Source: Chitinophaga pinensis DSM 2588
GTDB lineage: Bacteria; Bacteroidota; Bacteroidia; Chitinophagales; Chitinophagaceae
Direction: 5' to 3'
Assembly: GCF_000024005.1 (NCBI RefSeq)
Contig: NC_013132.1
Coordinates: forward strand, 6,628,001 to 6,692,000
Length of the DNA: 64,000 nt
The translations under genes and the position numbers were made by a program. Within the stretch, counting starts at the first letter, position 1. The number at the start of each line of letters is the position of its first letter. The notes beneath the pieces are model-generated. The model searched no databases, was not told where the DNA came from, and was given only the letters and a program-made list of their open reading frames with translations. Positions 1 through 64,000 of the stretch are shown piece by piece.

Positions 1-1843
1 CAATCACATTCACACTACCGGCAAACCACTCTGTCAGGTTGAAGGTCAGTGTACCGACACCCGCCATACCACGTGGTCCTTTTCCAGGTGCCGCAGCAGG
101 CACTTCTGCCGGTGGCGCGGCTTCTGCCGCCGGTGCACCACCCAGTTGTGTCACCGCAAAGTTGTCAGCTGTTTTCTTATCCGTCATGACAAGCATCAGC
201 GAACCGCTCAGCTTATCACCGTCATACTGTACCATGCCTTTGACATCCAGCACACCCTCCTGGAACTTCGCCGCCACTTCTCCGGAGAATCCTTTGAAGC
301 TCACGCCAAATGCTCCCTCACCTGACATCTTATCTTCTGCCAGTGTGATATCAAGGTTGCCCTTCGCCATACCATGAATATCCATTTCTGCCACCACATG
401 TGCAGAAGGCTGCATATTCGTAAAGCCAAGATCCATCGTCGCGGATGCAAAACCGCCTACCTTCACCTTGATACCATTCAGGGTAAAGGTGAAGTTGCCG
501 TTCTCAAACGTATTCGTTGCTTTGGATAATACATTTTCTACATCGATACCCGTCAGCCAGCCAATTGCTTTACCATTCTTACGCAGCCATTGCGGAATAG
601 CCTCCGGCATATTGCTTTGTCCGATCGTAGCAAAACCACTGATCTCTCCGCTGGCCAGTCTTACGGCCAACATAGGATTCGCAGCGCTGAACATCGGCAT
701 GTTCAATGGCAGGTAAGCATTCTTCAGACTCTCCATCACACCATCTTTCTCCCGCACTTTCATAACGCCGGCGCCCGCTATCTTACCAGCGCTGACATTC
801 ACATCCAGTCCTTTTCTTTCCGATGCACGGATAGCCTCCTGCAATGCGGCAGACGGATTAAATTTACCCGCTGCAATATTCACCACCTCTCCTGATACCG
901 CCGCTGAGGGCGCTCCACCAGCTTTGGCAGGTGCACGCTGTATGGTCATACCATCCGCACTCAAAGTAGTATCCGCTTTCGTTTGTACTGCAGATGCGCC
1001 CTGTTTACCAGTTGCCGCTACAGGTGCGTCTTCTTTCAACGCTCCGCTTTCAGGTGTAGCCTTTCGCTGTACAGCAGCACCTTGTTGTACGGTATGCGTC
1101 AGTTCATGCGCCAGCAAATGCCGGCCCGTACTGCTGCTTTCATCAAACTTATTCTCATTGAAATAAATATCATTGCCATGTGTGAAGGCCTGCGCCTGCA
1201 GATCATTACTCAGTTCTGCTGCTTCTTTACCGGTGTGTACGCGCACACCACTAAAGTCAGCGCCAATGGCAGATTCCATTGCAGAGCGTGTCTCTGATGC
1301 CAAGGGCGAACCCGCACCTTTAGTACTTTGTAAACGCTGTTCAAGATGATTGCCGCCACTCGCCTTCGTATCTGCTGCAGGTGCAGGCGCCTGCGCAGTT
1401 TCTTTCTTCTGGATATCATCCGGCGGATCGCCCATACTATCGAATATAGGCTTGCGTTGCAGCTTCTTTTCATCCGGCTGTATATCTTCTTCTTTCTTCT
1501 CCTGCTCTTTCTTTTGCATCACCGCAGGCTGTGCAGCGGATGCCGGCACACTGCCGGAAGGAACAGTACTGACAGGAGAAGGTGTAGCCGCCTTGGCTTG
1601 TACGGGCGCTGGTTGACTCATGCGCTGTACTACCTTGTCAGCTACCTGGTCAGCCTGCTTCTCATAATGGTCATCTGGTTTTCCGATGGTAAGTTTCCGT
1701 TGAACGAAAAAGGGTTCTTCCGATGCGGCAGTCTCCCCCAAAAACGCGCTGTCAGCTCCCTTATCTTTGTTGAAGAAGGAGCCGCCTGCAGGCTGTTGCC
1801 TCGTTTTTGCAGTTTTGCTTTTATTATCGGTTGCTTTGATCAT
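1..1843 (-). CDS. eCIS-associated DUF4157 protein, partial (C-terminus beyond left edge)
   Basis: The frame is open from the ATG at 1843 to the window edge (614 codons visible), with an AAGGA-type ribosome site just upstream. Residues 1-220 are low complexity and rich in Gln, Lys, Pro and Ala. A DUF4157 domain follows, with the zinc-metalloprotease-like motif HELTH at residues 246-250 preceded by a typical GRHLLA. The rest (about 330-614) is rich in Gly, Ala and Val, looks beta-forming and is not recognised. DUF4157 proteins are enriched at eCIS loci and often carry variable C-terminal toxin domains; from this and its place at the end of the operon I infer a loaded cargo or cargo-processing protein. 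The toxic part, if any, lies outside the window. The domain call is firm, the role inferred. Confidence 0.85.
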   Translation of the reverse strand, partial: MIKATDNKSKTAKTRQQPAGGSFFNKDKGADSAFLGETAASEEPFFVQRKLTIGKPDDHYEKQADQVADKVVQRMSQPAPVQAKAATPSPVSTVPSGSVPASAAQPAVMQKKEQEKKEEDIQPDEKKLQRKPIFDSMGDPPDDIQKKETAQAPAPAADTKASGGNHLEQRLQSTKGAGSPLASETRSAMESAIGADFSGVRVHTGKEAAELSNDLQAQAFTHGNDIYFNENKFDESSSTGRHLLAHELTHTVQQGAAVQRKATPESGALKEDAPVAATGKQGASAVQTKADTTLSADGMTIQRAPAKAGGAPSAAVSGEVVNIAAGKFNPSAALQEAIRASERKGLDVNVSAGKIAGAGVMKVREKDGVMESLKNAYLPLNMPMFSAANPMLAVRLASGEISGFATIGQSNMPEAIPQWLRKNGKAIGWLTGIDVENVLSKATNTFENGNFTFTLNGIKVKVGGFASATMDLGFTNMQPSAHVVAEMDIHGMAKGNLDITLAEDKMSGEGAFGVSFKGFSGEVAAKFQEGVLDVKGMVQYDGDKLSGSLMLVMTDKKTADNFAVTQLGGAPAAEAAPPAEVPAAAPGKGPRGMAGVGTLTFNLTEWFAGSVNVI

Positions 1844-1911
1844 TTGTCCTTAGTAAGGGAATTAACAAGCCATACCCATATGGCATTAAGGGGTTAAAAA
1901 CATAGTTACTG

Positions 1912-3702
1912 CTAGACCCAGACGGTCTTAATCAGCCAAGGCATCCACGACAATCCTACCACACTGAAACCCCAGGGCAAACGGTTCAACAGCATATCAT
2001 ATGCCTGCTGCGTGACAAACAACTGCCACTCCTCTTCTTTCCATTCCAGCTTACCTTCCCGCAATAAGAAATTGCCGCGTAAGCCGTCAGGTGAGGTATT
2101 ACCCAAAGCATTCCAGTGTGTGATCACAGCGCCCAGTAACTGATTGGCTTCATCTTTTTCTGCTTCGGATAATGGCATGAAACGTCTCACAGGTTCCGTA
2201 GGTGATATACCACACAAGATCTTTGGCAACACCAGATCCCACTCCGGAATCTCCTCTTCACCATAGGCCATATAGCCAATGAGCTGTACGGCTTTATGTT
2301 TTGCCGTTTCATCTTTAAACTGCTGTCCCTCTCTCAGTTCCAATGCATCGAAACAATAAGAAAGATAGGGATGCAGCAATATCAGTCCGGCATTATTGAT
2401 GTAATACACCGTTCCTTCTTCAGGCAGACCTGCCGGAGCAGGCTCCTCTCCCGTTTCGGTATCAGATGAATGCTTTTGTTCATTACTTACAGTTCCTTTA
2501 TCAGCCATACTGCGCTCTTCCGCCGTCGGACTTTCTCCGGATGTGCTTTGATCCTTTTGATCTTTGCGCTTATTATGATCAGCTGCCTCTGAGGACGGCG
2601 CACCTGATGAAGAAGATTGTTTTGCCGCCGTATCCTGCTCCTGCTTCCTGCGTAATGCAGCCGCAAGCTGTTGCTCCCGCCGAAGACGTTCTGTAGCCTC
2701 CTGTTGATCTTTTGTACGACCATCAGGCGCAATACTTTTAATAGCTGGCGTTGTACTGAACGTCGTTCTGAGTTCCGTCATCTCCGCTGAATATCTGCCA
2801 GCCACAGCACCTATGGCTTCATGTACGGCTACAGGCATACTGACACCCGCAGCAGTCACTCTTTCCAGTGTAAATAAACGCGCCGGCAATTGTGATACAC
2901 TACCTAGCAATCGTACTAATTGCTCCAGTAATGCCGGGTGACTGATCGCTTTTCCCGCAATCACGATATCTCCTATCAGCCACTCCATCACCTGCGTTGC
3001 ATAATGACTATGCGCTGGTAATGGAAGGGAAGGAAGCGATTGCTGCGCAATCTGTGCTTTCATCACGGTAACAAACCGCGGACTAAACACAAACGCGTCC
3101 CATTCATCTATCAGTACCAGCTGTTGTCTGTAAGCGCCCGCACTGAAAGCGAGCACCCAGTTGTATACAAAACTCCGGGAGAACTGCATCACCAGGCGGC
3201 GTACCGTATAAGGATGCGCCGACAGCAGGTCCTGGCATTGTTTCAAAGCACTCGTTTCTGTAGCCAGCGCCGTCAGAATACCCGCTTCCCATTCCTCCTG
3301 TTCCCATCTGACAGCTGTAGATGGCAATACGCCATGTTGCATGAAATACAGCCAGCTCTCAAAATATCCCTGTGTCAGCGGACGACGCTGCATCTGCTGT
3401 ATATTTAACTCCGGTGATGGCACTGCTGTCGCATCCTGAAAATGCTTCTGCAGATAAGCGATCACCATTCCAGGTAACTCTTCCTGTAAAGCCTTCATAT
3501 TGCAATTACCCAGATCCACCTCCAACTTGTCAATCTGTAACAACGTATCAGGATCCGCCCAGCTATCCAGTAATTGACTTAACATTGGTGTCAGTTCCAC
3601 ATTACAACGCATACTCAGTGCCTGCTGTATTGAAAAAGCATCATCCCTGGAAGGTAACTGTACCTCCACCACCAGTTTTCCTATGGCGTGTTGTTGTTCC
3701 AT
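1912..3702 (-). CDS. Contractile injection system tape measure protein (CIS_TMP family)
   Basis: 596 aa. The N-terminus (GKLVVEVQLPS, then a stretch on cysteine and LDSWADPDTLLQIDKLEVDLG) and the C-terminus (LPWGFSVVGLSWMPWL) match the pattern of eCIS tape-measure proteins, which set tube length during assembly. The middle (about 330-430) is a charged, low-complexity helical stretch rich in Gln, Glu, Lys and Ser; its length may vary with particle length. It is short compared with phage tape measures. Its ATG shares one base with the stop of the 1081-aa gene (TAATG), so translation is probably coupled. The next gene is the DUF4157 protein, 68 bp downstream. Confidence 0.85.
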   Translation of the reverse strand: MEQQHAIGKLVVEVQLPSRDDAFSIQQALSMRCNVELTPMLSQLLDSWADPDTLLQIDKLEVDLGNCNMKALQEELPGMVIAYLQKHFQDATAVPSPELNIQQMQRRPLTQGYFESWLYFMQHGVLPSTAVRWEQEEWEAGILTALATETSALKQCQDLLSAHPYTVRRLVMQFSRSFVYNWVLAFSAGAYRQQLVLIDEWDAFVFSPRFVTVMKAQIAQQSLPSLPLPAHSHYATQVMEWLIGDIVIAGKAISHPALLEQLVRLLGSVSQLPARLFTLERVTAAGVSMPVAVHEAIGAVAGRYSAEMTELRTTFSTTPAIKSIAPDGRTKDQQEATERLRREQQLAAALRRKQEQDTAAKQSSSSGAPSSEAADHNKRKDQKDQSTSGESPTAEERSMADKGTVSNEQKHSSDTETGEEPAPAGLPEEGTVYYINNAGLILLHPYLSYCFDALELREGQQFKDETAKHKAVQLIGYMAYGEEEIPEWDLVLPKILCGISPTEPVRRFMPLSEAEKDEANQLLGAVITHWNALGNTSPDGLRGNFLLREGKLEWKEEEWQLFVTQQAYDMLLNRLPWGFSVVGLSWMPWLIKTVWV

Positions 3703-6700
3703 TACGCGATCATAGCTTTATAAGCGGAGACTGTCTTTTCATTCTCAGGTGTCACAATACCTTCGCTGCTCCATATCTGTGACCATTGCTGTACACCATC
3801 CTTTTGCATGGCAATGCTTTCTCCCGCTACTTTAATCAGCTTTCTCGCTATCGCCGGTACTTTATCCGGAGAAGCAGCAATCAGTCTGTCCATATAATAA
3901 GCAGTCGCATAAGTCAGCAATCTGATCATCTGTGCTTTCTGTGCCACCTTCAGTTTACCGAATCCACCCTGTAACACACCCTGCAAACGCTCATACGCTG
4001 CATGTAGTTCTTCTGGTGCACCACTGGCCAATAAGAAGGTTTTAGTATCTGACCAGCGACTGTCTTCCAGCAGTGTATCATCTTCCTTAGACATAGCGTT
4101 GATACCACTACGATAACTCAGTATGCGCTTATTGAACACCGCTTCATTTCCTCCGGCTGACAAACCACGGCTGACCGCCACCGGTGCACTGGCAGACGCT
4201 GTCACAGGTGCGGCCACCGGACCAGTTTCTGTACCTGCTACTTTGGGCTGTGGATTAGAAGGCACAAACGTATTGATCTGAAGCACCGCAAATCCTTTCT
4301 CACAATTCTCGATATCTTCAAACGTATAACGCAAACGGTAAATGCCCGCCTGAGGTTGTTGTATCGTCAATGTCAGGTGTTCCTTATCCTGTTTCCAGGT
4401 AATATCATATTCCGACGGATCCAGTTCCACTTCGTTCCCTTTCTCCTTCTGCTCTAATACCAGTCCGAAACTACCCCCGTAAGGAAAGGCTTCTATCTCC
4501 AGTTCAGGCGACTTGGTGATATCCCAGTCGATAGATGACTGACCTTTACTGGTCACTTTTACATTACCCTGTGGACAGATCGTTATCTCAAGCGCATACT
4601 TACTGTTCATACCCTCGCGCGAAGCGGTCAGCAAAAGCGTAAATACCACCCCGTTTTCTATCAGTAATTCAAACTTCGACGTTTCATTGATATCCGTAGT
4701 ATATTCTTCTTTCAGCATATTGCCCTGGTAATCCTGCAACTCCCAATGATAAGTATCAGCGCGCAGTGATTCGTTCTTCAGTACAACAGCAGTACCTTGT
4801 CCTTCCGGCAGCTGCTCCTGCTCTGCAATAGAGAACAGTGCCACAGGTGGCGCCTCCTGGAAGATCAGGTTAATAGACGGTTTATTGGAACAACAGATAT
4901 ACGGCAGACAAAAATCAGCCATCACCGTGTAGTTCTCCAGTTCATCCGCAATGTTGACACCGGCGGCATTACTCAGCGCCAGTTTCAGCAGATTTGATTT
5001 CTTTTCTTCAGACAGAAACGCCGGATCAGTCTTACCACATACCAGGATCAGTGTACCGCCTTTAGGTACGCCGCCGTTATGCTCTATACCCGGATGTTTC
5101 TCTGCGAAAAGATGGAACAGCAGGTTACCTGCCAGTTCATCCTTACGACGTACGTATTCTTCATACACCGCGAACAGCGCCGTCAGATGCGAACGGCAAC
5201 AAGTCTTGTCTTCATCATAACAGGTACCCTCACGACTGCAAAGTTCTTCCAGCTTCTTATCAAGATCTACAGGTAGCGGACCGAATAAGGTAACCAACGC
5301 CTCAAACATGCTGCCGATATCATTCCTATCGAATGGCTGGCCAAAGATGCTTTCTTCAAAATTATCTGAACAAGTGCGCGCACAACGGATATCATACACA
5401 ATCTTCTCCAGCAGCACCGTCAGATCACTGAAAGCTGCAGAGCGCTCCTTTACCAGTTTGATCATATCTTCTTTCTCTCCCAGGTACAATACCTTCACAT
5501 CAAATGGCAGATGTAACTCGCTGCGTTGTGCTGCAATCGCATCCAGCGTAGGCTCTATTAATGCGCCGGTATGTCCTTTGATCCGGAAGAACTCGTAACT
5601 GTCCATATTCGCCAGCAACAGGTTACGGTCTTTCTCATCCGTAATACCCGGAATGGTGAAGGTCCGGCGGTTACGTGTAAGTTCGGCATTCCAGCTCTTT
5701 GACAACTCCTGCGGATCATTATAGTAAAAAGGGATCGCACGTCTGGAAAGGACCTCATTGATACCAGCATCAGGTGTAAATACGACTTCAGCCGGTGGGA
5801 AACCCTGCGTATTGAAGCGCGTATGTCCAGTATCTGCCAGGTATTGTAATCTTCTGATCAGCTGCAATGGCTTCTCCAATGCGTTAATGCTGAGGTCTGC
5901 AAAAGGCGGACGGTATAATCCCATACGGTAATTGGCATCCTTATCGCCATGCTTCGCACGGATGCTGCCTAATGCAATATATTCTTCAAAACGGTCGCGC
6001 TTGGGAAAGAATGACAGGTAACTGAAAAGATCCGTCGATACCAGTTCCTGATAGCCGGCAATCAGGTCCCTGTAATAATCATAAAGCCAGGGAAATGATA
6101 CACCACCTTTGTTCTTTACCGCTTCACGCAGTTGTTTAAGATTACTTTCCAGGTTGTTGAAAGGGTTTGTTGGGTTCAGTCCCAGCTTCTCCTTCACCAG
6201 GTCATACAATTGTTTGAGAGCAGTGCCGATTAATGGTTCTGCGGCGGTACATACGCTATCAAAGCCATCGCTGACATTCTTCCAGCTGGTAAAGTTCTCA
6301 AATGAAATATAAGACTTACCATCTCCGGTATTGTATCCAAAACGGTTGATCACAGCATCATCAGCTCCATCAGTGGTATTATCCGTAATAAACCATTTAT
6401 CAAGATCTGACTGGTCAACCAGGTTCTTATCGATCAGTACCGCCTGTACTGTTTTAGTCTGAGATGTCTCGCTGTTATCCTGTCCGTACAGACAACTATC
6501 ATTACTGGTCGTCTTCTCCGTCAGGATCAGCAGGACGATGTATGGTGTGGTATTTGGCGTTCTGTTCGGGTTACCGGGATCCTTACCTGTGATACGATAA
6601 GCAAATTCATTATGATTCTCGTTGTTGGTGCTCAGTACAGCAACAACAGGCGTCTTCTTCAACAGGGTGATCGGTGTCTCTGCACTGAATCCATTGTACA

Positions 6701-6947
6701 CCACCTCCTGTTCCAGAGTAAACAATTTCCCGTCAGAGGTGGTCGCGGCCCCAGGCGACAGACGGAGCGTACCTGCCTGCTCACTGATCTCAATATCCAG
6801 TCCGTAAAATATACCTGAACCTTCCAGGAACATGCGGGTATCCATGATCTCTCCTTCCGCGAAATCAACGATCCCTTTCAGGCTGCTACTCTTCAACTGC
6901 TGCCCCTTTTTGAAAACCGGGTAAGGGGTAGAATTATTAATTATCAT
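3702..6947 (-). CDS. Large eCIS-associated protein of unknown function with PKD-like domain
   Basis: 1081 aa, no signal peptide. The first 120 residues (FLEGSGIFYGLDI, then TSDGKLFTLEQ) resemble the start of phage and eCIS baseplate-periphery proteins. A long mixed region follows, with a Cys cluster around 560-590 (CSREGTCYDEDKTCC). At about 715-800 there is a PKD/Ig-like fold (PPVALFSI, then TYHWELQD). A second beta domain follows, then an Ala/Val/Pro linker (about 925-950) and a helical C-terminus of about 110 residues. It sits between the giant baseplate protein and the tape measure, so a structural role at the baseplate or fibre network is likely. I do not recognise a named family over the full length. 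Confidence 0.7.
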   Translation of the reverse strand: MIINNSTPYPVFKKGQQLKSSSLKGIVDFAEGEIMDTRMFLEGSGIFYGLDIEISEQAGTLRLSPGAATTSDGKLFTLEQEVVYNGFSAETPITLLKKTPVVAVLSTNNENHNEFAYRITGKDPGNPNRTPNTTPYIVLLILTEKTTSNDSCLYGQDNSETSQTKTVQAVLIDKNLVDQSDLDKWFITDNTTDGADDAVINRFGYNTGDGKSYISFENFTSWKNVSDGFDSVCTAAEPLIGTALKQLYDLVKEKLGLNPTNPFNNLESNLKQLREAVKNKGGVSFPWLYDYYRDLIAGYQELVSTDLFSYLSFFPKRDRFEEYIALGSIRAKHGDKDANYRMGLYRPPFADLSINALEKPLQLIRRLQYLADTGHTRFNTQGFPPAEVVFTPDAGINEVLSRRAIPFYYNDPQELSKSWNAELTRNRRTFTIPGITDEKDRNLLLANMDSYEFFRIKGHTGALIEPTLDAIAAQRSELHLPFDVKVLYLGEKEDMIKLVKERSAAFSDLTVLLEKIVYDIRCARTCSDNFEESIFGQPFDRNDIGSMFEALVTLFGPLPVDLDKKLEELCSREGTCYDEDKTCCRSHLTALFAVYEEYVRRKDELAGNLLFHLFAEKHPGIEHNGGVPKGGTLILVCGKTDPAFLSEEKKSNLLKLALSNAAGVNIADELENYTVMADFCLPYICCSNKPSINLIFQEAPPVALFSIAEQEQLPEGQGTAVVLKNESLRADTYHWELQDYQGNMLKEEYTTDINETSKFELLIENGVVFTLLLTASREGMNSKYALEITICPQGNVKVTSKGQSSIDWDITKSPELEIEAFPYGGSFGLVLEQKEKGNEVELDPSEYDITWKQDKEHLTLTIQQPQAGIYRLRYTFEDIENCEKGFAVLQINTFVPSNPQPKVAGTETGPVAAPVTASASAPVAVSRGLSAGGNEAVFNKRILSYRSGINAMSKEDDTLLEDSRWSDTKTFLLASGAPEELHAAYERLQGVLQGGFGKLKVAQKAQMIRLLTYATAYYMDRLIAASPDKVPAIARKLIKVAGESIAMQKDGVQQWSQIWSSEGIVTPENEKTVSAYKAMIA

Positions 6948-6974
6948 TTTCTGAAGAATTTTAATTTAGTTAAA

Positions 6975-7643
6975 CTATGCCAGCATAGCCTCATCCAATA
7001 AGATCAGTGGCTTGTCATCCCCTCCTTCGTCATCCCACATGTAAGCGGCCGGATATACATTTTTAAGTTCTTTTAATACAAGATTCAGCGCTTGCAGACT
7101 ATCATCATAATCACAACTTTCTCCTCTCGACAATGCTGCCAGCCAGTTCTTCCAGGCGCCTTCGAATTCCAGCATCTGTTGTGGGCTCACCCAGAGTATA
7201 TTCAACCGGATATGCGCCGGCGCTTCTCTGCGTAAGGTATCTTCAAAGAACTGTCTGAAACGCGCCAGACGGAAACGCTGCGGCCATGCCGGTAATACCA
7301 CCGTTGCCCAGAATGAATAAGGATCTGCCAGGAAAGTACGGTCACAATAGATCGCATTTTCGGTGTCAATCTCCACTTCTTCCTCACAACAGAGACACAC
7401 GTCATCACAGATCGGCAGGATGGCATTCTCCGAGCTGCAAACAATCGGAATCACTACCGTGCTTACCTGTTCTGCTGATGCATTGGCCAGCAGGGACTGC
7501 ATACCCGTCCTTACAAAGGAGAGGTCACTCAGTAAAGCGGTCAGTTCATCTGTAGCGTCGAGCTTCGCGACAGCCAGCTTTTCGTCTTTTTTTATAGAAA
7601 GAAATCGTCCATGTAGACGCCTGTTGATCCACATACACTTCAT
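6975..7643 (-). CDS. 3' part of the giant baseplate-like protein (out of frame with its 5' part)
   Basis: Read alone this is 222 aa starting at an ATG at 7643, but the first 19 residues lie inside the end of the upstream gene in another frame and look unlike protein. From KKDEKLAVAKL onward it reads as the natural C-terminus of the upstream protein: a Cys cluster (CDDVCLCCEEE), then DPYSFWATVVLPAWPQRF and REEAPAHIRLNILWVS-like sequence. In related large baseplate proteins such a block follows the LLEHILxRP motif, and here LLEHILMRP sits near the end of the upstream ORF. Removing one A from the A7 run at 7587-7593 fuses the two into 2394 aa. I treat this as the C-terminal portion of one protein, not an independent gene. 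Confidence 0.75.
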   Translation of the reverse strand: MKCMWINRRLHGRFLSIKKDEKLAVAKLDATDELTALLSDLSFVRTGMQSLLANASAEQVSTVVIPIVCSSENAILPICDDVCLCCEEEVEIDTENAIYCDRTFLADPYSFWATVVLPAWPQRFRLARFRQFFEDTLRREAPAHIRLNILWVSPQQMLEFEGAWKNWLAALSRGESCDYDDSLQALNLVLKELKNVYPAAYMWDDEGGDDKPLILLDEAMLA

Positions 7644-10600
7644 TTGCAGCGGCCGCGTCCTGCAAGGCTTTCACATAGCTTGCTGCATCTGCAAAGACCG
7701 CTTCATTAATGAGCTGCAATATGACCATAGATTCGCGCTGCGTATACCAGTTGAGTTCCAGCTGCCATGCCTCATACGATTGCTGTTGCGTGCGCGGACG
7801 CATCAGTATATGTTCCAGCAGATGCAGACCTTCAGCACTGATCGCATTCAACACATGCTCCATCGCCGCATCTCTGGCGGAAATACTGGTGTAAGTCAAC
7901 GGATGTTCTGCCTGTACGCCTTCCGGATTCACCAGCGTAACACTGAATGGTCCGCAGGCATCTTCATCACCACGCTGATAATTACGCAGATCTGTCAACA
8001 GTTCACAGGCCGTAGTAAGTGCATCCCAGGCATCTTCCGGGTTATCATATGTGTGAACAGACTCCCATACAGCAGCATATGTATAGCTGATGGTATCGCC
8101 TTGTACCTGGTTGATATCATTGATCTCGAACGTATATCCTTTGCCTGTTTCCACGATAGGGAATAACATCGCGTTGAACATCCGGGTAGCACGGTCGTTC
8201 TCTATATCCTCACCACAGATCACATCCGGTGCCACAGCGATGACCTTACCATCCATATCTTTCAGATACAGTGTATAGGCATTGTCACAACCTGCCATTG
8301 GTTCATAGTAGTAGGAAGCAGCCGAGCGGGCCATCTCCAGCAGGAATACATAAAAATGAGCTTCCGCTGCTTGTGCCAAGGTTGCAGAATTATAACGGGT
8401 CACTGCCCGCCACATCACTTTTGTATCTTTATCTACTTTACCGTAAAGCTGGTAATAGTAAAGTTTCGCATTAACAGCAGGTAGTGTCTCTTCAGCAATA
8501 GTCCAGAGCTGATTGAGCGCGGGTACCTGGCCATAACTCATCCACAGATCCGCGAAATTCAGTTTCTCCGGATGTTGGAAATAACAATCCAGTATCCTTG
8601 GATCTGTATTCAGATTCTCTGGTTTTACAAACCAGCCATACAGATGTTTCTTGCAATAAATATCTGCCAGTAACGCCATCCGGTGCTCTTCCCTTCTCTC
8701 CATTCCCTGATACCATCCTGTGTGCAGCGCCACACGATAAATGTTGTCATCTACCAGTCGGAATGCATAACGGCAATCCACCGCATAATCAGTATAAGGG
8801 AATAAGTTCCGGTTATCAGGATCAATATTGTCCAGGAATACCTGTAAACGATCCCAGGCATCGGCTTCCGTCATCGTCTCTTTATCACCCTCACATTTCC
8901 GGGTTACCTGCTGTATGTCCAGCAATACCTTACCCAGGTTGATGGAATAATAACAGCCGACGGTTTCATCATCCGAACAATAGTTACCACGGAAGCGTAA
9001 CAACTGCCTGAACTCCAGTAATGCCTGCTCAGCATCAACAGGATTCGCATAACTATGTACGCTTTCCCATTCGTAGCTATTCGTTTTCGGATTGTAGATA
9101 TGAAAAGAGAAAGTACCTTCTTCATTCAGGAATACACCATGTTTACGGGCAAACTGTTGTCTTACCTGAACAGCTGCGATATAAGCTTCATAGCTGCCTG
9201 GTGTGATTGGTGCGGCAGCAAGCGCCTGCCCTTTATCATCATTGAGATACAGCTGTGTCGTGGCAGGGGTCCAGTTACTGTAATGCTCCTGTTTAAGTGT
9301 GCGTTGCAACAGTCCCCAGCATTCCTTTTCAAAGGCGGCAGCTGCTGCATCTGCAGAACCATATCCGGTGACACTCTGCCACAGCAACAGGTCATTACGA
9401 CGCAGCTGATAATAGAATGCGCCATGCTCAGACACCACAACGGAAGAACCTTTCTCCAATGCAGTAAATGCAGGCAACCTACGCTGATATCGTTGTAACA
9501 ACGCCGCTAAAGCATCTTCCCGATCTGTAGCAGATTCAAACTTCGGCAGATAATGCGCGATCCTGAAATCGCGGTCCCAAAGGCGATAGCCCAATGCCTG
9601 CTCTGTTTCGCCATTTTTATAAAGATCTGTACGGATGTCTCTTTCTACTGAATAACTACCTTCTTCTATTTTACTCAGGTGGAAACCAGACCATGCAATA
9701 AGACGATCTCTTGCTGCTTCCGCTTCTTTCGCACAATCATACCAATGCGGATGAACGGCTACTCTTTCTTTTCCTTCCCGCAGGAACACACGGAAACCGC
9801 TTTCTTCCTGTACGACATCATAGTTATCTTTTACAGGCGCCAGTTTCTCAATGATATATACCAGTGTCTTTTGTGCGTCTTCTTTCTCCGGCTTCTCATC
9901 CAGTCCTTCCAGTGCCGTCTCCGGATACCAGCAACAGCAGGACAGCCATTGCCAGCTATACTTCCAGGCGCCCGCCAGTTTCACCTGGCTGACTGTCTGC
10001 CCTTGCGTCTGCAGGAAACGCAATGTGCGCTCCACAGCAGCATCTCTTTCTACAGTGGTCGTATATTCGAAAGGATGTATCGCCAATACATTTTTATCAG
10101 CATCGACAATCTTAAAGCCGTAAGTACAGTTATCCTGTACGGTGAGCAGGTAATATTGCCGCTGCCTGCCATACTTCACGGTGTCATAAAATGCGGTCCG
10201 CACCGCATCATAACTGGTATAGTAATGAGGCTCCTGCAACAACAGTCCTTCCTTATCACTGATCTTGAAATAATAATGATACAGCGTAAGCGCCGACCAG
10301 CCGGTACTGCTCTGCAAAGCGGCTAACTGTTGCTTCAGCAACAGCATCGTGGTATCTCTTTCTTCTGCGGAAGCATACCACTGTGCCTGTCTGGCAAAAG
10401 GTGATTTATCTTTACTGAAAACGGTATAACCATATCCATTGGCGGCCTGTTGCTCAGGACAGATATCTTCGGCAGTTGCATTGAGCAACCACTCCATAAA
10501 TGCCGTAACAGCGCTTTTCCGGGTTTCCCACACATGAATGCTTTGCAGCAAAGGTGTTGCAGCGCTGGCATCTTCCCAGTAGAGACCATAGGCATCGATC

Positions 10601-13600
10601 GCTGCGCCTCTCTCTACCCATAGTGTGTCCTGTGCGGCCTTCAGCAGAATACGTTCCAGCAGATTCGCTGCTGCTGCATGATCAACTACCTCACTGCTTG
10701 CTGCTAATACCACACCATTGTCATCCTGCACCTGCACAATGTAATGGCAGTTATCCAATGTCTTTATTGTAACATTCTTTGGATTAGCAGCATAACGGAT
10801 AATACTACGGGTCACCTGTGTAACAGTGGAGCCGTCCGGTACAGGACGTACAGTGGTCAGCAAGACCACACCTGCATCCTTTGGCGCATCCAGATCCCTG
10901 AAATAATAGGTCGCAGCAGATACACCTGTTACCGCCCCGCTGACAGTCAGCCACAAGCCACTGAATAAGGTCACGTAGGTCTGTTGTACCTGTTGTGCAG
11001 CTTCCCCGTTCACAAAAGAAGACAGATGTTCTGAAATGACCGTACTAAACGACATTCCCTCTTCTTCCCCTTGTTCCGTACGTACGACCTGCAATCGAAA
11101 TACGCCATCGCCTGTTTGCACGATCTGATAATTTTCAGCTTTGGAAGCCAGTTCTACGAATTGTACAAAAGCTACCGGCAATTGCGCCATGTCTTTATAA
11201 GGAAGAATACCTTTCCAGGCGGCCTGCCCTTCATGGGTCATTCTCCAGTTATACAATTCACTCGCTTCACGTTGATACACCAGGTAATGCTGACGGAAAT
11301 ATTCCTGTAACTCCTTTATCTTCTGTAAAGCCGCTTCCTCCGTACCATAGGTCTGCGGATGATAAGCAATCTGTACATCCTGCTGTACGATGATGATCCG
11401 GAAATTACCGGCGGCAACATCAGGTTCCACGTCCCATACTACATCTTCCTGCAATAAAGCCAGGCAATCATATCCTTTTGACAAAGCCAGCTCCTCCGTA
11501 TCAAAACCCTGTTTGCTTTTTAATAAAGTCTTACCGTAATCATCAGGCAGCAGGAAATAATATCCTTCCTGTGTCTGCGGATAAATTTTATACTGGCCGT
11601 CATCTTCAAAGAAATGTACGAACCAGTCAATCAATGTATCTCTTTCTTCCCCAGTAGTATATTCAATACTGCATTTCGCAGAGATCCATTCTTTGGCAGT
11701 AACAGGCGATTGAATAGAAAAACCATACACGCCTTCACCAATGCAGCCATAAGGTTTATAGTTAGCCTTATTTTTACCCAGTTCACGGAACTGACTAAAG
11801 ATTGCTGCGATCTGCGCTTTGTCATGCAGACTATCACTGATGAACAAAGGAGTCAGCTGTTCGGGGAGCTTACAGACAAAACCTGTCCGTTTCTCTGCAT
11901 GAACAAGATCAAAATTGTTCAGTGAAGCAGAAGGTGACTGACGGATACCCATCAGACCCGCCACTCTCTTTTCCAGTCCGCAGACAGGAAATCCGGTACC
12001 CGGATCCTTATAATTAAATGCCAGTGCGCGGTTGGCGCTGGTTTCAGGATAAGCAGATAAAAAAGCCGCCTTATCCGCAATATTGCGCGCAGGATCATTC
12101 TTCCTGCCGCTGATATTGTACATCATCAGCGCATAGTCGGTAAAGTCCTCGGAGAACCTTGCCAGCAGATGATTCAAAAAGCGTTCTTTTCGTTCCTGGT
12201 ACTGCTCAGATGTCTCATACAATGCGGTCAGCATCTCCGTATCACCCGCATCATTGTATACCAGGTCGAAACTGTATATATCGTCCTGCCGGTTATTATT
12301 CTTTACATAGCTGCCGGATAGTGCTGCGAGGAATATGACATCCAGCGCTGCCTGTTCCGCCGCTATTGCTGTATCAAAGAAGATCGTGCTTTCGAGTAAG
12401 ACTTTGCCTGCTTTGTCAGTCAGCTGGAAAAACCAATACGCGTTATCTTCCCGCTGTAATATTTTACGTGCTACGTTGTTGTTACTACACTCACTGATAA
12501 TGCGGCGTATCATCTCATCGCGCAGATACATGGAATCGTATTCCTTTCTGCCGCTGTCGCTGTCATTAGGCTCATACGCCAGCTGCATACCATTGTAAGT
12601 ATTACCCGCAGTCGTCCGGGGCAATTGCTTTTTATAGCGCAACAAAGAAGGCAACTGGGGAATACCATTCAGATCAGCGGGGAAATAGGTACGTGCATCC
12701 GCAGATGATTGCAGGGAAAACAGTTTCCGTACGGAAGACAACTGGGAGAAATAATCCGCCAGCATCCTGTCGAAGAACAAGAGGTATGCCTGTAACTGCA
12801 AAGCCTGTGCTTTCCTTGCAGCAGTCGAATCCCCCGGCACATCATTCTTACCGATCATGTATACTTTTGGGAACTCATACTGTACAGAAGTATACTGTGC
12901 AAGGTCCAGCTGGCGTCCTTTTGGCACAATCGTGTCGAGTGCGGCAGGCGCCTTGGGGAATTTACTGTAATCAGAAATCGCTTTCTTGTAACGCTGATTC
13001 ACCACTTCCGTGTTCGCGCCAAATTGCAGCTTATTACGGAAGAAAATAACATTTGAGGTTTCGGGAGATAAAACAGGACGATGATCTTTTTTCAGATGCA
13101 GGCACCATTCCTCGCCTTCCTGTTTAACAGGATTACCTGCTGCATCTGTCAATGCATAACCATCTTCATCAAAGCTGGTCATCATCAGACGGGTAATACC
13201 TGCCACACCTGGCACCTGCATGATAATACGGTAAAGATCGGAAGCATGTAATTCTGTGATCCGTTCCAGGCTTTCCAGTTCCGCAACATCGATGAAACCG
13301 TTCTGTTGTAATGGTTCATCCTTGTTGAAGTCATACGGACGGCCTTCAAATATCTCTTCCATAGTTCTGCCTTTCTCCAGCAATTGCTGCAGATTGTAAA
13401 AGGCAGGCGCAGGGGAAAGGAAATCCTGTATGCGGCTGTAAATGTTCAGCAGCACATCATCCGGATCATAGTTAGCCGCCAGTTCAATGTGCAGACACAA
13501 ACTGATGGGTTCCTTTTCCAGCACAACCACATCCGGAAAATCTTCACAGAGATTACGGTGTGCATGTAAGCGCTGATCAATCGTTGTCAGCACAGTATCC

Positions 13601-14160
13601 ATCGGGAATACATCATTGCCGCAGGCGTCTTTCTCGTAAGCAGCCGCATATACATCATCCGGTTCGATATACACACGGTATAGTCCCTTCAGCGGAACAG
13701 CAGACTGCTCTTTCGTAAGACGCGTGTTGTCAAGTACTCCTGCTTCGCAATCATATACAAGCGAATATTCCGCTTCAGTCTCCGCTTCGTTAATCGGTAT
13801 CAGCCAGGCATTACGCACCCCCTTGATATCAATCAGCATACGGCGGATATCTGCGATCGTCAGGGGATTATTCCCAAGTATCTTTGCAGCTGTATAGAAG
13901 TTATCGTCTGCTCCTTCAGCACCGGCAGGAGCGGCGATGAGGTCTTTAAAATCCAGTTTGGTACGGTAGTCCAGGTCTGTCAGCACATAACACAGTGCCT
14001 CAAGGATAGTGATGCCCGGATCATGCAGGTTGTGGTCTGTCCATATCTTGCCTGAAAGCTCCGCAACATGCTGTATACCCAGCTTGCGCAGCGTGGCAAA
14101 GTCCAGGTACTCCGGGAACCCGCTGTTTTTATCCGTAGTTATATATTTTAGATCAGGCAT
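7546..14160 (-). CDS. Giant baseplate-J-like eCIS protein with tandem repeat modules (5' part, 2204 aa)
   Basis: The N-terminus carries the sequence of gp6/baseplate-J-type wedge proteins: WTDHNLHDPGITILEALCY followed by DLDYRT at about residues 40-66. From about residue 570 to the end I see roughly twenty copies of a short module of pattern aromatic-x-F/I-x-I/V-x-D-x-x-G-x-V-L, then an aromatic and T/S, then an AxxA helix (for example YGFKIVDADKNVLAIHPF and YYFKISDKEGLLLQ). These resemble DUF1508/YegP-type modules. LLEHILMRP occurs near the end. The ORF stops after 14 off-frame residues downstream of the A7 run; the true C-terminus is encoded at 6975-7586. It lies between the fibre gene and the 1081-aa gene. 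Likely an oversized baseplate wedge or fibre network protein. Confidence 0.8.
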   Translation of the reverse strand: MPDLKYITTDKNSGFPEYLDFATLRKLGIQHVAELSGKIWTDHNLHDPGITILEALCYVLTDLDYRTKLDFKDLIAAPAGAEGADDNFYTAAKILGNNPLTIADIRRMLIDIKGVRNAWLIPINEAETEAEYSLVYDCEAGVLDNTRLTKEQSAVPLKGLYRVYIEPDDVYAAAYEKDACGNDVFPMDTVLTTIDQRLHAHRNLCEDFPDVVVLEKEPISLCLHIELAANYDPDDVLLNIYSRIQDFLSPAPAFYNLQQLLEKGRTMEEIFEGRPYDFNKDEPLQQNGFIDVAELESLERITELHASDLYRIIMQVPGVAGITRLMMTSFDEDGYALTDAAGNPVKQEGEEWCLHLKKDHRPVLSPETSNVIFFRNKLQFGANTEVVNQRYKKAISDYSKFPKAPAALDTIVPKGRQLDLAQYTSVQYEFPKVYMIGKNDVPGDSTAARKAQALQLQAYLLFFDRMLADYFSQLSSVRKLFSLQSSADARTYFPADLNGIPQLPSLLRYKKQLPRTTAGNTYNGMQLAYEPNDSDSGRKEYDSMYLRDEMIRRIISECSNNNVARKILQREDNAYWFFQLTDKAGKVLLESTIFFDTAIAAEQAALDVIFLAALSGSYVKNNNRQDDIYSFDLVYNDAGDTEMLTALYETSEQYQERKERFLNHLLARFSEDFTDYALMMYNISGRKNDPARNIADKAAFLSAYPETSANRALAFNYKDPGTGFPVCGLEKRVAGLMGIRQSPSASLNNFDLVHAEKRTGFVCKLPEQLTPLFISDSLHDKAQIAAIFSQFRELGKNKANYKPYGCIGEGVYGFSIQSPVTAKEWISAKCSIEYTTGEERDTLIDWFVHFFEDDGQYKIYPQTQEGYYFLLPDDYGKTLLKSKQGFDTEELALSKGYDCLALLQEDVVWDVEPDVAAGNFRIIIVQQDVQIAYHPQTYGTEEAALQKIKELQEYFRQHYLVYQREASELYNWRMTHEGQAAWKGILPYKDMAQLPVAFVQFVELASKAENYQIVQTGDGVFRLQVVRTEQGEEEGMSFSTVISEHLSSFVNGEAAQQVQQTYVTLFSGLWLTVSGAVTGVSAATYYFRDLDAPKDAGVVLLTTVRPVPDGSTVTQVTRSIIRYAANPKNVTIKTLDNCHYIVQVQDDNGVVLAASSEVVDHAAAANLLERILLKAAQDTLWVERGAAIDAYGLYWEDASAATPLLQSIHVWETRKSAVTAFMEWLLNATAEDICPEQQAANGYGYTVFSKDKSPFARQAQWYASAEERDTTMLLLKQQLAALQSSTGWSALTLYHYYFKISDKEGLLLQEPHYYTSYDAVRTAFYDTVKYGRQRQYYLLTVQDNCTYGFKIVDADKNVLAIHPFEYTTTVERDAAVERTLRFLQTQGQTVSQVKLAGAWKYSWQWLSCCCWYPETALEGLDEKPEKEDAQKTLVYIIEKLAPVKDNYDVVQEESGFRVFLREGKERVAVHPHWYDCAKEAEAARDRLIAWSGFHLSKIEEGSYSVERDIRTDLYKNGETEQALGYRLWDRDFRIAHYLPKFESATDREDALAALLQRYQRRLPAFTALEKGSSVVVSEHGAFYYQLRRNDLLLWQSVTGYGSADAAAAAFEKECWGLLQRTLKQEHYSNWTPATTQLYLNDDKGQALAAAPITPGSYEAYIAAVQVRQQFARKHGVFLNEEGTFSFHIYNPKTNSYEWESVHSYANPVDAEQALLEFRQLLRFRGNYCSDDETVGCYYSINLGKVLLDIQQVTRKCEGDKETMTEADAWDRLQVFLDNIDPDNRNLFPYTDYAVDCRYAFRLVDDNIYRVALHTGWYQGMERREEHRMALLADIYCKKHLYGWFVKPENLNTDPRILDCYFQHPEKLNFADLWMSYGQVPALNQLWTIAEETLPAVNAKLYYYQLYGKVDKDTKVMWRAVTRYNSATLAQAAEAHFYVFLLEMARSAASYYYEPMAGCDNAYTLYLKDMDGKVIAVAPDVICGEDIENDRATRMFNAMLFPIVETGKGYTFEINDINQVQGDTISYTYAAVWESVHTYDNPEDAWDALTTACELLTDLRNYQRGDEDACGPFSVTLVNPEGVQAEHPLTYTSISARDAAMEHVLNAISAEGLHLLEHILMRPRTQQQSYEAWQLELNWYTQRESMVILQLINEAVFADAASYVKALQDAAAANEVYVDQQASTWTISFYKKRRKAGCREARRYR
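7587..7593 (-). other. A7 homopolymer at frame junction (slippage site, indel or sequencing error)
   Basis: On the coding strand the junction reads TTC TAT AAA AAA AGA C. With six As instead of seven it becomes TAT AAA AAA GAC GAA, which continues into the frame encoding DEKLAVAKLD. The two overlapping frames (7546-7643) are therefore joined by a one-base change in the A run. Options are programmed transcriptional slippage or +1 frameshifting, a natural indel inactivating the full-length product, or a base-calling error. Confidence 0.7.
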
Positions 14161-14203
14161 TGTAAGAGAGTGCTTGGTAAATTGTATCAGTGATCACATC
14201 CTG

Positions 14204-15892
14204 TTATTTGCCTTCCAGGGCATCCAGGCGCTTTTGCAGGGCAGCAATCGTATCCTGCTGTTCCTGTATCGCTTTGGTCAGCACAGCAACCATATTGGCA
14301 TATGCCAGGGTCTGTGTACCATCGCCGTCCGTATTCACCAGTTCCGGGAAGAACTCCTCAACCTGGTGTGGCAGGAAACCGATCTGTGATTCATTGGAAG
14401 GACAATTCGCCTTCTGGTTGAAGTTGAAAGTGATAGGATTCAGTCGCTTTACCTTATCGATCACACTGCCCAGTTTCGCCTGATTTGTCACCTTGCGGAC
14501 ATCAGTATCCAGGTACAAGCCAAAACTTCTGGCTTTACCTTTTACATTCAGATCAAAACCCTGTGCAGTCAAACCACCTATGATGGTTTTACCTTCGTTG
14601 GAGATCGTCACCAGGTCATCGCCCTGATTGATCTCAAGCTCGTTGCCATTACCATATTCACCACCTCTCTTGAATACAAAACCTTTGGAAGCATCCGTCA
14701 GGAAAGCCCCCCAGTCGTTATCAGCGCCCAGCAACAGATAATTTCTCTTCTCGTTGTTAGGACGGTTATTGATGATACTGAAACCAGGATTGGTGTTGTC
14801 GAGACACAGCAGGAATGCGCCGGCACTGTTCTCTTTGGTGATCTCTACATTGGTGACCGGCGATTCAGTACCGATCCCTACACGGCCATCCTGTTTGATA
14901 GACACTAAGGTCTCCGTCGCAGGTTTGGCAATATTCTTCAGATAGTTCTTACCATCTTCCAGTCCTTTACGGAAATAAAAGCCTTCTGCCGCATTCGTGG
15001 TGAAAGTAGCAGCGATACCATCCAGCGCGGTGTTCAGATAACTCTGCTGACCATATTCACCTTTGTGCAACCATACCGCCTGTGGTACGACTGATTGTAC
15101 CGGATTCAGTATCAGTCTGGCTGCCGGCTGGTTCTGGATATCAACAGCACCTTCCGGCACTGTTGTACCGATACCTACTGCCGCACCGGCATCTGGTGTG
15201 GTGATAAACACCGGCTTCACCGCGGCTGCTTCCTTCGGTACATTCTCCTCTCCTTCTACTGGCACCGGAGGCACCGTGGTTGTAAACAGGAAACCGTCTG
15301 TATTCGTTGTAAAAACAGCTTTGTTGTCTGCTATCTTTTCAGACAGGGATTGCGTTGGCGCTTCGCCTCCTGTCTGCTGGATCACAAACTCAGGGGTCTG
15401 TGCATTATCCGGACTAAACAGAAAATCTCCTTTCACCTCGTCTGCATGAATGTGCACACGCGCTTTGGGATCTTCTGTACCCATACCGATCTTACCAAAT
15501 ACTTTCGCGTACATGATAACCGGTACTTTATCTTCATTGCGGACGATCTCCCAATCTTCATCAGAAGCATCGATATCCAGCATTTTCCAGTTTGTACAAT
15601 CAATCTCAGGATTGTCCACGGAGCAATGTCCTTTCGACTTGTCTGCCTTGGTATCTCCTTCTTTTCCTTCACAGCCGCAGGGTTTATCGCCGGCTGGTAC
15701 ACAGGTGTATAATGCATTATTGTAGATCACTACATCGCCTTCGTAGTAGCAGGTCCCAGCTGCCCACTTGCCGAAAAAAGCATCATCCCTTCTCACCAGC
15801 GTTGAGTCTATCAGGTTGAAGAAATCCTGCGAGGTGGGTATAGCGCCGGTCTTAAATTGTGCTTTCAGCGCTGCTCTGGTTGTTATAGACAT
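14204..15892 (-). CDS. eCIS tail fibre with CBM5/12-like patch and S74-type C-terminal domain
   Basis: 562 aa. The N-terminus (RAALKAQFKTGAIPTSQDFFNLIDS) is typical of Bacteroidota fibre proteins. Around residues 42-66 a WxxGTxYxxGDVVxYxxxxYxC pattern resembles CBM5/12 chitin-binding modules. Short repeats with VGIGTxxP or GIGTESP follow, as in trimeric fibres. The C-terminus (about 460-562) looks like an intramolecular chaperone of the S74 type: LNPITFNFN, then GFLPHQVEEFFPELV, and a final coiled coil (AIQEQQDTIAALQKRLDALEG). The position where the family carries the catalytic Ser-Asp and Lys reads TDVRKVTNQ, so self-cleavage may be lost. Likely the receptor-binding fibre of the injection particle. 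Confidence 0.8.
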   Translation of the reverse strand: MSITTRAALKAQFKTGAIPTSQDFFNLIDSTLVRRDDAFFGKWAAGTCYYEGDVVIYNNALYTCVPAGDKPCGCEGKEGDTKADKSKGHCSVDNPEIDCTNWKMLDIDASDEDWEIVRNEDKVPVIMYAKVFGKIGMGTEDPKARVHIHADEVKGDFLFSPDNAQTPEFVIQQTGGEAPTQSLSEKIADNKAVFTTNTDGFLFTTTVPPVPVEGEENVPKEAAAVKPVFITTPDAGAAVGIGTTVPEGAVDIQNQPAARLILNPVQSVVPQAVWLHKGEYGQQSYLNTALDGIAATFTTNAAEGFYFRKGLEDGKNYLKNIAKPATETLVSIKQDGRVGIGTESPVTNVEITKENSAGAFLLCLDNTNPGFSIINNRPNNEKRNYLLLGADNDWGAFLTDASKGFVFKRGGEYGNGNELEINQGDDLVTISNEGKTIIGGLTAQGFDLNVKGKARSFGLYLDTDVRKVTNQAKLGSVIDKVKRLNPITFNFNQKANCPSNESQIGFLPHQVEEFFPELVNTDGDGTQTLAYANMVAVLTKAIQEQQDTIAALQKRLDALEGK

Positions 15893-15922
15893 GGGAGTAT
15901 CTTTTAGTTTTTTATGAATGTT

Positions 15923-18900
15923 TTATTTGATCCTGAATACCGCTTGCTGACTGGCTGCTGTGCAGGAATCGGTGATAATATTTGTGTATGATTGTTCTCC
16001 TCCTATGAGTACCGACCACGGGGTATCGGCAGTGATCGCCTTTACCGGCGGACCTTCCACACCATCCTTTTTATCAAACATGGTAAAGTCGGTTACGTAG
16101 TCGACATATTCCCGCTGTTCGATAAACTGTAATACGGAAGACATCATCATGGTACCGCCAAACACGATATCCTGTGCGCCCGTATTGATCCATGGTGACA
16201 GATAAGCCTGTACTTCGCTGACCAGTTTCTTAAGGTAGAAATTCGCATCTCTGCCGGCTCTCAGGCGAATATTGCCTTTAAAGCTAACCGGCTGGTATAC
16301 CGGGTTGATGACCTGCACCTTTGCAAAAGCCGACGTACGGCTGCTCAGGTATTCGCTCACTCTCTCCAGTATAATGCGGCTTACCTTCGGACTGAATCGT
16401 TCATCGGCAGGATACTCATCAATACGTGGTATCACAGCCAGTGTAACCCAGCCGGGTGATTGTAACTGCCTGATGCTGCCAGCCTCGTCCCTGCACATCT
16501 TCGAATGCGGAATACATTTAATTTTGAAGATCTCAGGAAATGCATCCAGGATGATACGCTCATAGTCAAAAACATTAATCGCTCTTCCTTTGTGACGCAG
16601 ACGTTCGCTGACGCGTATATAGAATTCATCTGAAGTCTCTTCTTTCCGGCCGCCAAAAGAGGAATAAGGCTGACTGATCTTCGTCACCATCGCATCGGGT
16701 ACAACCAGTCCGCTGATAGTCTGTGCTGCCAATGCCGTCCCTACTCTTGCAGGATCATTCTCCTGGTTGCGGAATGTAGCTTTTATCGCCTGTGCTACCA
16801 CCGCTACCCCTTCACATACAGCAGCTGAATAGAGATGTGTACTGATACGCAGCCAGTGATAACCGGATGGCAATACAGTATGTGTCGTATCCGCATCCCA
16901 TGGCAACGCGATCGTTACAATACCCGATACCAGCATCTCCTGGGTGGTATCACTGATGATCTGCGAATGATCTTCCAGTGTCTTCCACTCATTGCCTGAC
17001 ATATAATGCCATTTGATAGCTGCCTTGCGGATATCCGGATCTGCGGTAAACTCTGCCAGCTGAAACAACAGTGTGACATTTGTACCAGGTACGGCCTGTT
17101 GCAGACCGACATACAAAGTACCTTCATCATCATACACCGGCATAAAATGAGCGGTCGTACCGGATGACAGGAGTTTATAGTTACCTGGCTCATAAGGGTA
17201 CTGATGCAGCAGCGTAATATCTGCGCCACTCGCAGCAGCCGCATATTCCAGGGTAAATGATTTGATAACAGGCGTATAAGGTGGCGGCGGGAAACCGAGT
17301 ACATTACCGGATGTACCGTTCACATAGCCATCGAGTGATGCCGCTTTGTTATAGGTGTTGGCTGTACTGCTGGTAACGCCGTCTGCTGCCACTTTCAGGT
17401 CTGCGTGTTCCTGTTCGGGGTCACCGCTGTGCAGATTAGCCGCCAGACCAGCTACATTCCATGCTTTTGTATACGCATCGAGTGATTGTGTCAGTAAACC
17501 ACTTGCATTCGTCTGCAGCACACTCAGTTTAAGATTGCCTATTTTGATCAGCTGATCAGCCAGTATGCCTGGATACTCTTCTTGTTTGAAACTCTTATCA
17601 AGTCTGAAACGCAGGAAACCGTAAAGGGCAGCATTGTTATACGGCAGTAAAGGCGCGGATTGTTTAAGGACCGGAATACTGCCTGCAGCCGGTATCGTAA
17701 TCTGTTTCAGCGCTTGCAGATGATTGCCGCCATCCTGATCAAACAGCTGTATTCCATTACCACCAGGGATATTCTCCCACTGTCCGTTATTCAATCTTTG
17801 CAGCGAAGCAGTGAAGTAGGTATTGGAGATACCCATATTGTAAGCATAATAATGGGTAGCGAAATTGTCAGGCAATCCTTCCCACTCCATATTCAGTTTT
17901 ACATCTGTCAGTTTCTTCCGGAATACTTCATCGCTGCCGATGTAAAAGTTGCCGCCCGCTTTCGGCACACTGGTGAAAGGAATGAACTTGTTGTTCGGGT
18001 CCAGCGGACCTTCATCATTACCGATCAGCAGATTTTTAATATTGGTAACATGTACACTGATCGATGTATTAACCACAACCAGGTTACTCAGCACATCATA
18101 CCAGGGTTCATCCTGCTCTGCCAGGTGAAAATGTAAACCATGATTAAAGAGTATCCTTAGCAAAGGATCTTTCACCGGATAACTGGCCTGTAACACATCA
18201 GCTATTGGCGCTACTAATGCAGGTGCATCTGCGGCCAGTTCAAAGTTGATGGTCATGACGCCTGCCGCCAGTGATATCGCTGCTACGGGTGCAGGATACC
18301 ATCCGTCTGCGGTGGTACAGTCTACCTGTAACAATCTTTTCCGTGCGATATCTTTTGCCAATTGTAACTGCTGCGCACTGATGCCTGTGTAGATCCTGAA
18401 TTCATTATCTCCTGCTTCATCATCCAGCCACTTTTCTGTCAGACCGGCTGTTTTCAGTTTACTACGGATCGCAGCTACAGTGGCTTTATCGATCGCTGCC
18501 TTTTCAAAGGCCGTCAGTATTTCTTCGTTAAGCAGGTAAAAAGGTTTGGCCAATAAGGCCGCCAGTTGGTCTGCTTTCGCCGCAGGCGGTGTGAGTTCGA
18601 TCGTTACTGTTACGTTACGCGTACCCTCTTTCAGCAGTAATACAGGAGAAGACAGTAACAGCCCCGTTGTGCCAAATGGAAAGTGAGATACACCTGCCTG
18701 CGGATTATTCTTGCTGACATATTGGGCAGCACCCAGTAAAGGCCAGCTGTTGTAAGCCGGATTACGGAAGCCATCTCCCAATCCGTCAGCGCTTGCCGCT
18801 ACCGGAGCCGTATAGATATTCGCATTTTCATCTTTGAAGAGCGTACGCAACTCTGCAACTTTAGCTTTGTTTAATACAACATCTTCTTCCGTATAAAAAG

Positions 18901-19921
18901 TAACATCATTACCCAATGCATCTTTACCGGCTTTTACGCCCGTGTTATCTTCGAGCAGATAATCCGGCAGCTGCCTGGCCAATTCTGCTACCAGGTGTAC
19001 ATGATCCGGCGTCAGTGATTTCTTCTTCAGTTGCAGCACTTCTTCATAAAAGAAGTTCAGGTGCTGACGCCCCAGTGTATTCAGCTGTGTCTTTACCTGG
19101 GCAAAGAGTTGCAGGAAGCCATACAGCAAACCAACATGCGGCTGATGCTTTTGCGAACCGTTCATCACGGCATCAAAATCCTGCACGGCAAAACCCTGTA
19201 CCTGCTGAATACCTTTATAGAAGATGACAAACAGCTCGTCCAGCTGTGTCAGCATTTTCTCTCTTTTCCTGCGGGGATAATTACCCAGTCTTACCAGGTA
19301 AGCATCTTTCGCGATCAGCTTGTCCATGGTCAATGACCAGGATGGATTGCTGCGGAGGATGGCGATATTGTTCACCGCTTCATCCGGTAAAGGATGATCC
19401 GCATCTACCATCGTATTGGCAATAGCAATCAGCCGGTATAATGCTTTACTGAAGTCAGACTGAACGAGCGCATTCAACATGCCACTCAATCCGGTGCCGG
19501 TATCCAGGTCCGTATTCCAGCTGTCCAGTTGCATCACCATATCCAGTATGCGGAAGAACATGGACCAGAACTGATCGGCAGGCAATTGCTGCGACAGCTC
19601 CGTCCTGGCCTTCTGATAGGCGGCGTCAAAACCGGCCGTATCAAACTGCTGGATGGCGGCATATTGGAAAGGAGGATTGTTCCGGAAGAAATCCTGCCAG
19701 TCCCCGCGCGATACAAGCGGTGTATCTGCCCGGCGGGACGGCTGATCAGTATCATTATAGTAAAGTACATATCTGGCATAGCGGTACAGGAAACCCAGTA
19801 ACTGTGCAGTACTGCGTTCGTCAATCTGTACCCTGTCGGTTGACAGCGCATCCATTTTCCGCTGCAACTGGCTTACACCATCGCGTACCAGGTTATTCGA
19901 TATGTTATCTGAAGCATTCAT
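15923..19921 (-). CDS. Baseplate protein J / Afp11-like wedge protein
   Basis: 1332 aa. The C-terminal quarter is the recognisable part: SFGGRKEETSDEFYIRVSER, RHKGRAINVFDYERIILDAFPEI, GWVTLAVIP and NPVYQPVSFKGNIRLR, all typical of gp6/baseplate-J proteins of contractile systems. The N-terminal 900 residues (LLGFLYRYARYVLYYND, RLGNYPRRKREKMLTQLDELF) are larger than in phage J proteins but usual for eCIS Afp11-type proteins. Its ATG overlaps the stop of the gp25-like gene (TAATG), consistent with coupled translation of baseplate components. It should form the wedge ring around the spike. Confidence 0.88.
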   Translation of the reverse strand: MNASDNISNNLVRDGVSQLQRKMDALSTDRVQIDERSTAQLLGFLYRYARYVLYYNDTDQPSRRADTPLVSRGDWQDFFRNNPPFQYAAIQQFDTAGFDAAYQKARTELSQQLPADQFWSMFFRILDMVMQLDSWNTDLDTGTGLSGMLNALVQSDFSKALYRLIAIANTMVDADHPLPDEAVNNIAILRSNPSWSLTMDKLIAKDAYLVRLGNYPRRKREKMLTQLDELFVIFYKGIQQVQGFAVQDFDAVMNGSQKHQPHVGLLYGFLQLFAQVKTQLNTLGRQHLNFFYEEVLQLKKKSLTPDHVHLVAELARQLPDYLLEDNTGVKAGKDALGNDVTFYTEEDVVLNKAKVAELRTLFKDENANIYTAPVAASADGLGDGFRNPAYNSWPLLGAAQYVSKNNPQAGVSHFPFGTTGLLLSSPVLLLKEGTRNVTVTIELTPPAAKADQLAALLAKPFYLLNEEILTAFEKAAIDKATVAAIRSKLKTAGLTEKWLDDEAGDNEFRIYTGISAQQLQLAKDIARKRLLQVDCTTADGWYPAPVAAISLAAGVMTINFELAADAPALVAPIADVLQASYPVKDPLLRILFNHGLHFHLAEQDEPWYDVLSNLVVVNTSISVHVTNIKNLLIGNDEGPLDPNNKFIPFTSVPKAGGNFYIGSDEVFRKKLTDVKLNMEWEGLPDNFATHYYAYNMGISNTYFTASLQRLNNGQWENIPGGNGIQLFDQDGGNHLQALKQITIPAAGSIPVLKQSAPLLPYNNAALYGFLRFRLDKSFKQEEYPGILADQLIKIGNLKLSVLQTNASGLLTQSLDAYTKAWNVAGLAANLHSGDPEQEHADLKVAADGVTSSTANTYNKAASLDGYVNGTSGNVLGFPPPPYTPVIKSFTLEYAAAASGADITLLHQYPYEPGNYKLLSSGTTAHFMPVYDDEGTLYVGLQQAVPGTNVTLLFQLAEFTADPDIRKAAIKWHYMSGNEWKTLEDHSQIISDTTQEMLVSGIVTIALPWDADTTHTVLPSGYHWLRISTHLYSAAVCEGVAVVAQAIKATFRNQENDPARVGTALAAQTISGLVVPDAMVTKISQPYSSFGGRKEETSDEFYIRVSERLRHKGRAINVFDYERIILDAFPEIFKIKCIPHSKMCRDEAGSIRQLQSPGWVTLAVIPRIDEYPADERFSPKVSRIILERVSEYLSSRTSAFAKVQVINPVYQPVSFKGNIRLRAGRDANFYLKKLVSEVQAYLSPWINTGAQDIVFGGTMMMSSVLQFIEQREYVDYVTDFTMFDKKDGVEGPPVKAITADTPWSVLIGGEQSYTNIITDSCTAASQQAVFRIK

Positions 19922-20385
19922 TATCTTATGGCTATAGCTGCATTTATTCCTTCTGCACGGCCTTCCTGTACATAGAAGTCATATACATAGTTGTACCGTG
20001 AATTGGTGGCTCTGATGGTATAATCTACACTGATACGCAGGTACCCCTGTATCGCATCCCATGAATCTGACTGGGATACAGTGATCTTGTCTGCCTTTAT
20101 CCTTGCTTCATAATAGAGAATGGCATTAGTGACCATATCTGTAATGAAACCGATCAGGGTATTGCTCATGGATTCAAACTGGTAGTCTGCCAGGTTGCAA
20201 CCAAACTGGGGTATCATCACGCGTTCACCCAGACTGGTCGACAGGAGAATGTGCAGACTTTGTTCAATATCCTCCCTCCCTACAGCCATCACGGCGTAAC
20301 AATCCTTGTCGTCATTGTCTTTGCGGAAGGTGGGGGGAAAAGACCAGCCGCAGCCTAGAAAATCTTTCGCGTCGGGCATATACAA
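19921..20385 (-). CDS. GPW/gp25-like baseplate protein
   Basis: 154 aa with the gp25 pattern: FLGCGWSFPPTF at the start, then DIEQSLHILLSTSLGERVMIPQFGCNLADYQFE at about residues 48-80, and a C-terminal beta region (ISVDYTIRATNSRYNYVYDFYV). The GERVM and FGC elements are the usual EPR-motif area, which links inner baseplate to the first sheath ring and starts sheath polymerisation. It sits directly between PAAR and the J protein, the standard eCIS order (Afp9-like). Confidence 0.9.
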   Translation of the reverse strand: MYMPDAKDFLGCGWSFPPTFRKDNDDKDCYAVMAVGREDIEQSLHILLSTSLGERVMIPQFGCNLADYQFESMSNTLIGFITDMVTNAILYYEARIKADKITVSQSDSWDAIQGYLRISVDYTIRATNSRYNYVYDFYVQEGRAEGINAAIAIR

Positions 20386-20404
20386 AACTTTTATACGATC
20401 TATA

Positions 20405-20695
20405 TTATCCTCCGATCATCACAGTGGGACATCCCAGTACGATAGAACCGCCATGTGCGGTGGAATCGCCCATACGGGCTGCCGGTTTGCCGCCGATCAT
20501 CACTGTGGCCGAACCTTTTACGATGACGTCAGGCGGACCGGTACATACCAGCATATCTCCTACCGTCGCCGCAGACATACCGCCGATCAACACGGTAGGT
20601 ACACCGGGACCACTGACAGGACCACCAACGTGGGGAACCGGGCCTGTCGACATGGGGCAAACATGCATATCTGTTAATCTTGCTGCCGGGGGCAT
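20405..20695 (-). CDS. PAAR-domain spike tip protein
   Basis: 96 aa, the usual size of a stand-alone PAAR protein. It shows repeated PAAR-type segments (MPPAARLTDMHVCPM, AATVGDMLVCTGPPD, KPAARMGDSTAHGG) with His and Cys residues that would bind the tip metal ion. It caps the VgrG-like trimer encoded 10 bp upstream in the same operon. No C-terminal effector extension is present, so cargo is not fused to the tip. Confidence 0.93.
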   Translation of the reverse strand: MPPAARLTDMHVCPMSTGPVPHVGGPVSGPGVPTVLIGGMSAATVGDMLVCTGPPDVIVKGSATVMIGGKPAARMGDSTAHGGSIVLGCPTVMIGG

Positions 20696-20705
20696 TTTCT
20701 GTTTT

Positions 20706-22496
20706 TTAGTTGATCTTTACCATTCCGCCCTGCAATTCCAGCATGGCGGAGGAGGCTACTTTTGCTTTCGCCTGACCATTCAGTTCCAGTGTGGTGTTTG
20801 CTTTTCCGGAGATGGTCATGCCTTCAATCTTGATGTCAGTACCGGCTTTCAATGAGAAGGCACCGGTCGCTTCCATCTTAATATCTTTTGCGCTTTTAAT
20901 GGTAATACCGGCTGACTCCATTTTGATGACGTTGCCATGCTGATCCTGGATCGTGATCGCCTTGTCTTTTTCACTCAGCTCAATGAAATTGCCTGCAGGC
21001 GTTTCCATTTTCATCACTTTGTTCTCATCATCATACATGGTCTTCATCTTACTGCGGGTCACCAGGCCCTTGATATGATTGGTATCCTCTGCCTTTACAG
21101 GGGCGGGGTTCTTACTGCTGTGCAGCATACCCAGTACTACGGCAAAGCGGGGATCATCATTAACAAAACCTACGATTACCTCATCCCCTATTTCAGGACG
21201 GAAGAAATAACCACGTTCTTTACCGGCATCCAGTGAAGCCATACGGGCCCAGGTGCCTTTGTCGTTGTTATCGGTCAGCGGCATCTTCACCAGTATGCGG
21301 TCTTCTCCGTCAGGATCGCTCTCCAGTTGTACTACCACGCCTATCTGCAATCCATGTACGGCGGGCAATAAACCGGCCGCAGGCGTCTCTGTCAGGTCTT
21401 CCTTATGATGGAACCATTCAGGAGAAATACCAAATTGCATTTGTGTGGTCCAGATACCTTCCGCATATTCATGACGTACACCACTCACATATACCAGTCC
21501 GTTAAAGCGGTTACCCAATCCTTTGAGTTCAACGGTATCCCCGGGTTTTGTATCCGGAGATCCCTTGATCTTGACCCGGCCGCGTATCTTGGCCATCCTG
21601 CTTTTCAGCATGACAGATTCCGCCCAGGCTTTCAGTTCGGGTTCGCTGATCAGACCACTGTGCCGCAATTCCAGCTTCTCAGGAGATACGGCTTTCGCCA
21701 GTTCTTTTCCTGACAGGTTGCCGGCTTCTTTAAAAGACACACTGGTGGTAGAATTCTGTTGTACCGCCTGGTCTTTGTAGCTCCAGGCACTGGTATTCAC
21801 TTCCTGCCACTGTGTGCGGGCGTCGATCTCGGCTTCAAACTCGTCGATGGTAGCGCCATATACCAGTGTCAGCGTGGGAGATCCGGCCAGTTCAGGTTTC
21901 TTCATATCGACCTTTCCATCCTGCACCATCAGTACGCAACTGTTCATTTCAGCGCGGCTGAGGGCAAAATCCCAGTCGGTACAATTAAACTGTACCAGTT
22001 CCTTATGCTGTACGGGCGTACTATCCAGCGCACCTGCCTTATTGCCCAGCACCTTTTTCAGTGCATCGCTGTCGCTTGTCTCCCTGAAGTATCTGTGTTT
22101 CCTGCCGAGGGTCAGCGATACCGCTTCATCGCGGCAATCCAGCTGCAGAAGGCCATTACCGCTCTCGCTTGCGCGGATACCATGTTTGACAATGATACCC
22201 TTGAACACGGTCGTCTGTTTACCATCGCGGCCTACTTTCAGTTCGATCTTATTACCGGGAATGAAGTCAGCTGCTTCACTCACCGCAAACTTTTCGTCGG
22301 CGACGTCACCGTCAAGGTACTGGAGACGTGCATAAGGGATTAGGTTCACTTCCCTGACAATGGAAACCGAGCGCAGATGATAAGCCGGATTATTCACCCT
22401 GTTGCCGTTAATCAGCACTTCAAAGCTGGTATAATCATAGACCCCGGGAGTGGGGATGATCCGTTCGTCTGTCGCTATATTTTCCTCATTGGCCAT
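20706..22496 (-). CDS. VgrG-like central spike protein (gp27/gp5 fusion)
   Basis: 596 aa. The gp27-like hub covers about residues 1-370 (for example KIELKVGRDGKQTTVFKGII and HYFRET-type sequence). A gp5 OB-fold follows at about 375-480 (GVVVQLESDPDGEDRILVKMP, GDEVIVGFVNDDPRFAVVLG). A beta-helix needle completes it, with repeated ITIKSAKDIKMEATG-type strands, ending MVKIN. No lysozyme or effector domain is inserted. Only 2 bp separate it from the adaptor gene upstream. Function: membrane-piercing spike of the eCIS (Afp8-like). Confidence 0.92.
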   Translation of the reverse strand: MANEENIATDERIIPTPGVYDYTSFEVLINGNRVNNPAYHLRSVSIVREVNLIPYARLQYLDGDVADEKFAVSEAADFIPGNKIELKVGRDGKQTTVFKGIIVKHGIRASESGNGLLQLDCRDEAVSLTLGRKHRYFRETSDSDALKKVLGNKAGALDSTPVQHKELVQFNCTDWDFALSRAEMNSCVLMVQDGKVDMKKPELAGSPTLTLVYGATIDEFEAEIDARTQWQEVNTSAWSYKDQAVQQNSTTSVSFKEAGNLSGKELAKAVSPEKLELRHSGLISEPELKAWAESVMLKSRMAKIRGRVKIKGSPDTKPGDTVELKGLGNRFNGLVYVSGVRHEYAEGIWTTQMQFGISPEWFHHKEDLTETPAAGLLPAVHGLQIGVVVQLESDPDGEDRILVKMPLTDNNDKGTWARMASLDAGKERGYFFRPEIGDEVIVGFVNDDPRFAVVLGMLHSSKNPAPVKAEDTNHIKGLVTRSKMKTMYDDENKVMKMETPAGNFIELSEKDKAITIQDQHGNVIKMESAGITIKSAKDIKMEATGAFSLKAGTDIKIEGMTISGKANTTLELNGQAKAKVASSAMLELQGGMVKIN

Positions 22497-22498
22497 GT

Positions 22499-23206
22499 TC
22501 AGGAAGTTTTTTGTGTTTCTGACTGTTTCACCGGCGGGAAGCCAAGTTCATCATCCGTACGGAGCTTCCGTACGCTGACCAGTTCATTGTAGTAGGCGAC
22601 CTGCATATACAGGGCAGGATCGCCATAATTTTTGTAGCAGAGCAACGGCAGCGTGTCTCCATCAGCTACCCGGACGCTCCTGAAAAGGTCAGGTGAGTGT
22701 TTATCTTCTTTTGCAACCCGCTTTTTGGGTTCCGTGTATTGGGTGAAGGTAGCACTCACTTTTGCCCTTAAAGGGGCGCCATTGGGCTTAAAAAGCACAT
22801 AGTTGATGTCCAGCGTAGTCAGGACACAATCGAAGGTGAACAAACCCCACTGAATTTTCAGAATGGCGGGTTTATGTGCTTCTCCCTGCATCTTGTATAC
22901 GACTGCTAACAGCTGATCCACCTGGTCTTTTACTTCCGTACCATTCAGGACGTTACCCTCGATGGTACCGGTATTGTCCAGGGTGAAATCGAGTTTCAGC
23001 TGTTCCGGTGCGGTGAACTTATATTCAGGAGCGCTGCCCTGATTGCCGCCGGTGGTCTTTTGCTTGGCCTCTACCTTGTAGGACTGCGCATAGCTCTCCG
23101 GGTTGATCGGGATGGTGAAGTCGCTTCCGGCCGACTGTTTCTGTTTCTGATCCAGAAACGGCCGGATAACGATCTTCTCAACGTTCGCTGTTTCTTTGTT
23201 TGCCAT
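22499..23206 (-). CDS. Tube/LysM-type baseplate adaptor (Afp7-like)
   Basis: 235 aa. The first 170 residues have the CIS tube-protein pattern (INPESYAQSYKVEAKQKTT, LKLDFTLDNTG, KPAILKIQWGLFTFDCVLTTLDINYVLF). The C-terminus (VRVADGDTLPLLCYKNYGDP, YYNELVSVRKLRTDDEL) is a short LysM-like peptidoglycan-binding fold. Such proteins join the spike hub to the baseplate and tube. The start ATG overlaps the DUF5908 stop (TGATG). Confidence 0.87.
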   Translation of the reverse strand: MANKETANVEKIVIRPFLDQKQKQSAGSDFTIPINPESYAQSYKVEAKQKTTGGNQGSAPEYKFTAPEQLKLDFTLDNTGTIEGNVLNGTEVKDQVDQLLAVVYKMQGEAHKPAILKIQWGLFTFDCVLTTLDINYVLFKPNGAPLRAKVSATFTQYTEPKKRVAKEDKHSPDLFRSVRVADGDTLPLLCYKNYGDPALYMQVAYYNELVSVRKLRTDDELGFPPVKQSETQKTS

Positions 23207-23376
23207 CAGCGTTCTCTTTGATCTTTCAGGATTTCAAGCACCTTTTCGACGCAGGTACGTACGATCGCCTCAGGAGATCCCTCCTGCTGCTCGTTACTGC
23301 CACCTGTGTTACCTTTACTACCGGCAGCTTCATCGACAGCTACCTTGATGACCATTTCTCTTATCTCTACTGGCAT
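23206..23376 (-). CDS. DUF5908 small eCIS protein
   Basis: 56 aa, starting MPVEIREMVIKVAVDE, then a Gly/Ser/Asn/Gln linker, then a helix with a Cys (RTCVEKVLEILKDQRER). Small proteins beginning MPVEI+EM.IK are the DUF5908 family, found in Bacteroidota eCIS loci between tube and adaptor genes. Its stop shares one base with the next start codon. Molecular role is not known; an assembly factor or small baseplate plug is possible. Confidence 0.8.
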   Translation of the reverse strand: MPVEIREMVIKVAVDEAAGSKGNTGGSNEQQEGSPEAIVRTCVEKVLEILKDQRER

Positions 23377-23397
23377 GGGCCTTGTTTTAATGTTCTG

Positions 23398-23862
23398 CTA
23401 TTCCACACTGAAATAGTTATAATTCAGTTCAAATGTTTCAATCACCACTTCCCCTTTGTCTGCATTGAAGTCCGCCACCTTCCAGTTCTTTGGCCAGGCG
23501 CGGTGCACTTTCCAGGTCATCAGCGGCTGGTGCTGTTCATTGAGCAGGGTTACAATGAGATCAATGGGCGCGAAGCTGAAGTTTTTGAAAGCGTCAAGAC
23601 ACCATTGTGAGACGATGGAATCCGCCGGTTTGAAGATACCACGGCGCAGCACCAGGTCCGTACACTTATTGCGCAGGGGCAGGACATGCTCAAAGCGGTT
23701 CTCTCCTCCCTCCCGCAGGGTGTCTGTCTGCATCTGAAAGTTGAGTCCCGATACAGACTGAAAAAGGATGTCATTGTCCGTTTGCTGGACAGTGCCCTTT
23801 TTGTCGAATAGGAACTCTACTTTAAAATGGAACCCTACAGGAGGATAATTAGCGGCTGCCAT
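23398..23862 (-). CDS. eCIS tube protein, gp19 family (second copy, probably tube initiator)
   Basis: 154 aa of the T4-gp19/Afp1-5 tube fold: YPPVGFHFKVEF at the start, VSGLNFQMQTDTLREGGENRF, VLRRGIF, and a final VVIETFELNYNYF. It differs clearly from the neighbouring 147-aa tube protein, as expected if one polymerises the tube and the other forms the first ring on the spike. The gap to the upstream tube gene is only 2 bp. Confidence 0.9.
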   Translation of the reverse strand: MAAANYPPVGFHFKVEFLFDKKGTVQQTDNDILFQSVSGLNFQMQTDTLREGGENRFEHVLPLRNKCTDLVLRRGIFKPADSIVSQWCLDAFKNFSFAPIDLIVTLLNEQHQPLMTWKVHRAWPKNWKVADFNADKGEVVIETFELNYNYFSVE

Positions 23863-23864
23863 CT

Positions 23865-24308
23865 TTATTTGTTTTCAATCACCAGGCCTTCGTGTACCAG
23901 CTCAACACTTTCAACGGCGATCTCATTGGCGTCTGCTTTCAGATCGGCTGACTGCACCTTGATAGGCCATGCATTCTTCACCTTCCAAACGATGATAGGT
24001 TTATGCATTTCATCCAGCAGACTGATCGTGATGTTTCTGCGGTATTTACCGTTCTGTTCCTGGAAGAATACAGTTTCTTCCCACCAGTCAAAATATTCAT
24101 TGTCTGACTGGAATGTGCCGCGTTTCAGCGTGATATTGCTGTATTTTTTCAGACCTGGTTGTTTGGTCTTATGATATTCCGGACTGGCGCCATGGCGGTA
24201 TTCGATCGCCTCTGTTTCAACAGTAAGACCGGTTACTTCAGTAAAACCGATGTTTTTACCACCCCATTCTACCTGGAAGTGAAACTTGGGTAATGGATAA
24301 TTTGCCAT
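23865..24308 (-). CDS. eCIS tube protein, gp19 family (major tube subunit)
   Basis: 147 aa with the conserved tube pattern: YPLPKFHFQVEWGG, FTEVTGLTVETEAIEYRHG, ITLKRGTFQ, and KVKNAWPIKVQSADLKADANEIA near the end. Length and sequence are those of the main inner-tube hexamer subunit (Afp1-like), the conduit that carries cargo. It precedes the second tube gene in one transcription unit. Confidence 0.92.
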   Translation of the reverse strand: MANYPLPKFHFQVEWGGKNIGFTEVTGLTVETEAIEYRHGASPEYHKTKQPGLKKYSNITLKRGTFQSDNEYFDWWEETVFFQEQNGKYRRNITISLLDEMHKPIIVWKVKNAWPIKVQSADLKADANEIAVESVELVHEGLVIENK

Positions 24309-24351
24309 TGTTTTTCTTTTGTACTGTTATAATTGAATATGGAAATCTTGA

Positions 24352-25197
24352 TTATTTTTTAGCAGCCGGTGCGGGTGTCGTCTCGCAGGATTTTGCTGCC
24401 AATGCTGCCGCATATGCTTTGTCCAGTGCATCTTTACGTGCCTGTGCAAATTCGCGTTTGCAGGAAACTACTTCTACATCTTTCTGCAGATCCTTCAGTT
24501 CATCCAGGGTGGATTCATACTGATGTTTCGTTTTGGTGTAGAAATCACAGGCTTCGTCGTCCATAGGGAACAACGGCGTCTTCTGCGGGTGACAGGAAGC
24601 ACAATCTTCCAGGTCCGGTTTCTTACCGTCAGTAACCAGTTTATAAGAACCTTCTACCTGGTACACCAGTCCTTTTTCTCCTGCCAGCAGGCCCCAGAGT
24701 TCTTCTTCCTGGCGATAGGTCACCAGCAATGCGTTGATCGCATCCTTGATCGCGTTAAGTGCATCATCCTCCGCTGTTTTCAGGGCAGTAAGATTGGCGA
24801 TGATAGAGTTCGGCCCCTTGGAAGGGATTTTGTTGTCGATACGATCGGTCAGCACTTTAATCTGTCCTTTCAGTACCTCCGAACAATCCAGCAGCTGTTT
24901 TGCTTCGCAGATAAGGATCTTGATAGCGTCGATACAGAGATGCGCATTCTTGCCTGTTTTCTTACTGTACTTACGCGTTCTCTCAAGTGTACCGAGATAG
25001 ATCATACCCAGACGGTTGGTTTCCGTGATGGTTGCCAGGATATCTTTCAGTACCTCCGACCAGCGCTTCTTTTTATCCAGTGCGCTTTTTTTGAATGCCT
25101 CCTGGGCCTTGGCATTATTAAGTTCCTGATCAGCCTCAATACAGTCTTTTTTGAGGCGGTCAAGATATTGTTGAACAGTATCGTTATTGGATGCCAT
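24352..25197 (-). CDS. Helical Cys-bearing protein of unknown function between sheath and tube genes
   Basis: 281 aa, no signal peptide, predicted almost entirely helical with coiled-coil stretches (for example YLDRLKKDCIEADQELNNAK and ESTLDELKDLQKDVEV). Around residue 200 there is a CASCHP motif and further Cys residues follow; the tail is rich in Ala and Pro. I do not recognise a family. It is co-oriented with and adjacent to another helical protein of similar style (25240-26178) and sits between sheath and tube genes. Tube-lumen content, a chaperone for tube or sheath, or a structural collar are all possible; none is demonstrated. Confidence 0.65.
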   Translation of the reverse strand: MASNNDTVQQYLDRLKKDCIEADQELNNAKAQEAFKKSALDKKKRWSEVLKDILATITETNRLGMIYLGTLERTRKYSKKTGKNAHLCIDAIKILICEAKQLLDCSEVLKGQIKVLTDRIDNKIPSKGPNSIIANLTALKTAEDDALNAIKDAINALLVTYRQEEELWGLLAGEKGLVYQVEGSYKLVTDGKKPDLEDCASCHPQKTPLFPMDDEACDFYTKTKHQYESTLDELKDLQKDVEVVSCKREFAQARKDALDKAYAAALAAKSCETTPAPAAKK

Positions 25198-25239
25198 GAT
25201 GATGTAAATTGTAAACGGTTTTAAATAATGTGGAATGCG

Positions 25240-26178
25240 TTAACTTTCGTTCTGCTGCTCAGCCGGTTCATCACAGTTGTTGCAGTCAAATGCATGTTCT
25301 GCCTGTTCTGAGATGTCGTCGAGTTTTTTGCAGCCACCGCCGTTACAGTTTTTATCCTCTACAAACTTGGCCGCATCTGCCACAGCATCTTTCACCACCC
25401 ATGCTACATTCTTCAGGGTGCTGGCTTTGCTGAGATCTTTCAGTGCATCGCCCAGCGGCTTGCGGGAATCATCATACTTCTTCTGAGAACCCTTCACGTT
25501 GTTTTCCACGTCAGTGATCAGGCCCGTACCGTCTGTCTTTGCTGTTGCGATCAATACAGACAGGTTATCTACATTGACAAAAGCGTTGATACCGGCTACT
25601 TTTACCGCAGCCTGTACAACGTCGTCGGCCTGATTATTGATCTTTTCAGCATAAGCCACGAATTCCTGTACGCTGTCTTCGATATTCTTCTTACCAGGAC
25701 CTCCCTTGGACAGATTCTCACGGATCAGCTTCAGCTCTTCTGAGTTACAGGAGTCGGCCACGGCGTCTTTCAGTTTACCAGCCAGTGTATTGACCAGACC
25801 AGCTTTCTGTTTCGCTGTCTTGATCGCAGTAACGGCTGCATCAAAAGACGTCTTTATGCCTGTATATTTCGCCTGTGCAAGTAATACGGTAGCGGTCAGT
25901 CCTTCGAGATCCTGACCTGTGTATACAGTCACGCAGTTGCTGAGGAAGTTATATTCCTTCACCGCACGTGCATACTTTTCATTGACTTTCCGCTCAACGC
26001 ATACCACCTGGCTGGCGGTGTTGGTCTTAATGACCTCAGCTTCAAACGCCGCTGATTTCTGCTGTTGTTCGGTTTTCAGTACTACGCCGTAGTCTTTCAT
26101 CAGCAGATCGAACTGAGACGGAGAAGGTGGGGCACACTGTACTGCCGGCGTCTCTACCGGAGGTTTAAAGTCACTCAT
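25240..26178 (-). CDS. Helical protein of unknown function in eCIS operon, Cys-rich tail
   Basis: 312 aa, cytoplasmic-type start (MSDFKPPVETPAVQC), Ala/Lys/Val-rich helices throughout, and a tail with two Cys pairs (CNGGGC and CNNC) ahead of an acidic Gln/Glu end. The Cys pairs could bind a metal or form disulfides after release from the cell. It is separated from the sheath gene upstream by a 129-bp AT-rich gap and from the 281-aa gene by 42 bp. No family recognised. The similarity in style of the two adjacent proteins suggests they act together. Confidence 0.65.
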   Translation of the reverse strand: MSDFKPPVETPAVQCAPPSPSQFDLLMKDYGVVLKTEQQQKSAAFEAEVIKTNTASQVVCVERKVNEKYARAVKEYNFLSNCVTVYTGQDLEGLTATVLLAQAKYTGIKTSFDAAVTAIKTAKQKAGLVNTLAGKLKDAVADSCNSEELKLIRENLSKGGPGKKNIEDSVQEFVAYAEKINNQADDVVQAAVKVAGINAFVNVDNLSVLIATAKTDGTGLITDVENNVKGSQKKYDDSRKPLGDALKDLSKASTLKNVAWVVKDAVADAAKFVEDKNCNGGGCKKLDDISEQAEHAFDCNNCDEPAEQQNES

Positions 26179-26278
26179 ATGTGGTGTATTTTCTGGGGTT
26201 TATTAGATTGTTGATAACCAGGAATTTTATCCAATCAGCCTTATTATTTGAGATTAACTCTCTTGTTTAAACCAATTC

Positions 26279-26305
26279 TTAATTCCTAATTTTTAATTCC
26301 TAATT
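26279..26305. repeat. 13-bp tandem direct repeat in the gap after the sheath gene
   Basis: TTAATTCCTAATT occurs at 26279-26291 and again at 26293-26305. It lies in the largest gap inside the eCIS operon (26179-26307), just after the sheath stop. It could be part of a secondary promoter or an mRNA processing point separating the highly expressed sheath from later genes. Confidence 0.6.
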
Positions 26306-26307
26306 AA

Positions 26308-27705
26308 TCAGGATTCCTGCATTTTGTGGCTGAATCTCAGGATGATGAACTCCGCCGGACGTACTACTGCCAGACCGATCTCAACGATCATCTTTCCTTC
26401 AAGGATATCAAATGCAGTCATCGTTTCATTGATACCGATCTTCACGTAGAATGCATGTTCAGGTTTAGCGCCTGCCAGTGCACCGGAACGCCACTGATTG
26501 ATCAGGAAGTTCTCAATCATTGCCTTTACCTTCACCCAGGTATTCGCATCGTTCGGTTCAAATACAAAACCTTCAGATGCTTTCTTGGTAGATTCTTCTA
26601 CCATATTGAAATAACGGCGAACGGATACATAACGCCATTCGTTAGAGTTACCATCCAGGGTACGGGCGCCCCATATTTTAATACCTCTGCCGGAGAAGAA
26701 ACGGATCGCATTGATCGACTTACCTGCGTTTACATCTACGTTGAGATTACGCTGGATCTGATCGCTGATATCACAGGTTACACCGGATACGGCCAGCAGT
26801 CCTTCGTTAGCCGGTGCTTTCCACACGCCGCGGGAATTGTCAACACGGGCGTATACACCAGCTACAGAAGCAGATGGAGGCAGAATGATGGAATAGTTGG
26901 AGATGGCCAGTTTAACATTTGATTTTTCAAGACTGTTCAGTCCTCCGAAATTACCGGCGCTGCCACCTACGATCACCACAGTACCTTCATCATATGCATA
27001 ATCGAAAGTAGAGCGGATGTTAGGGAAATACGCAGCTCCGTAGCTTGGATAAGGAGAATTGATCGCATCTCTGAATTCCTGTGCAGCAGCCAGGATCTCA
27101 CCTTCTGTTTTCAGCGTAAGACCATTGTCAAAGATATCCATGATCACGAAACGGTCTTTCAGATCATAACACTGTGTCAGCGCTGCTTCCAGCAATGTTT
27201 TGTAGGTATCCTGCGGCATATTCTGGCCTTCTGGGAAAATGATCAGCGTAGGCTCATCCTGCTTTCTTAGTTCGGTCAGTGCATCCATAAATGGCTCCTG
27301 ATCGATGATAGGCGTACCGAAATCCTGGTACGGACCTACAGAAATGATCCAGCATGGACCGCCACCGTTGGCATAGAACTGCTGTAACGCGTAATACATG
27401 ATGTGTTTGGACAGGCCCTTGCCGTCAGCAGGATCATAACTTACAGCATAACGTGTACCTGAAGTATCGCTGGTAGTGATGGTAACGATCAGGTTTACTT
27501 CCGGTTGAGGACCACCAAAGATGTTCTCATATTCCAGGAGTGAGCTGATACGTACAGGAGTACCATAGATTTCTTTACCATCTACGATCCCTGTCTGTGT
27601 AAAGCCGATAAATGCAGGAATTGCTGTTTCTACTGCTGTGATGGACGGGGGGAACTTGGAGACTTCTTCAATATACACACCTGGTGTATAATATGTGTTT
27701 GCCAT
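26308..27705 (-). CDS. Contractile sheath protein
   Basis: 465 aa. N-terminus YYTPGVYIEEVSKFPPSITAV, then PAFIGFTQ, is the hallmark of phage and eCIS tail sheath. The C-terminus (SINAIRFFSGRGIKIWGARTL, YVSVRRYFNMVEES, NQWRSGALAGAKPEHAF, EIGLAVVRPAEFIILRF) is the conserved sheath core that carries the extended-arm interactions. A single sheath gene is present here; Afp/PVC clusters have more than one. The protein assembles around the tube and contracts to drive it through a target membrane. Confidence 0.95.
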   Translation of the reverse strand: MANTYYTPGVYIEEVSKFPPSITAVETAIPAFIGFTQTGIVDGKEIYGTPVRISSLLEYENIFGGPQPEVNLIVTITTSDTSGTRYAVSYDPADGKGLSKHIMYYALQQFYANGGGPCWIISVGPYQDFGTPIIDQEPFMDALTELRKQDEPTLIIFPEGQNMPQDTYKTLLEAALTQCYDLKDRFVIMDIFDNGLTLKTEGEILAAAQEFRDAINSPYPSYGAAYFPNIRSTFDYAYDEGTVVIVGGSAGNFGGLNSLEKSNVKLAISNYSIILPPSASVAGVYARVDNSRGVWKAPANEGLLAVSGVTCDISDQIQRNLNVDVNAGKSINAIRFFSGRGIKIWGARTLDGNSNEWRYVSVRRYFNMVEESTKKASEGFVFEPNDANTWVKVKAMIENFLINQWRSGALAGAKPEHAFYVKIGINETMTAFDILEGKMIVEIGLAVVRPAEFIILRFSHKMQES

Positions 27706-27716
27706 AGTTGATCGAT

Positions 27717-28940
27717 TTATAATTTCATTTTAGGAAGTAAAATTTCGGAACATATAAGATCGCCTTGTCTGCTGATAAGTTCTCCATCCGGGTTAGGAAG
27801 GCTGACAGCGGCGTAGCTTACTTTACGATAGGATTGCATCAGCGGGTAAGGCTGTTTACTGATGATGACCTTTCTGATACCTGGCGGGGCGGGAGATATT
27901 TCATCCCAGTTGCTATCTGCACCGGGCGTATCGCCTTTCTGCAGATAATATTTCCAGTAGGTAGCCCTGCTGGCAAAACGTAACTCAAACACAGGCGCAG
28001 CAGGCAGTATCAGCAAACCATCTGCGTCTATCAGCTGAAACGCGGTATCGGCAGGTCGCATTACCAGGTCGAGCACACCCCATGCATCTCTCTGGTAAAG
28101 CTTTGCGTGCAGATATACCGTGTAACTGCGGCTATAGTTATTACTACCGGCGATCTTCAATGTATAGATACCATCCGGTGTACCGGTGAAGTCGAGCAAT
28201 GCATCCTGTAAACCACCCGTTTGTTGAAACGGCAGTGCTTTAATTTCATCCTCACCACGCAGCAATGTAAACGTGGCCTGCTCAATTCCCTGCTGATCGA
28301 AAGTGTATGGAAATTTCAATGGCAGCAGTATCCGGTCGTATTCGTTGATATAATGAAAATCATCTGTGTTTATCCAGCCTGTAGCCGCACTGGTGGTGCG
28401 TGCTATCGCCTGGGATACGTTTCCGTTCACAATCGCGGTTTCTCCCATTTCATAGGTCCGTCCGTCAGTGATAGGCTGAACTGCAGAAGAAAGTGAGGGA
28501 AAAGCTTTACCGCTGGTCGTATCATCATTGGTGAAATAATAAACCGAAGGAAATACGGGATTGATACGCAGGTTGCTGCGTGACACCAGGGAGGCGTTCT
28601 TTAATCGTATCAGGAACTGTAAACGCAGTTGCCCATCCAAGGGTACTGCGGTTGTCAATCCGCCGTCAGGAGCGGGTGTTGAAGCGACTCCCAGTACAAT
28701 GCCTGTAGACGTCCGACGGTACACGATACGTTGTCCTTTTAATATTTTTTCCGTTGCAGGTGTAGGGGTGATGCTCACATCATCCATCAGATTGTACCGG
28801 TTGTCCATAAGGAGATCGGCCAATCGGAACTCCTGGTCCTCCTGTGACAGACTGTAATAGTTGCTGCCTTCTTTATCGAGGTAGAAGCTGTGCAACATAT
28901 TTACGACTGCCAGGCGCCTGTATGTAATCTGAAAAGCCAT
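27717..28940 (-). CDS. eCIS-associated beta-rich protein, unknown
   Basis: 407 aa, no signal peptide. N-terminus FQITYRRLAVVNMLHSFYLD, then sequence rich in strands and prolines (ITPTPATEKILKGQRIVYRR), a central region with GTPDGIYTLKIAGSNNYSRSY, which resembles an Ig-like strand pair, and a C-terminal beta domain. It lies between the Pvc16-like gene (3 bp away) and the sheath (11 bp away), so it is surely part of the operon. Such proteins accompany DUF4255 genes in Bacteroidota eCIS loci. A cap or collar component is a reasonable guess. Confidence 0.65.
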   Translation of the reverse strand: MAFQITYRRLAVVNMLHSFYLDKEGSNYYSLSQEDQEFRLADLLMDNRYNLMDDVSITPTPATEKILKGQRIVYRRTSTGIVLGVASTPAPDGGLTTAVPLDGQLRLQFLIRLKNASLVSRSNLRINPVFPSVYYFTNDDTTSGKAFPSLSSAVQPITDGRTYEMGETAIVNGNVSQAIARTTSAATGWINTDDFHYINEYDRILLPLKFPYTFDQQGIEQATFTLLRGEDEIKALPFQQTGGLQDALLDFTGTPDGIYTLKIAGSNNYSRSYTVYLHAKLYQRDAWGVLDLVMRPADTAFQLIDADGLLILPAAPVFELRFASRATYWKYYLQKGDTPGADSNWDEISPAPPGIRKVIISKQPYPLMQSYRKVSYAAVSLPNPDGELISRQGDLICSEILLPKMKL

Positions 28941-28943
28941 TCA

Positions 28944-29558
28944 TTATGATTTGGGGAAAGCAATACTGTCTTTGGACTGGATTTGCTCCACAATAGTTCC
29001 AAGTCCTGTTATCCTGTTCTCTGTGATCTTCACAAGTCTTACTTTGTACAATACACTGGGCATTTGTTTACCACCCAATGCACCCCATAGATGATTCAAT
29101 TGTTCAAATGAGAGGGAAAACAGTTCAAGGTGTAACTGCAGGTCATCCAGCGCCTGACCGCTATTGATCAGGACTTCGTTGGGAGAGTTCTTCAGTGTAA
29201 AACTACTTTTACCCTGGAAGAACTGAATAGCCTGAGAAAGTCGTGACAGCGCATCTTCATAGTTTTTATAATGTGCCGACACCAACATGTACAGGTTGAG
29301 ATAAATGGGAGGATTATGATAAGCAATGCCCTGCGCATTTCTATAGAAATGCGAACTGTTTTTCAGGGTGGCTTCCTCTTCTATATTCACCATACTCAGA
29401 ATGATTCGTTCTTCTGCGCCCGGGGGTCTGTCAGGTGTTTCCAGCGTAGCTACATTGTCCAGCACTACATGGCTTTCGGGGTCGTTTCCCATAGGGTTAA
29501 AGGACTGGATATAACTATCTAACTGGTCTTTTAATAACTTAAAAGCAGTGAAGATCAT
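28944..29558 (-). CDS. DUF4255 / Pvc16-like tube-terminator or cap protein
   Basis: 204 aa from the ATG at 29558 (MIFTAFKLLKDQLDSYIQ); a TTG 18 bp upstream is also in frame but less likely. The family signature is visible: ERIILSMVNIEEEATLKN, PPIYLNLYMLVSAHY, YEDALSRLSQAIQFFQGK, ELFSLSFEQLNHLWGALGGK. Pvc16/Afp16-type proteins end the tube and sheath at the distal cap. It is the first recognisable gene of the eCIS operon, the usual place for this family in Bacteroidota. Confidence 0.88.
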   Translation of the reverse strand: MIFTAFKLLKDQLDSYIQSFNPMGNDPESHVVLDNVATLETPDRPPGAEERIILSMVNIEEEATLKNSSHFYRNAQGIAYHNPPIYLNLYMLVSAHYKNYEDALSRLSQAIQFFQGKSSFTLKNSPNEVLINSGQALDDLQLHLELFSLSFEQLNHLWGALGGKQMPSVLYKVRLVKITENRITGLGTIVEQIQSKDSIAFPKS

Positions 29559-29572
29559 GGTTATGATTTTAA

Positions 29573-29767
29573 TCAAGACACGGAGATCAGGCCAGTGGCT
29601 ATTGCCAGCGGCTGCATACTCGATATGATGTATTCTTTATGGATACGGTTGATGAGGAAAATGGTGTACCAGTCTTCCTGTACAGCACATGCAGCATTCT
29701 GAATTACGGATTTCTTTTTGGGGTGTAATGATGACCATAATGCACATGTTGCGGTGACTGCAGCGCA
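29573..29767 (-). other. Open reading frame without a start codon just upstream of the Pvc16 gene
   Basis: A 64-codon frame ends with TGA at 29575-29573, 14 bp before the Pvc16 ATG. It contains protein-like sequence (VQEDWYTIFLINRIHKEYI, then PLAIATGLISVS) but no ATG or GTG. A second open frame overlaps upstream (LDALQSPQHVHYGHHYTPK) and would join it by a -1 shift at CCCCAAAAAG, but that one also lacks a start. It may be a decayed small gene or a short frameshifted gene. Confidence 0.25.
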
Positions 29768-29833
29768 TCAAGAGTTACAAGTTCTTCTTTTTTGTTATGA
29801 TTTTTCTTTTCGGGGTAATTAAAAAAATTGTCT

Positions 29834-29864
29834 TCTAATTATTTATGTTCTGGAGTTCTTCAAA
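29834..29864 (-). promoter_or_regulatory. Possible Bacteroidota-type promoter for the eCIS operon
   Basis: On the minus strand TTTG (29864-29861) is followed after 19 bp by TAATTAGA (29841-29834). This is a perfect -33 box with only a partial match to TAnnTTTG at -7. It is in the AT-rich stretch upstream of the first eCIS gene and no better candidate was seen nearby. Confidence 0.3.
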
Positions 29865-29927
29865 CGCATAACACACGATTACCATAGAGAATGTAAAACT
29901 AGGTATTATTCCCGAAATAAAAAACTT

Positions 29928-30137
29928 TTAAATACCCCTGCGTAGAAATTGCGTACAAGTACGCAGCGGTTTTTTAGCGGCGGATACGTTGTCTTTTTTG
30001 TTATAAAACCGCTTCTTTATAAGCTGTCCTTTTTCATAAAAGTGCTCCCTTCTTTTAGTACCGGATTGATATATCATATCACTATTCAGACCTCTTTTTA
30101 ATAACAACCCCACACAACCATACACCCGGCTGCACAC
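29928..30137 (-). CDS. Small ORF with one MORN_2/YwqK-like repeat, possibly a remnant
   Basis: 69 codons. The stretch SGTKRREHFYEKGQLIKKRF follows the MORN_2/YwqK repeat pattern (G-K, charged, Y/F-Y-E-x-G-x-L, K, Y). The N-terminus (MCSRVYGCVGLLLKRG) does not look like a normal start, and the tail (RTCTQFLRRGI) is basic. Composition is more AT-rich than the flanking genes. It could be a decayed gene or a chance frame; the repeat resemblance is the only support. Confidence 0.3.
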   Translation of the reverse strand: MCSRVYGCVGLLLKRGLNSDMIYQSGTKRREHFYEKGQLIKKRFYNKKDNVSAAKKPLRTCTQFLRRGI

Positions 30138-30378
30138 TGTTCAAAGAGAATAAGCGCCTATAGCCTGGCAATTGTATAACGGTGATTGATTCCCCCTTCC
30201 TGCAGAAAATACAGCCTCATTCCCTGTCAGCATCATATCATGCTGCATACCCTCCCATTACCTGCACATACCTCTGCTCTCAGGATCAACGCCTGCCCGT
30301 CAAGTCCAGCTCACCTCCTCCGATACGCCCTGTATACGGCTCGTATCCGACCACACAACGTCCTGTATACTACTAAAC

Positions 30379-30410
30379 AAAAAGGCCGGTCTGCTATAAG
30401 CGACCGGCCC
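30379..30410 (-). terminator. Rho-independent terminator of the hexosaminidase gene
   Basis: Perfect 8-bp stem GGCCGGTC (30402-30409 on the coding strand's complement) with GACCGGCC (30384-30391), 10-nt loop, followed on the minus strand by TTTTTG. It starts 25 bp after the stop codon. Confidence 0.85.
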
Positions 30411-30434
30411 TCTATACAAACTTTACTATAACTG

Positions 30435-32264
30435 CTAATTCCCCTCCAGCGGCACCGTAAACATATTACTCACTCTACCTCCTGGTGTTACAATAATATA
30501 ATTCAACACCATCGGCTTCTCACTTTTCCCTTTCACCGGCAGCAATATCGCCCCGTTGTACAGGTTAGCAGTCTGATCTGCCTTATGCCCGTCAACAGTA
30601 TAATACACGTTGCTGTTCGCTACAAAAGGAATAATCTCCGCAGTTCTCCTGCCAGCTGCATCTGCGCCAAAAGTCACCTTTGCCTCCGGAATACGATAGT
30701 ACACCTTCATCTGCTCCAGCTCCTGCAAACGTAAAGGCAGACGCGCAGTAGAGAAGTCCTCATAATTCCGCTGCCCCTTCGCTGACCATGCCACCTCTGA
30801 CAATGCCAGCATACGCGGGAACAGCATATATTCCAGTTTATTATTGGTACCGATATACTCTGTCCAGAGGTTTGCCTGTACACCCAGTACATGCTGCTGC
30901 TGATCGGGCGTCAGCGAATCAGGACGTGGATTGTAGCTGTACACTCTCTCTAACGGCAGGAAACCGCCAATAGCCGTCGGCTCATTCTGTTTATCTTTAG
31001 ACTGATAATGGTCGATATACAAGTGGCTGTTAGGCGTCATAATCACATCATGGCCCATTCTCGCAGCTGCGATACCGCCTTTCTCCCCTCTCCAGCTCAT
31101 GACAGTCGCATTAGGCGCTAATCCACCTTCCAGGATCTCGTCCCATCCTACCAGGCGTCTGCCATTCTTATTCAGGAACTTCTCGATACGGGAAATAAAA
31201 TAGCTCTGTAACTCATGCTCGTCTTTCAGCTTCTGTTTCGCAATCAGGGTCTGTGCAAATTTAGACTCCTGCCAGTGCTCCTTCGGTACTTCGTCGCCAC
31301 CTACATGGATGTACTCACCCGGGAAGATCGCCATGACTTCAGTCAGCACATCCTCCAGGAATTTAAAAGTCTCTTCCTTCGGACAATAGATCGCATAATG
31401 TACGCCCCAGTAACCTGGCACATGATACAGGGTATCTTTACAACCAAACTGCGGATAAGCAGCCAATACCGCAGTACTGTGGCCTGGCAATTCGATCTCC
31501 GGCAGAATCGTGATCTTACGGTCAGCAGCATATTTCACCAGCTCACGCGCCTCTTCCTGTGAATAATAACCGCCGTGTTTCACGCCGTCATACACGAATG
31601 GTTTATAATCGCCATACTGTCTCAGAATACTGGAATCACGCCAGGCGGATACCTGGGTCAGTTTCGGGTACTTTTTGATCTCCAGTCTCCAGCCCTGGTC
31701 ATCGGTCAGGTGCCAATGCAGTCTGTTGAATTTAAAATAAGCCAGGAGATCCACGATCTTCTTCATTTCATCCAGGGAGAAGAAATGTCTTGCTACGTCG
31801 ATCATCACACCACGGTAACCAAATTCCGGTTTGTCACTAACAGTAACTGCCGGTACACTGAGTCCGCCGTCTTGTGTTTCGATCAGCTGCAATACCGATT
31901 GCAGCCCATAAAAACAACCTGCGCTGCCACCCTTGATGGTGATTTTCTCAGGTGTCACAGTCAGACTATAAGCCTCCTGCGCGCCGGCATCTGCCTGGTC
32001 GTCCAGTACGATCGCCTTCCCGCTGGCCTCACGGGCGATGGTCAGTTTGATACCATAACGGTTCCAGAGAAATTCATTGAACAGATCCGCATTCTTTCTT
32101 GCGGCATCGCTTGCTGCCACCAGTACGGTCTGTTTACCTAATGCAAAATGTCCGGTCGCAGCCTGTACAGAAACAGGTTTCGGGATGATGGAGTAGTTGC
32201 TTTGTGCATGAGCGCCACTCACTCCCAGAGAAAAGACTAAAATAGATGCAATTCTTTTTAACAT
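30435..32264 (-). CDS. Secreted beta-N-acetylhexosaminidase, GH20
   Basis: 609 aa with a signal peptide (MLKRIASILVFSLGVSGAHAQ). The small GH20b domain covers about 22-150 (YSIIPKPVSVQ), and the catalytic barrel starts at FGYRGVMIDVARHF. The catalytic pair is in HVGGDEVPK, with Asp324 and Glu325. Further family motifs are FNRLHWHLTDDQGWR, ILPEIELPGHS and GWDEILEGG. It removes terminal GlcNAc or GalNAc from chitobiose or glycans in the periplasm or at the surface. The gene stands alone with its own terminator. It fits a chitin-degrading lifestyle; substrate choice cannot be read from sequence. Confidence 0.95.
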   Translation of the reverse strand: MLKRIASILVFSLGVSGAHAQSNYSIIPKPVSVQAATGHFALGKQTVLVAASDAARKNADLFNEFLWNRYGIKLTIAREASGKAIVLDDQADAGAQEAYSLTVTPEKITIKGGSAGCFYGLQSVLQLIETQDGGLSVPAVTVSDKPEFGYRGVMIDVARHFFSLDEMKKIVDLLAYFKFNRLHWHLTDDQGWRLEIKKYPKLTQVSAWRDSSILRQYGDYKPFVYDGVKHGGYYSQEEARELVKYAADRKITILPEIELPGHSTAVLAAYPQFGCKDTLYHVPGYWGVHYAIYCPKEETFKFLEDVLTEVMAIFPGEYIHVGGDEVPKEHWQESKFAQTLIAKQKLKDEHELQSYFISRIEKFLNKNGRRLVGWDEILEGGLAPNATVMSWRGEKGGIAAARMGHDVIMTPNSHLYIDHYQSKDKQNEPTAIGGFLPLERVYSYNPRPDSLTPDQQQHVLGVQANLWTEYIGTNNKLEYMLFPRMLALSEVAWSAKGQRNYEDFSTARLPLRLQELEQMKVYYRIPEAKVTFGADAAGRRTAEIIPFVANSNVYYTVDGHKADQTANLYNGAILLPVKGKSEKPMVLNYIIVTPGGRVSNMFTVPLEGN

Positions 32265-32585
32265 CTTGTTACTTTAATAGATTACGAATTATTTGCCTGG
32301 TGTAAGATTGCAACGCCTGTAACTGTGGAATAGACCCCCTTATTGCCATAATATTCTCCTATTATGATATTATTTATACTGGTTTTCCGTAACGGGCTTC
32401 GTTAGCAGCCAATATAGAAATAATTTAATGGGAATCAAAGCACAGTTGGCTGTAACTCATTATATTTTTCAATTGCGATTAAATTCCTTAACTTAATACT
32501 GGTATATTATAAATAATAGCAAAGTTTCAAAGTACCCCGGCAACCCCAATATATCCTTCCAACCTGGTTAAAACATTACTGAGAA
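32265..32585. other. Divergent intergenic region (hexosaminidase / CHAT operon)
   Basis: 321 bp, AT-rich, between two divergently transcribed units. Minus-strand TTGC (32313-32310), 18 bp, then TAATTCGT is a weak promoter-like match for the hexosaminidase. For the CHAT operon I see only TTGC near 32474 followed by TAATACTG, also weak. No conserved operator or small ORF recognised. Confidence 0.4.
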
Positions 32586-34658
32586 ATGTCAAGAATAGCG
32601 CTATTGGCGTATGCCAACGACATGAAAGAAGAACCGCTACATTATGTCGAACAGGAGATAAAAGAGATCAACACGTACTTCGGAAACATCAAAAAGCACT
32701 TAAATCCGGATATCCTCATAAGTGCGACTAAAGATGACCTTTTCCGTTACTTCGCTGACCACGGCCCCGATATCGAGATAATGCACTTTTCAGGACACGG
32801 CAACAGCCTCGCCCTCTTCTTCACAAAAGACGGCGCCTTCAGAAAAGAAGGTCTCGCAGCACTCATGGCTTTCGCCCCTAATCTCAAACTCGTATTCCTC
32901 AACGCCTGTGCTTCCAGAGAGATCATAGACGTACTGCATACGCCCGATCCGGCTAATCCTCAGAAAGGTGTCCCCATCGTCATCGGTACCCAACGTCCCG
33001 TGTACGATAAAGTAGCCAGCGACTTCTCTATCTACTTTTACACCGCCCTGACAAAGTCATGGCCTATCGGAAAAGCCTTCGACTTTGCCAAGACCTTCGT
33101 CCTTTCCGGCGAACACTTTGCACTGTTCCCCAAAGGGCCGAATCGTTATATCGGGACTAAACGCGCCGCCGTCATGGACGATGATCCTGATGACGAAACA
33201 AGTCCTCAGGAATTCCCCTGGGGCATCTATTACAAAGAATCGCTGACGGATGACTGGTCCATCACCCAGTACCTCAACGAAAAATATGACGACAAGGAGA
33301 AATATGCACCCAATGATGAACTGATCCGCGCCCTCGCTGCCAATGCCAGCCGCCTCTACGCCAATCTGGCTAAAGAAAGGGACGCACTCATTGCCACCCT
33401 CTACGACAAGTCAGACCTCTCCGCAAAAGAAGTGCTCATTGAAGTCGAAAACATCAACGATAAATTCAATCGCCGCAATAGTCAGCTAAAAGAGATCAAT
33501 GACCTCTACGCCGCCTATATACAGGATCCGCAAAGCCTGAGCGACATCGCCGATAAACTGATCAATACCTTCCCGCTGCCACTGGGTAAACTCCTGCAGC
33601 GGATGTACTCTTTCAGTAAAGAAAACCTCCTCACAGAAGAAGATTACGCCGAGTTTCTTGACCTGCAGATCAACTTCTATGAGATATTGGTAAAACTTGC
33701 CGCCGCCACCATCCTCTCCGACCTGCTGGAAGTATACGGCATGAAAGAGAAGATCGGGAAAATACTCGCATTTAATCCGATCCAGAAGGAGATCATCTTA
33801 AATTACTTCCGCCAGACCAAAGACAACGAACAGGACTTTGACTACACCTCCTTTATTGAGGTCATCAGCCAGGTATTAAAAGAAAACCTGAAAGATGAGC
33901 CGGATATCGCTCCCTTCGTCAAAGAATACCTGCACTTTGAAAGCATTAACACCTATGAGAATAACTTCTTTAATTCTCACATGGTGATCAAAGGCATCAA
34001 AGCCAAACTCCCTACGCTCAATACAACCGCCGCCTATATTCATCACTGCAGGGAAATAGAACTGGGATTGATCAATCTCCTGAAAGAACTGTTCTTTATC
34101 CTGCAATACAAGATGGTCGTTATTAAAAACGTAGAAGCCATCCGCAAAAGGAATGTACTCGCAAAGACCTACTTCCATAAATACATGCTGCTGGAACAAC
34201 GCATCTCCGACAGGATGGAAGTAATGGAGCTGCAATCCCTCCCGGAATATGCGGAATCCTATTCCGTGATCCTCGTCAAAGAAATCTACCGGATGTTCGA
34301 ATACCTTTCCCTGTCCCCTTTCCTGATCGACAAAAACGTACAGTGTGAGTTTGACGGGGTAGACCTCTATTTCTACAACTACACCGAAGGGAATGGCATC
34401 GTCTATAAAAGCCTGACCAACAACGAAAGACTGATCCACATCCAGCCGGAAACACAGGATATAGAACTGGGCGCCGCCACCATTACCAAAACCACCCTGC
34501 GCTTTATCGAGGATATGGCCATTAAAACAGACCGGGAAAAGAACAGGATCACCAACCGCCTGTTGCAATTACATGCCGAATTCGCCTACTACCGGTCCAA
34601 GATTGCCGCCACGCCGGTCACTATACAAAATGCCACGCCCATAAATAGCCAGCCATGA
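32586..34658 (+). CDS. CHAT-domain (caspase-like) protease, first gene of a CHAT/nSTAND operon
   Basis: 690 aa, no signal peptide. Residues 1-200 form a CHAT peptidase: catalytic His71 in HFSGHG and Cys108 in LNACAS, followed by GVPIVIGTQRPVYD and a SIYFYTAL helix, the usual order in clan CD proteases. Residues 240-690 are helical and not recognised; they may bind the partner or a substrate. The stop overlaps the start of the next gene by 4 bp (ATGA), so the two are almost certainly made together. CHAT proteases paired with STAND NTPases occur in bacterial conflict and regulated-death systems, where the ATPase senses a trigger and the protease executes. This role is inferred. Confidence 0.85.
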   Translation: MSRIALLAYANDMKEEPLHYVEQEIKEINTYFGNIKKHLNPDILISATKDDLFRYFADHGPDIEIMHFSGHGNSLALFFTKDGAFRKEGLAALMAFAPNLKLVFLNACASREIIDVLHTPDPANPQKGVPIVIGTQRPVYDKVASDFSIYFYTALTKSWPIGKAFDFAKTFVLSGEHFALFPKGPNRYIGTKRAAVMDDDPDDETSPQEFPWGIYYKESLTDDWSITQYLNEKYDDKEKYAPNDELIRALAANASRLYANLAKERDALIATLYDKSDLSAKEVLIEVENINDKFNRRNSQLKEINDLYAAYIQDPQSLSDIADKLINTFPLPLGKLLQRMYSFSKENLLTEEDYAEFLDLQINFYEILVKLAAATILSDLLEVYGMKEKIGKILAFNPIQKEIILNYFRQTKDNEQDFDYTSFIEVISQVLKENLKDEPDIAPFVKEYLHFESINTYENNFFNSHMVIKGIKAKLPTLNTTAAYIHHCREIELGLINLLKELFFILQYKMVVIKNVEAIRKRNVLAKTYFHKYMLLEQRISDRMEVMELQSLPEYAESYSVILVKEIYRMFEYLSLSPFLIDKNVQCEFDGVDLYFYNYTEGNGIVYKSLTNNERLIHIQPETQDIELGAATITKTTLRFIEDMAIKTDREKNRITNRLLQLHAEFAYYRSKIAATPVTIQNATPINSQP

Positions 34659-37600
34659 TGAAACTGATGGAAAATCCCTTCAAACTGCTGGAATCCTACA
34701 CAAAGGAAGACAAGGATATCTGGGGTGGCCGGTCCGCAGAAATAGAACACCTGTACAACCTCTCTTTTGCCGCCAACCTCATATTGGTATATGGCATGTC
34801 AGGGGTCGGTAAAACCAGCCTTATTCAATGCGGATTAGCCAATAAGTTCAGACGCACCGACTGGCACGCCGTCTGGATCACCCGGAAAGAAGACCTCAAT
34901 AAAAGCCTGACAGGAACACTCTCCCAGGAAGCCGGAGATAGCCCGTCTGCGCCCCCCTCTCCGGTACCTGAAATCATCCGCCGGGTCTATCTGAAGCATT
35001 TTAAGCCCATATTCCTCGTTTTTGATCAATTGGAGGAATTGTTCATCTTCGGCTCAAACGGCGAAATTCAGGCATTCATAGGCACTATAAAGGAGATTCT
35101 GAGCAGTGACATACAGTGTAAGATCATCCTGGTCGTACGGGAAGAATACCACGGCCATCTCAAAATATTACAGGATGCCGGCCTGCCCGTCTTTAAAGCC
35201 TCCGTCAAAATAGAACCCATGAGTATTCCGGAGGCGACAGAAGCCGTCTCCAAACTCCTGGATAAATACAATATTCAGACGCCCGATGCCGATCACCGGT
35301 CCTGTGCGGCTAAAATAGCGACCGACTGCTCCATCGACAGTCGTGTAGACCTGGCCAATCTCCAGGTTTACCTCTTCTGGGCATGGGAAAAAGCCGCCGA
35401 AAAAGCACCGCCCGACGCAGATATCGCCTTCACTCATAACATCCTCCGGGAAATCGGGGATGGCAGAAATGTCCTCACGCGCTACCTGAACGCCGTCGTT
35501 GAACGGGTATCCAAAGGAAAAACAGGTGGTGTGTGGTTCCTGCTACAGCACTTTGTGTCCCGCTCCCAGACCAAACAGCCCCTGCGCCTCGCAGAATTGC
35601 AGGATATCGACCAGCAGACCGCCCGCATGTGGCTCAACGAACTGAGTAAAAGCAAACTGGTGAAATGTGGCCGGGAAACTGACAATGAAGTCTACAACCT
35701 GACACACGATAGCCTCGTCCCCCTGATCATACTGAAGAAAACCGCCGCTTCCAGGGGCCGGAATATCCACCCCAGCGTAAAGGGGAATCCCTTCAAAGGA
35801 CTCCCCGCCTACGAAGAAAAAGACGCCACGATCTTCTTCGGCCGCAGTCTTATTCTCCGCGAACTGCTCACCTTCTTCGAAGACAAACGCCTGCTCGTCA
35901 TCGTCGGCCCCTCCGGCTCAGGTAAGTCCTCCATCATCAAGGCCGGTATTATTCCCGCTCTGAAAACAGAAGGTTACACCGTCATCCATGGTGAACCCGG
36001 CACTCATCCCATGGTCTTTGGACGGGAAATACAACGACGGCTGACAGACCTCAACGGGGGCAGATCGCTCATATACATCGACCAGTTCGAAGAACTCAGC
36101 ACACAAGCCAGTACACAGGAAAGCGAAGAGTTCATCCGCCTGCTCAATGATGTCCAGAACAACGCAGATCCCGCCCTCCGGCAACTGAAAATCATCCTCA
36201 GCGTCCGCGCTGATTATGAATATGAATTCGAAAGAGCCCTCGGCGGCTGGCGGGAGGCTAAAAAGACAATTCCCGACCTGATGGAAAGCGCCGTCAGAGA
36301 GATCATTACCGAACCGGCTTATCTCGCCGGACTGGAATACAAACCGACCTATCTCGTTGACAATATCGTACGCGATGTGATGCAGTCCAACGGCACACTT
36401 CCCCTGCTCTCCTATGCATTGGAACAGATGTATATCGAGTATGAAAAAAGCGGCGTCAATGACGGCTTCCTCACAGAAGACCATTACAATGCCATCGGCG
36501 GTGTTGTAGACGGATTACGGCTCCGGGCCTCCAAACTATACAGCTATTCTGATCCGGAAACCCAGCATACGATCAAAAACGTCATGCTTCGTATGCTCTC
36601 CCTCAGTATCAATGAGAAAGCCTCCAAGAGAATACTGGCGGAAGACCTGGTATATGAAAGTCCGGTAGAAAACGAACGTGTACAGAAAGTACTCAACGAA
36701 CTGGTCAACAGCCGCCTGATCGTATCCGGTCCGGACGAAAACGGCCAGATCTACTACGAACCAGCCCACGATTCCCTGATCCGCTCCTGGAACCTGATCG
36801 GCGACTGGATCAAACAATATGGGAAAGACCTGCTCTACCTGCAACAGGACCTCTCTGATGCCGTCAAACAGTTCAGACTCAACCCCAAAAAGCTATGGCA
36901 TGACGACCCGAAATTGAATACCCTGCTGAATATCATGAAGTCGCCCGACAACTGGTTAAACAGACAGGAAACCAATTTCGTGAAGAAAAGTCTGCAGCGC
37001 AGAAACGAACTGGAAGACAGAAAGAAAAGACGCGAACAGGAACTGGTGGAAGAAAAAATCAGTCGCCAGGAAGCAGTCGCCAAACTGAGTACGGAAAAGG
37101 AAAAAAGAGAGAAAGAACTGCTGGAAGAAAAGCTGAGCAAACAGGAAGCCATCGCTAAACTCAACAGTGAAAAAGAAGCCGTTCTCCTGGAAAAACTCAA
37201 AGGAGAAAAAGCAAAGACCCGGCTGCAAAAACAAAGAACCATCCTGCTGGCACTGGGACTCATTTCCCTGCTGATAGCCGCCAGTTACGTCTATAGTCAG
37301 TGGAATAAATCAGAGAAATCTGTATTGCAGATAAAAGAACTGAACCACCGTTTGCAAAGCTCCGCCGATGATCTCACAAAACTCAACCAGTCGCTGAACG
37401 TCATCGCAGAAAAAGCCAGACAAAGCGCAGTAGAAGCCAATATCGCCAGACAAAAAGCGGATTCCGCTGCCAGCAAAGAAAAGAAAGCGCGTACCATTGT
37501 TGAAAAACAAAAGAAGGAACTGCTGATCAAACAGAATGCACTGATATCATCACAGGAAGAAGTAAAAAGATATTCCCTGTCGTTACAGGCGAAGGCAGAC

Positions 37601-38956
37601 TCATTACGTACTTATTCAGACTCGCTGAAAACACAGCTCGTCATCATCCAGAATAAAACCAGGGAAGTTGAACATGCAAAACTGACAGCGGCCTATCTCA
37701 CGAAATCCCGCTCCCTCATGCATTCAGATCCTGCTATGGCTTATCAGCTGGCGCTTGAATCTTTGAAATACGACAGCGGTAACCAGAAGATCAAAAACTA
37801 TATTCACGATACCCTGAACAACCGCAATACCTTCTACGAATCTTTTATTGTTGATAATGTCTCTTCCGCCTTCTTTGCTGATAATGGAAAAACAGTGCTC
37901 GCGATACAGGGAGATAATAAATTCAGGCTACTGGATCTATCCAATCATAAAGATACCAGCATCGTCATCAATGGAAAGATTCTCTCTGCACAATTCAGTC
38001 CGGTGGACAATAGTGCATTGATCGCTACCCGCAACAATATCTTTAGTTACAACGCCAACGGCGGACTGAGAGCCACTTCTGAAAGAATGGAAAATGTAGT
38101 AAAAGCCATGTATACCGCCAGAGGCAGGATCATTGTCGTCACGCCGGCAGAAGTACAGATCCGGAAAAATGTTAACGCTACAACAGCAGTAGTGATCCCT
38201 TCGGGGAATAATGGCGATGATACAGAAGTCAGCTCCAATGATTCCTTATTATACATCAGAAAGAATGACGTTATTGAAGCGTATGACCTGACTAACGGCA
38301 GACTGATACGCACTTACCAGGAACCAAACAGTTTCCTGGCCAAAGGAGGTAACGGCTTCATCGCAGTGTCCGGAAAAAGACTGCTGCTGGCGAGAAGTGC
38401 AGGCAATAAAGTCCTGACGGAAAGATACTTTGTACCACTGGAAAAAGACTATTCCAGGGTCTCTATTGTCAGCATCGCGGATAATCTGCGTACCCTGCTC
38501 TTTATGGCGGAACCGGCCGAACAGCAACAGATGCAACAACAGCAACAGGTACAGCAACAACAGATCAGTAAAAACTTTATCAGGCCACAGCTGACTAATC
38601 CGCCAATATTATATGCATTCAGTCTGCCGAAGAGCAGCAGAAAATTACCCGGTAATATTCCTTATGCCAGACGTGTCGTACTGTCTGAAAACGGGAACTA
38701 TATCATTACAGGTGAAAGCGGATCTCTGTCCATATATGATAACAACGGGTACCGTGTAGAGAATTTCGGGGGTTATGCAAACTATACCATCTGGGCCTTC
38801 AACCCGGTCAATACAGATATGATCATGAGCATGAATGGCGTCAAACTCAAACTATGGCTAAAAGGTACGCCGGATGCACTCTCCGCACAAAGAAAATTGA
38901 GAACATTCAGCTCCGCCGAACTGGAAAAAGCATTGGAAGATATTGCTATCCGATAA
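34655..38956 (+). CDS. Membrane-anchored protein with two tandem nSTAND NTPase modules, coiled coils and propeller-like C-terminus
   Basis: 1433 aa. Two STAND modules lie in series, each starting with an NPFK-L-x-x-Y...GR motif (residues 7 and 378). Module 1 has Walker A GMSGVGKTS at 47-55 and Walker B FLVFDQLEE at 120-128. Module 2 has Walker A GPSGSGKSS at 418-426 and Walker B IYIDQFEE with Asp476. Each ends in a winged-helix-like part with THDSL or AHDSL. A charged coiled coil (about 770-858), one transmembrane segment (about 862-882) and a second coiled coil (about 890-1010) follow. The C-terminal 420 residues are repetitive beta, WD40- or propeller-like, with a Gln-rich insert near 1288-1303. 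Probable sensor and ATP switch for the upstream CHAT protease. The two modules are about 371 residues apart, suggesting internal duplication. Confidence 0.85.
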   Translation: MMKLMENPFKLLESYTKEDKDIWGGRSAEIEHLYNLSFAANLILVYGMSGVGKTSLIQCGLANKFRRTDWHAVWITRKEDLNKSLTGTLSQEAGDSPSAPPSPVPEIIRRVYLKHFKPIFLVFDQLEELFIFGSNGEIQAFIGTIKEILSSDIQCKIILVVREEYHGHLKILQDAGLPVFKASVKIEPMSIPEATEAVSKLLDKYNIQTPDADHRSCAAKIATDCSIDSRVDLANLQVYLFWAWEKAAEKAPPDADIAFTHNILREIGDGRNVLTRYLNAVVERVSKGKTGGVWFLLQHFVSRSQTKQPLRLAELQDIDQQTARMWLNELSKSKLVKCGRETDNEVYNLTHDSLVPLIILKKTAASRGRNIHPSVKGNPFKGLPAYEEKDATIFFGRSLILRELLTFFEDKRLLVIVGPSGSGKSSIIKAGIIPALKTEGYTVIHGEPGTHPMVFGREIQRRLTDLNGGRSLIYIDQFEELSTQASTQESEEFIRLLNDVQNNADPALRQLKIILSVRADYEYEFERALGGWREAKKTIPDLMESAVREIITEPAYLAGLEYKPTYLVDNIVRDVMQSNGTLPLLSYALEQMYIEYEKSGVNDGFLTEDHYNAIGGVVDGLRLRASKLYSYSDPETQHTIKNVMLRMLSLSINEKASKRILAEDLVYESPVENERVQKVLNELVNSRLIVSGPDENGQIYYEPAHDSLIRSWNLIGDWIKQYGKDLLYLQQDLSDAVKQFRLNPKKLWHDDPKLNTLLNIMKSPDNWLNRQETNFVKKSLQRRNELEDRKKRREQELVEEKISRQEAVAKLSTEKEKREKELLEEKLSKQEAIAKLNSEKEAVLLEKLKGEKAKTRLQKQRTILLALGLISLLIAASYVYSQWNKSEKSVLQIKELNHRLQSSADDLTKLNQSLNVIAEKARQSAVEANIARQKADSAASKEKKARTIVEKQKKELLIKQNALISSQEEVKRYSLSLQAKADSLRTYSDSLKTQLVIIQNKTREVEHAKLTAAYLTKSRSLMHSDPAMAYQLALESLKYDSGNQKIKNYIHDTLNNRNTFYESFIVDNVSSAFFADNGKTVLAIQGDNKFRLLDLSNHKDTSIVINGKILSAQFSPVDNSALIATRNNIFSYNANGGLRATSERMENVVKAMYTARGRIIVVTPAEVQIRKNVNATTAVVIPSGNNGDDTEVSSNDSLLYIRKNDVIEAYDLTNGRLIRTYQEPNSFLAKGGNGFIAVSGKRLLLARSAGNKVLTERYFVPLEKDYSRVSIVSIADNLRTLLFMAEPAEQQQMQQQQQVQQQQISKNFIRPQLTNPPILYAFSLPKSSRKLPGNIPYARRVVLSENGNYIITGESGSLSIYDNNGYRVENFGGYANYTIWAFNPVNTDMIMSMNGVKLKLWLKGTPDALSAQRKLRTFSSAELEKALEDIAIR

Positions 38957-38966
38957 TTATATAGCT

Positions 38967-38997
38967 ACACAAGCAGCGCACGAAGTGCTGCTTGTGT
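38967..38997. terminator. Hairpin between convergent genes
   Basis: Perfect 11-bp stem ACACAAGCAGC (38967-38977) and GCTGCTTGTGT (38987-38997), 9-nt loop. It starts 10 bp after the stop of the nSTAND gene and ends 9 bp before the end of the convergent hydrolase gene. There is no long T run, so termination efficiency is uncertain. Confidence 0.6.
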
Positions 38998-39006
38998 AAC
39001 ACCACA

Positions 39007-39987
39007 TCAATCAGGGAATGCATACGTTTCGGCAATCCATGTAAAGCCTTCGTCTTTCTTTTTCACATGTCCGATACCGGGCCATGGCAGGTGATAAGAA
39101 AATACCTTCGTCCGGTCTTTCGTCAGGGATTCCAGCACCTTTCTACGCGTAGCTGCTGCCAGTGTAAAATCAGTATCGCCATCAAAGCCCCACTCCGGAT
39201 GGGGGAATAACAATACATCTGAATGTATCAGATCAGCGATATGTACGATCTCCTCATTGCCGGAGAATACCCGTACCAATGTGTGTCCTGGTGTATGACC
39301 CGGCGCTGCCTGCAAACGCACACAACCAAATAAAGTTTCCTCGTAACCAAAGAAATGAAGGCGGTCTTTCAGGGCAGTTAAGGTCTGCTTGGTAGCGACC
39401 AGTATTTTTGCCAGCAAGGCTTTATTTCCAAATTTACTTTTAGAGAAATCCGGATAATCTGACATCCAGAAACGATGCTCCGTCTCTGACATATACACCT
39501 GTGCCTGCGGGAAGACAAGTTGCCCGTCCTGGCTGAACAGTCCGCCGATATGATCCGGATGCGCATGTGTAATCACAATCTGTGTTACTGCATTCACATC
39601 CATACCCGCGTCTTTTAATGACTGTGGCAGCCAACCGCAATCAGGGCCGAATCCGAAGCCAGCACCGGTATCTATCAGTATCACTTCTTTGTCTTTCTTG
39701 ATCAGCAGCATATTCATACCCAGATCGACGGCCTTCGTAGAACGAAAGCTGCCTTCTAACAGTTTTGTTACTTCTGCCGCAGGTACGTCCTGTGCAAAAT
39801 GGTCCTGCACAGGGCTCATGACAATATGCCCGTCAGTAACAACTGTCATTTCCAGATCGCCCAGCTGAAAACGGTGATAAGGTCGCTCGCTTGCTGTTTT
39901 GAGGGAACGGGCCAGCAGCTTGTGTACAGGTAATGTAGCGCCAAGGCCAAGAATAGCTATTCTCTTTATGAGGGTTCTTCTTTCCAT
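39007..39987 (-). CDS. Metallo-beta-lactamase-fold hydrolase with Tat-type signal
   Basis: 326 aa from the ATG at 39987 (MERRTLIKRIAILGLGATLP), preferred over an in-frame TTG two codons upstream. The twin-arginine start and hydrophobic stretch suggest Tat export. The zinc motif is THAHPDHIGG (about residue 125), with further ligands in APGHTPGHT and HIADLIHSD. The family includes lactonases such as N-acylhomoserine lactonases and detoxifying hydrolases; the substrate cannot be told. It is divergent from an HxlR regulator across a 29-bp palindrome, so expression is probably induced by a small molecule sensed by that regulator. Confidence 0.85.
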   Translation of the reverse strand: MERRTLIKRIAILGLGATLPVHKLLARSLKTASERPYHRFQLGDLEMTVVTDGHIVMSPVQDHFAQDVPAAEVTKLLEGSFRSTKAVDLGMNMLLIKKDKEVILIDTGAGFGFGPDCGWLPQSLKDAGMDVNAVTQIVITHAHPDHIGGLFSQDGQLVFPQAQVYMSETEHRFWMSDYPDFSKSKFGNKALLAKILVATKQTLTALKDRLHFFGYEETLFGCVRLQAAPGHTPGHTLVRVFSGNEEIVHIADLIHSDVLLFPHPEWGFDGDTDFTLAAATRRKVLESLTKDRTKVFSYHLPWPGIGHVKKKDEGFTWIAETYAFPD

Positions 39988-40003
39988 CTTCAAATATTTA
40001 GGT

Positions 40004-40034
40004 CAAAAGTATGGGGGTTGTATCTTTGAGTCAA
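40004..40034 (-). promoter_or_regulatory. Bacteroidota promoter of the hydrolase gene
   Basis: On the minus strand TTGA (40034-40031), 19 bp, then TACTTTTG (40011-40004), an exact match to TAnnTTTG. Predicted transcription start is near 39998, leaving a leader of only about 10 nt before the ATG at 39987. The -33 box is 6 bp from the palindromic operator. Confidence 0.75.
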
Positions 40035-40040
40035 GTAAGT

Positions 40041-40069
40041 ACTTTTAAGTATCCAGGATACTTAAAAGT
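40041..40069. promoter_or_regulatory. 29-bp perfect palindrome, likely HxlR operator
   Basis: ACTTTTAAGTATCC (40041-40054), a single central A, then its exact inverse GGATACTTAAAAGT (40056-40069). It sits between the -33 box of the hydrolase promoter and the regulator start at 40107. HxlR proteins bind such inverted repeats as dimers, so this probably controls both genes. Confidence 0.8.
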
Positions 40070-40106
40070 TACTAACATTGATTATCAATAGCAAAAAAGT
40101 GGTCGC

Positions 40107-40499
40107 ATGGCAAAGAAAAATATAGAGGGCACTATCTGTGCAGTCGATTTCGCATTCAGGAGAATTGGTGGTAAGTACAAAGGGCGGATCCTCTGGTACC
40201 TGCATCAGTATGGCGTATTACGTTACGGCGAATTGCGGCGCAGTATAAAGGATATTACCACTAAAATGCTGACACAGACCCTGCGTGAACTGGAAGAAGA
40301 CGGACTGGTACACCGGGAAGTATTTCAGTCAATGCCTCCCCGTGTAGAGTATTCACTGACAGATTCCAGTAAACAACTGATACCTTTTATCGATCATTTA
40401 CGGCAATGGGGAGATAAACAGATGGCAAAAGAAAATATCCCCGTCATCAAGAGTAGTTTATCTTGTATAATCACGGAGGAAGAACAGGCCGAAAAATAA
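40107..40499 (+). CDS. HxlR-family winged-helix transcriptional regulator
   Basis: 130 aa. The family pattern is clear: CAVDFAFRRIGGKYKGRILWYL, then FGEL-type YGELRRSIKDITTKMLTQTLREL (recognition helix), EEDGLVHREVF, and PPRVEYSLTD. These are dimeric repressors or activators that often respond to electrophiles, aldehydes or lactones and regulate a divergent neighbour. Here the neighbour is the metallo-hydrolase. A Cys near the N-terminus (ICAVD, residue 12) is at the place where redox-sensing HxlR members carry a reactive cysteine. Confidence 0.92.
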   Translation: MAKKNIEGTICAVDFAFRRIGGKYKGRILWYLHQYGVLRYGELRRSIKDITTKMLTQTLRELEEDGLVHREVFQSMPPRVEYSLTDSSKQLIPFIDHLRQWGDKQMAKENIPVIKSSLSCIITEEEQAEK

Positions 40500-40527
40500 A
40501 AAGCCCCGGCAATTACCGGAGCTCTTT
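40497..40527. terminator. Bidirectional terminator between regulator and lipoprotein genes
   Basis: AGCCCCGG (40502-40509) pairs with CCGGAGCT (40516-40523) with one wobble pair; it is followed by TTTTT on the minus strand and CTCTTT on the plus strand. Confidence 0.7.
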
Positions 40528-40532
40528 ACTGT

Positions 40533-40551
40533 AAAAAACGGATTATATCCG
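40533..40551 (-). terminator. Short terminator hairpin right after the lipoprotein stop
   Basis: CGGAT (40539-40543) with ATCCG (40547-40551), 3-nt loop, followed by T6 on the minus strand. It lies just before the stronger bidirectional hairpin, forming a tandem pair. Confidence 0.55.
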
Positions 40552-40552
40552 G

Positions 40553-41095
40553 TTATTTCATTTCAACGCCAACTGAAACCCTTGTTTCATCATAAAACAG
40601 GTTCAGGTTTTTGGGTTTTGCACCCGCTGGCAGTTTGAATTTGTTTTCTTCTGAAGTTTTTGTAGACTCCGCGTCAACATTTACAGTGTTGTAATTGTCG
40701 TGCGTCAGGTTATTTCCATTATCCAGTTGCAGACGGAAGTCATTTGGATTAAAGAAAATACCATTGCCACCTACTGCATTTTTGTTGGTCACTTCAATTT
40801 CGTAGGTAATTTCAGTACCAGTTACTTTTCCATCCGGGTCAGCTAACTCGATACCTTTTGCATTTTTCAAACGAACAAAGACTTCTTTTTTCTTGCCCAG
40901 GAATACGGAATCCGGAGCGAAAGTAATTGCGAACGTCTTAGGCTCGTTTGCTGGGGTGCTGGCAGCTGGAGTGCTTTCAGACTGCTGTTCGGAGCTGGGG
41001 GCCTGTTGATCAGCATTCTCTGTTTTGTTCTTTCCTTTACATGCAGCCAGAGCTACCATGAGGGCAACAGAAGACACAAGAATGATCCTTTTCAT
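40553..41095 (-). CDS. Small lipoprotein, DUF4352-like fold possible
   Basis: 180 aa. Signal peptide with lipobox LAAC (MKRIILVSSVALMVALAACKG), so it is anchored in a membrane through Cys19. A Gln/Ser/Ala-rich linker follows, then a beta domain with FAITFAPDSVFLGKKKEVFV, ITYEIEVTNKNAVGGN and FRLQLDNGN, which resembles the immunoglobulin-like DUF4352 pattern of bacterial lipoproteins. Function unknown. It has its own terminators and stands apart from its neighbours. Confidence 0.8.
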   Translation of the reverse strand: MKRIILVSSVALMVALAACKGKNKTENADQQAPSSEQQSESTPAASTPANEPKTFAITFAPDSVFLGKKKEVFVRLKNAKGIELADPDGKVTGTEITYEIEVTNKNAVGGNGIFFNPNDFRLQLDNGNNLTHDNYNTVNVDAESTKTSEENKFKLPAGAKPKNLNLFYDETRVSVGVEMK

Positions 41096-41256
41096 CGTAT
41101 AATTATTGGTTTAGAATTAAAGATGGATGGTCAATAGAAAAATATAATATATACGAATGTAAGCACTTTTTATATTATCTGCTATCAAATCCGGCATTTT
41201 ACGTAGCAGGATAAGGGTTACAGCCAAAAATGCGTAGAACTACGTATACATTCCCG

Positions 41257-41529
41257 CTAATATTCTACAAACAGTTTATCAGGATAACACCACAACCATC
41301 GGTCACCAGGTTCCGCCGAAGCCACCACCGGATGCCCTGTAGCATGATGATGACGTGTCATATGTTTATTAGGTGACTGGTCACAGCAAAGGGTCTCACC
41401 ACAGGTCTGACAGGTACGCAGATGCACCCAGTCGCCCCCGTTTTTGATACATTCCTCACATACGCCATCCTGGCCTATTTGCACTTCTTTGATATCTCTG
41501 ATGTGTTGACAGGTTTGCTGTTCTTGCAT
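41257..41529 (-). CDS. UBP-type zinc finger protein
   Basis: 90 aa, essentially one ZnF-UBP domain: CQHIRDI, CEECIKNGGDWVHLRTC, CGETLCCDQSPNKHMTRHHH, then TGHPVV. All expected Cys and His ligands are present. In eukaryotes this domain binds the C-terminus of ubiquitin; many bacteria carry stand-alone copies whose role is unknown. The Trp-containing end (DRWLWCYPDKLFVE) matches the aromatic patch of the family. It is a single gene with no evident operon partners. Confidence 0.88.
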   Translation of the reverse strand: MQEQQTCQHIRDIKEVQIGQDGVCEECIKNGGDWVHLRTCQTCGETLCCDQSPNKHMTRHHHATGHPVVASAEPGDRWLWCYPDKLFVEY

Positions 41530-42051
41530 AATGACAGGATTTGATGTGCTATAATTGCGTTAACAGGCGACAAGATAATATATTCCGGCTGCTTTTGTAA
41601 CAGAATTTATTGTCATTGAACCGGTTATTCATATACGATTCCTATCTGCCCTACACACAAAATCCTCTGCCAGGTATCCTGTTTCATAACACTTATTTCC
41701 CCTCCGCGAGCATCCTCTCCCCTTATAAACGATTGAATCCTAGAACGTTACAGACACTCTTCGTTCAAAACAGCCTTAAATCACTGATAATTAGCCAGAT
41801 AGGCATTGTTCATTCGATGTAGAACGTAGATAAGCCGTTATTATCCCAATACCTGTCCGTTCCGGAACGAAGCAGTAACGGCATAATAACGGCGTAATAA
41901 GGGTATACATCGAAGAAATATACCCACATATGCAACCAATAGTCTGACTATACTTTCACTATACTTACTCTACCTTACACTTCCCTTTTTAACGCAGGTG
42001 TAACGGCGCAGATGTACTATCAAGCGACACTTACTACCTGATTCCTGGTGT
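41530..42051. other. Intergenic region with structured element
   Basis: 522 bp. A plus-strand frame at 41610-41822 has no homology-like pattern and I do not accept it. The only organised part is the inverted-repeat element at 41834-41893. No terminator is obvious for either flanking gene. Confidence 0.5.
41834..41893. repeat. Nested inverted repeats around a 12-bp palindrome
   Basis: GCCGTTATTAT (41834-41844) and its exact inverse ATAATAACGGC (41883-41893) enclose CGTTCCGGAACG (41858-41869), a perfect palindrome. A further TAACGGC copy lies at 41876-41882. It could form a cruciform or structured RNA, or be an operator cluster. Confidence 0.6.
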
Positions 42052-43755
42052 TTAATGCTTAACACCTATGTTTTGCAGCACAAACGCCTGTACCAATGCT
42101 GCCGGCACTGCCAATGTAACCGTTCTGGAGTGTCGGGCGATATTGATACCCGCCAATACACCTGCTGTCGTAAACACCGGCCCTCCGCATTGCTCCGGCC
42201 GGAGTATGGCATCATGTGCAATTACTGATTGAAAACCATCTCTACGCTCGCTTTTACCACCGCGGAACAGATCTGTAGCATGTGTTGCCGGCAACTGCGG
42301 ACGTTTTGCCAGTACAATCGTGTCATTCACTTCAGCCACCTGGTGAACTTTACCCGCTACGCCATCTGTCCCCTCTGCTACCGCATGTAGCCGTCTCTTT
42401 ATGATAACCGTATCACCCGGCCAGTAAGCAGACAATTCCCGGCCATAATCCATCGGCTCATTCACAGCAACACCATTAATACTGATGATTTCATCGCCGG
42501 GAGTAGCCCCTTTTGCATCCGCCGGAGATCCCGGCATCACATAGGTCAGTACTAAAGGTTGCTTGTCAGGAGCGATTGCCGCACCCAGAAAACCAAGGCT
42601 GCTCATTTTCGGCAGACTGAATGTATCCTTTCCAAATACACTGGCAATCGCCAGGGTATCCGGTTGCGGAGATAACAGGAATACACCGCGGCCAATAGCA
42701 ACCGGACCGTTTACCGGAAATGCAATACCTCCTTTTACATGTGCATCCAGCCCTAACAAAACCAGGTCATTTTCCTTGTCACGGGCAATGATCCGGGTCT
42801 TTATACTTTTACCATTATATAAAACAAGCGGCTCCTGTGCCACCTCGCTGTTCTTACTCACAACAAAAGATTGTCCCTTTACATCGATCAGCAGACCATT
42901 GATGCTACGCTGCTGGTTCCCGGCCACGCTTTCCACCTGTACACTGGCCATTTTATTCAGCTTATTCGTCTTCATGGTCAGTCTCAGGCTTTCCAGCTGA
43001 TCATGACTGCTGATCAGTCCTTCCGACGGATCTGTATTGATACTATCCCTTATCTCCGGGTATTTTAAATAATGTACCGGCTGCAACAATGCGGCCCAGT
43101 ATTTACGATACAGATCAACTGGTACATCATAGTTCTTCTTTTCATCCGGTTCTATCGCGCTTCTCAAACCAATAACCCGTCCAAGGTAGTCAAACAGCGG
43201 TCCCCCGGAATCTCCAGGTTCCATCATACAGGTCGACTCAATAAAGCCTTTCTCATTCTTTACGCGGGTAATATGTCCGGCCGTCATCATAGGCAGGGGC
43301 TGATTCAGACTCTCCGGATAAGCGATACTGAAACAGGGCTCATTTTCCTTCAGATCATAAGACCAACCCATCGGCGCAACAGGCCAGTCGCCCGGTGTAA
43401 GGATCTTCATCATCGCCACATCCGGCAGCTCCGGTGTTTCCGGAAAATTGATTTTACCCAGGGCCATTGCGATGGCGGCCCTTCCGTCTGTAAAAGTTAC
43501 CATATAAGTATTACCGGGTACCGTCGTATGGGCGACCGTCAGTATATGCCCCTCTTTTGTAACCACAACACCGCTGAACGTAGCGCTCATCTGCTGGTGG
43601 GTAGTGGTGTCATAGGTCCACATACGTACATAAGCAGGCGGAAGTTGTGTACTGATAGTCTGTAATGCAGATGGTTGAAACGCTGCAGGGCGCTGGCAAT
43701 AGGTATTCCCTGCTATCAGGAGCAGGAAAAGGATTAATAGTTGGTTTTTTCTCAT
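42052..43755 (-). CDS. Secreted double trypsin-fold protease with PDZ domain
   Basis: 567 aa with signal peptide (MRKNQLLILFLLLIAGNTYC). The first HtrA/trypsin-like domain has a complete triad: His76 (LTVAHT), Asp112 (PDVAMM) and Ser183 (EPGDSGGPLFD). A second similar fold starts near residue 285 (FVVSKNSEVA, DKENDLVLLGL) and contains a PDZ domain at about 390-450 (MPGSPADAKGATPGDEIISINGV). Near its end the expected GDSGGP reads EQCGGPVF, so Ser is replaced by Cys, and the His position is not conserved. The second half is probably a pseudo-protease or substrate-sensing module. Envelope quality control is a likely role. It is divergent from an M48 protease gene. Confidence 0.85.
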   Translation of the reverse strand: MRKNQLLILFLLLIAGNTYCQRPAAFQPSALQTISTQLPPAYVRMWTYDTTTHQQMSATFSGVVVTKEGHILTVAHTTVPGNTYMVTFTDGRAAIAMALGKINFPETPELPDVAMMKILTPGDWPVAPMGWSYDLKENEPCFSIAYPESLNQPLPMMTAGHITRVKNEKGFIESTCMMEPGDSGGPLFDYLGRVIGLRSAIEPDEKKNYDVPVDLYRKYWAALLQPVHYLKYPEIRDSINTDPSEGLISSHDQLESLRLTMKTNKLNKMASVQVESVAGNQQRSINGLLIDVKGQSFVVSKNSEVAQEPLVLYNGKSIKTRIIARDKENDLVLLGLDAHVKGGIAFPVNGPVAIGRGVFLLSPQPDTLAIASVFGKDTFSLPKMSSLGFLGAAIAPDKQPLVLTYVMPGSPADAKGATPGDEIISINGVAVNEPMDYGRELSAYWPGDTVIIKRRLHAVAEGTDGVAGKVHQVAEVNDTIVLAKRPQLPATHATDLFRGGKSERRDGFQSVIAHDAILRPEQCGGPVFTTAGVLAGINIARHSRTVTLAVPAALVQAFVLQNIGVKH

Positions 43756-43923
43756 TTTCTAACCCGGATCTTGGAAGCCGGAAAACTAAAGATAATCTAC
43801 CAATCGCAGGTTTTTATATCTCCCGCAGGGAAAAGCACAGTCACCTTACAATGAAAAGCTTAGATATATATTTAAAATAATTATCTTGCAATCATTATCC
43901 GGAATAAGAAGGACAAAACAAGC

Positions 43924-45396
43924 ATGAGACCTATACCAAAGTATGTATCCCTGCTGCTGTTACTGCTCGTTGTAACCAGTCAGGCAGCCCAAAGTCAGCA
44001 AAATGAGCTTTATAGTTACCAGGACCTCTCCCACCTCTTTTACCAGAAGCAGAAGGACTCTCTGCAGAAAGCATGGACCTGCCCTGCCAATTACAAAGAC
44101 AAGGAAACACAGAAGAAATACAGGGAGATCTGGGACGGACGCACCGAGTTTTTCACCGGCGCTATCAAATCCGATAACTATATCTATGACAAAGACGTAT
44201 ACACCTACGTATACAGTATTATCACAGAAATCTGCAAAGGCAATAAAAGCTATCTGCCTGCACAGCCTTTCCTGGTGCTGGACAGAAGTCCGTCTATCAA
44301 CGCCTATGCAGTAGGTAATAATGTGATCGCTGTCAACCTCGGCCTGATCCAGTTTGCCAGAACAAAGGAGGAAATTGCCCTGACACTCGCACACGAACTG
44401 TCGCACAACATCCTCCTGCACGCAGAAAACAGTATGAAGAAACGTGCGGAATGGCTGACTTCCAGCGAATATAAACAGTCGATGGATGAAGTGCTCGACT
44501 CCAAATATGGCAGACTGACACGCCTGAAAAAGGTATTCGAAAACTACTCCTTTGACAGAAGCCGTCACCAACGTTATCATGAAGGAGACGCAGACTCCCT
44601 CGCCGTTGTCCTGCTCAAAAACGCCAATATAGCCTTTGACCCGAACGTGTTCCTCCGTCTGGATACCTCAGACATGTTGTATCACCAGCCGCTGAAACAA
44701 CCGGTAAAAAACTATTTTGCCGCTTATGGTGTAAACATAGAGGACGCATGGCTGAAGAAACGCTCTAAAGGTCTTTCCACCAGGACTTATAACTTCCAGG
44801 AAAACGTAACCTTGCAGGATTCCCTGAAAACGCACCCTGACTGTGTGGACAGGTATAATAAGACGAAAGTGGCTGCCACCATGCCGGTGCCACAAACGCC
44901 GATCCCCGCGATCGTGAAGGAGAAAGCCAATAAAATGCTGATATGGAACATGTATTGTAACATGAACCTGGCACCCTGCCTCTATCGCGTACTGATGGCC
45001 AAAGACAACGGTAATACCGATCCATGGTACGATTTCATGATCCATAATATCATGCTGGAATTGTTCCATGCCGACAATGAACTCCATCGCTTTGCCGCTA
45101 TCGGGGTAACGCAGAAGGAATATATCTCTAAAGACTTCTACGAACTGCAGACAATGCTGGAACAGATCCCGCGTGAAGAACTGGGTAAAAGCTGCCAGCA
45201 ACTGCAAAGCGCCGGTTTCTGGAGCAAAATGCAGGCCCAGGAGCAAGGCTTCAAAACATTGATGCAGAGCATTGCACTCAACAAAGAGAGCGATGACGCC
45301 AACAAAACAAAAGCCGCTAAATCCTTTACGGAAAAATATACCAGCAGTCCGTATGGTGAATATGCAGACGACCTGAAGAAAGATACAAGGAAGTAA
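43924..45396 (+). CDS. Secreted M48-family metalloprotease
   Basis: 490 aa. Signal peptide (VSLLLLLLVVTSQAAQSQ). Catalytic motif LAHELSHNILLH at about residue 157, with the third ligand region EGDADSLAVVLL about 60 residues later. Preceding sequence INAYAVGNNVIAVNLGLIQ is the standard M48 strand. The C-terminal 200 residues are helical and charged and lack TPR repeats. It is a soluble or envelope-attached peptidase (BepA/LoiP-like fold), probably degrading damaged envelope proteins. The next gene starts 17 bp downstream, so the two form an operon. Confidence 0.88.
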   Translation: MRPIPKYVSLLLLLLVVTSQAAQSQQNELYSYQDLSHLFYQKQKDSLQKAWTCPANYKDKETQKKYREIWDGRTEFFTGAIKSDNYIYDKDVYTYVYSIITEICKGNKSYLPAQPFLVLDRSPSINAYAVGNNVIAVNLGLIQFARTKEEIALTLAHELSHNILLHAENSMKKRAEWLTSSEYKQSMDEVLDSKYGRLTRLKKVFENYSFDRSRHQRYHEGDADSLAVVLLKNANIAFDPNVFLRLDTSDMLYHQPLKQPVKNYFAAYGVNIEDAWLKKRSKGLSTRTYNFQENVTLQDSLKTHPDCVDRYNKTKVAATMPVPQTPIPAIVKEKANKMLIWNMYCNMNLAPCLYRVLMAKDNGNTDPWYDFMIHNIMLELFHADNELHRFAAIGVTQKEYISKDFYELQTMLEQIPREELGKSCQQLQSAGFWSKMQAQEQGFKTLMQSIALNKESDDANKTKAAKSFTEKYTSSPYGEYADDLKKDTRK

Positions 45397-45413
45397 TTGG
45401 TCTGAATCTTATT

Positions 45414-46889
45414 ATGATGAAAAAATTCTTCCTCTTTATACTCACTCTTTCTCCCTTGCTACTGAAGGCGCAGACAAAAGTCTTCAAGGAAGTAAATGAA
45501 GGAATCTCTACGGAATTCAAGCCCATTTTTCAGAATGGGAACCTTATCGGCTACCTTGCTTTCTCAGAACTGGAACGGGCCAATAAAGACTCTTTCAGTT
45601 ACAGGATCAATATCATGGATGAAAACCTGAACGATCTGGGAATAGTAAATTTCAGGGAGAAAAAACTGGACCTGCAACAGGTATCTTTTGTAAATGATAC
45701 CCTCTGCATGGCTTACCTGAAAAGCAATGTACTGGGTTATGACTGGGGCAGCAGAAACGAAAGAAATGACTCCCTGTCAAAAGGCTATCTGTCCCTGTTC
45801 GCACAGTTTATCAGTCTGGATGGCAAAATAGCCCACACTTTCGAGAAAAAGCTGAAAACTGATATCCGCCTGTCATGGACAAATATCCGTGACGGCAGGA
45901 TCGGTAACGGCGGACTTAAACATAGTGTCCAACTCAAAAATCAGGATCAGAAAGGATTTACCTTTTTCTTTGGCGATGATGCATATAACTATCTGCTTGT
46001 CATAACGACACAGGGAGAATTACTCTGGGAAAAATACATTCTTGAAGACGGTGATCATTATAAAATGCTGACCTCCGGAAGGGATGTACTGTTTCTTATT
46101 ACGGCAGAACGCAACATGGCAGTAAGTAGTCATACCGTTATCTCTTATGATACAGATAAAAAAGCGGGTATCCTGAAGCTCCCTTTGCTGGACCAGTTCC
46201 GCAATCCGTTGCTGGTGATGGCATTCAATAATGACCCTGCTACCGGTAAGCCCTATCTGGCCGGCTATATTCATGATCCGATGGCAGCCGGTGCTTATCT
46301 GTACACCAAGAACGTTGTGCAACACCTGTTCTCAGGTATTTTTGTTATCAACGTGGACGGACATGAAAAAACGGCCGTGAAACGACAGTTCAGCTACTGG
46401 ACCGACAAGGTCGATGACGAACTGGTAGAGAATGATTTTCTGTCCAATAATAATGCGTTTATGAAAAACGTCATTGCCTTCAGGGATTTCCAGGGTAACA
46501 CGTATATCACAGGGACCAATAATTACCACAGATCCGAGTATGGTAGTGTCGTAATGCTCAAACAGGATCCAAGTGGCAAACTGTCGGTCCTGACCCCCTT
46601 CGCTGATGCGGATATAGATCTCAGTGATACAAGAAAGCAATATGAGCTTACCGGTATGCCGCCATTATATTCGGTATCTTCATCTGACACCAGGTCCACT
46701 TACCTGATCGTCAATGCCCAGGTAAATTCGAGCATTTACAGCCTGGAGAAAAAGAAGGTGGTCCGCGTCATTCCGCATAAGGATGGTAACATACGTACGA
46801 ACATCTACCCGGCCAAAGAAGGACACGTCATCGTTGCGGAATACAACAGAAAAGAGAAATACACAAAACTCTCTATCGAAGCGATCTAA
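45414..46889 (+). CDS. Secreted protein of unknown function downstream of M48 protease
   Basis: 491 aa with signal peptide (MKKFFLFILTLSPLLLKAQ). The mature part is made of beta strands with repeated short blocks such as GFTFFFGDDAYNYLLVI, GELLWEKYILEDGDHYKML, VFVINVDG and GNTYITGTNN, consistent with a beta-propeller. No catalytic motif seen. The tight spacing to the M48 gene suggests a partner or substrate-presenting protein. A strong terminator follows. Confidence 0.65.
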   Translation: MMKKFFLFILTLSPLLLKAQTKVFKEVNEGISTEFKPIFQNGNLIGYLAFSELERANKDSFSYRINIMDENLNDLGIVNFREKKLDLQQVSFVNDTLCMAYLKSNVLGYDWGSRNERNDSLSKGYLSLFAQFISLDGKIAHTFEKKLKTDIRLSWTNIRDGRIGNGGLKHSVQLKNQDQKGFTFFFGDDAYNYLLVITTQGELLWEKYILEDGDHYKMLTSGRDVLFLITAERNMAVSSHTVISYDTDKKAGILKLPLLDQFRNPLLVMAFNNDPATGKPYLAGYIHDPMAAGAYLYTKNVVQHLFSGIFVINVDGHEKTAVKRQFSYWTDKVDDELVENDFLSNNNAFMKNVIAFRDFQGNTYITGTNNYHRSEYGSVVMLKQDPSGKLSVLTPFADADIDLSDTRKQYELTGMPPLYSVSSSDTRSTYLIVNAQVNSSIYSLEKKKVVRVIPHKDGNIRTNIYPAKEGHVIVAEYNRKEKYTKLSIEAI

Positions 46890-46908
46890 AACGATATGTA
46901 AACAATAT

Positions 46909-46943
46909 AAAAAGCCTTACACTGAACAAGTGTAAGGCTTTTT
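46909..46943. terminator. Bidirectional rho-independent terminator
   Basis: AAGCCTTACACT (46912-46923) pairs perfectly with AGTGTAAGGCTT (46929-46940), 5-nt loop, with A5 before and T5 after. It serves the plus-strand secreted gene and the convergent DUF417 gene. Confidence 0.92.
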
Positions 46944-46957
46944 ATATGATTGCTCCT

Positions 46958-47530
46958 TTATGCATGTTTTCTTTGTCTTTGCAGATAAAGCTTCGCTGAC
47001 TCACTCATAGTAATAATCGCACCACCCAGTATCACGATGTCTTTAATCACCAGCCGGCCTTTTCCTGAAAGGAAAGGAAAACCCCAGTCCTTATCCGTCA
47101 GATGTGGCACCCAGCTTTCAGGCGTGGTCACCAGGAAAGAAAGTGTACCCAGCGTCATAATAAAGATCAGGATACTACCGATCATACTGGCAAACGGGGC
47201 TACCTTATACAAGGCTACCAATATTGCCATACTCACCAGCAGCACACCTAAGCCCGCGGAAAAACCATAGGTATTATTAGCAGTGTGCCATTCATGGTTA
47301 GCAGCGATCAGTTCTCCTTCTTTATTCTGGTGTGTTTTATATTCATCCGGGTGATTATAAAAGAAAGACATAAAAGGGCTGTTGGCTACAAAGGGAACGA
47401 TACCATCTGCCTCATATGTAAAGAATTTCAAACCTCCGATCCAGAGAAATACCACAACAATACCAAAACGGACGGCCTTTTTACCAAACTGATCGAGGTT
47501 AGCTACGAAATTGACGATTGAATTTTTCAT
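46958..47530 (-). CDS. DUF417 (YkgB/RclC-like) inner-membrane protein
   Basis: 190 aa with four hydrophobic segments (about 20-38, 88-108, 112-135 and 157-175). The family motifs are FLWIGGLKFFTYEADGIVPFVANSPFMSF near the start, LGTLSFLVTTPE and GRLVIKDIVILGGAI near the end. RclC-type members are linked to reactive chlorine resistance in Enterobacteria, but the family is broad. An AraC regulator gene follows upstream on the same strand (140 bp away), as is common for DUF417 genes. Confidence 0.9.
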   Translation of the reverse strand: MKNSIVNFVANLDQFGKKAVRFGIVVVFLWIGGLKFFTYEADGIVPFVANSPFMSFFYNHPDEYKTHQNKEGELIAANHEWHTANNTYGFSAGLGVLLVSMAILVALYKVAPFASMIGSILIFIMTLGTLSFLVTTPESWVPHLTDKDWGFPFLSGKGRLVIKDIVILGGAIITMSESAKLYLQRQRKHA

Positions 47531-47566
47531 TTCTATATAAGTTAGTTGTTAGTGTGCGTATTGACA

Positions 47567-47596
47567 ATGTAAAGGTAGACAGACCTGCCATGGCAG
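47567..47596 (-). promoter_or_regulatory. Promoter-like element and 12-bp palindrome upstream of DUF417 gene
   Basis: On the minus strand TACCTTTA (47577-47570) is a 7-of-8 match to TAnnTTTG, about 40 bp before the ATG. Eight bases further upstream is CTGCCATGGCAG (47585-47596), a perfect palindrome lying in the spacer between -7 and -33. A regulator bound there would block or remodel the promoter. No clear -33 box. Confidence 0.4.
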
Positions 47597-47670
47597 AACA
47601 TGGACGATACAGTCTGTCACTTGGACAAATATGCCAGGCGTCAGCGTAAGGGTACAATAAGAAAACAGTA

Positions 47671-48531
47671 TTACCGGGGAAGATCAGCTACGATGGAAAT
47701 GCCGGTTTGCTGCCGGAAGGATTGCGGAGAAACCTTGGTAAACTTCTTAAAAAAGCGGCTGAAATAGAATTCATCACTGAATTGCAGCGAATAAGCGATC
47801 TCCTTGATACTGCGCCGGGTCAGGTGCAGTTGCCGCTTTGCCTCCAGTATCAGGCGTTCCTGTATCATAGCAGAAGGCGACTTTTTAAAGTATTTCGTAC
47901 AACGTTTGGTAAAGTTGTTGGGCGACATGGCCAGCAGTTCCGCATAGTCAGCCGGCTTGTGTAAGGTCAGGTAGTGCTGGTCCAGTAAGCGCCTGAATGC
48001 CTCCATTTGTTCATCGCGCTCCTCAGGGTCCGGCAAATTGGCGGCAGACCGCGTCTTTATACTACTGGACTTGGCAAGAAACAGCTGCAGGTAGCCCCGC
48101 ATCACGATTTCATCACAACCGCTGACGTCAAACTCTTCTGCCAGTTCATCCAGCAGGTTTTTGAAAATACGCGCCTCCCGGTCATTCAGTTTTACCGAAG
48201 GCTCTATATAAATATTATTAAACAACAGGCCATTGCAGGCCACCTGTGCCTTGTGGTATTCTATACAATAGAAATCACTATGAAATTGCAACATGGCCAG
48301 TTTACTGGGCGCAGACTGCTCAATATAGATCATCTGCAAAGGCGTAGAGAACAACAATACAGGCCCCTTAAAAGGGAATGCGCCAAAATCTGCATGAAAG
48401 ATACCAGCGCCTTCTTCCACAAATACGATCGTGTATTCAGCATACTGTACCGGCTTCGCCAGGCAGTCTTCTCCGGTATCGAGTCCGAGCAACGTTTCAT
48501 TGGAAGATGAACAGATTCTTTTCATGCACAC
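47671..48531 (-). CDS. AraC-family transcriptional regulator
   Basis: 286 aa. The C-terminal 100 residues hold two helix-turn-helix units: LAMSPNNFTKRCTKYFKKSPSAMIQERLI and SIKEIAYSLQFSDEFYFSRFFKKFTKVSPQSFRQ. The N-terminal part is a cupin-like ligand-binding domain (YAEYTIVFVEEGAGIFHADFG, VLLFSTPLQMIYIE). A start at the second Met (MKRICSSSNE) is equally likely. It lies 140 bp upstream of the DUF417 gene on the same strand and probably controls it. Confidence 0.9.
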   Translation of the reverse strand: MCMKRICSSSNETLLGLDTGEDCLAKPVQYAEYTIVFVEEGAGIFHADFGAFPFKGPVLLFSTPLQMIYIEQSAPSKLAMLQFHSDFYCIEYHKAQVACNGLLFNNIYIEPSVKLNDREARIFKNLLDELAEEFDVSGCDEIVMRGYLQLFLAKSSSIKTRSAANLPDPEERDEQMEAFRRLLDQHYLTLHKPADYAELLAMSPNNFTKRCTKYFKKSPSAMIQERLILEAKRQLHLTRRSIKEIAYSLQFSDEFYFSRFFKKFTKVSPQSFRQQTGISIVADLPR

Positions 48532-48640
48532 AGCTGATTATCTGATGAATACAAAAATAGGACAATAAATATAAAACAGATTGTCCGTCTTACGGTGATG
48601 AAAGTGCTTTTTATGGCAAATAGGAACAGCCGGAAATAAC

Positions 48641-48668
48641 AAAGCGGAAAGGTTACCCCTTCCGCTTT
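48641..48668 (-). terminator. Hairpin terminator of the T9SS-linked operon
   Basis: AAAGCGGAAAGG (48641-48652) pairs with CCTTCCGCTTT (48658-48668) with one unpaired base. On the minus strand the descending arm ends in CGCTTTG and there is little T run. It lies 26 bp after the OmpA-protein stop. Confidence 0.6.
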
Positions 48669-48694
48669 GCCCCATCATGGGATGTCGTTACTGA

Positions 48695-50536
48695 CTATTT
48701 CTTCACCAGTTTAAACTCCGTTCTTCTGTTCAGCTTATGCTCATCTTCACTACAGTTTACACCATTGCCACACCTGTTCAGCAGCTTCGTTTCGCCGTAT
48801 CCTTTGGCAGAAATCCTGCTCTTCGCCACACCTTTGGATATCAGGTAATTCATCACCGATGTTGCACGTTTCTGAGACAGTGCCAGGTTAAAGGCGTCAT
48901 TACCACGGGAATCTGTATGCGCACTCAGCTCTACTGATTTATCAGGATTTTCCTGTATCGTCTTTACCAGCCCATCCAGTACCTGTGCTGCTGCCGGATT
49001 GATCGCTGCCTTATTGAAATCAAAATAGATATCCAGTAATCCTGACTTGTCAGGATCAGCCGACGGCGTTGCTACCGGCGCCGGATCTGGTGTCTGAATA
49101 GCTACGACAGGGGCTGCTACCGTATCAATTACATCACCTGAAACCTTACGAAGCGTGTCATCCTTGATTGGTCTGTCGGGAATATGCGCAGGTATCTCCT
49201 CTTCCGGCATGGACACTACCGCATAAATATCATCACTGCCACTACCGCCATTCCTGTTGGAAGACAGATATGCAAGACCATCATCAGTTAAACCAAAGGC
49301 AAAATCATCCTGTGGCGAATTCAACGGATAACGCATATTCCTGACCTTACCGGTCAACTGACCATCCTCATACTTATCCAGTTTTACACGATAAACATCA
49401 AGACCACCCATACCAATACGGCCATCACTGGAGAAATACAGGATATCTCCTCTTACGATCGCCGGACTACGTTCATTGCCTGCCGTATTGATGGCTTTCA
49501 GGTTCAGTGCAGGGCCCCATTCGCCTGTAGCAGTGCGGTAACACATGTACAGGTCAGTGCCACCAGCGCCGCCCGGCATATTGGAAGCAAAGTATAACGC
49601 CATACCATCCGGTGTGATAAACGGATCACCTACAGAATAAGTATTTACGTTATTATGGGAAAAAGCCACAGGTGCCGACCATTTGCCGGAAGCATCCTGC
49701 CTGCTGCTGTAGATCTCTACATTGACAGTAGTCGCTTTACCCTTTGCGCGGTCTCCCCTGCCGGGAATACGCGTCAGGGTAAAGAACATCTCTTTCCCGT
49801 CTCTCGTAAAACTGGCGGAACCAACATGATAGCCGGTACCGGTATGTAATGGAAACAGCGATATACTATCTCCAATTGCCGGTTTCTGGAAAAGATGCAG
49901 GTAGTCATTACCCGTCCAGCTGCTCGTCAGAGGATCCGGTTTTACCCTGGTATCAAAACGCAGGAAAAAATGGTGCTTTTTAGGCTGATGTGCGCCAGCC
50001 GCAGAACGGTCGGACGTAAACACCACACCTCCCATATATGGCACCGCATTCCAGTCCGATTTGCCGGAATTCAGGACCTTATAGTTATCTATCTTCAAAC
50101 GATCCGGTGTCTGCATCCAGCTGATCGCAGAATCGCAGGAAGCGATCCAGGTACGCTGTAATTCAGGTGTAACCGTAGTTCCTGCTGCGGCTGCATACTT
50201 CTCGTATTGTACACGCGCTTCAGGATACTTTGAATTATTCTGTAAAGCACGGGCATAATAGTAGGTATTCTCCGCCTTACTGCCACTCATACCGGTCGCC
50301 ACTGCATACCAGCGTTCTGCTTCCGGATAGTTATTATTAAAACGGTAACAGTCTGCAAGGCGTTCTGCAGCGTGCAGACTCGCCTTTTTATTATACGCCT
50401 TCTCGTAAAGGTCAGTTGCTTCTGCGTACTTATAGTTATCGTATGCTTTATCAGCCGCCTTAATGATATACTGCGCCTTTGCAGAAACAGCAGTAAGCAA
50501 AAAACATAGACCGATCGCGTAATGTATTGTCTTCAT
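48695..50536 (-). CDS. OmpA-family protein with TPR and PD40-type propeller repeats
   Basis: 613 aa from the ATG at 50536 (MKTIHYAIGLCFLLTAVSAKAQ signal peptide); an ATG three codons upstream is in frame. TPR-like repeats cover about 25-140 (KYAEATDLYEKAYNKK, YPEAERWYAVATG). A PD40/WD40-like propeller lies at about 170-440 (GKEMFFTLTR, DGMALYFASNMPGGAGGTDLY, YLSSNRNGGSGSDDIYAV). The C-terminal OmpA domain has DFNKAAINPAA, ELSAHTDSRGNDAFNLALSQKRA and LNRRTEFKL, which bind peptidoglycan. This architecture (PorE-like) anchors T9SS-linked outer-membrane complexes. It is the last gene of the adhesin/PorP operon. Confidence 0.9.
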   Translation of the reverse strand: MKTIHYAIGLCFLLTAVSAKAQYIIKAADKAYDNYKYAEATDLYEKAYNKKASLHAAERLADCYRFNNNYPEAERWYAVATGMSGSKAENTYYYARALQNNSKYPEARVQYEKYAAAAGTTVTPELQRTWIASCDSAISWMQTPDRLKIDNYKVLNSGKSDWNAVPYMGGVVFTSDRSAAGAHQPKKHHFFLRFDTRVKPDPLTSSWTGNDYLHLFQKPAIGDSISLFPLHTGTGYHVGSASFTRDGKEMFFTLTRIPGRGDRAKGKATTVNVEIYSSRQDASGKWSAPVAFSHNNVNTYSVGDPFITPDGMALYFASNMPGGAGGTDLYMCYRTATGEWGPALNLKAINTAGNERSPAIVRGDILYFSSDGRIGMGGLDVYRVKLDKYEDGQLTGKVRNMRYPLNSPQDDFAFGLTDDGLAYLSSNRNGGSGSDDIYAVVSMPEEEIPAHIPDRPIKDDTLRKVSGDVIDTVAAPVVAIQTPDPAPVATPSADPDKSGLLDIYFDFNKAAINPAAAQVLDGLVKTIQENPDKSVELSAHTDSRGNDAFNLALSQKRATSVMNYLISKGVAKSRISAKGYGETKLLNRCGNGVNCSEDEHKLNRRTEFKLVKK

Positions 50537-50555
50537 CGTCAGCATGATTAAGCTA

Positions 50556-51524
50556 TCAGAATACCCTTGGCGTAGCCATCCTGATATTTTGTTTGTTAAA
50601 GGTGAACCCTACAGAGATCTCATGAGTGCCGCCGCTGTAGTTCTGTAAAGGACCTACAGAAAAGTCGTAGGCATATCCGATACGCAGATTCGGTACAGGG
50701 AATACCTCTACTGCTGCCACTGCCGCGTTACGATACATCAGGTTTTTCTGCAGATAGCTTTTATCATACACCTTCAGGCCCGTCCGATAGGAACCACCGA
50801 TCCATACCACCTCTTTCAGGAGCAGGAAGGCGTTCAGGTCCAGACTGGTAGGACCGCCTCTGTCATCTTTCAGGAGAAAGGAAGGCTTTAGCTGAATATC
50901 CTCATTCAAAGGAATCAGCGTACCAGCGGTCAGATAGTAATGCAGCTTAGTCTGTGGCAGATACAGGAACCTGCCTTTATTATCAAATGCCTGTACAACG
51001 ATATTATCTACCGAGAAACCGGCATAATAACGGTCATCCGAATAAAAGATCCCCGCTCTGGCGTCCGGCGTCAGGCGGTGAAGACCCGCCGGCATATCTG
51101 TCTCCGGATCATTCGGATTCAATACGGAACCGTCAATACCCGTTTGCAGCATACCCACGCTCAGCCCCAGTGCCAGCCGGGAAGAACCTTCCCTGTTCAG
51201 GCGGATGCGGTAAGCATAGCTGACATAAGCAGAAAGGTTATCCTGCGCACCCAGTTTATCACCGGAGACCTGCAATGCCAGTCCGACGTTACCGTCGTTG
51301 GCGACCGCATCCACGGCCAGAGAGAAACTCTCCGGCGCGCCTTTCAGCCCAGTCCACTGGTTACGGTAAAAAGCATGCAGGTTCAACTGCTCCTTATATC
51401 CTGCATAGGCAGGATTAATATAAATGCCATTGAACATGTACTGGCTATACTGTGCATCCTGCTGTGCGTGCACAGTCAATCCCAATGATGTCAGCAGTCC
51501 AGCTATCAAAAATATTTTTTTCAT
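50556..51524 (-). CDS. PorP/SprF-family T9SS outer-membrane protein
   Basis: 322 aa with signal peptide (FLIAGLLTSLGLTVHAQ). The family hallmark QDAQYSQYMFNGIYINPAYAGYKEQLNLHAFYRNQWTG-type start is complete, and the rest is outer-membrane beta barrel (LGLSVGMLQ, YAGFSVDNIV, LRIGYAYDFSVGPLQNYSGGTHEISVGF). SprF-type proteins serve surface attachment of type-B sorted giant adhesins; the adhesin is encoded 24 bp upstream in the same operon. Confidence 0.93.
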   Translation of the reverse strand: MKKIFLIAGLLTSLGLTVHAQQDAQYSQYMFNGIYINPAYAGYKEQLNLHAFYRNQWTGLKGAPESFSLAVDAVANDGNVGLALQVSGDKLGAQDNLSAYVSYAYRIRLNREGSSRLALGLSVGMLQTGIDGSVLNPNDPETDMPAGLHRLTPDARAGIFYSDDRYYAGFSVDNIVVQAFDNKGRFLYLPQTKLHYYLTAGTLIPLNEDIQLKPSFLLKDDRGGPTSLDLNAFLLLKEVVWIGGSYRTGLKVYDKSYLQKNLMYRNAAVAAVEVFPVPNLRIGYAYDFSVGPLQNYSGGTHEISVGFTFNKQNIRMATPRVF

Positions 51525-51548
51525 AGTTTAGGTCTGTGGTTCACATGA

Positions 51549-54500
51549 TTATTTGAAAGCCCTGATCAGTGTAACGTATCCTTTCATCACTTCCCATTCT
51601 GCACTACCGTTTCGTCTTATGCGCAACAGATAGTAATAGGTTCCTTCATTCAGTCCGTCACCTTTCCAGTTATTCTGATATCCTTTTTGTCTGTACACTT
51701 CATTACCCCAGCGGTTGACAATAATCAGCTCATTCTCTGCATACTGGTTCAGACCGCGTATTTCAAAGAAGTCATTCTTACCATCGCCATTTGGTGTAAA
51801 GAGATTCGGTACATTGATACCGGCTGCTGTGATTGTTACCGCAACGGTGGCTGCATTACTCAGCTGACCATTTGCGTTCTTCACCTGGTAAGTGAAGCTA
51901 TCATCACCGGTATACCCCGGATCAGGCGTGTACACCACAGTACCATCTTCGTTTACTTTCACCGTGCCGTGTGCAGGTGATGCGACAATCTCAACAGATG
52001 TTTTATCCAGTGTAGAATTACGGGCATCATCGTTTGCCAGTATATCAACCGTTACAGGTGTATTGGCTTTTGTTTCACCCCTGTCATTCAGTGCCACCGG
52101 ATCTTCAATCACTACTACCGGCGTTACATTGATGTTCACCGTCACAGTTGCGGTGCCACCTTTACCATCGCTGATGGTGATATTGAAGTTATCCAATCCG
52201 CTGTAACCTGCTGCCGGTGTATAAGTATAAGTACCATCCGCACGCACTACAACAGTACCGTGTGCAGGATCTGTAGCTTTCGCAAAGGTCAGTGCATCAC
52301 CATCAGAATCAGTACCGGTTACAGTACCACTTACAGGCGTGCTTTCCGGCGTCGTTTTAGAATCACCAAAACCAGTCGGCGGATTGTTCACCGGTGTAGT
52401 AATAACCGGTCTGACAGTAATATTCACCGTCACGGTGATGCTGCCACCATTGCCATCGTCGATTGTAACAGTAAAGTTGTCATTACCACTGTAGCCCGCT
52501 GCCGGCGTATAAGTATAGGTGCCATCCGCACGTACTACGACGCTACCATGCGCAGGATCTGTGGCTTTTGTAAAGGTCAGCGCATCGCCATCTGCATCGG
52601 AACCAGTTACGGCGCCATCTACAGGTACATCCTCGTTAGTGGTCTTGTTATCACCTGTACCAGTCGGCGGTGTGTTTACCGGAGGTAAGACTACCGGCGT
52701 AACGGTAATGTTCACCGCTACTACAATGCTACCACCCTTACCATCGTCGATCTTCACCGTAAAGCTGTCGTTACCGCTATAACCAGCTGCCGGCGTATAA
52801 GTATAAGTACCATCCGCACGTACTACCACGGTACCATGTGCTGGATTTGTTGCTTTTGTAAAGGTCAGTACATCACCATCTGCATCGGAGCCTCTTACAG
52901 CGCCATCTACCGGCACATCCTGATCTGTTGTTTTATTATCACCTGTACCTGTTGGTGGTGTATTTACCGGAGGTACCACTACTGGTGTTACCGTAATATT
53001 TACTGTCACTGTTGTACTACCACCTTTACCATCGTCAATCTTCACCGTAAAGCTGTCGTTACCGCTATAACCGGTGGCCGGTGTATAAGTATAAGTACCA
53101 TCCGCACGTACGACCACCGTACCATGTGCTGGGTCGCTTGCTTTTGTGAAGGTCAGTGCATCGCCATCTGCATCGGAACCAGTTACGGCGCCATCTACCG
53201 GTACATCCTGATCTGTTGTTTTATTATCACCCGTACCTGTTGGTGGTGTATTCACCGGAGGCACGACTACTGGTATTACTGTAATATTGACTGTCACTGT
53301 TGTGCTGCCACCTTTACCATCATCTATCTTCACCGTGAAACTGTCGTTACCACTGTAACCGGTGGTTGGTGTATAAGTGTAAGTACCGTCGGCACGTACG
53401 ACCACCGTACCATGTGCAGGATCGGTTGCTTTTGTGAAGGTCAGTGCATCGCCATCCACATCGGAGCCAGTTACCGCACCATCTACAGGTACATCCTGGT
53501 CAGTTGTTTTATTATCACCTGTACCTGTCGGCGGTGTATTTACCGGAGGTACGACTACCGGCGTAACTGTAATGTTCACTGTTACTGTCGTACTACCACC
53601 TTTACCATCAGCGATCTTCACCGTAAAGCTGTCATTGCCGCTATAACCGGTGGCCGGCATATAAGTATAAGTACCATCCGCACGTACTACCACGGTACCA
53701 TGTGCAGGGTCGGTTGCTTTTGTGAAGGTCAGTGCATCGCCATCTGCATCGGCACCAGTTACGGCGCCATCTACCTGTACATCCTGATCGGTTGTTTTAT
53801 TATCACCCGTACCTGTTGGCGGCGTATTCACCGGAGGCACGATTACTGGTGTTACAGTAATATTGACTGTCACCGTTATGCTGCCACCTTTACCATCGTC
53901 AATCTTCACCGTGAAACTGTCATTACCGCTGTAACCGGTGGTTGGTGTATAAGTGTAAGTACCGTCGGCACGTACGACCACCGTACCATGTGCAGGATCG
54001 GTTGCTTTTGTGAAGGTCAGTGCATCGCCATCCACATCGGAGCCAGTCACTGCACCATCTACCGGTACATCCTGGTCAGTTGTTTTATTATCACCTGTAC
54101 CTGTTGGCGGGTTGTTTGCCGGTGTATTCACGGTTATATTCGCGGTTACAGTGGTACTACCACCCTTACCATCATCTATTTTAACAGTAAAGCTATCGCC
54201 TCCGACATAACCTGCTGCCGGCGTATAGGTATAAGTACCATCCGCACGTACCACCACCGTACCGTGTGCAGGATCTGTCGCTTTCGTAAAGGTCAGCGCA
54301 TCGCCATCCACATCGGAACCAGTTACCGCACCATCTACAGGTACATTTCTCGTTGTTGTTTTTGTATCGCCTGTGCCTGTCGGCGGATTATTTGGAGGTG
54401 TATTCACCGTGATATTTACAGTTACAGTAGTGCTAGCTCCCTTACCATCATCGATTTTAATAGTAAAGCTGTCGCCACCTACATAACCTGCTGCCGGTGT

Positions 54501-57500
54501 ATAAGTGTAAGTACCATCTGTACGCACTACCACGGTACCATGTGCAGGGTCGCTTGCCTTCGTAAAGGTCAGCGCATCGCCATCCACATCAGCACCTGTC
54601 ACAGCGCCATCTACAGGCGTATCTCTGATAGTTGTTTTTGTATCTCCCGTACCTGTCGGTGGATTGTTCGGCAGAGGAGTCACCGTAATATTTGCTGTTA
54701 CGGTCGTCGTGCCACCATGACCATCATCAATCGTCACGGTAAAGCTATCGCCACCAACATAACCAGCTGCTGGCGTATAAGTATAAGAGCCATCTGCACG
54801 TACCACTACGGTACCATGTGCAGGATCAGTTGCTTTTGTAAAAGTCAGTGCATCGCCGTCTGCATCGGAACCGGTCACAGCGCCATCTACCGGCGTATTT
54901 CTGATAGTCGTCTTTGTATCGCCGGTACCTGTTGGCGGATTGTTTGGCGGAGGCGTAACGGTAATATTCACCGTTACAGTGGTACTACCACCCTGGCCAT
55001 CCTCTATGGTGATCGTAAAGCTGTCGCCACCAACATAACCTGCTACCGGTGTATAAATATAAGTACCTCCTGCATTAACGATGACGGTACCATGTGCAGG
55101 ATCTGTCGCCTTTGTATATGTCAGCGGATCTCCATCTACGTCGGAACCAGTCACTGCACCATTAACAGGGATGTCTCTGATAGTTGTCTTTGTATCTCCT
55201 GTACCCGTTGGCGGTGTATTCACTCTTGTGATCGTCAGCGGGAATGTTTTCGTATCCTGCAAAATGCCACCGCTACCCGTGTTGCCTCTATCGGAAATGT
55301 TCACCGTCACCAGCACCGTAGGAGAAGGATTCAGGATCGTCATGTATTTAACGCTGCCAGCAGCGATAAACGCGTTGATATTCGCAATAGTACCTGTCAG
55401 TGACAGTGCTCCTGCAGATACACCCACTGTTACACCTCCACCTAAAGAAGCCGCGAAAGTACCTTCCGGAACAGATATAGTTACCGTTACCGTATTACTG
55501 CCCGCATCTACATCCGCAAATGAAATACCGTCTATTCTTGCAGGCGTTCCTTCTGTTACATTGATATTGGTAGGAACAGTCGCCACAGGGGCATCATTCA
55601 CCGGCGCCACATGGATGGTCATGACAGCAGGAGTAGTCGCATAACCATATTGATCCGCAGCTACCCAGTTGAAACTGGTTGTACCGTTCCAGTTGAGGTT
55701 GGGTACAAAGGTGATATCGGCAAGATCTGCTGCCGCAATCTCATCGCCCGCTACAACCGGTACACCGTTCAATTCCAGGGTACCATTGGCAGGCAGCGTA
55801 TTTACCTTTATTTTGGTAAGTGCCGCGCCATCAATATCGCTATAGTTGTTAGTAAAGTCAGTTGCTGCAAAAGACAGGGTGTTATCTTCATCTACGTTCA
55901 GACTGCTATTGCTGACAGCAGGCAGATTATTCACCAATATGCTTACAACATATGTATAAACCGCTCTGTCGGCGTCCGCATCGTCACTGTTGATCTGTAT
56001 AGTAGCTGTATAAGTACTCCCCGCATGTCCTGCCGGATCAAAACTTACACTGAAATTAGTGCTGATGCCACCTTCCAGGTTTGCAGCGCCTGGTTGTGCA
56101 GCAATCGTAAATCCTGCATCACCGGTGATACTCACTACCGGGGTACCTGTCAGGTGCAAGGTACCTGTACCGATATTCTGAACAACGAATTGATGTGCTA
56201 CTGGCGATGCACCTGCCAGTACCAGACCAAAGTCTGTACCGTCAGTTGTATTCACCGTAGTCGTATTATCAGCAATCACGGTAGCATTACCGGATACGCT
56301 GATTCGTGGGTCTACCAGTATCTTAATGGTCGTTGTGGCCACCGGACCATTCTCTGTACCATCATTTAAGGTAGTCAGAATAATACGGTCGGTCTGATCG
56401 GGCGTTAATACTTTATTATAGTACTCGATCAGCTGAATGGCAGCAATATAATCTGCCGGAGAAGCAACACCAGTGAGTACAATCGTACCGGTACTATCGC
56501 CTGTGGCGGTAATACCCGCCGGTAATGTACCATTCAGGTGCAATCCTTCATTATTGCCATTCGGACGGTTGGACAGGGTAATCGTCGCTGAAGCAACAGT
56601 ACCGCCATCAGGATCAGTAATGGTCAGGTCTGTATCGGTGATCCTGGCGCCCACCGCACTCGCTGCATGGTAATAGTTCAGGTAACTATAATTACCACTC
56701 GCACCTGAGCTGTGATCTGGATCCGGGTTTAACACCGGACAGTTATTTACATTCACCGTGGTACTATATATATTATTATCATAGTAACACTCGGTATAGA
56801 AAGGATCCTGCGTACTTAAAGATGCCAGTGTAAAAGGAGTACCGACAGTTGCGCCGACACCACCCGTTACAAAAGATCCGTTATCGTTCAGGATCATGGA
56901 GATATTAATATTCAGATTGCTTCTTCCGGTCAGGTCCAGGTCAAAGGTAAAGTCCTTACAATCTCCCATTTTGATCTGCTCCGGTATCAGTCCTACATAT
57001 ATAAGTCGTGCATTCGCATTCGTAGTAGGATCCCCTTCGTAGAAAGCAATGGGCATTCCGCCGTTGTTATTACCGGAACCCGGGTTACAGATCTGTACAT
57101 GTGCTTTGACAATGTTACAGTTAGCGCCTTTAGTAAAGGTGATATTAGTTGGATTGAAGGCCACGTCCGGACGTGCACCAAAGAAATCTGCCGATAACAG
57201 GAACTGGTAAGACTGATTCGCGAGGCCCGTTTTATTGGTAACGATCAGCTGACTCTTATCTGCTGTCAGTTTAAAGGAGAGATCATAAGGGAAACCCGCC
57301 TTAAAACCAACTGTATTGGCGTGCGTCTTGGTACTGGTACTATCCAGCGGCACATCACGGAAAGCAAAGTTATCTTCGCGTCTGCCGGTACCGGTAGAAG
57401 AACCTACCTGCTGATAATAGTAACCGGTGGCCGTTTCTTTTTCAAGGTCTATATATGCATAGGAAGCCAGCGGATTCTCATTACTTTCATTGTTGAAGTT

Positions 57501-58682
57501 GATCGCGTTGGCCGTCTCGTTGAAATAAATAAAGTTCGTACCGGAAGGAATTCTGAAAGACCTGGTCACACCTGCTGCCGGATAGGTAGCACTGGAAATA
57601 GTCCTGATATCAGAATCAATAAATTCCGCACTCATACCCTGCCCAACCCTGTTATAAAACTCGATGACATAAGAATCGTCAAAGTCACGGGCATAATTGG
57701 CTTCACGTTTGATAATCAGGTTACCACCGCTCACATACACTTCTGCATCATATATACCTACTGCCCCATTGTTGACATTCTTTGACGCATAGTCTCCGGT
57801 AATATTGCCGGAAGTCAGGAGAGAACCTGCAGTGGAAACATCCTTATTACTAATTACATAGGTAGATCTTCTATCGTCGGAGCCGCCGTTTGCCAGCGTA
57901 ACAAAACCATTCATTAATGCCTTATCCAGATCCAGCAGAAAATGCAGATTGGAATAACCTTCCTCTGTTCCATTCCCGCTGTCCAGGTCTGCTATACTGG
58001 TATTACTACCTTTACCAACGATACTGATAACGCTTGCTCCCGCAGGAATCGGTATGACCAGATCAGTACTCGCAGCAGCCGAGCCATGTAGCATACTGCG
58101 AATGACAGTAGGCATCGGATTTAATGAGTTTGTCGCAGGAGACAGATATTCAACATGATAGGAAGAATGGATACTGGTAGCGTTTTCTGCGATCGTCAGT
58201 GTAGAGCCGGTAATTGAGAAGCTGACGTTGTTGAGGTCTGGGGTTCTATCACCTATTTTACTTGCAAAAGGGATAACAGCGCCGAGACTTACTTTTTTCC
58301 ATCCATATACATTCGTCCCGGTCCCAAGGGTATTGGTATTCTTCGCGTAGTTCAAAAACCCGGAAGAAGTTTGCGAGGGCATGTCAATGATCGCATTGAT
58401 CGTTATAAAGTCCTCATCTCCTTTTATTATTTCTGTATCTCCTACCGGATTATTAATACCGGTTTCAGATGCAGCATACAAGACGATGGACTTTGTACCT
58501 GCCGGAATGGTGAAGGTCGGCGGCGCTCCTCCCGGGGCCCTGTACTTGGTTTCAACACCGAGAATATCGGCTTTCTTTCCTCCCGTGGGACTACAGGGGC
58601 TGAAAGGCAACTGTCCGTAAACAAGGATGGGTAAGAGCATCAGGCAAATGCCCGATAGAACTCCGAAGAATTTTGTCTTCAT
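51549..58682 (-). CDS. Giant T9SS type-B sorted surface protein with tandem Ig/cadherin-like repeats
   Basis: 2377 aa from the ATG at 58682 ([23 protein letters not shown] signal peptide); an in-frame TTG lies four codons upstream. The first 750 residues are beta-rich and of unassigned type. A choice-of-anchor-D-like domain (about 800-920) and cadherin-like domains follow. Eleven near-identical repeats of about 95 residues then run, each beginning PPTGTGD and containing [20 protein letters not shown] and a [10 protein letters not shown] strand, plus one divergent twelfth repeat. The final 85 residues are the gliding-motility type-B sorting domain ([46 protein letters not shown]). Surface adhesin, probably used in gliding or attachment, exported by T9SS and held by the PorP/SprF partner. 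Confidence 0.93.
52080..55230 (-). repeat. Eleven tandem ~285-bp coding repeats in the adhesin gene
   Basis: Each unit encodes one VCBS/Ig-like domain with linker. Several units around 52650-54110 are nearly identical at DNA level, including synonymous positions, while the outer ones are more divergent. This indicates recent expansion by unequal exchange or gene conversion, and makes the array prone to copy-number change and assembly collapse. Confidence 0.9.
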
Positions 58683-58795
58683 AGGTATTTTCAATTAACA
58701 ACCATTTCCGGCTGTATATTTCACTGGTTTAAGGAAGCACACCTTACTTAAATAAGGGACAGAATATTGTCATCATTCCCGAACAATGTTCATAA

Positions 58796-58830
58796 AAAAT
58801 GTCGAAAGTGGCTTCCCACTCCGACATTTT
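58796..58830 (-). promoter_or_regulatory. Hairpin in the adhesin leader (terminator or attenuator)
   Basis: AAAATGTCG...AGTGG, loop CTTC, CCACT...CGACATTTT, followed by T6 on the minus strand. It lies about 110 bp before the adhesin ATG and immediately after a predicted transcription start near 58837, so it would be at the very 5' end of the adhesin mRNA. Confidence 0.55.
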
Positions 58831-58842
58831 TCATAACGGACA

Positions 58843-58850
58843 CAAATATA
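58843..58850 (-). promoter_or_regulatory. -7 element (TATATTTG) of adhesin promoter
   Basis: An exact TAnnTTTG match on the minus strand between the phosphatase terminator and the adhesin leader hairpin. The -33 box is weak (no TTTG at 19-21 bp). Location fits a promoter for the adhesin-PorP-OmpA operon. Confidence 0.5.
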
Positions 58851-58878
58851 GATTATTAACTTAATATCTTATAACAGA

Positions 58879-58910
58879 AAAAGGCAAGTCATTTTCATGA
58901 CCTGCCTTTT
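58879..58910 (-). terminator. Terminator of the SusCD/phosphatase operon
   Basis: AAAAGGCAAGTCAT (58879-58892) with ATGACCTGCCTTTT (58897-58910), a 14-bp stem with one wobble pair and a TTTC loop. It lies 22 bp after the phosphatase stop and is flanked by A/T runs. Confidence 0.88.
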
Positions 58911-58932
58911 CTGAAAAATTGAGACGTTGTTA

Positions 58933-60423
58933 TCAGATGCTTTCTTCGTAAATATTACCGAACCTGTCGGTCGCCTTCACCGTGATCTTTTTAGCATCAG
59001 GAGAAGGTTTTGCGAAGAACATGTGATCATTGAGAGTAGGCTCCACGAACTTGTGCTTCTTAGGCAACTGTGGTCCGAGATAGAGTTCCACAGCCCACGG
59101 GTCGTAGGCTACGCGGTGCTCCATAGGGCCTTTTAATAGGCCGTCCTCATACCATTCTACTTTCCACTTGCTATCCCAGTTCCATACGTTAGCAGAGATT
59201 TCATCGGGCGATTCTTTTACTTTTCCTTTCGGATAGATACGGAGCTGTGTTTCTTTTGGCAAACCGGTTGATTTATAATACCATTTGATATCAGTACCGT
59301 CTACCTCATACACGCCGTAACCGCTTGGCGTACCATCGCCACAGATAGGACCCGTCCACCAGGCGCCACATACGGTACCATGGTTGTGCTCCATAATGTC
59401 TCCTTCTTCCCAGTTATCATTGAAGTGCGTATGTCCGCTCATGATATGCACCTTATAAGGAGCCAGCATCTTATACAGCTGCTTTCTGTTCGCTACTGTA
59501 CCGCCGCCTACTTCTTCCGGTTTACCATTTCTTCTCTGCTGTCCGGTAAAGGTCGGAATATGTGTACTCAATACGATGGTGCTGCCTGGTTTTACATGCG
59601 CCAAATCCTGATCCAGCCATTGTAACTGATTTTCAGTAATATAGCCGATATAGTTTTTCGCAGCGCCCAGGAAGAATACGTCATCCAGAACGATGTAATG
59701 GATGTCTCCCCTGTTGTAAGAATAATAGGTTGGTCCGAACTGTTTCTTGAACGTGTTGGAGGAACCATCATCTGTACGGGCTTCATTGTCCATATCATGA
59801 TTACCGATCACATTAAAGAAAGGAATACCGGTTTTACCCACCGCTTCTTTATAATCTGCAAACAGTTCAAATTCATCCCATACCAGGTCCCCACAGCCGA
59901 TACCATGGATCAGCAGGTCCTTCGGATAAGATTTCACCAGCGCCTGCAGGTCAGGCACTGACTGACTCATTAACAACTCCACATCTTTCTTCGATTTCAT
60001 CTGCGGATCGGCCCACACAACAAAAGCATGTTTACGGTCATCCACCTTCAGTTTCTCCAGGCTGAAGTCGTTTTTGATAACAGGATTACCCTTGCTCAGT
60101 GGCCTGAAGAAGTTGGCAATTCCCTTTTCTTCCGGGAATGCATATCCTGATGGTACGCTGATATATACGAATTCAGCTGTGCCGTTGCTCTGCAGCACAT
60201 AGTCGCCGTTTTTGTCCGTCAGCACGATATTGATACCGTCAGTTACCGGTACACCGGAGATCCCCTTGCCGTTGCTCTGTACCCTTCCCTTTAATGTAAC
60301 GTTGGAAAGATCGATGTTTCCTCTTCCGAATAATGGCTTTGCGTTCAGCATTACCGAAGGCACCGTCAGCAGTGAACCGGTAATACCAAGATTCTTTAAG
60401 AATTTTCTTCTGTTAAGCGTCAT
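58933..60423 (-). CDS. Tat-exported calcineurin-like metallophosphatase
   Basis: 496 aa. Tat signal NRRKFLKNLGITGSLL. An N-terminal beta domain (about 45-120) corresponds to the MetallophosN type. The catalytic core shows all metal motifs: VVWADPQ, GCGDLVWD, VIGNHDMDNE, STHIPTF and MSGHTHFND. A C-terminal domain (about 365-496) is of the MetallophosC type (WNWDSKWKVEWYEDG, DHMFFAKPSP). It hydrolyses phosphoesters in the periplasm; exact substrate unknown. It is 15 bp downstream of the DUF5689 gene and shares its operon with SusC and SusD, so it probably releases phosphate or a sugar/nucleoside from the imported or surface-bound substrate. Confidence 0.92.
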   Translation of the reverse strand: MTLNRRKFLKNLGITGSLLTVPSVMLNAKPLFGRGNIDLSNVTLKGRVQSNGKGISGVPVTDGINIVLTDKNGDYVLQSNGTAEFVYISVPSGYAFPEEKGIANFFRPLSKGNPVIKNDFSLEKLKVDDRKHAFVVWADPQMKSKKDVELLMSQSVPDLQALVKSYPKDLLIHGIGCGDLVWDEFELFADYKEAVGKTGIPFFNVIGNHDMDNEARTDDGSSNTFKKQFGPTYYSYNRGDIHYIVLDDVFFLGAAKNYIGYITENQLQWLDQDLAHVKPGSTIVLSTHIPTFTGQQRRNGKPEEVGGGTVANRKQLYKMLAPYKVHIMSGHTHFNDNWEEGDIMEHNHGTVCGAWWTGPICGDGTPSGYGVYEVDGTDIKWYYKSTGLPKETQLRIYPKGKVKESPDEISANVWNWDSKWKVEWYEDGLLKGPMEHRVAYDPWAVELYLGPQLPKKHKFVEPTLNDHMFFAKPSPDAKKITVKATDRFGNIYEESI

Positions 60424-60438
60424 AACTGTTTAGTCTGT

Positions 60439-61953
60439 TTATTTGAGAACTGTAGCTCCTTCTCCTTCGATATCTGATAATGGAGAGCTCTTGGTCAGCA
60501 GTCTGTTGTTCTGCGCCCTTGCTCTTACCCATTTACCCAGCGCCGGATTGTACACACCTCCCAGCATATTGAAATAACCCAGGTCAGCCGTGTTGTACAC
60601 CAGACTCAGGGTATTGGACCCTTGTCTGTAGAATGGCTGCTGTGCCATCGTAATCGGGTTCACGATATCATAAAAATCTGTACTGGCAATACGGTATCCT
60701 TTGTTGCCGGAGTAGAGACTACCACCGGTAGCAATAAAGATCACATCCACCGGCGTAGAGCTGGCAGTAACCGCAGAATCTTTGAAGACCGCCACACCGG
60801 ATGCGTTACCACTGTTGGCAAACAGACCGCCTGTTTTCAGACCAAATCCGTCACCGTCATTCTTGGTATAGTCGAATGCCCTGATCCAGTTAGAGCTGCT
60901 TATATTGGTAGAACCGGAACCATTGATCAGTTTACCGGCGCCCCCCACATAGAAGAAAGTGCCCTTCTTCGCAGTACCTGTACTCAGACTGAATTTATAG
61001 GTACGCATGTTACCGGTGGCCCATCCGTTAGAAGGATAGCCGGTTGGCGTCGAGGCATTGGCGTTATTGGTTACGACTACTGCATACGGCGTTTGTGCAA
61101 AATCAATGTCGGTCGTCGCCATCAGCTGCACATATTCGTAGTTACCATCACCACCGGCCACATCGCTCATGAAACCAGTAATCAGTACCGGCGCTACCTG
61201 GATCTGTGAACTCAGTTCCCTTACATCGCTGCCGGTACGCACCCTGAACTGTGGGATCAGCTGTCCTTCTTTCACTTCCGAATTGAAGGCAATCCCGAAA
61301 TAGTTGGCGTTCACAAAAGCAGCATTGTTTGCAAATGCAGCACCTGCTTCTGTATGCAGGATAATATCACCAAAACCATCGTTCAGTGTCTTATCCCCTG
61401 CCAAAACATCCGTTGGCTGCGGAAGCGGATCAAAAGTACCTTTCACGATTACTGACAACACACTCTCGTATGCATCCGGATTGGTCTGCATCTGACCGAT
61501 CGTCACACGGTTGATGGGAATCACATTATCAGACGATACCTTCTGGATATCGCCCTTGCTAACGCCTTTGATCTCCAGGATACCGTTCACTCTCGACAGG
61601 GTCTTCCCGTCAATGTGGATGATCACGGAATCACCAGGTACAAAAGACGTTGCATCTGCTCCTAAAGGAATGGAAATACCACGCAGTGTCGACAGGCGAC
61701 GGGCATCCTGCACCACCAGCAGTCCCTCCGGCAGGTTACCGCCGGAATGGTCAGATACAACCATTGCAGCCAGACTATGACCACCTTTCAGATTGTCATT
61801 GTTCAGTACCAGGTCCTGACCTCTGTACAGGTTTCTTACGTCAAATATGGCGACATAAGGACTTATCTGTGCGCCTGGATAAGTCTCCTTTTCACATCCC
61901 CATGAAGAGATGAGTGAGGATAATAAGAAAGTATAGATGAATATCTTTTTCAT
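60439..61953 (-). CDS. DUF5689 lipoprotein of a SusCD locus
   Basis: 504 aa from the ATG at 61953 (MKKIFIYTFLLSSLISSWGCEKE) with lipobox SSWGC; the longer frame upstream overlaps the SusD end and is not used. The N-terminal half is a DUF5689 domain (YVAIFDVRNLYRGQDLVL, GLLVVQDARRLSTLRGISIPLG, FVPGDSVIIHIDG). The C-terminal half is a lamin-tail or nucleic-acid-binding OB-like beta region (FMSDVAGGDGNYEYVQLMATTDID). Surface lipoproteins of this type sit after susD and bind ligand. No enzyme motif. Confidence 0.85.
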   Translation of the reverse strand: MKKIFIYTFLLSSLISSWGCEKETYPGAQISPYVAIFDVRNLYRGQDLVLNNDNLKGGHSLAAMVVSDHSGGNLPEGLLVVQDARRLSTLRGISIPLGADATSFVPGDSVIIHIDGKTLSRVNGILEIKGVSKGDIQKVSSDNVIPINRVTIGQMQTNPDAYESVLSVIVKGTFDPLPQPTDVLAGDKTLNDGFGDIILHTEAGAAFANNAAFVNANYFGIAFNSEVKEGQLIPQFRVRTGSDVRELSSQIQVAPVLITGFMSDVAGGDGNYEYVQLMATTDIDFAQTPYAVVVTNNANASTPTGYPSNGWATGNMRTYKFSLSTGTAKKGTFFYVGGAGKLINGSGSTNISSSNWIRAFDYTKNDGDGFGLKTGGLFANSGNASGVAVFKDSAVTASSTPVDVIFIATGGSLYSGNKGYRIASTDFYDIVNPITMAQQPFYRQGSNTLSLVYNTADLGYFNMLGGVYNPALGKWVRARAQNNRLLTKSSPLSDIEGEGATVLK

Positions 61954-61979
61954 GACAGTATTTTGGTATGAAATATCAA

Positions 61980-63482
61980 TTATGGTTTTTGCCACCAAAC
62001 CTGGGTAGAGATCTGATCTGCCCCCTGTCTGGCAACTGCCAGTTTATAATTTGTCGGATTAGTGGATTGTACATATACAGGATAAGTCATCCTTGCAGGC
62101 ATCACACCCCCGTTTTTCAGTCCCGCGCCTTTAGGCAGGATCGGGTGACCGGTACGACGGTATTCAAACCACTGCTGCATATCTGTCAGGAACAGCGCAT
62201 AATATTTCTGCTTGTGGATCCTTTCCATTTTATCATCGAATGACAACTTTTCATCCCACTCGATATCTGCCGCTGTCAGGAAATCCTTGATAGGGACAGT
62301 CCAGTTAGGCAGCCACAACGTGATACTGTTCTGCGCACCATCATTGTAATAGGTTTCAGCAGAACCGGTGATCCATCCCCTGATCGCACATTCTGCCAGT
62401 ATGAACTTCAGTTCCGCATAGTTCATCATCATACCCGTCATTGGCTCTGTCATCAGTGATACCGCAGAAGTATTGGAGTAGAAGTAGCATTTCTTTACCG
62501 GGTTCTCACCTGGTGCATAACCACTCGGAATACCCTGGTAAGAACCGGAGTACGGCGCAATACCCCATCTGTTGATACTGCTGGTACCATAGGTAGGAAT
62601 ATCGATACGCGGGTCATTCCAGGAACTCAGGTTGTCAATGAAATAGCTGGCAATACCAGGCGCTCTGAAGTCCTGTTCTCTTACACCGATGTAAGGAGAA
62701 CTCAGCGGGCCCACACCCGTCCATCTCAGGATAGCTGATTCCGCATTGCTGGCCATAATCGGATAAGTCTCCACCACTTTCTTAATTCTGGCCTTACAGA
62801 ATTCCGTCATTTCGGGCTTACCGGATACCCTCAGCAGTAAACGTAAATACAGTGAGTTACCAAACTTACGCCAGTTAGCGACAGCGCCGCCATACACAGG
62901 ATCGCTGTTGGCACTGATAGCCGTACCTGCAGATAACCAGGTATTTGCAGAATCCAGTTTATCGAAGATGTCCATATAGATATCCTTCTGTGCATCAAAA
63001 GCCGGCTCATAGATAGCGCTGTCTCTTGCTTCGTTGGATTGAGAATATGGAATGTCTCCGTAGGTATCTGTCAGTATGGAATAGATCCATGACTGACAGA
63101 TAACAGAAATACCTTTATAAGACTTGTTGAAGGTCAGCTGCTGATTAGCCACCTTGTACATATCCTTAAAGTTGGTCAGTTCAGAATACAGGCCATTATA
63201 CAGGTAATCAGCCCAGGTGGCACGATAATCATATCTGAATACTTTACCTTCTGCATCACTCGCATCCACTGTCACCTGCATCAGTTCATTGTTGAAGTTA
63301 CGGTTACGCAGCATGTTGTAGCCTAGCGTACCTACCAGTGCAGGCGCCATCAGCTGTTCCGGTAATGCGGTAGGTGTACCGTTCGGGTCAGTATTGATCT
63401 CTGTAAAGTCTTTCGTACAGGATGAGAAAAGCAGGCTACCCATCAATACGACAGCGGAGAATTTATATATAACTTTCTTCAT
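61980..63482 (-). CDS. SusD/RagB-like outer-membrane lipoprotein
   Basis: 500 aa with lipobox LFSSC (MKKVIYKFSAVVLMGSLLFSSCTKD) and the family start FTEINTDPNGTP. Helical TPR-like body typical of the SusD-like_2 branch, with LRNRNFNNELMQ, GDIPYSQSNEARD, YPIMASNAESAIL and FILAECAIRGW. The C-terminus has MQQWFEYRRTGHPILP and RMTYPVYVQSTNPTNYK. It acts as the lid of the SusC transporter encoded 11 bp upstream. Together with the DUF5689 protein and the phosphatase it forms one operon. Confidence 0.93.
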   Translation of the reverse strand: MKKVIYKFSAVVLMGSLLFSSCTKDFTEINTDPNGTPTALPEQLMAPALVGTLGYNMLRNRNFNNELMQVTVDASDAEGKVFRYDYRATWADYLYNGLYSELTNFKDMYKVANQQLTFNKSYKGISVICQSWIYSILTDTYGDIPYSQSNEARDSAIYEPAFDAQKDIYMDIFDKLDSANTWLSAGTAISANSDPVYGGAVANWRKFGNSLYLRLLLRVSGKPEMTEFCKARIKKVVETYPIMASNAESAILRWTGVGPLSSPYIGVREQDFRAPGIASYFIDNLSSWNDPRIDIPTYGTSSINRWGIAPYSGSYQGIPSGYAPGENPVKKCYFYSNTSAVSLMTEPMTGMMMNYAELKFILAECAIRGWITGSAETYYNDGAQNSITLWLPNWTVPIKDFLTAADIEWDEKLSFDDKMERIHKQKYYALFLTDMQQWFEYRRTGHPILPKGAGLKNGGVMPARMTYPVYVQSTNPTNYKLAVARQGADQISTQVWWQKP

Positions 63483-63493
63483 TGCTTTTAAGA

Positions 63494-64000
63494 TTAAAGT
63501 ACGAGTACCAGGTTACAGCCAAATGAGCGGGTAGAAGGGAACTGGCCCACTTCAAAGCCCTGTACGATATCAGTGCCGGTGATGGTACCGAATTCAGGAT
63601 CGAATATTGGCCATGGAGACCAGATGAACAGGTTACGGCCGTATACGCCAAATGTTGCACGCTGAAAACCGATACGTTTTGCCACCTTTGGATTGAGGGT
63701 GTAGTCAAGACGCGCTTCTCTGAATTTGATGAAGTCAGTACGGAAAGTGCTACCCTCTGCGTTATCCACCCCATAATGAGAACGATAGTATTCATCGATA
63801 TCTGTAGCGATTACGTCATTCTTGCGGAACTTGCCATCGCCTTCCTGTACGACACCATTACCAATGATACCATTGTAACGGCCAGGCAGCGTATTGGTCG
63901 TTTTACCTTGCTCTGCCAGTTTGTAATGCGTCAGGGAGTGTGCAACCGCGCCATATTGACCATCGAACTGTATACCCAGATGGAATTGTTTGAAAATAAA
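63494..64000 (-). CDS. SusC/RagA TonB-linked outer-membrane transporter, C-terminal part
   Basis: Open from the right edge to the stop at 63494 (168 residues visible). The sequence shows barrel strands (FHLGIQFDGQYGAVAHSLTH), then FIKFREARLDYTL, RATFGVYGRNLFIWS and FDPEF, and ends PSTRSFGCNLVLVL, the usual SusC finish. The plug and TonB box lie outside the window. It is the first visible gene of the SusCD operon. Confidence 0.92.
   Translation of the reverse strand, partial: FIFKQFHLGIQFDGQYGAVAHSLTHYKLAEQGKTTNTLPGRYNGIIGNGVVQEGDGKFRKNDVIATDIDEYYRSHYGVDNAEGSTFRTDFIKFREARLDYTLNPKVAKRIGFQRATFGVYGRNLFIWSPWPIFDPEFGTITGTDIVQGFEVGQFPSTRSFGCNLVLVL

Follow-up and report, generated by a model that had tools for sequence, protein, structure and literature searches.

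A CHAT protease and a predicted membrane-anchored double-STAND protein of Chitinophaga pinensis: a candidate receptor-protease module

What might a caspase-like CHAT protease do when its gene runs into that of a large STAND protein with a predicted membrane helix? The question is raised by two genes of Chitinophaga pinensis DSM 2588, found at positions 32586..38956 of a window of 64,000 nucleotides (the whole stretch analysed; NC_013132.1, 6,628,001-6,692,000, forward strand), which an earlier note had read as a candidate conflict system. Both open reading frames lie exactly where that note placed them (Table 1), and their overlap, from which we infer translational coupling, recurs (gap -4) in L002-L008 and L137-L141, which are window-type loci. 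Full-length homologues rule out chance or artefactual reading frames. Close CHAT homologues (n=13) are 77-97% identical, and STAND copies from seven named loci reach 64-95%, the frame being split in two in one of these (L002). Base composition gave no signal of transfer (GC 0.475 and 0.484 vs 0.473 for the window), and a literature search by title and start of abstract, covering few subscription papers and run without bioRxiv, returned no description of this CHAT/STAND pair.

Table 1. Features of the gene pair and its immediate flanks, in window coordinates.
Feature	Position	Strand	Evidence
CHAT protease gene, 690 aa	32586..34658	+	ORF; PF12770 E 1.1e-11
CHAT (caspase-like) domain, residues 13-178	32622..33119	+	PF12770
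H71 codon	32796-32798	+	His-Cys dyad
C108 codon	32907-32909	+	His-Cys dyad
Conserved C-terminal domain of protease, residues 235-690, LSLSPF motif	33288..34655	+	family conservation
4-bp gene overlap	34655..34658	+	ORF coordinates
Double-STAND membrane protein gene, 1433 aa	34655..38956	+	ORF; nSTAND1 match
nSTAND1 module 1, P-loop residue 47	34661..35749	+	PF20703, motifs, tree
nSTAND1 module 2, P-loop residue 418	35762..36994	+	PF20703, motifs, tree
Highly charged, Pro-free stretch, residues 780-861	36992..37237	+	composition, weak heptad signal
Transmembrane helix, residues 862-880	37238..37294	+	hydrophobic segment
Coiled coil, residues 881-1010, predicted periplasmic	37295..37684	+	period 3.5
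WD40-like beta-propeller, residues 1040-1433, predicted periplasmic sensor	37772..38953	+	hhalign
Hexosaminidase-like gene (named from sequence alone), 609 aa, divergent, left flank	30435..32264	-	neighbour comparison
Metallo-beta-lactamase-fold protein, right flank	39007..39993	-	domain match, neighbour comparison

The identity of the protease is secure: PF12770 matches at 45.1 bits, above the family cut-off of 24, and the proposed catalytic residues, H71 within HFSGHGN and C108 within FLNACAS, are invariant in all 32 aligned family members, so that the loss of catalytic residues in homologues, which would have spoken against the original reading, is not seen. The remainder of the protein is less familiar. 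Among the 32 members scanned, the C-terminal domain had no consistent Pfam match; beyond CHAT and C25, four families appeared, each in 1 or 2 of the 32 and with E 0.014 or worse. In a comparison with solved structures the clear match, 8tl0, covered the CHAT part alone, and a protein database search with a wide alignment yielded two further proteins. A domain common to this C-terminal part and to the caspase, subtilase or STAND proteins was also considered and rejected, as the comparison gave no match.

The two genes travel together. Each of the 56 protease relatives examined, which come from 50 genomes, has an nSTAND1 gene immediately downstream in the same orientation. A lack of co-occurrence, which would have spoken against the earlier note's reading, is thus not seen, and CHAT and STAND form a conserved two-gene cassette. 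Matches occur in 33 of 79 Chitinophaga genomes, and the cassette is cleanly missing from two relatives, present or absent as one unit. The chain of the partner does carry two STAND modules (PF20703 in two stretches, E 5.6e-106, 355.8 bits), and the window-type copies keep the Walker A, Walker B and HDSL motifs of each module; Walker A and B are invariant in a 13-row STAND alignment, whereas in the distant double-STAND proteins L096, L101, L122 and L128 a pattern search found the first Walker B only. The tandem arrangement, thought unusual at the outset, is present but is one of several partner architectures, the family including single, split and double STAND forms. In a tree from which a motif filter had dropped rows S_L126 and S_L144, module 1 clusters with the STAND of those CHAT partners that have just one (support 98/98, with a SUMF1-type protein, P0065, in the same group), and module 2 belongs to a separate nSTAND1 clade (support 100/100). 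Because the modules fall in different nSTAND1 lineages, a recent tandem duplication is rejected; the family probably acquired a second STAND on two or more occasions. Solved structures yielded no match to the STAND protein at E 0.01.

Beyond the STAND modules, the partner has a single hydrophobic segment, in line with the membrane anchoring proposed previously. In the window protein seven K/R residues fall in the 15 positions before this helix and three in the 15 after it, and across the family the means are 6.0 and 3.3 (43 rows, four loci being counted twice); 11 STAND rows, one of them a fragment, lack a helix at the threshold used. This flanking charge would place the STAND modules inside the cell and the coiled coil and propeller in the periplasm. 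The helix had been described as lying between long coiled coils. A clear 3.5-residue period is found only after it; the segment before it shows little heptad signal, although it is predicted to be helical and cytoplasmic. The C-terminal 390 residues matched separate WD40 genes of relatives (hhalign probability 99.2%, E 2.6e-19), so the description of this end as propeller-like holds. Among the STAND-only partner loci, 7 of 8 have a nearby gene with an HD-motif start, a hydrophobic helix and a WD40 or other C-terminus.

On balance, we think it probable that the pair is a receptor-protease module, in which an NLR-like switch that senses the envelope turns on CHAT as an initiator, which in turn fires cell-wall-damaging caspases. 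As judged from helix charge, the propeller and coiled coil would sense a signal on the envelope side, which would pass through the one membrane helix to the two cytoplasmic STAND NTPases; as family knowledge suggests, these would exchange nucleotide and oligomerise, and the oligomer would activate the bound CHAT, probably via the protease's conserved C-terminal domain. The protease would then act as an initiator, cleaving caspase-family executioners whose genes lie close to the module in many relatives, and the executioner would attack the cell wall or membrane, so that the cell dies or lyses. The two-gene unit may thus work like an animal cell-death receptor.

The last steps rest on the neighbours of the module. 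Caspase, subtilase and amidase domains occur in the neighbours of relatives, and a caspase (C14) gene was found in 27 of 56 stretches examined, which extend some 8-10 kb to either side of the pair and are in some cases cut by contig ends. All 16 single-STAND Chitinophaga loci have one; the 8 window-type loci have none within about 8-10 kb each side. In the distant relative L120 an amidase-caspase-GDSL gene lies directly behind the STAND gene, and in L124 the start of CHAT is overlapped by an amidase-caspase gene. A protein with the same three domains as that of L120 is encoded in the C. pinensis genome away from the pair (3441362-3445306) and would be the executioner in this species; since no caspase-family gene adjoins the pair here, such candidate targets escaped the earlier note. 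Full-length copies of it were present in 12 of 15 double-STAND Chitinophaga genomes vs 4 of 64 others (Fisher p 1.4e-8 over 79 genomes, shared ancestry ignored), and in the remaining 3 of the 15 a caspase gene lies next to the module. The caspase-family proteins are the likely downstream targets of CHAT. Against a simple association, four genomes (G667, G330, G1059 and G006) encode the amidase-caspase protein and lack the module; no hydrophobic stretch was found in this protein, which offers its amidase no evident route to the cell wall. The score of the C. pinensis copy against NCBIfam caspase_w_EACC1 was 47.5 bits, under the cut-off of 140. A full bacterial extrinsic cell-death pathway with distinct initiator and executioner, running from a periplasmic propeller receptor and two-stage STAND switch via the CHAT initiator to an executioner caspase that bears peptidoglycan amidase and GDSL esterase domains in one chain, is a tentative proposal and less likely than not. 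This anatomy would equally suit an envelope stress receptor in which CHAT cleaves a regulator without killing the cell, and the 29 of 56 loci with no nearby caspase gene fit such regulated proteolysis; we nevertheless regard it as quite unlikely, given that the relatives' neighbours point to destructive outputs and that the accessory distribution would be unusual for housekeeping control.

A different purpose for killing is suggested by the window itself, the first 29.6 kb of which are filled by an extracellular contractile injection system (eCIS) cluster. LypABC, an NLR-like system, lyses Caulobacter and thereby releases gene transfer agents, according to PMC13236601, and the pair could by this precedent lyse the cell to release the eCIS. 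In each of the 9 window-type genomes, CHAT and the eCIS tape-measure gene share a contig and are 29-48 kb apart. Of 79 Chitinophaga genomes, however, 74 have tape-measure genes, whether or not they carry the module, which weakens a partnership; the distance to CHAT is about 2.9 Mb or more in G376, G1052, G1075, G1067 and G645 and 117 kb in G1065, and in G1059 the eCIS adjoins an empty site. The linkage looks like inherited synteny, and programmed eCIS release seems to us very unlikely. In each of the seven named loci the hexosaminidase-like gene lies upstream of the pair, and in four of them (L002, L004, L007 and L008) the metallo-beta-lactamase-fold gene is directly downstream; at two empty sites these two genes sit side by side. 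A trypsin-PDZ gene (42052-43755, opposite strand, about 3 kb from the pair) is also found beside two empty sites. A TIR-STING neighbour occurs in four relatives and at an empty site as well, so there is no evidence of its linkage to the pair, and this candidate was rejected.

Dedicated anti-phage abortive infection, in which recognition of a phage component by the propeller or STAND leads the protease to kill the infected cell, narrows the earlier note's view to phage and overlaps with the receptor-protease module. It would work like NLR-type defence, and it suits a pair that two relatives lack as a whole and whose partner varies in STAND architecture. PADLOC nevertheless gave no model for the protease (0 families, BovA included) and P-loop models only for the partner; BovA matched weakly in just 3 of 32 relatives (best E 1e-4), and the TIR-STING neighbour, as noted, persists at an empty site. 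The phage-sensing STANDs known to us sense in the cytoplasm, whereas the sensor here is predicted to lie outside. A role in phage defence is plausible; as the dedicated function we consider it rather unlikely.

To our knowledge, characterised bacterial NLR-like systems sense inside the cell. If the receptor-protease module is real, a STAND switch with an outside sensor, a paired caspase-like protease and a caspase-amidase link would together make a bacterial analogue of death-receptor signalling. Initiator-executioner cascades of bacterial caspases would become testable, the conserved protease C-terminal domain, which has no family, would gain a first role, and the constant CHAT/STAND pairing yields clear genetic predictions.

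Several known systems resemble the pair in part. Avs/bNACHT defence proteins likewise join a STAND switch to a C-terminal sensor, with the effector in the same chain; here the effector has its own gene, there are two STAND modules, and the sensor lies past a membrane helix, and PADLOC gave no Avs match. In the type III-E CRISPR system Craspase a partner also switches on a CHAT protease (TPR-CHAT, Csx29), but that partner is an RNA-guided nuclease, whereas here it is a STAND protein; the protease has no TPR match, and no Cas family was found among the 29 window proteins scanned. Borvo, whose BovA did not match the window protease, shares the CHAT domain and is described as a defence system in PMC10952713. 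EACC1-caspase units are likewise membrane-associated two-gene units with a caspase-superfamily protease but, according to PMC7159879, place a single-TM EACC1 5' of a caspase fused to variable domains; here CHAT is 5' and STAND-TM-propeller 3', and the 5' neighbour is the divergent hexosaminidase-like gene, not EACC1. In CARD-NLR defence and LypABC, too, a protease gene is coupled to an NLR-like STAND switch, and lysis requires peptidase activity, again according to PMC13236601. Their protease is trypsin-like with a CARD, whereas the Pfam scan of ours found no trypsin or CARD family and ours pairs CHAT with a C-terminal domain of no family. Their output is a gasdermin or nuclease; gasdermin was not among the matches in a general domain scan of the 29 window proteins, and caspase proteins are here the likely targets. 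Finally, the word "transmembrane" is absent from PMC13236601, whereas the partner described here has a transmembrane helix.

The two genes of the pair overlap by 4 bp in a single-contig genome of 9,127,347 bases, in which the window protease is the only CHAT match, two of the three nSTAND1 matches belong to the pair, and six caspase C14 matches all lie outside the window. The third nSTAND1 gene is lined up with three uncharacterised genes (348-392 aa), and no CHAT domain match was found near it. The nearest copies of the locus come from Chitinophaga records; in all seven named records with close copies the two genes of the pair come in the same order and a hexosaminidase-like gene lies upstream, the STAND frame being split in one (L002).

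Coordinates of the pair, its parts and other loci discussed in the text (L, fetched loci)
Feature	Position	Strand	Remarks
CHAT protease gene	window 32586-34658	+	PF12770; H71, C108
Double-STAND protein gene	window 34655-38956	+	two nSTAND1 modules, P-loops at residues 47 and 418
Hydrophobic helix (one) of double-STAND protein	residues 862-880
C-terminal propeller of double-STAND protein	after helix		profile match to WD40 genes
Trypsin-PDZ, M48 peptidase and DUF6770 genes	window 42052-46889		downstream of pair
Extracellular contractile injection system cluster	window 1-29576	-	tape measure, baseplate J, VgrG-like, tube, sheath, Pvc16, CBM5_12/S74 fibre
Amidase-caspase-GDSL gene	genome 3441362-3445306		away from pair
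Third nSTAND1 gene	L144:7178-10306 (genome 3465177-3468305)
TIR-STING gene	L004:17871-18965		adjoins 900-aa TrkA_N protein (Pfam run on L004 only)
Caspase-subtilase gene	L083:2270-4870		about 867 aa (Pfam run on L083 only)
CHAT-STAND fused chains	L125:5062-9333; L131:6625-11106		helix detected in L125 only
Two CHAT-STAND modules in a row	L105:7834-18714		different subtypes, one gene in between; single genome
CHAT protein, then different P-loop protein	L134:6431-9224; L135:8057-10926		P-loop protein 335-348 aa

With a 12-row protease alignment (E <= 1e-15), matches turned up in 33 of the 79 Chitinophaga genomes, in 65 of 396 from the order and in 6 of 395 phylum-wide, part of these matches spanning the CHAT part only. 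In the neighbourhoods examined, a choice of the best protease matches, every protease with CHAT and the C-terminal domain was directly followed on the same strand by an nSTAND1 gene (56/56 distinct loci from 50 genomes, picked by protease and not by STAND partner, with L137, L139, L140 and L141 left out as duplicates of included loci). Another nine proteins, in which just the CHAT part is present, have no nSTAND1 gene directly after them. Two such CHAT-only proteins (L125, L131) show STAND and weak propeller matches within the same chain, and the CHAT proteins of L134 and L135, which lack the C-terminal domain, form with their P-loop neighbours a possible parallel pair.

The 32-member protease alignment, a choice from 57 known pairs, holds 11 invariant columns, H71 and C108 included. 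The His-Cys dyad pattern was matched in 55 of 56 loci, and reading by eye recovered GH and NGC in the sole miss, L095. The other 450 residues make up a conserved region that includes an LSLSPF motif and gave no consistent match in a Pfam scan.

The partners in relatives run from STAND alone (about 350 aa) through STAND-helix (about 580-790 aa) and STAND-helix-propeller (about 1010-1100 aa) to double STAND-helix-propeller (about 1405-1440 aa). At seven of the eight STAND-alone loci, a separate nearby gene combines an HD-motif start, a hydrophobic helix and a WD40 or other C-terminus. Profile comparison matched the window propeller to the relatives' separate WD40 genes (99.2%, E 2.6e-19) and to the C-termini of single-STAND partners (91.4%, E 9e-7). 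Lysines and arginines average 6.0 before the helix and 3.3 after it (43 rows, four loci entered twice); 11 STAND rows have no helix at threshold. Because of this excess, hydropathy and charge together suggest that the NTPases are cytoplasmic and the propeller outside. In the double-STAND protein the heptad signal is weak before the helix and strong after it. Envelope-side sensing by such proteins has already been proposed, since PMC10907252 predicts that one target has its NACHT and lectin domains in the periplasm.

The nSTAND1 clade was named in PMC8195603. In a tree of 64 STAND modules, for which only midpoint rooting was used, module 1 of the double proteins clusters with single-STAND partners and one other protein (98/98), module 2 joins other nSTAND1 proteins in a clade apart (100/100), and L109 and L121 have a second STAND from yet another lineage (100/99). 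It follows that two different switches were fused and that the gain of a second STAND probably happened twice. In a protease tree of 46 rows (near-duplicates removed), where several rows sit on long branches with unsure placement, the nine proteases with window-kind double-STAND partners split from the other 37 (99/96), consistent with joint inheritance of protease and partner.

In two genomes without the module (G667, G1059), hexosaminidase-like and metallo-beta-lactamase genes adjoin, with gaps of about 350 and 610 bp, and either flank can be aligned with filled loci; judged from such alignments, the CHAT-STAND module is a discrete unit. G006, also without the module, has other genes at the corresponding site, and G330 yielded no close copy of the flanking gene. 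The trypsin-PDZ gene also lies beside two empty sites (L156, L157). The TIR-STING gene of L004 has relatives in L005, L006, L008 and L156; such genes lie next to the module in four genomes and also at an empty site. Of the 79 Chitinophaga genomes, 74 have the tape-measure family of the contractile injection cluster.

A caspase profile derived from five domains of neighbouring genes at four loci, and not independent of those four, detected caspase genes in the stretches fetched for 27 of 56 loci. All 16 single-STAND Chitinophaga loci have one: 14 divergently, 132-312 bp from CHAT, L095 on the same strand 26 bp upstream, and L086 at 2 kb. Since genome-wide C14 counts in single-STAND Chitinophaga genomes are 1-7 (up to 22 in the order's other families), the adjacency is unlikely to be due to chance, though the loci are related by descent. 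The one C14 match of G1055 presumably corresponds to the gene lying 26 bp upstream of CHAT, where a caspase match lies. The caspase-subtilase gene of L083 is near caspase genes and the pair; counting L083, its relatives occur in 13 loci. In distant relatives, an amidase-caspase gene precedes CHAT (L124) or an amidase-caspase-GDSL gene lies behind the STAND gene (L120).

The fetched stretches of window-type loci held no caspase gene (0/8). This genome encodes an amidase-caspase-GDSL protein elsewhere, in whose sequence SGHGT and FDCCHSG were recognised by eye. Matches to it (E <= 1e-30) occur in 23 of 79 Chitinophaga genomes, with a full-length copy of at least 52% identity in 16; in G1074 the gene is in pieces. 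Full-length copies are present in 12 of 15 double-STAND genomes versus 4 of 64 others (Fisher p 1.4e-8, ignoring shared ancestry; G1099, whose partner was not fetched, counted among the 64), and the remaining three double-STAND genomes (G1052, G1082, G1088) carry a caspase gene next to the module. In four genomes the protein occurs although the module is absent, which speaks against strict dependence.

The anatomy of the pair fits a chain in which a receptor would act through a STAND switch on the CHAT protease, and this in turn on executioner caspases. Our literature search of titles and abstract starts found no paper describing the CHAT-STAND pair. EACC1-caspase (PMC7159879), Craspase and Borvo (PMC10952713) have single elements in common with it. 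In the way it works the pair would resemble the CARD-NLR and LypABC systems (PMC13236601), but it is not one of them.
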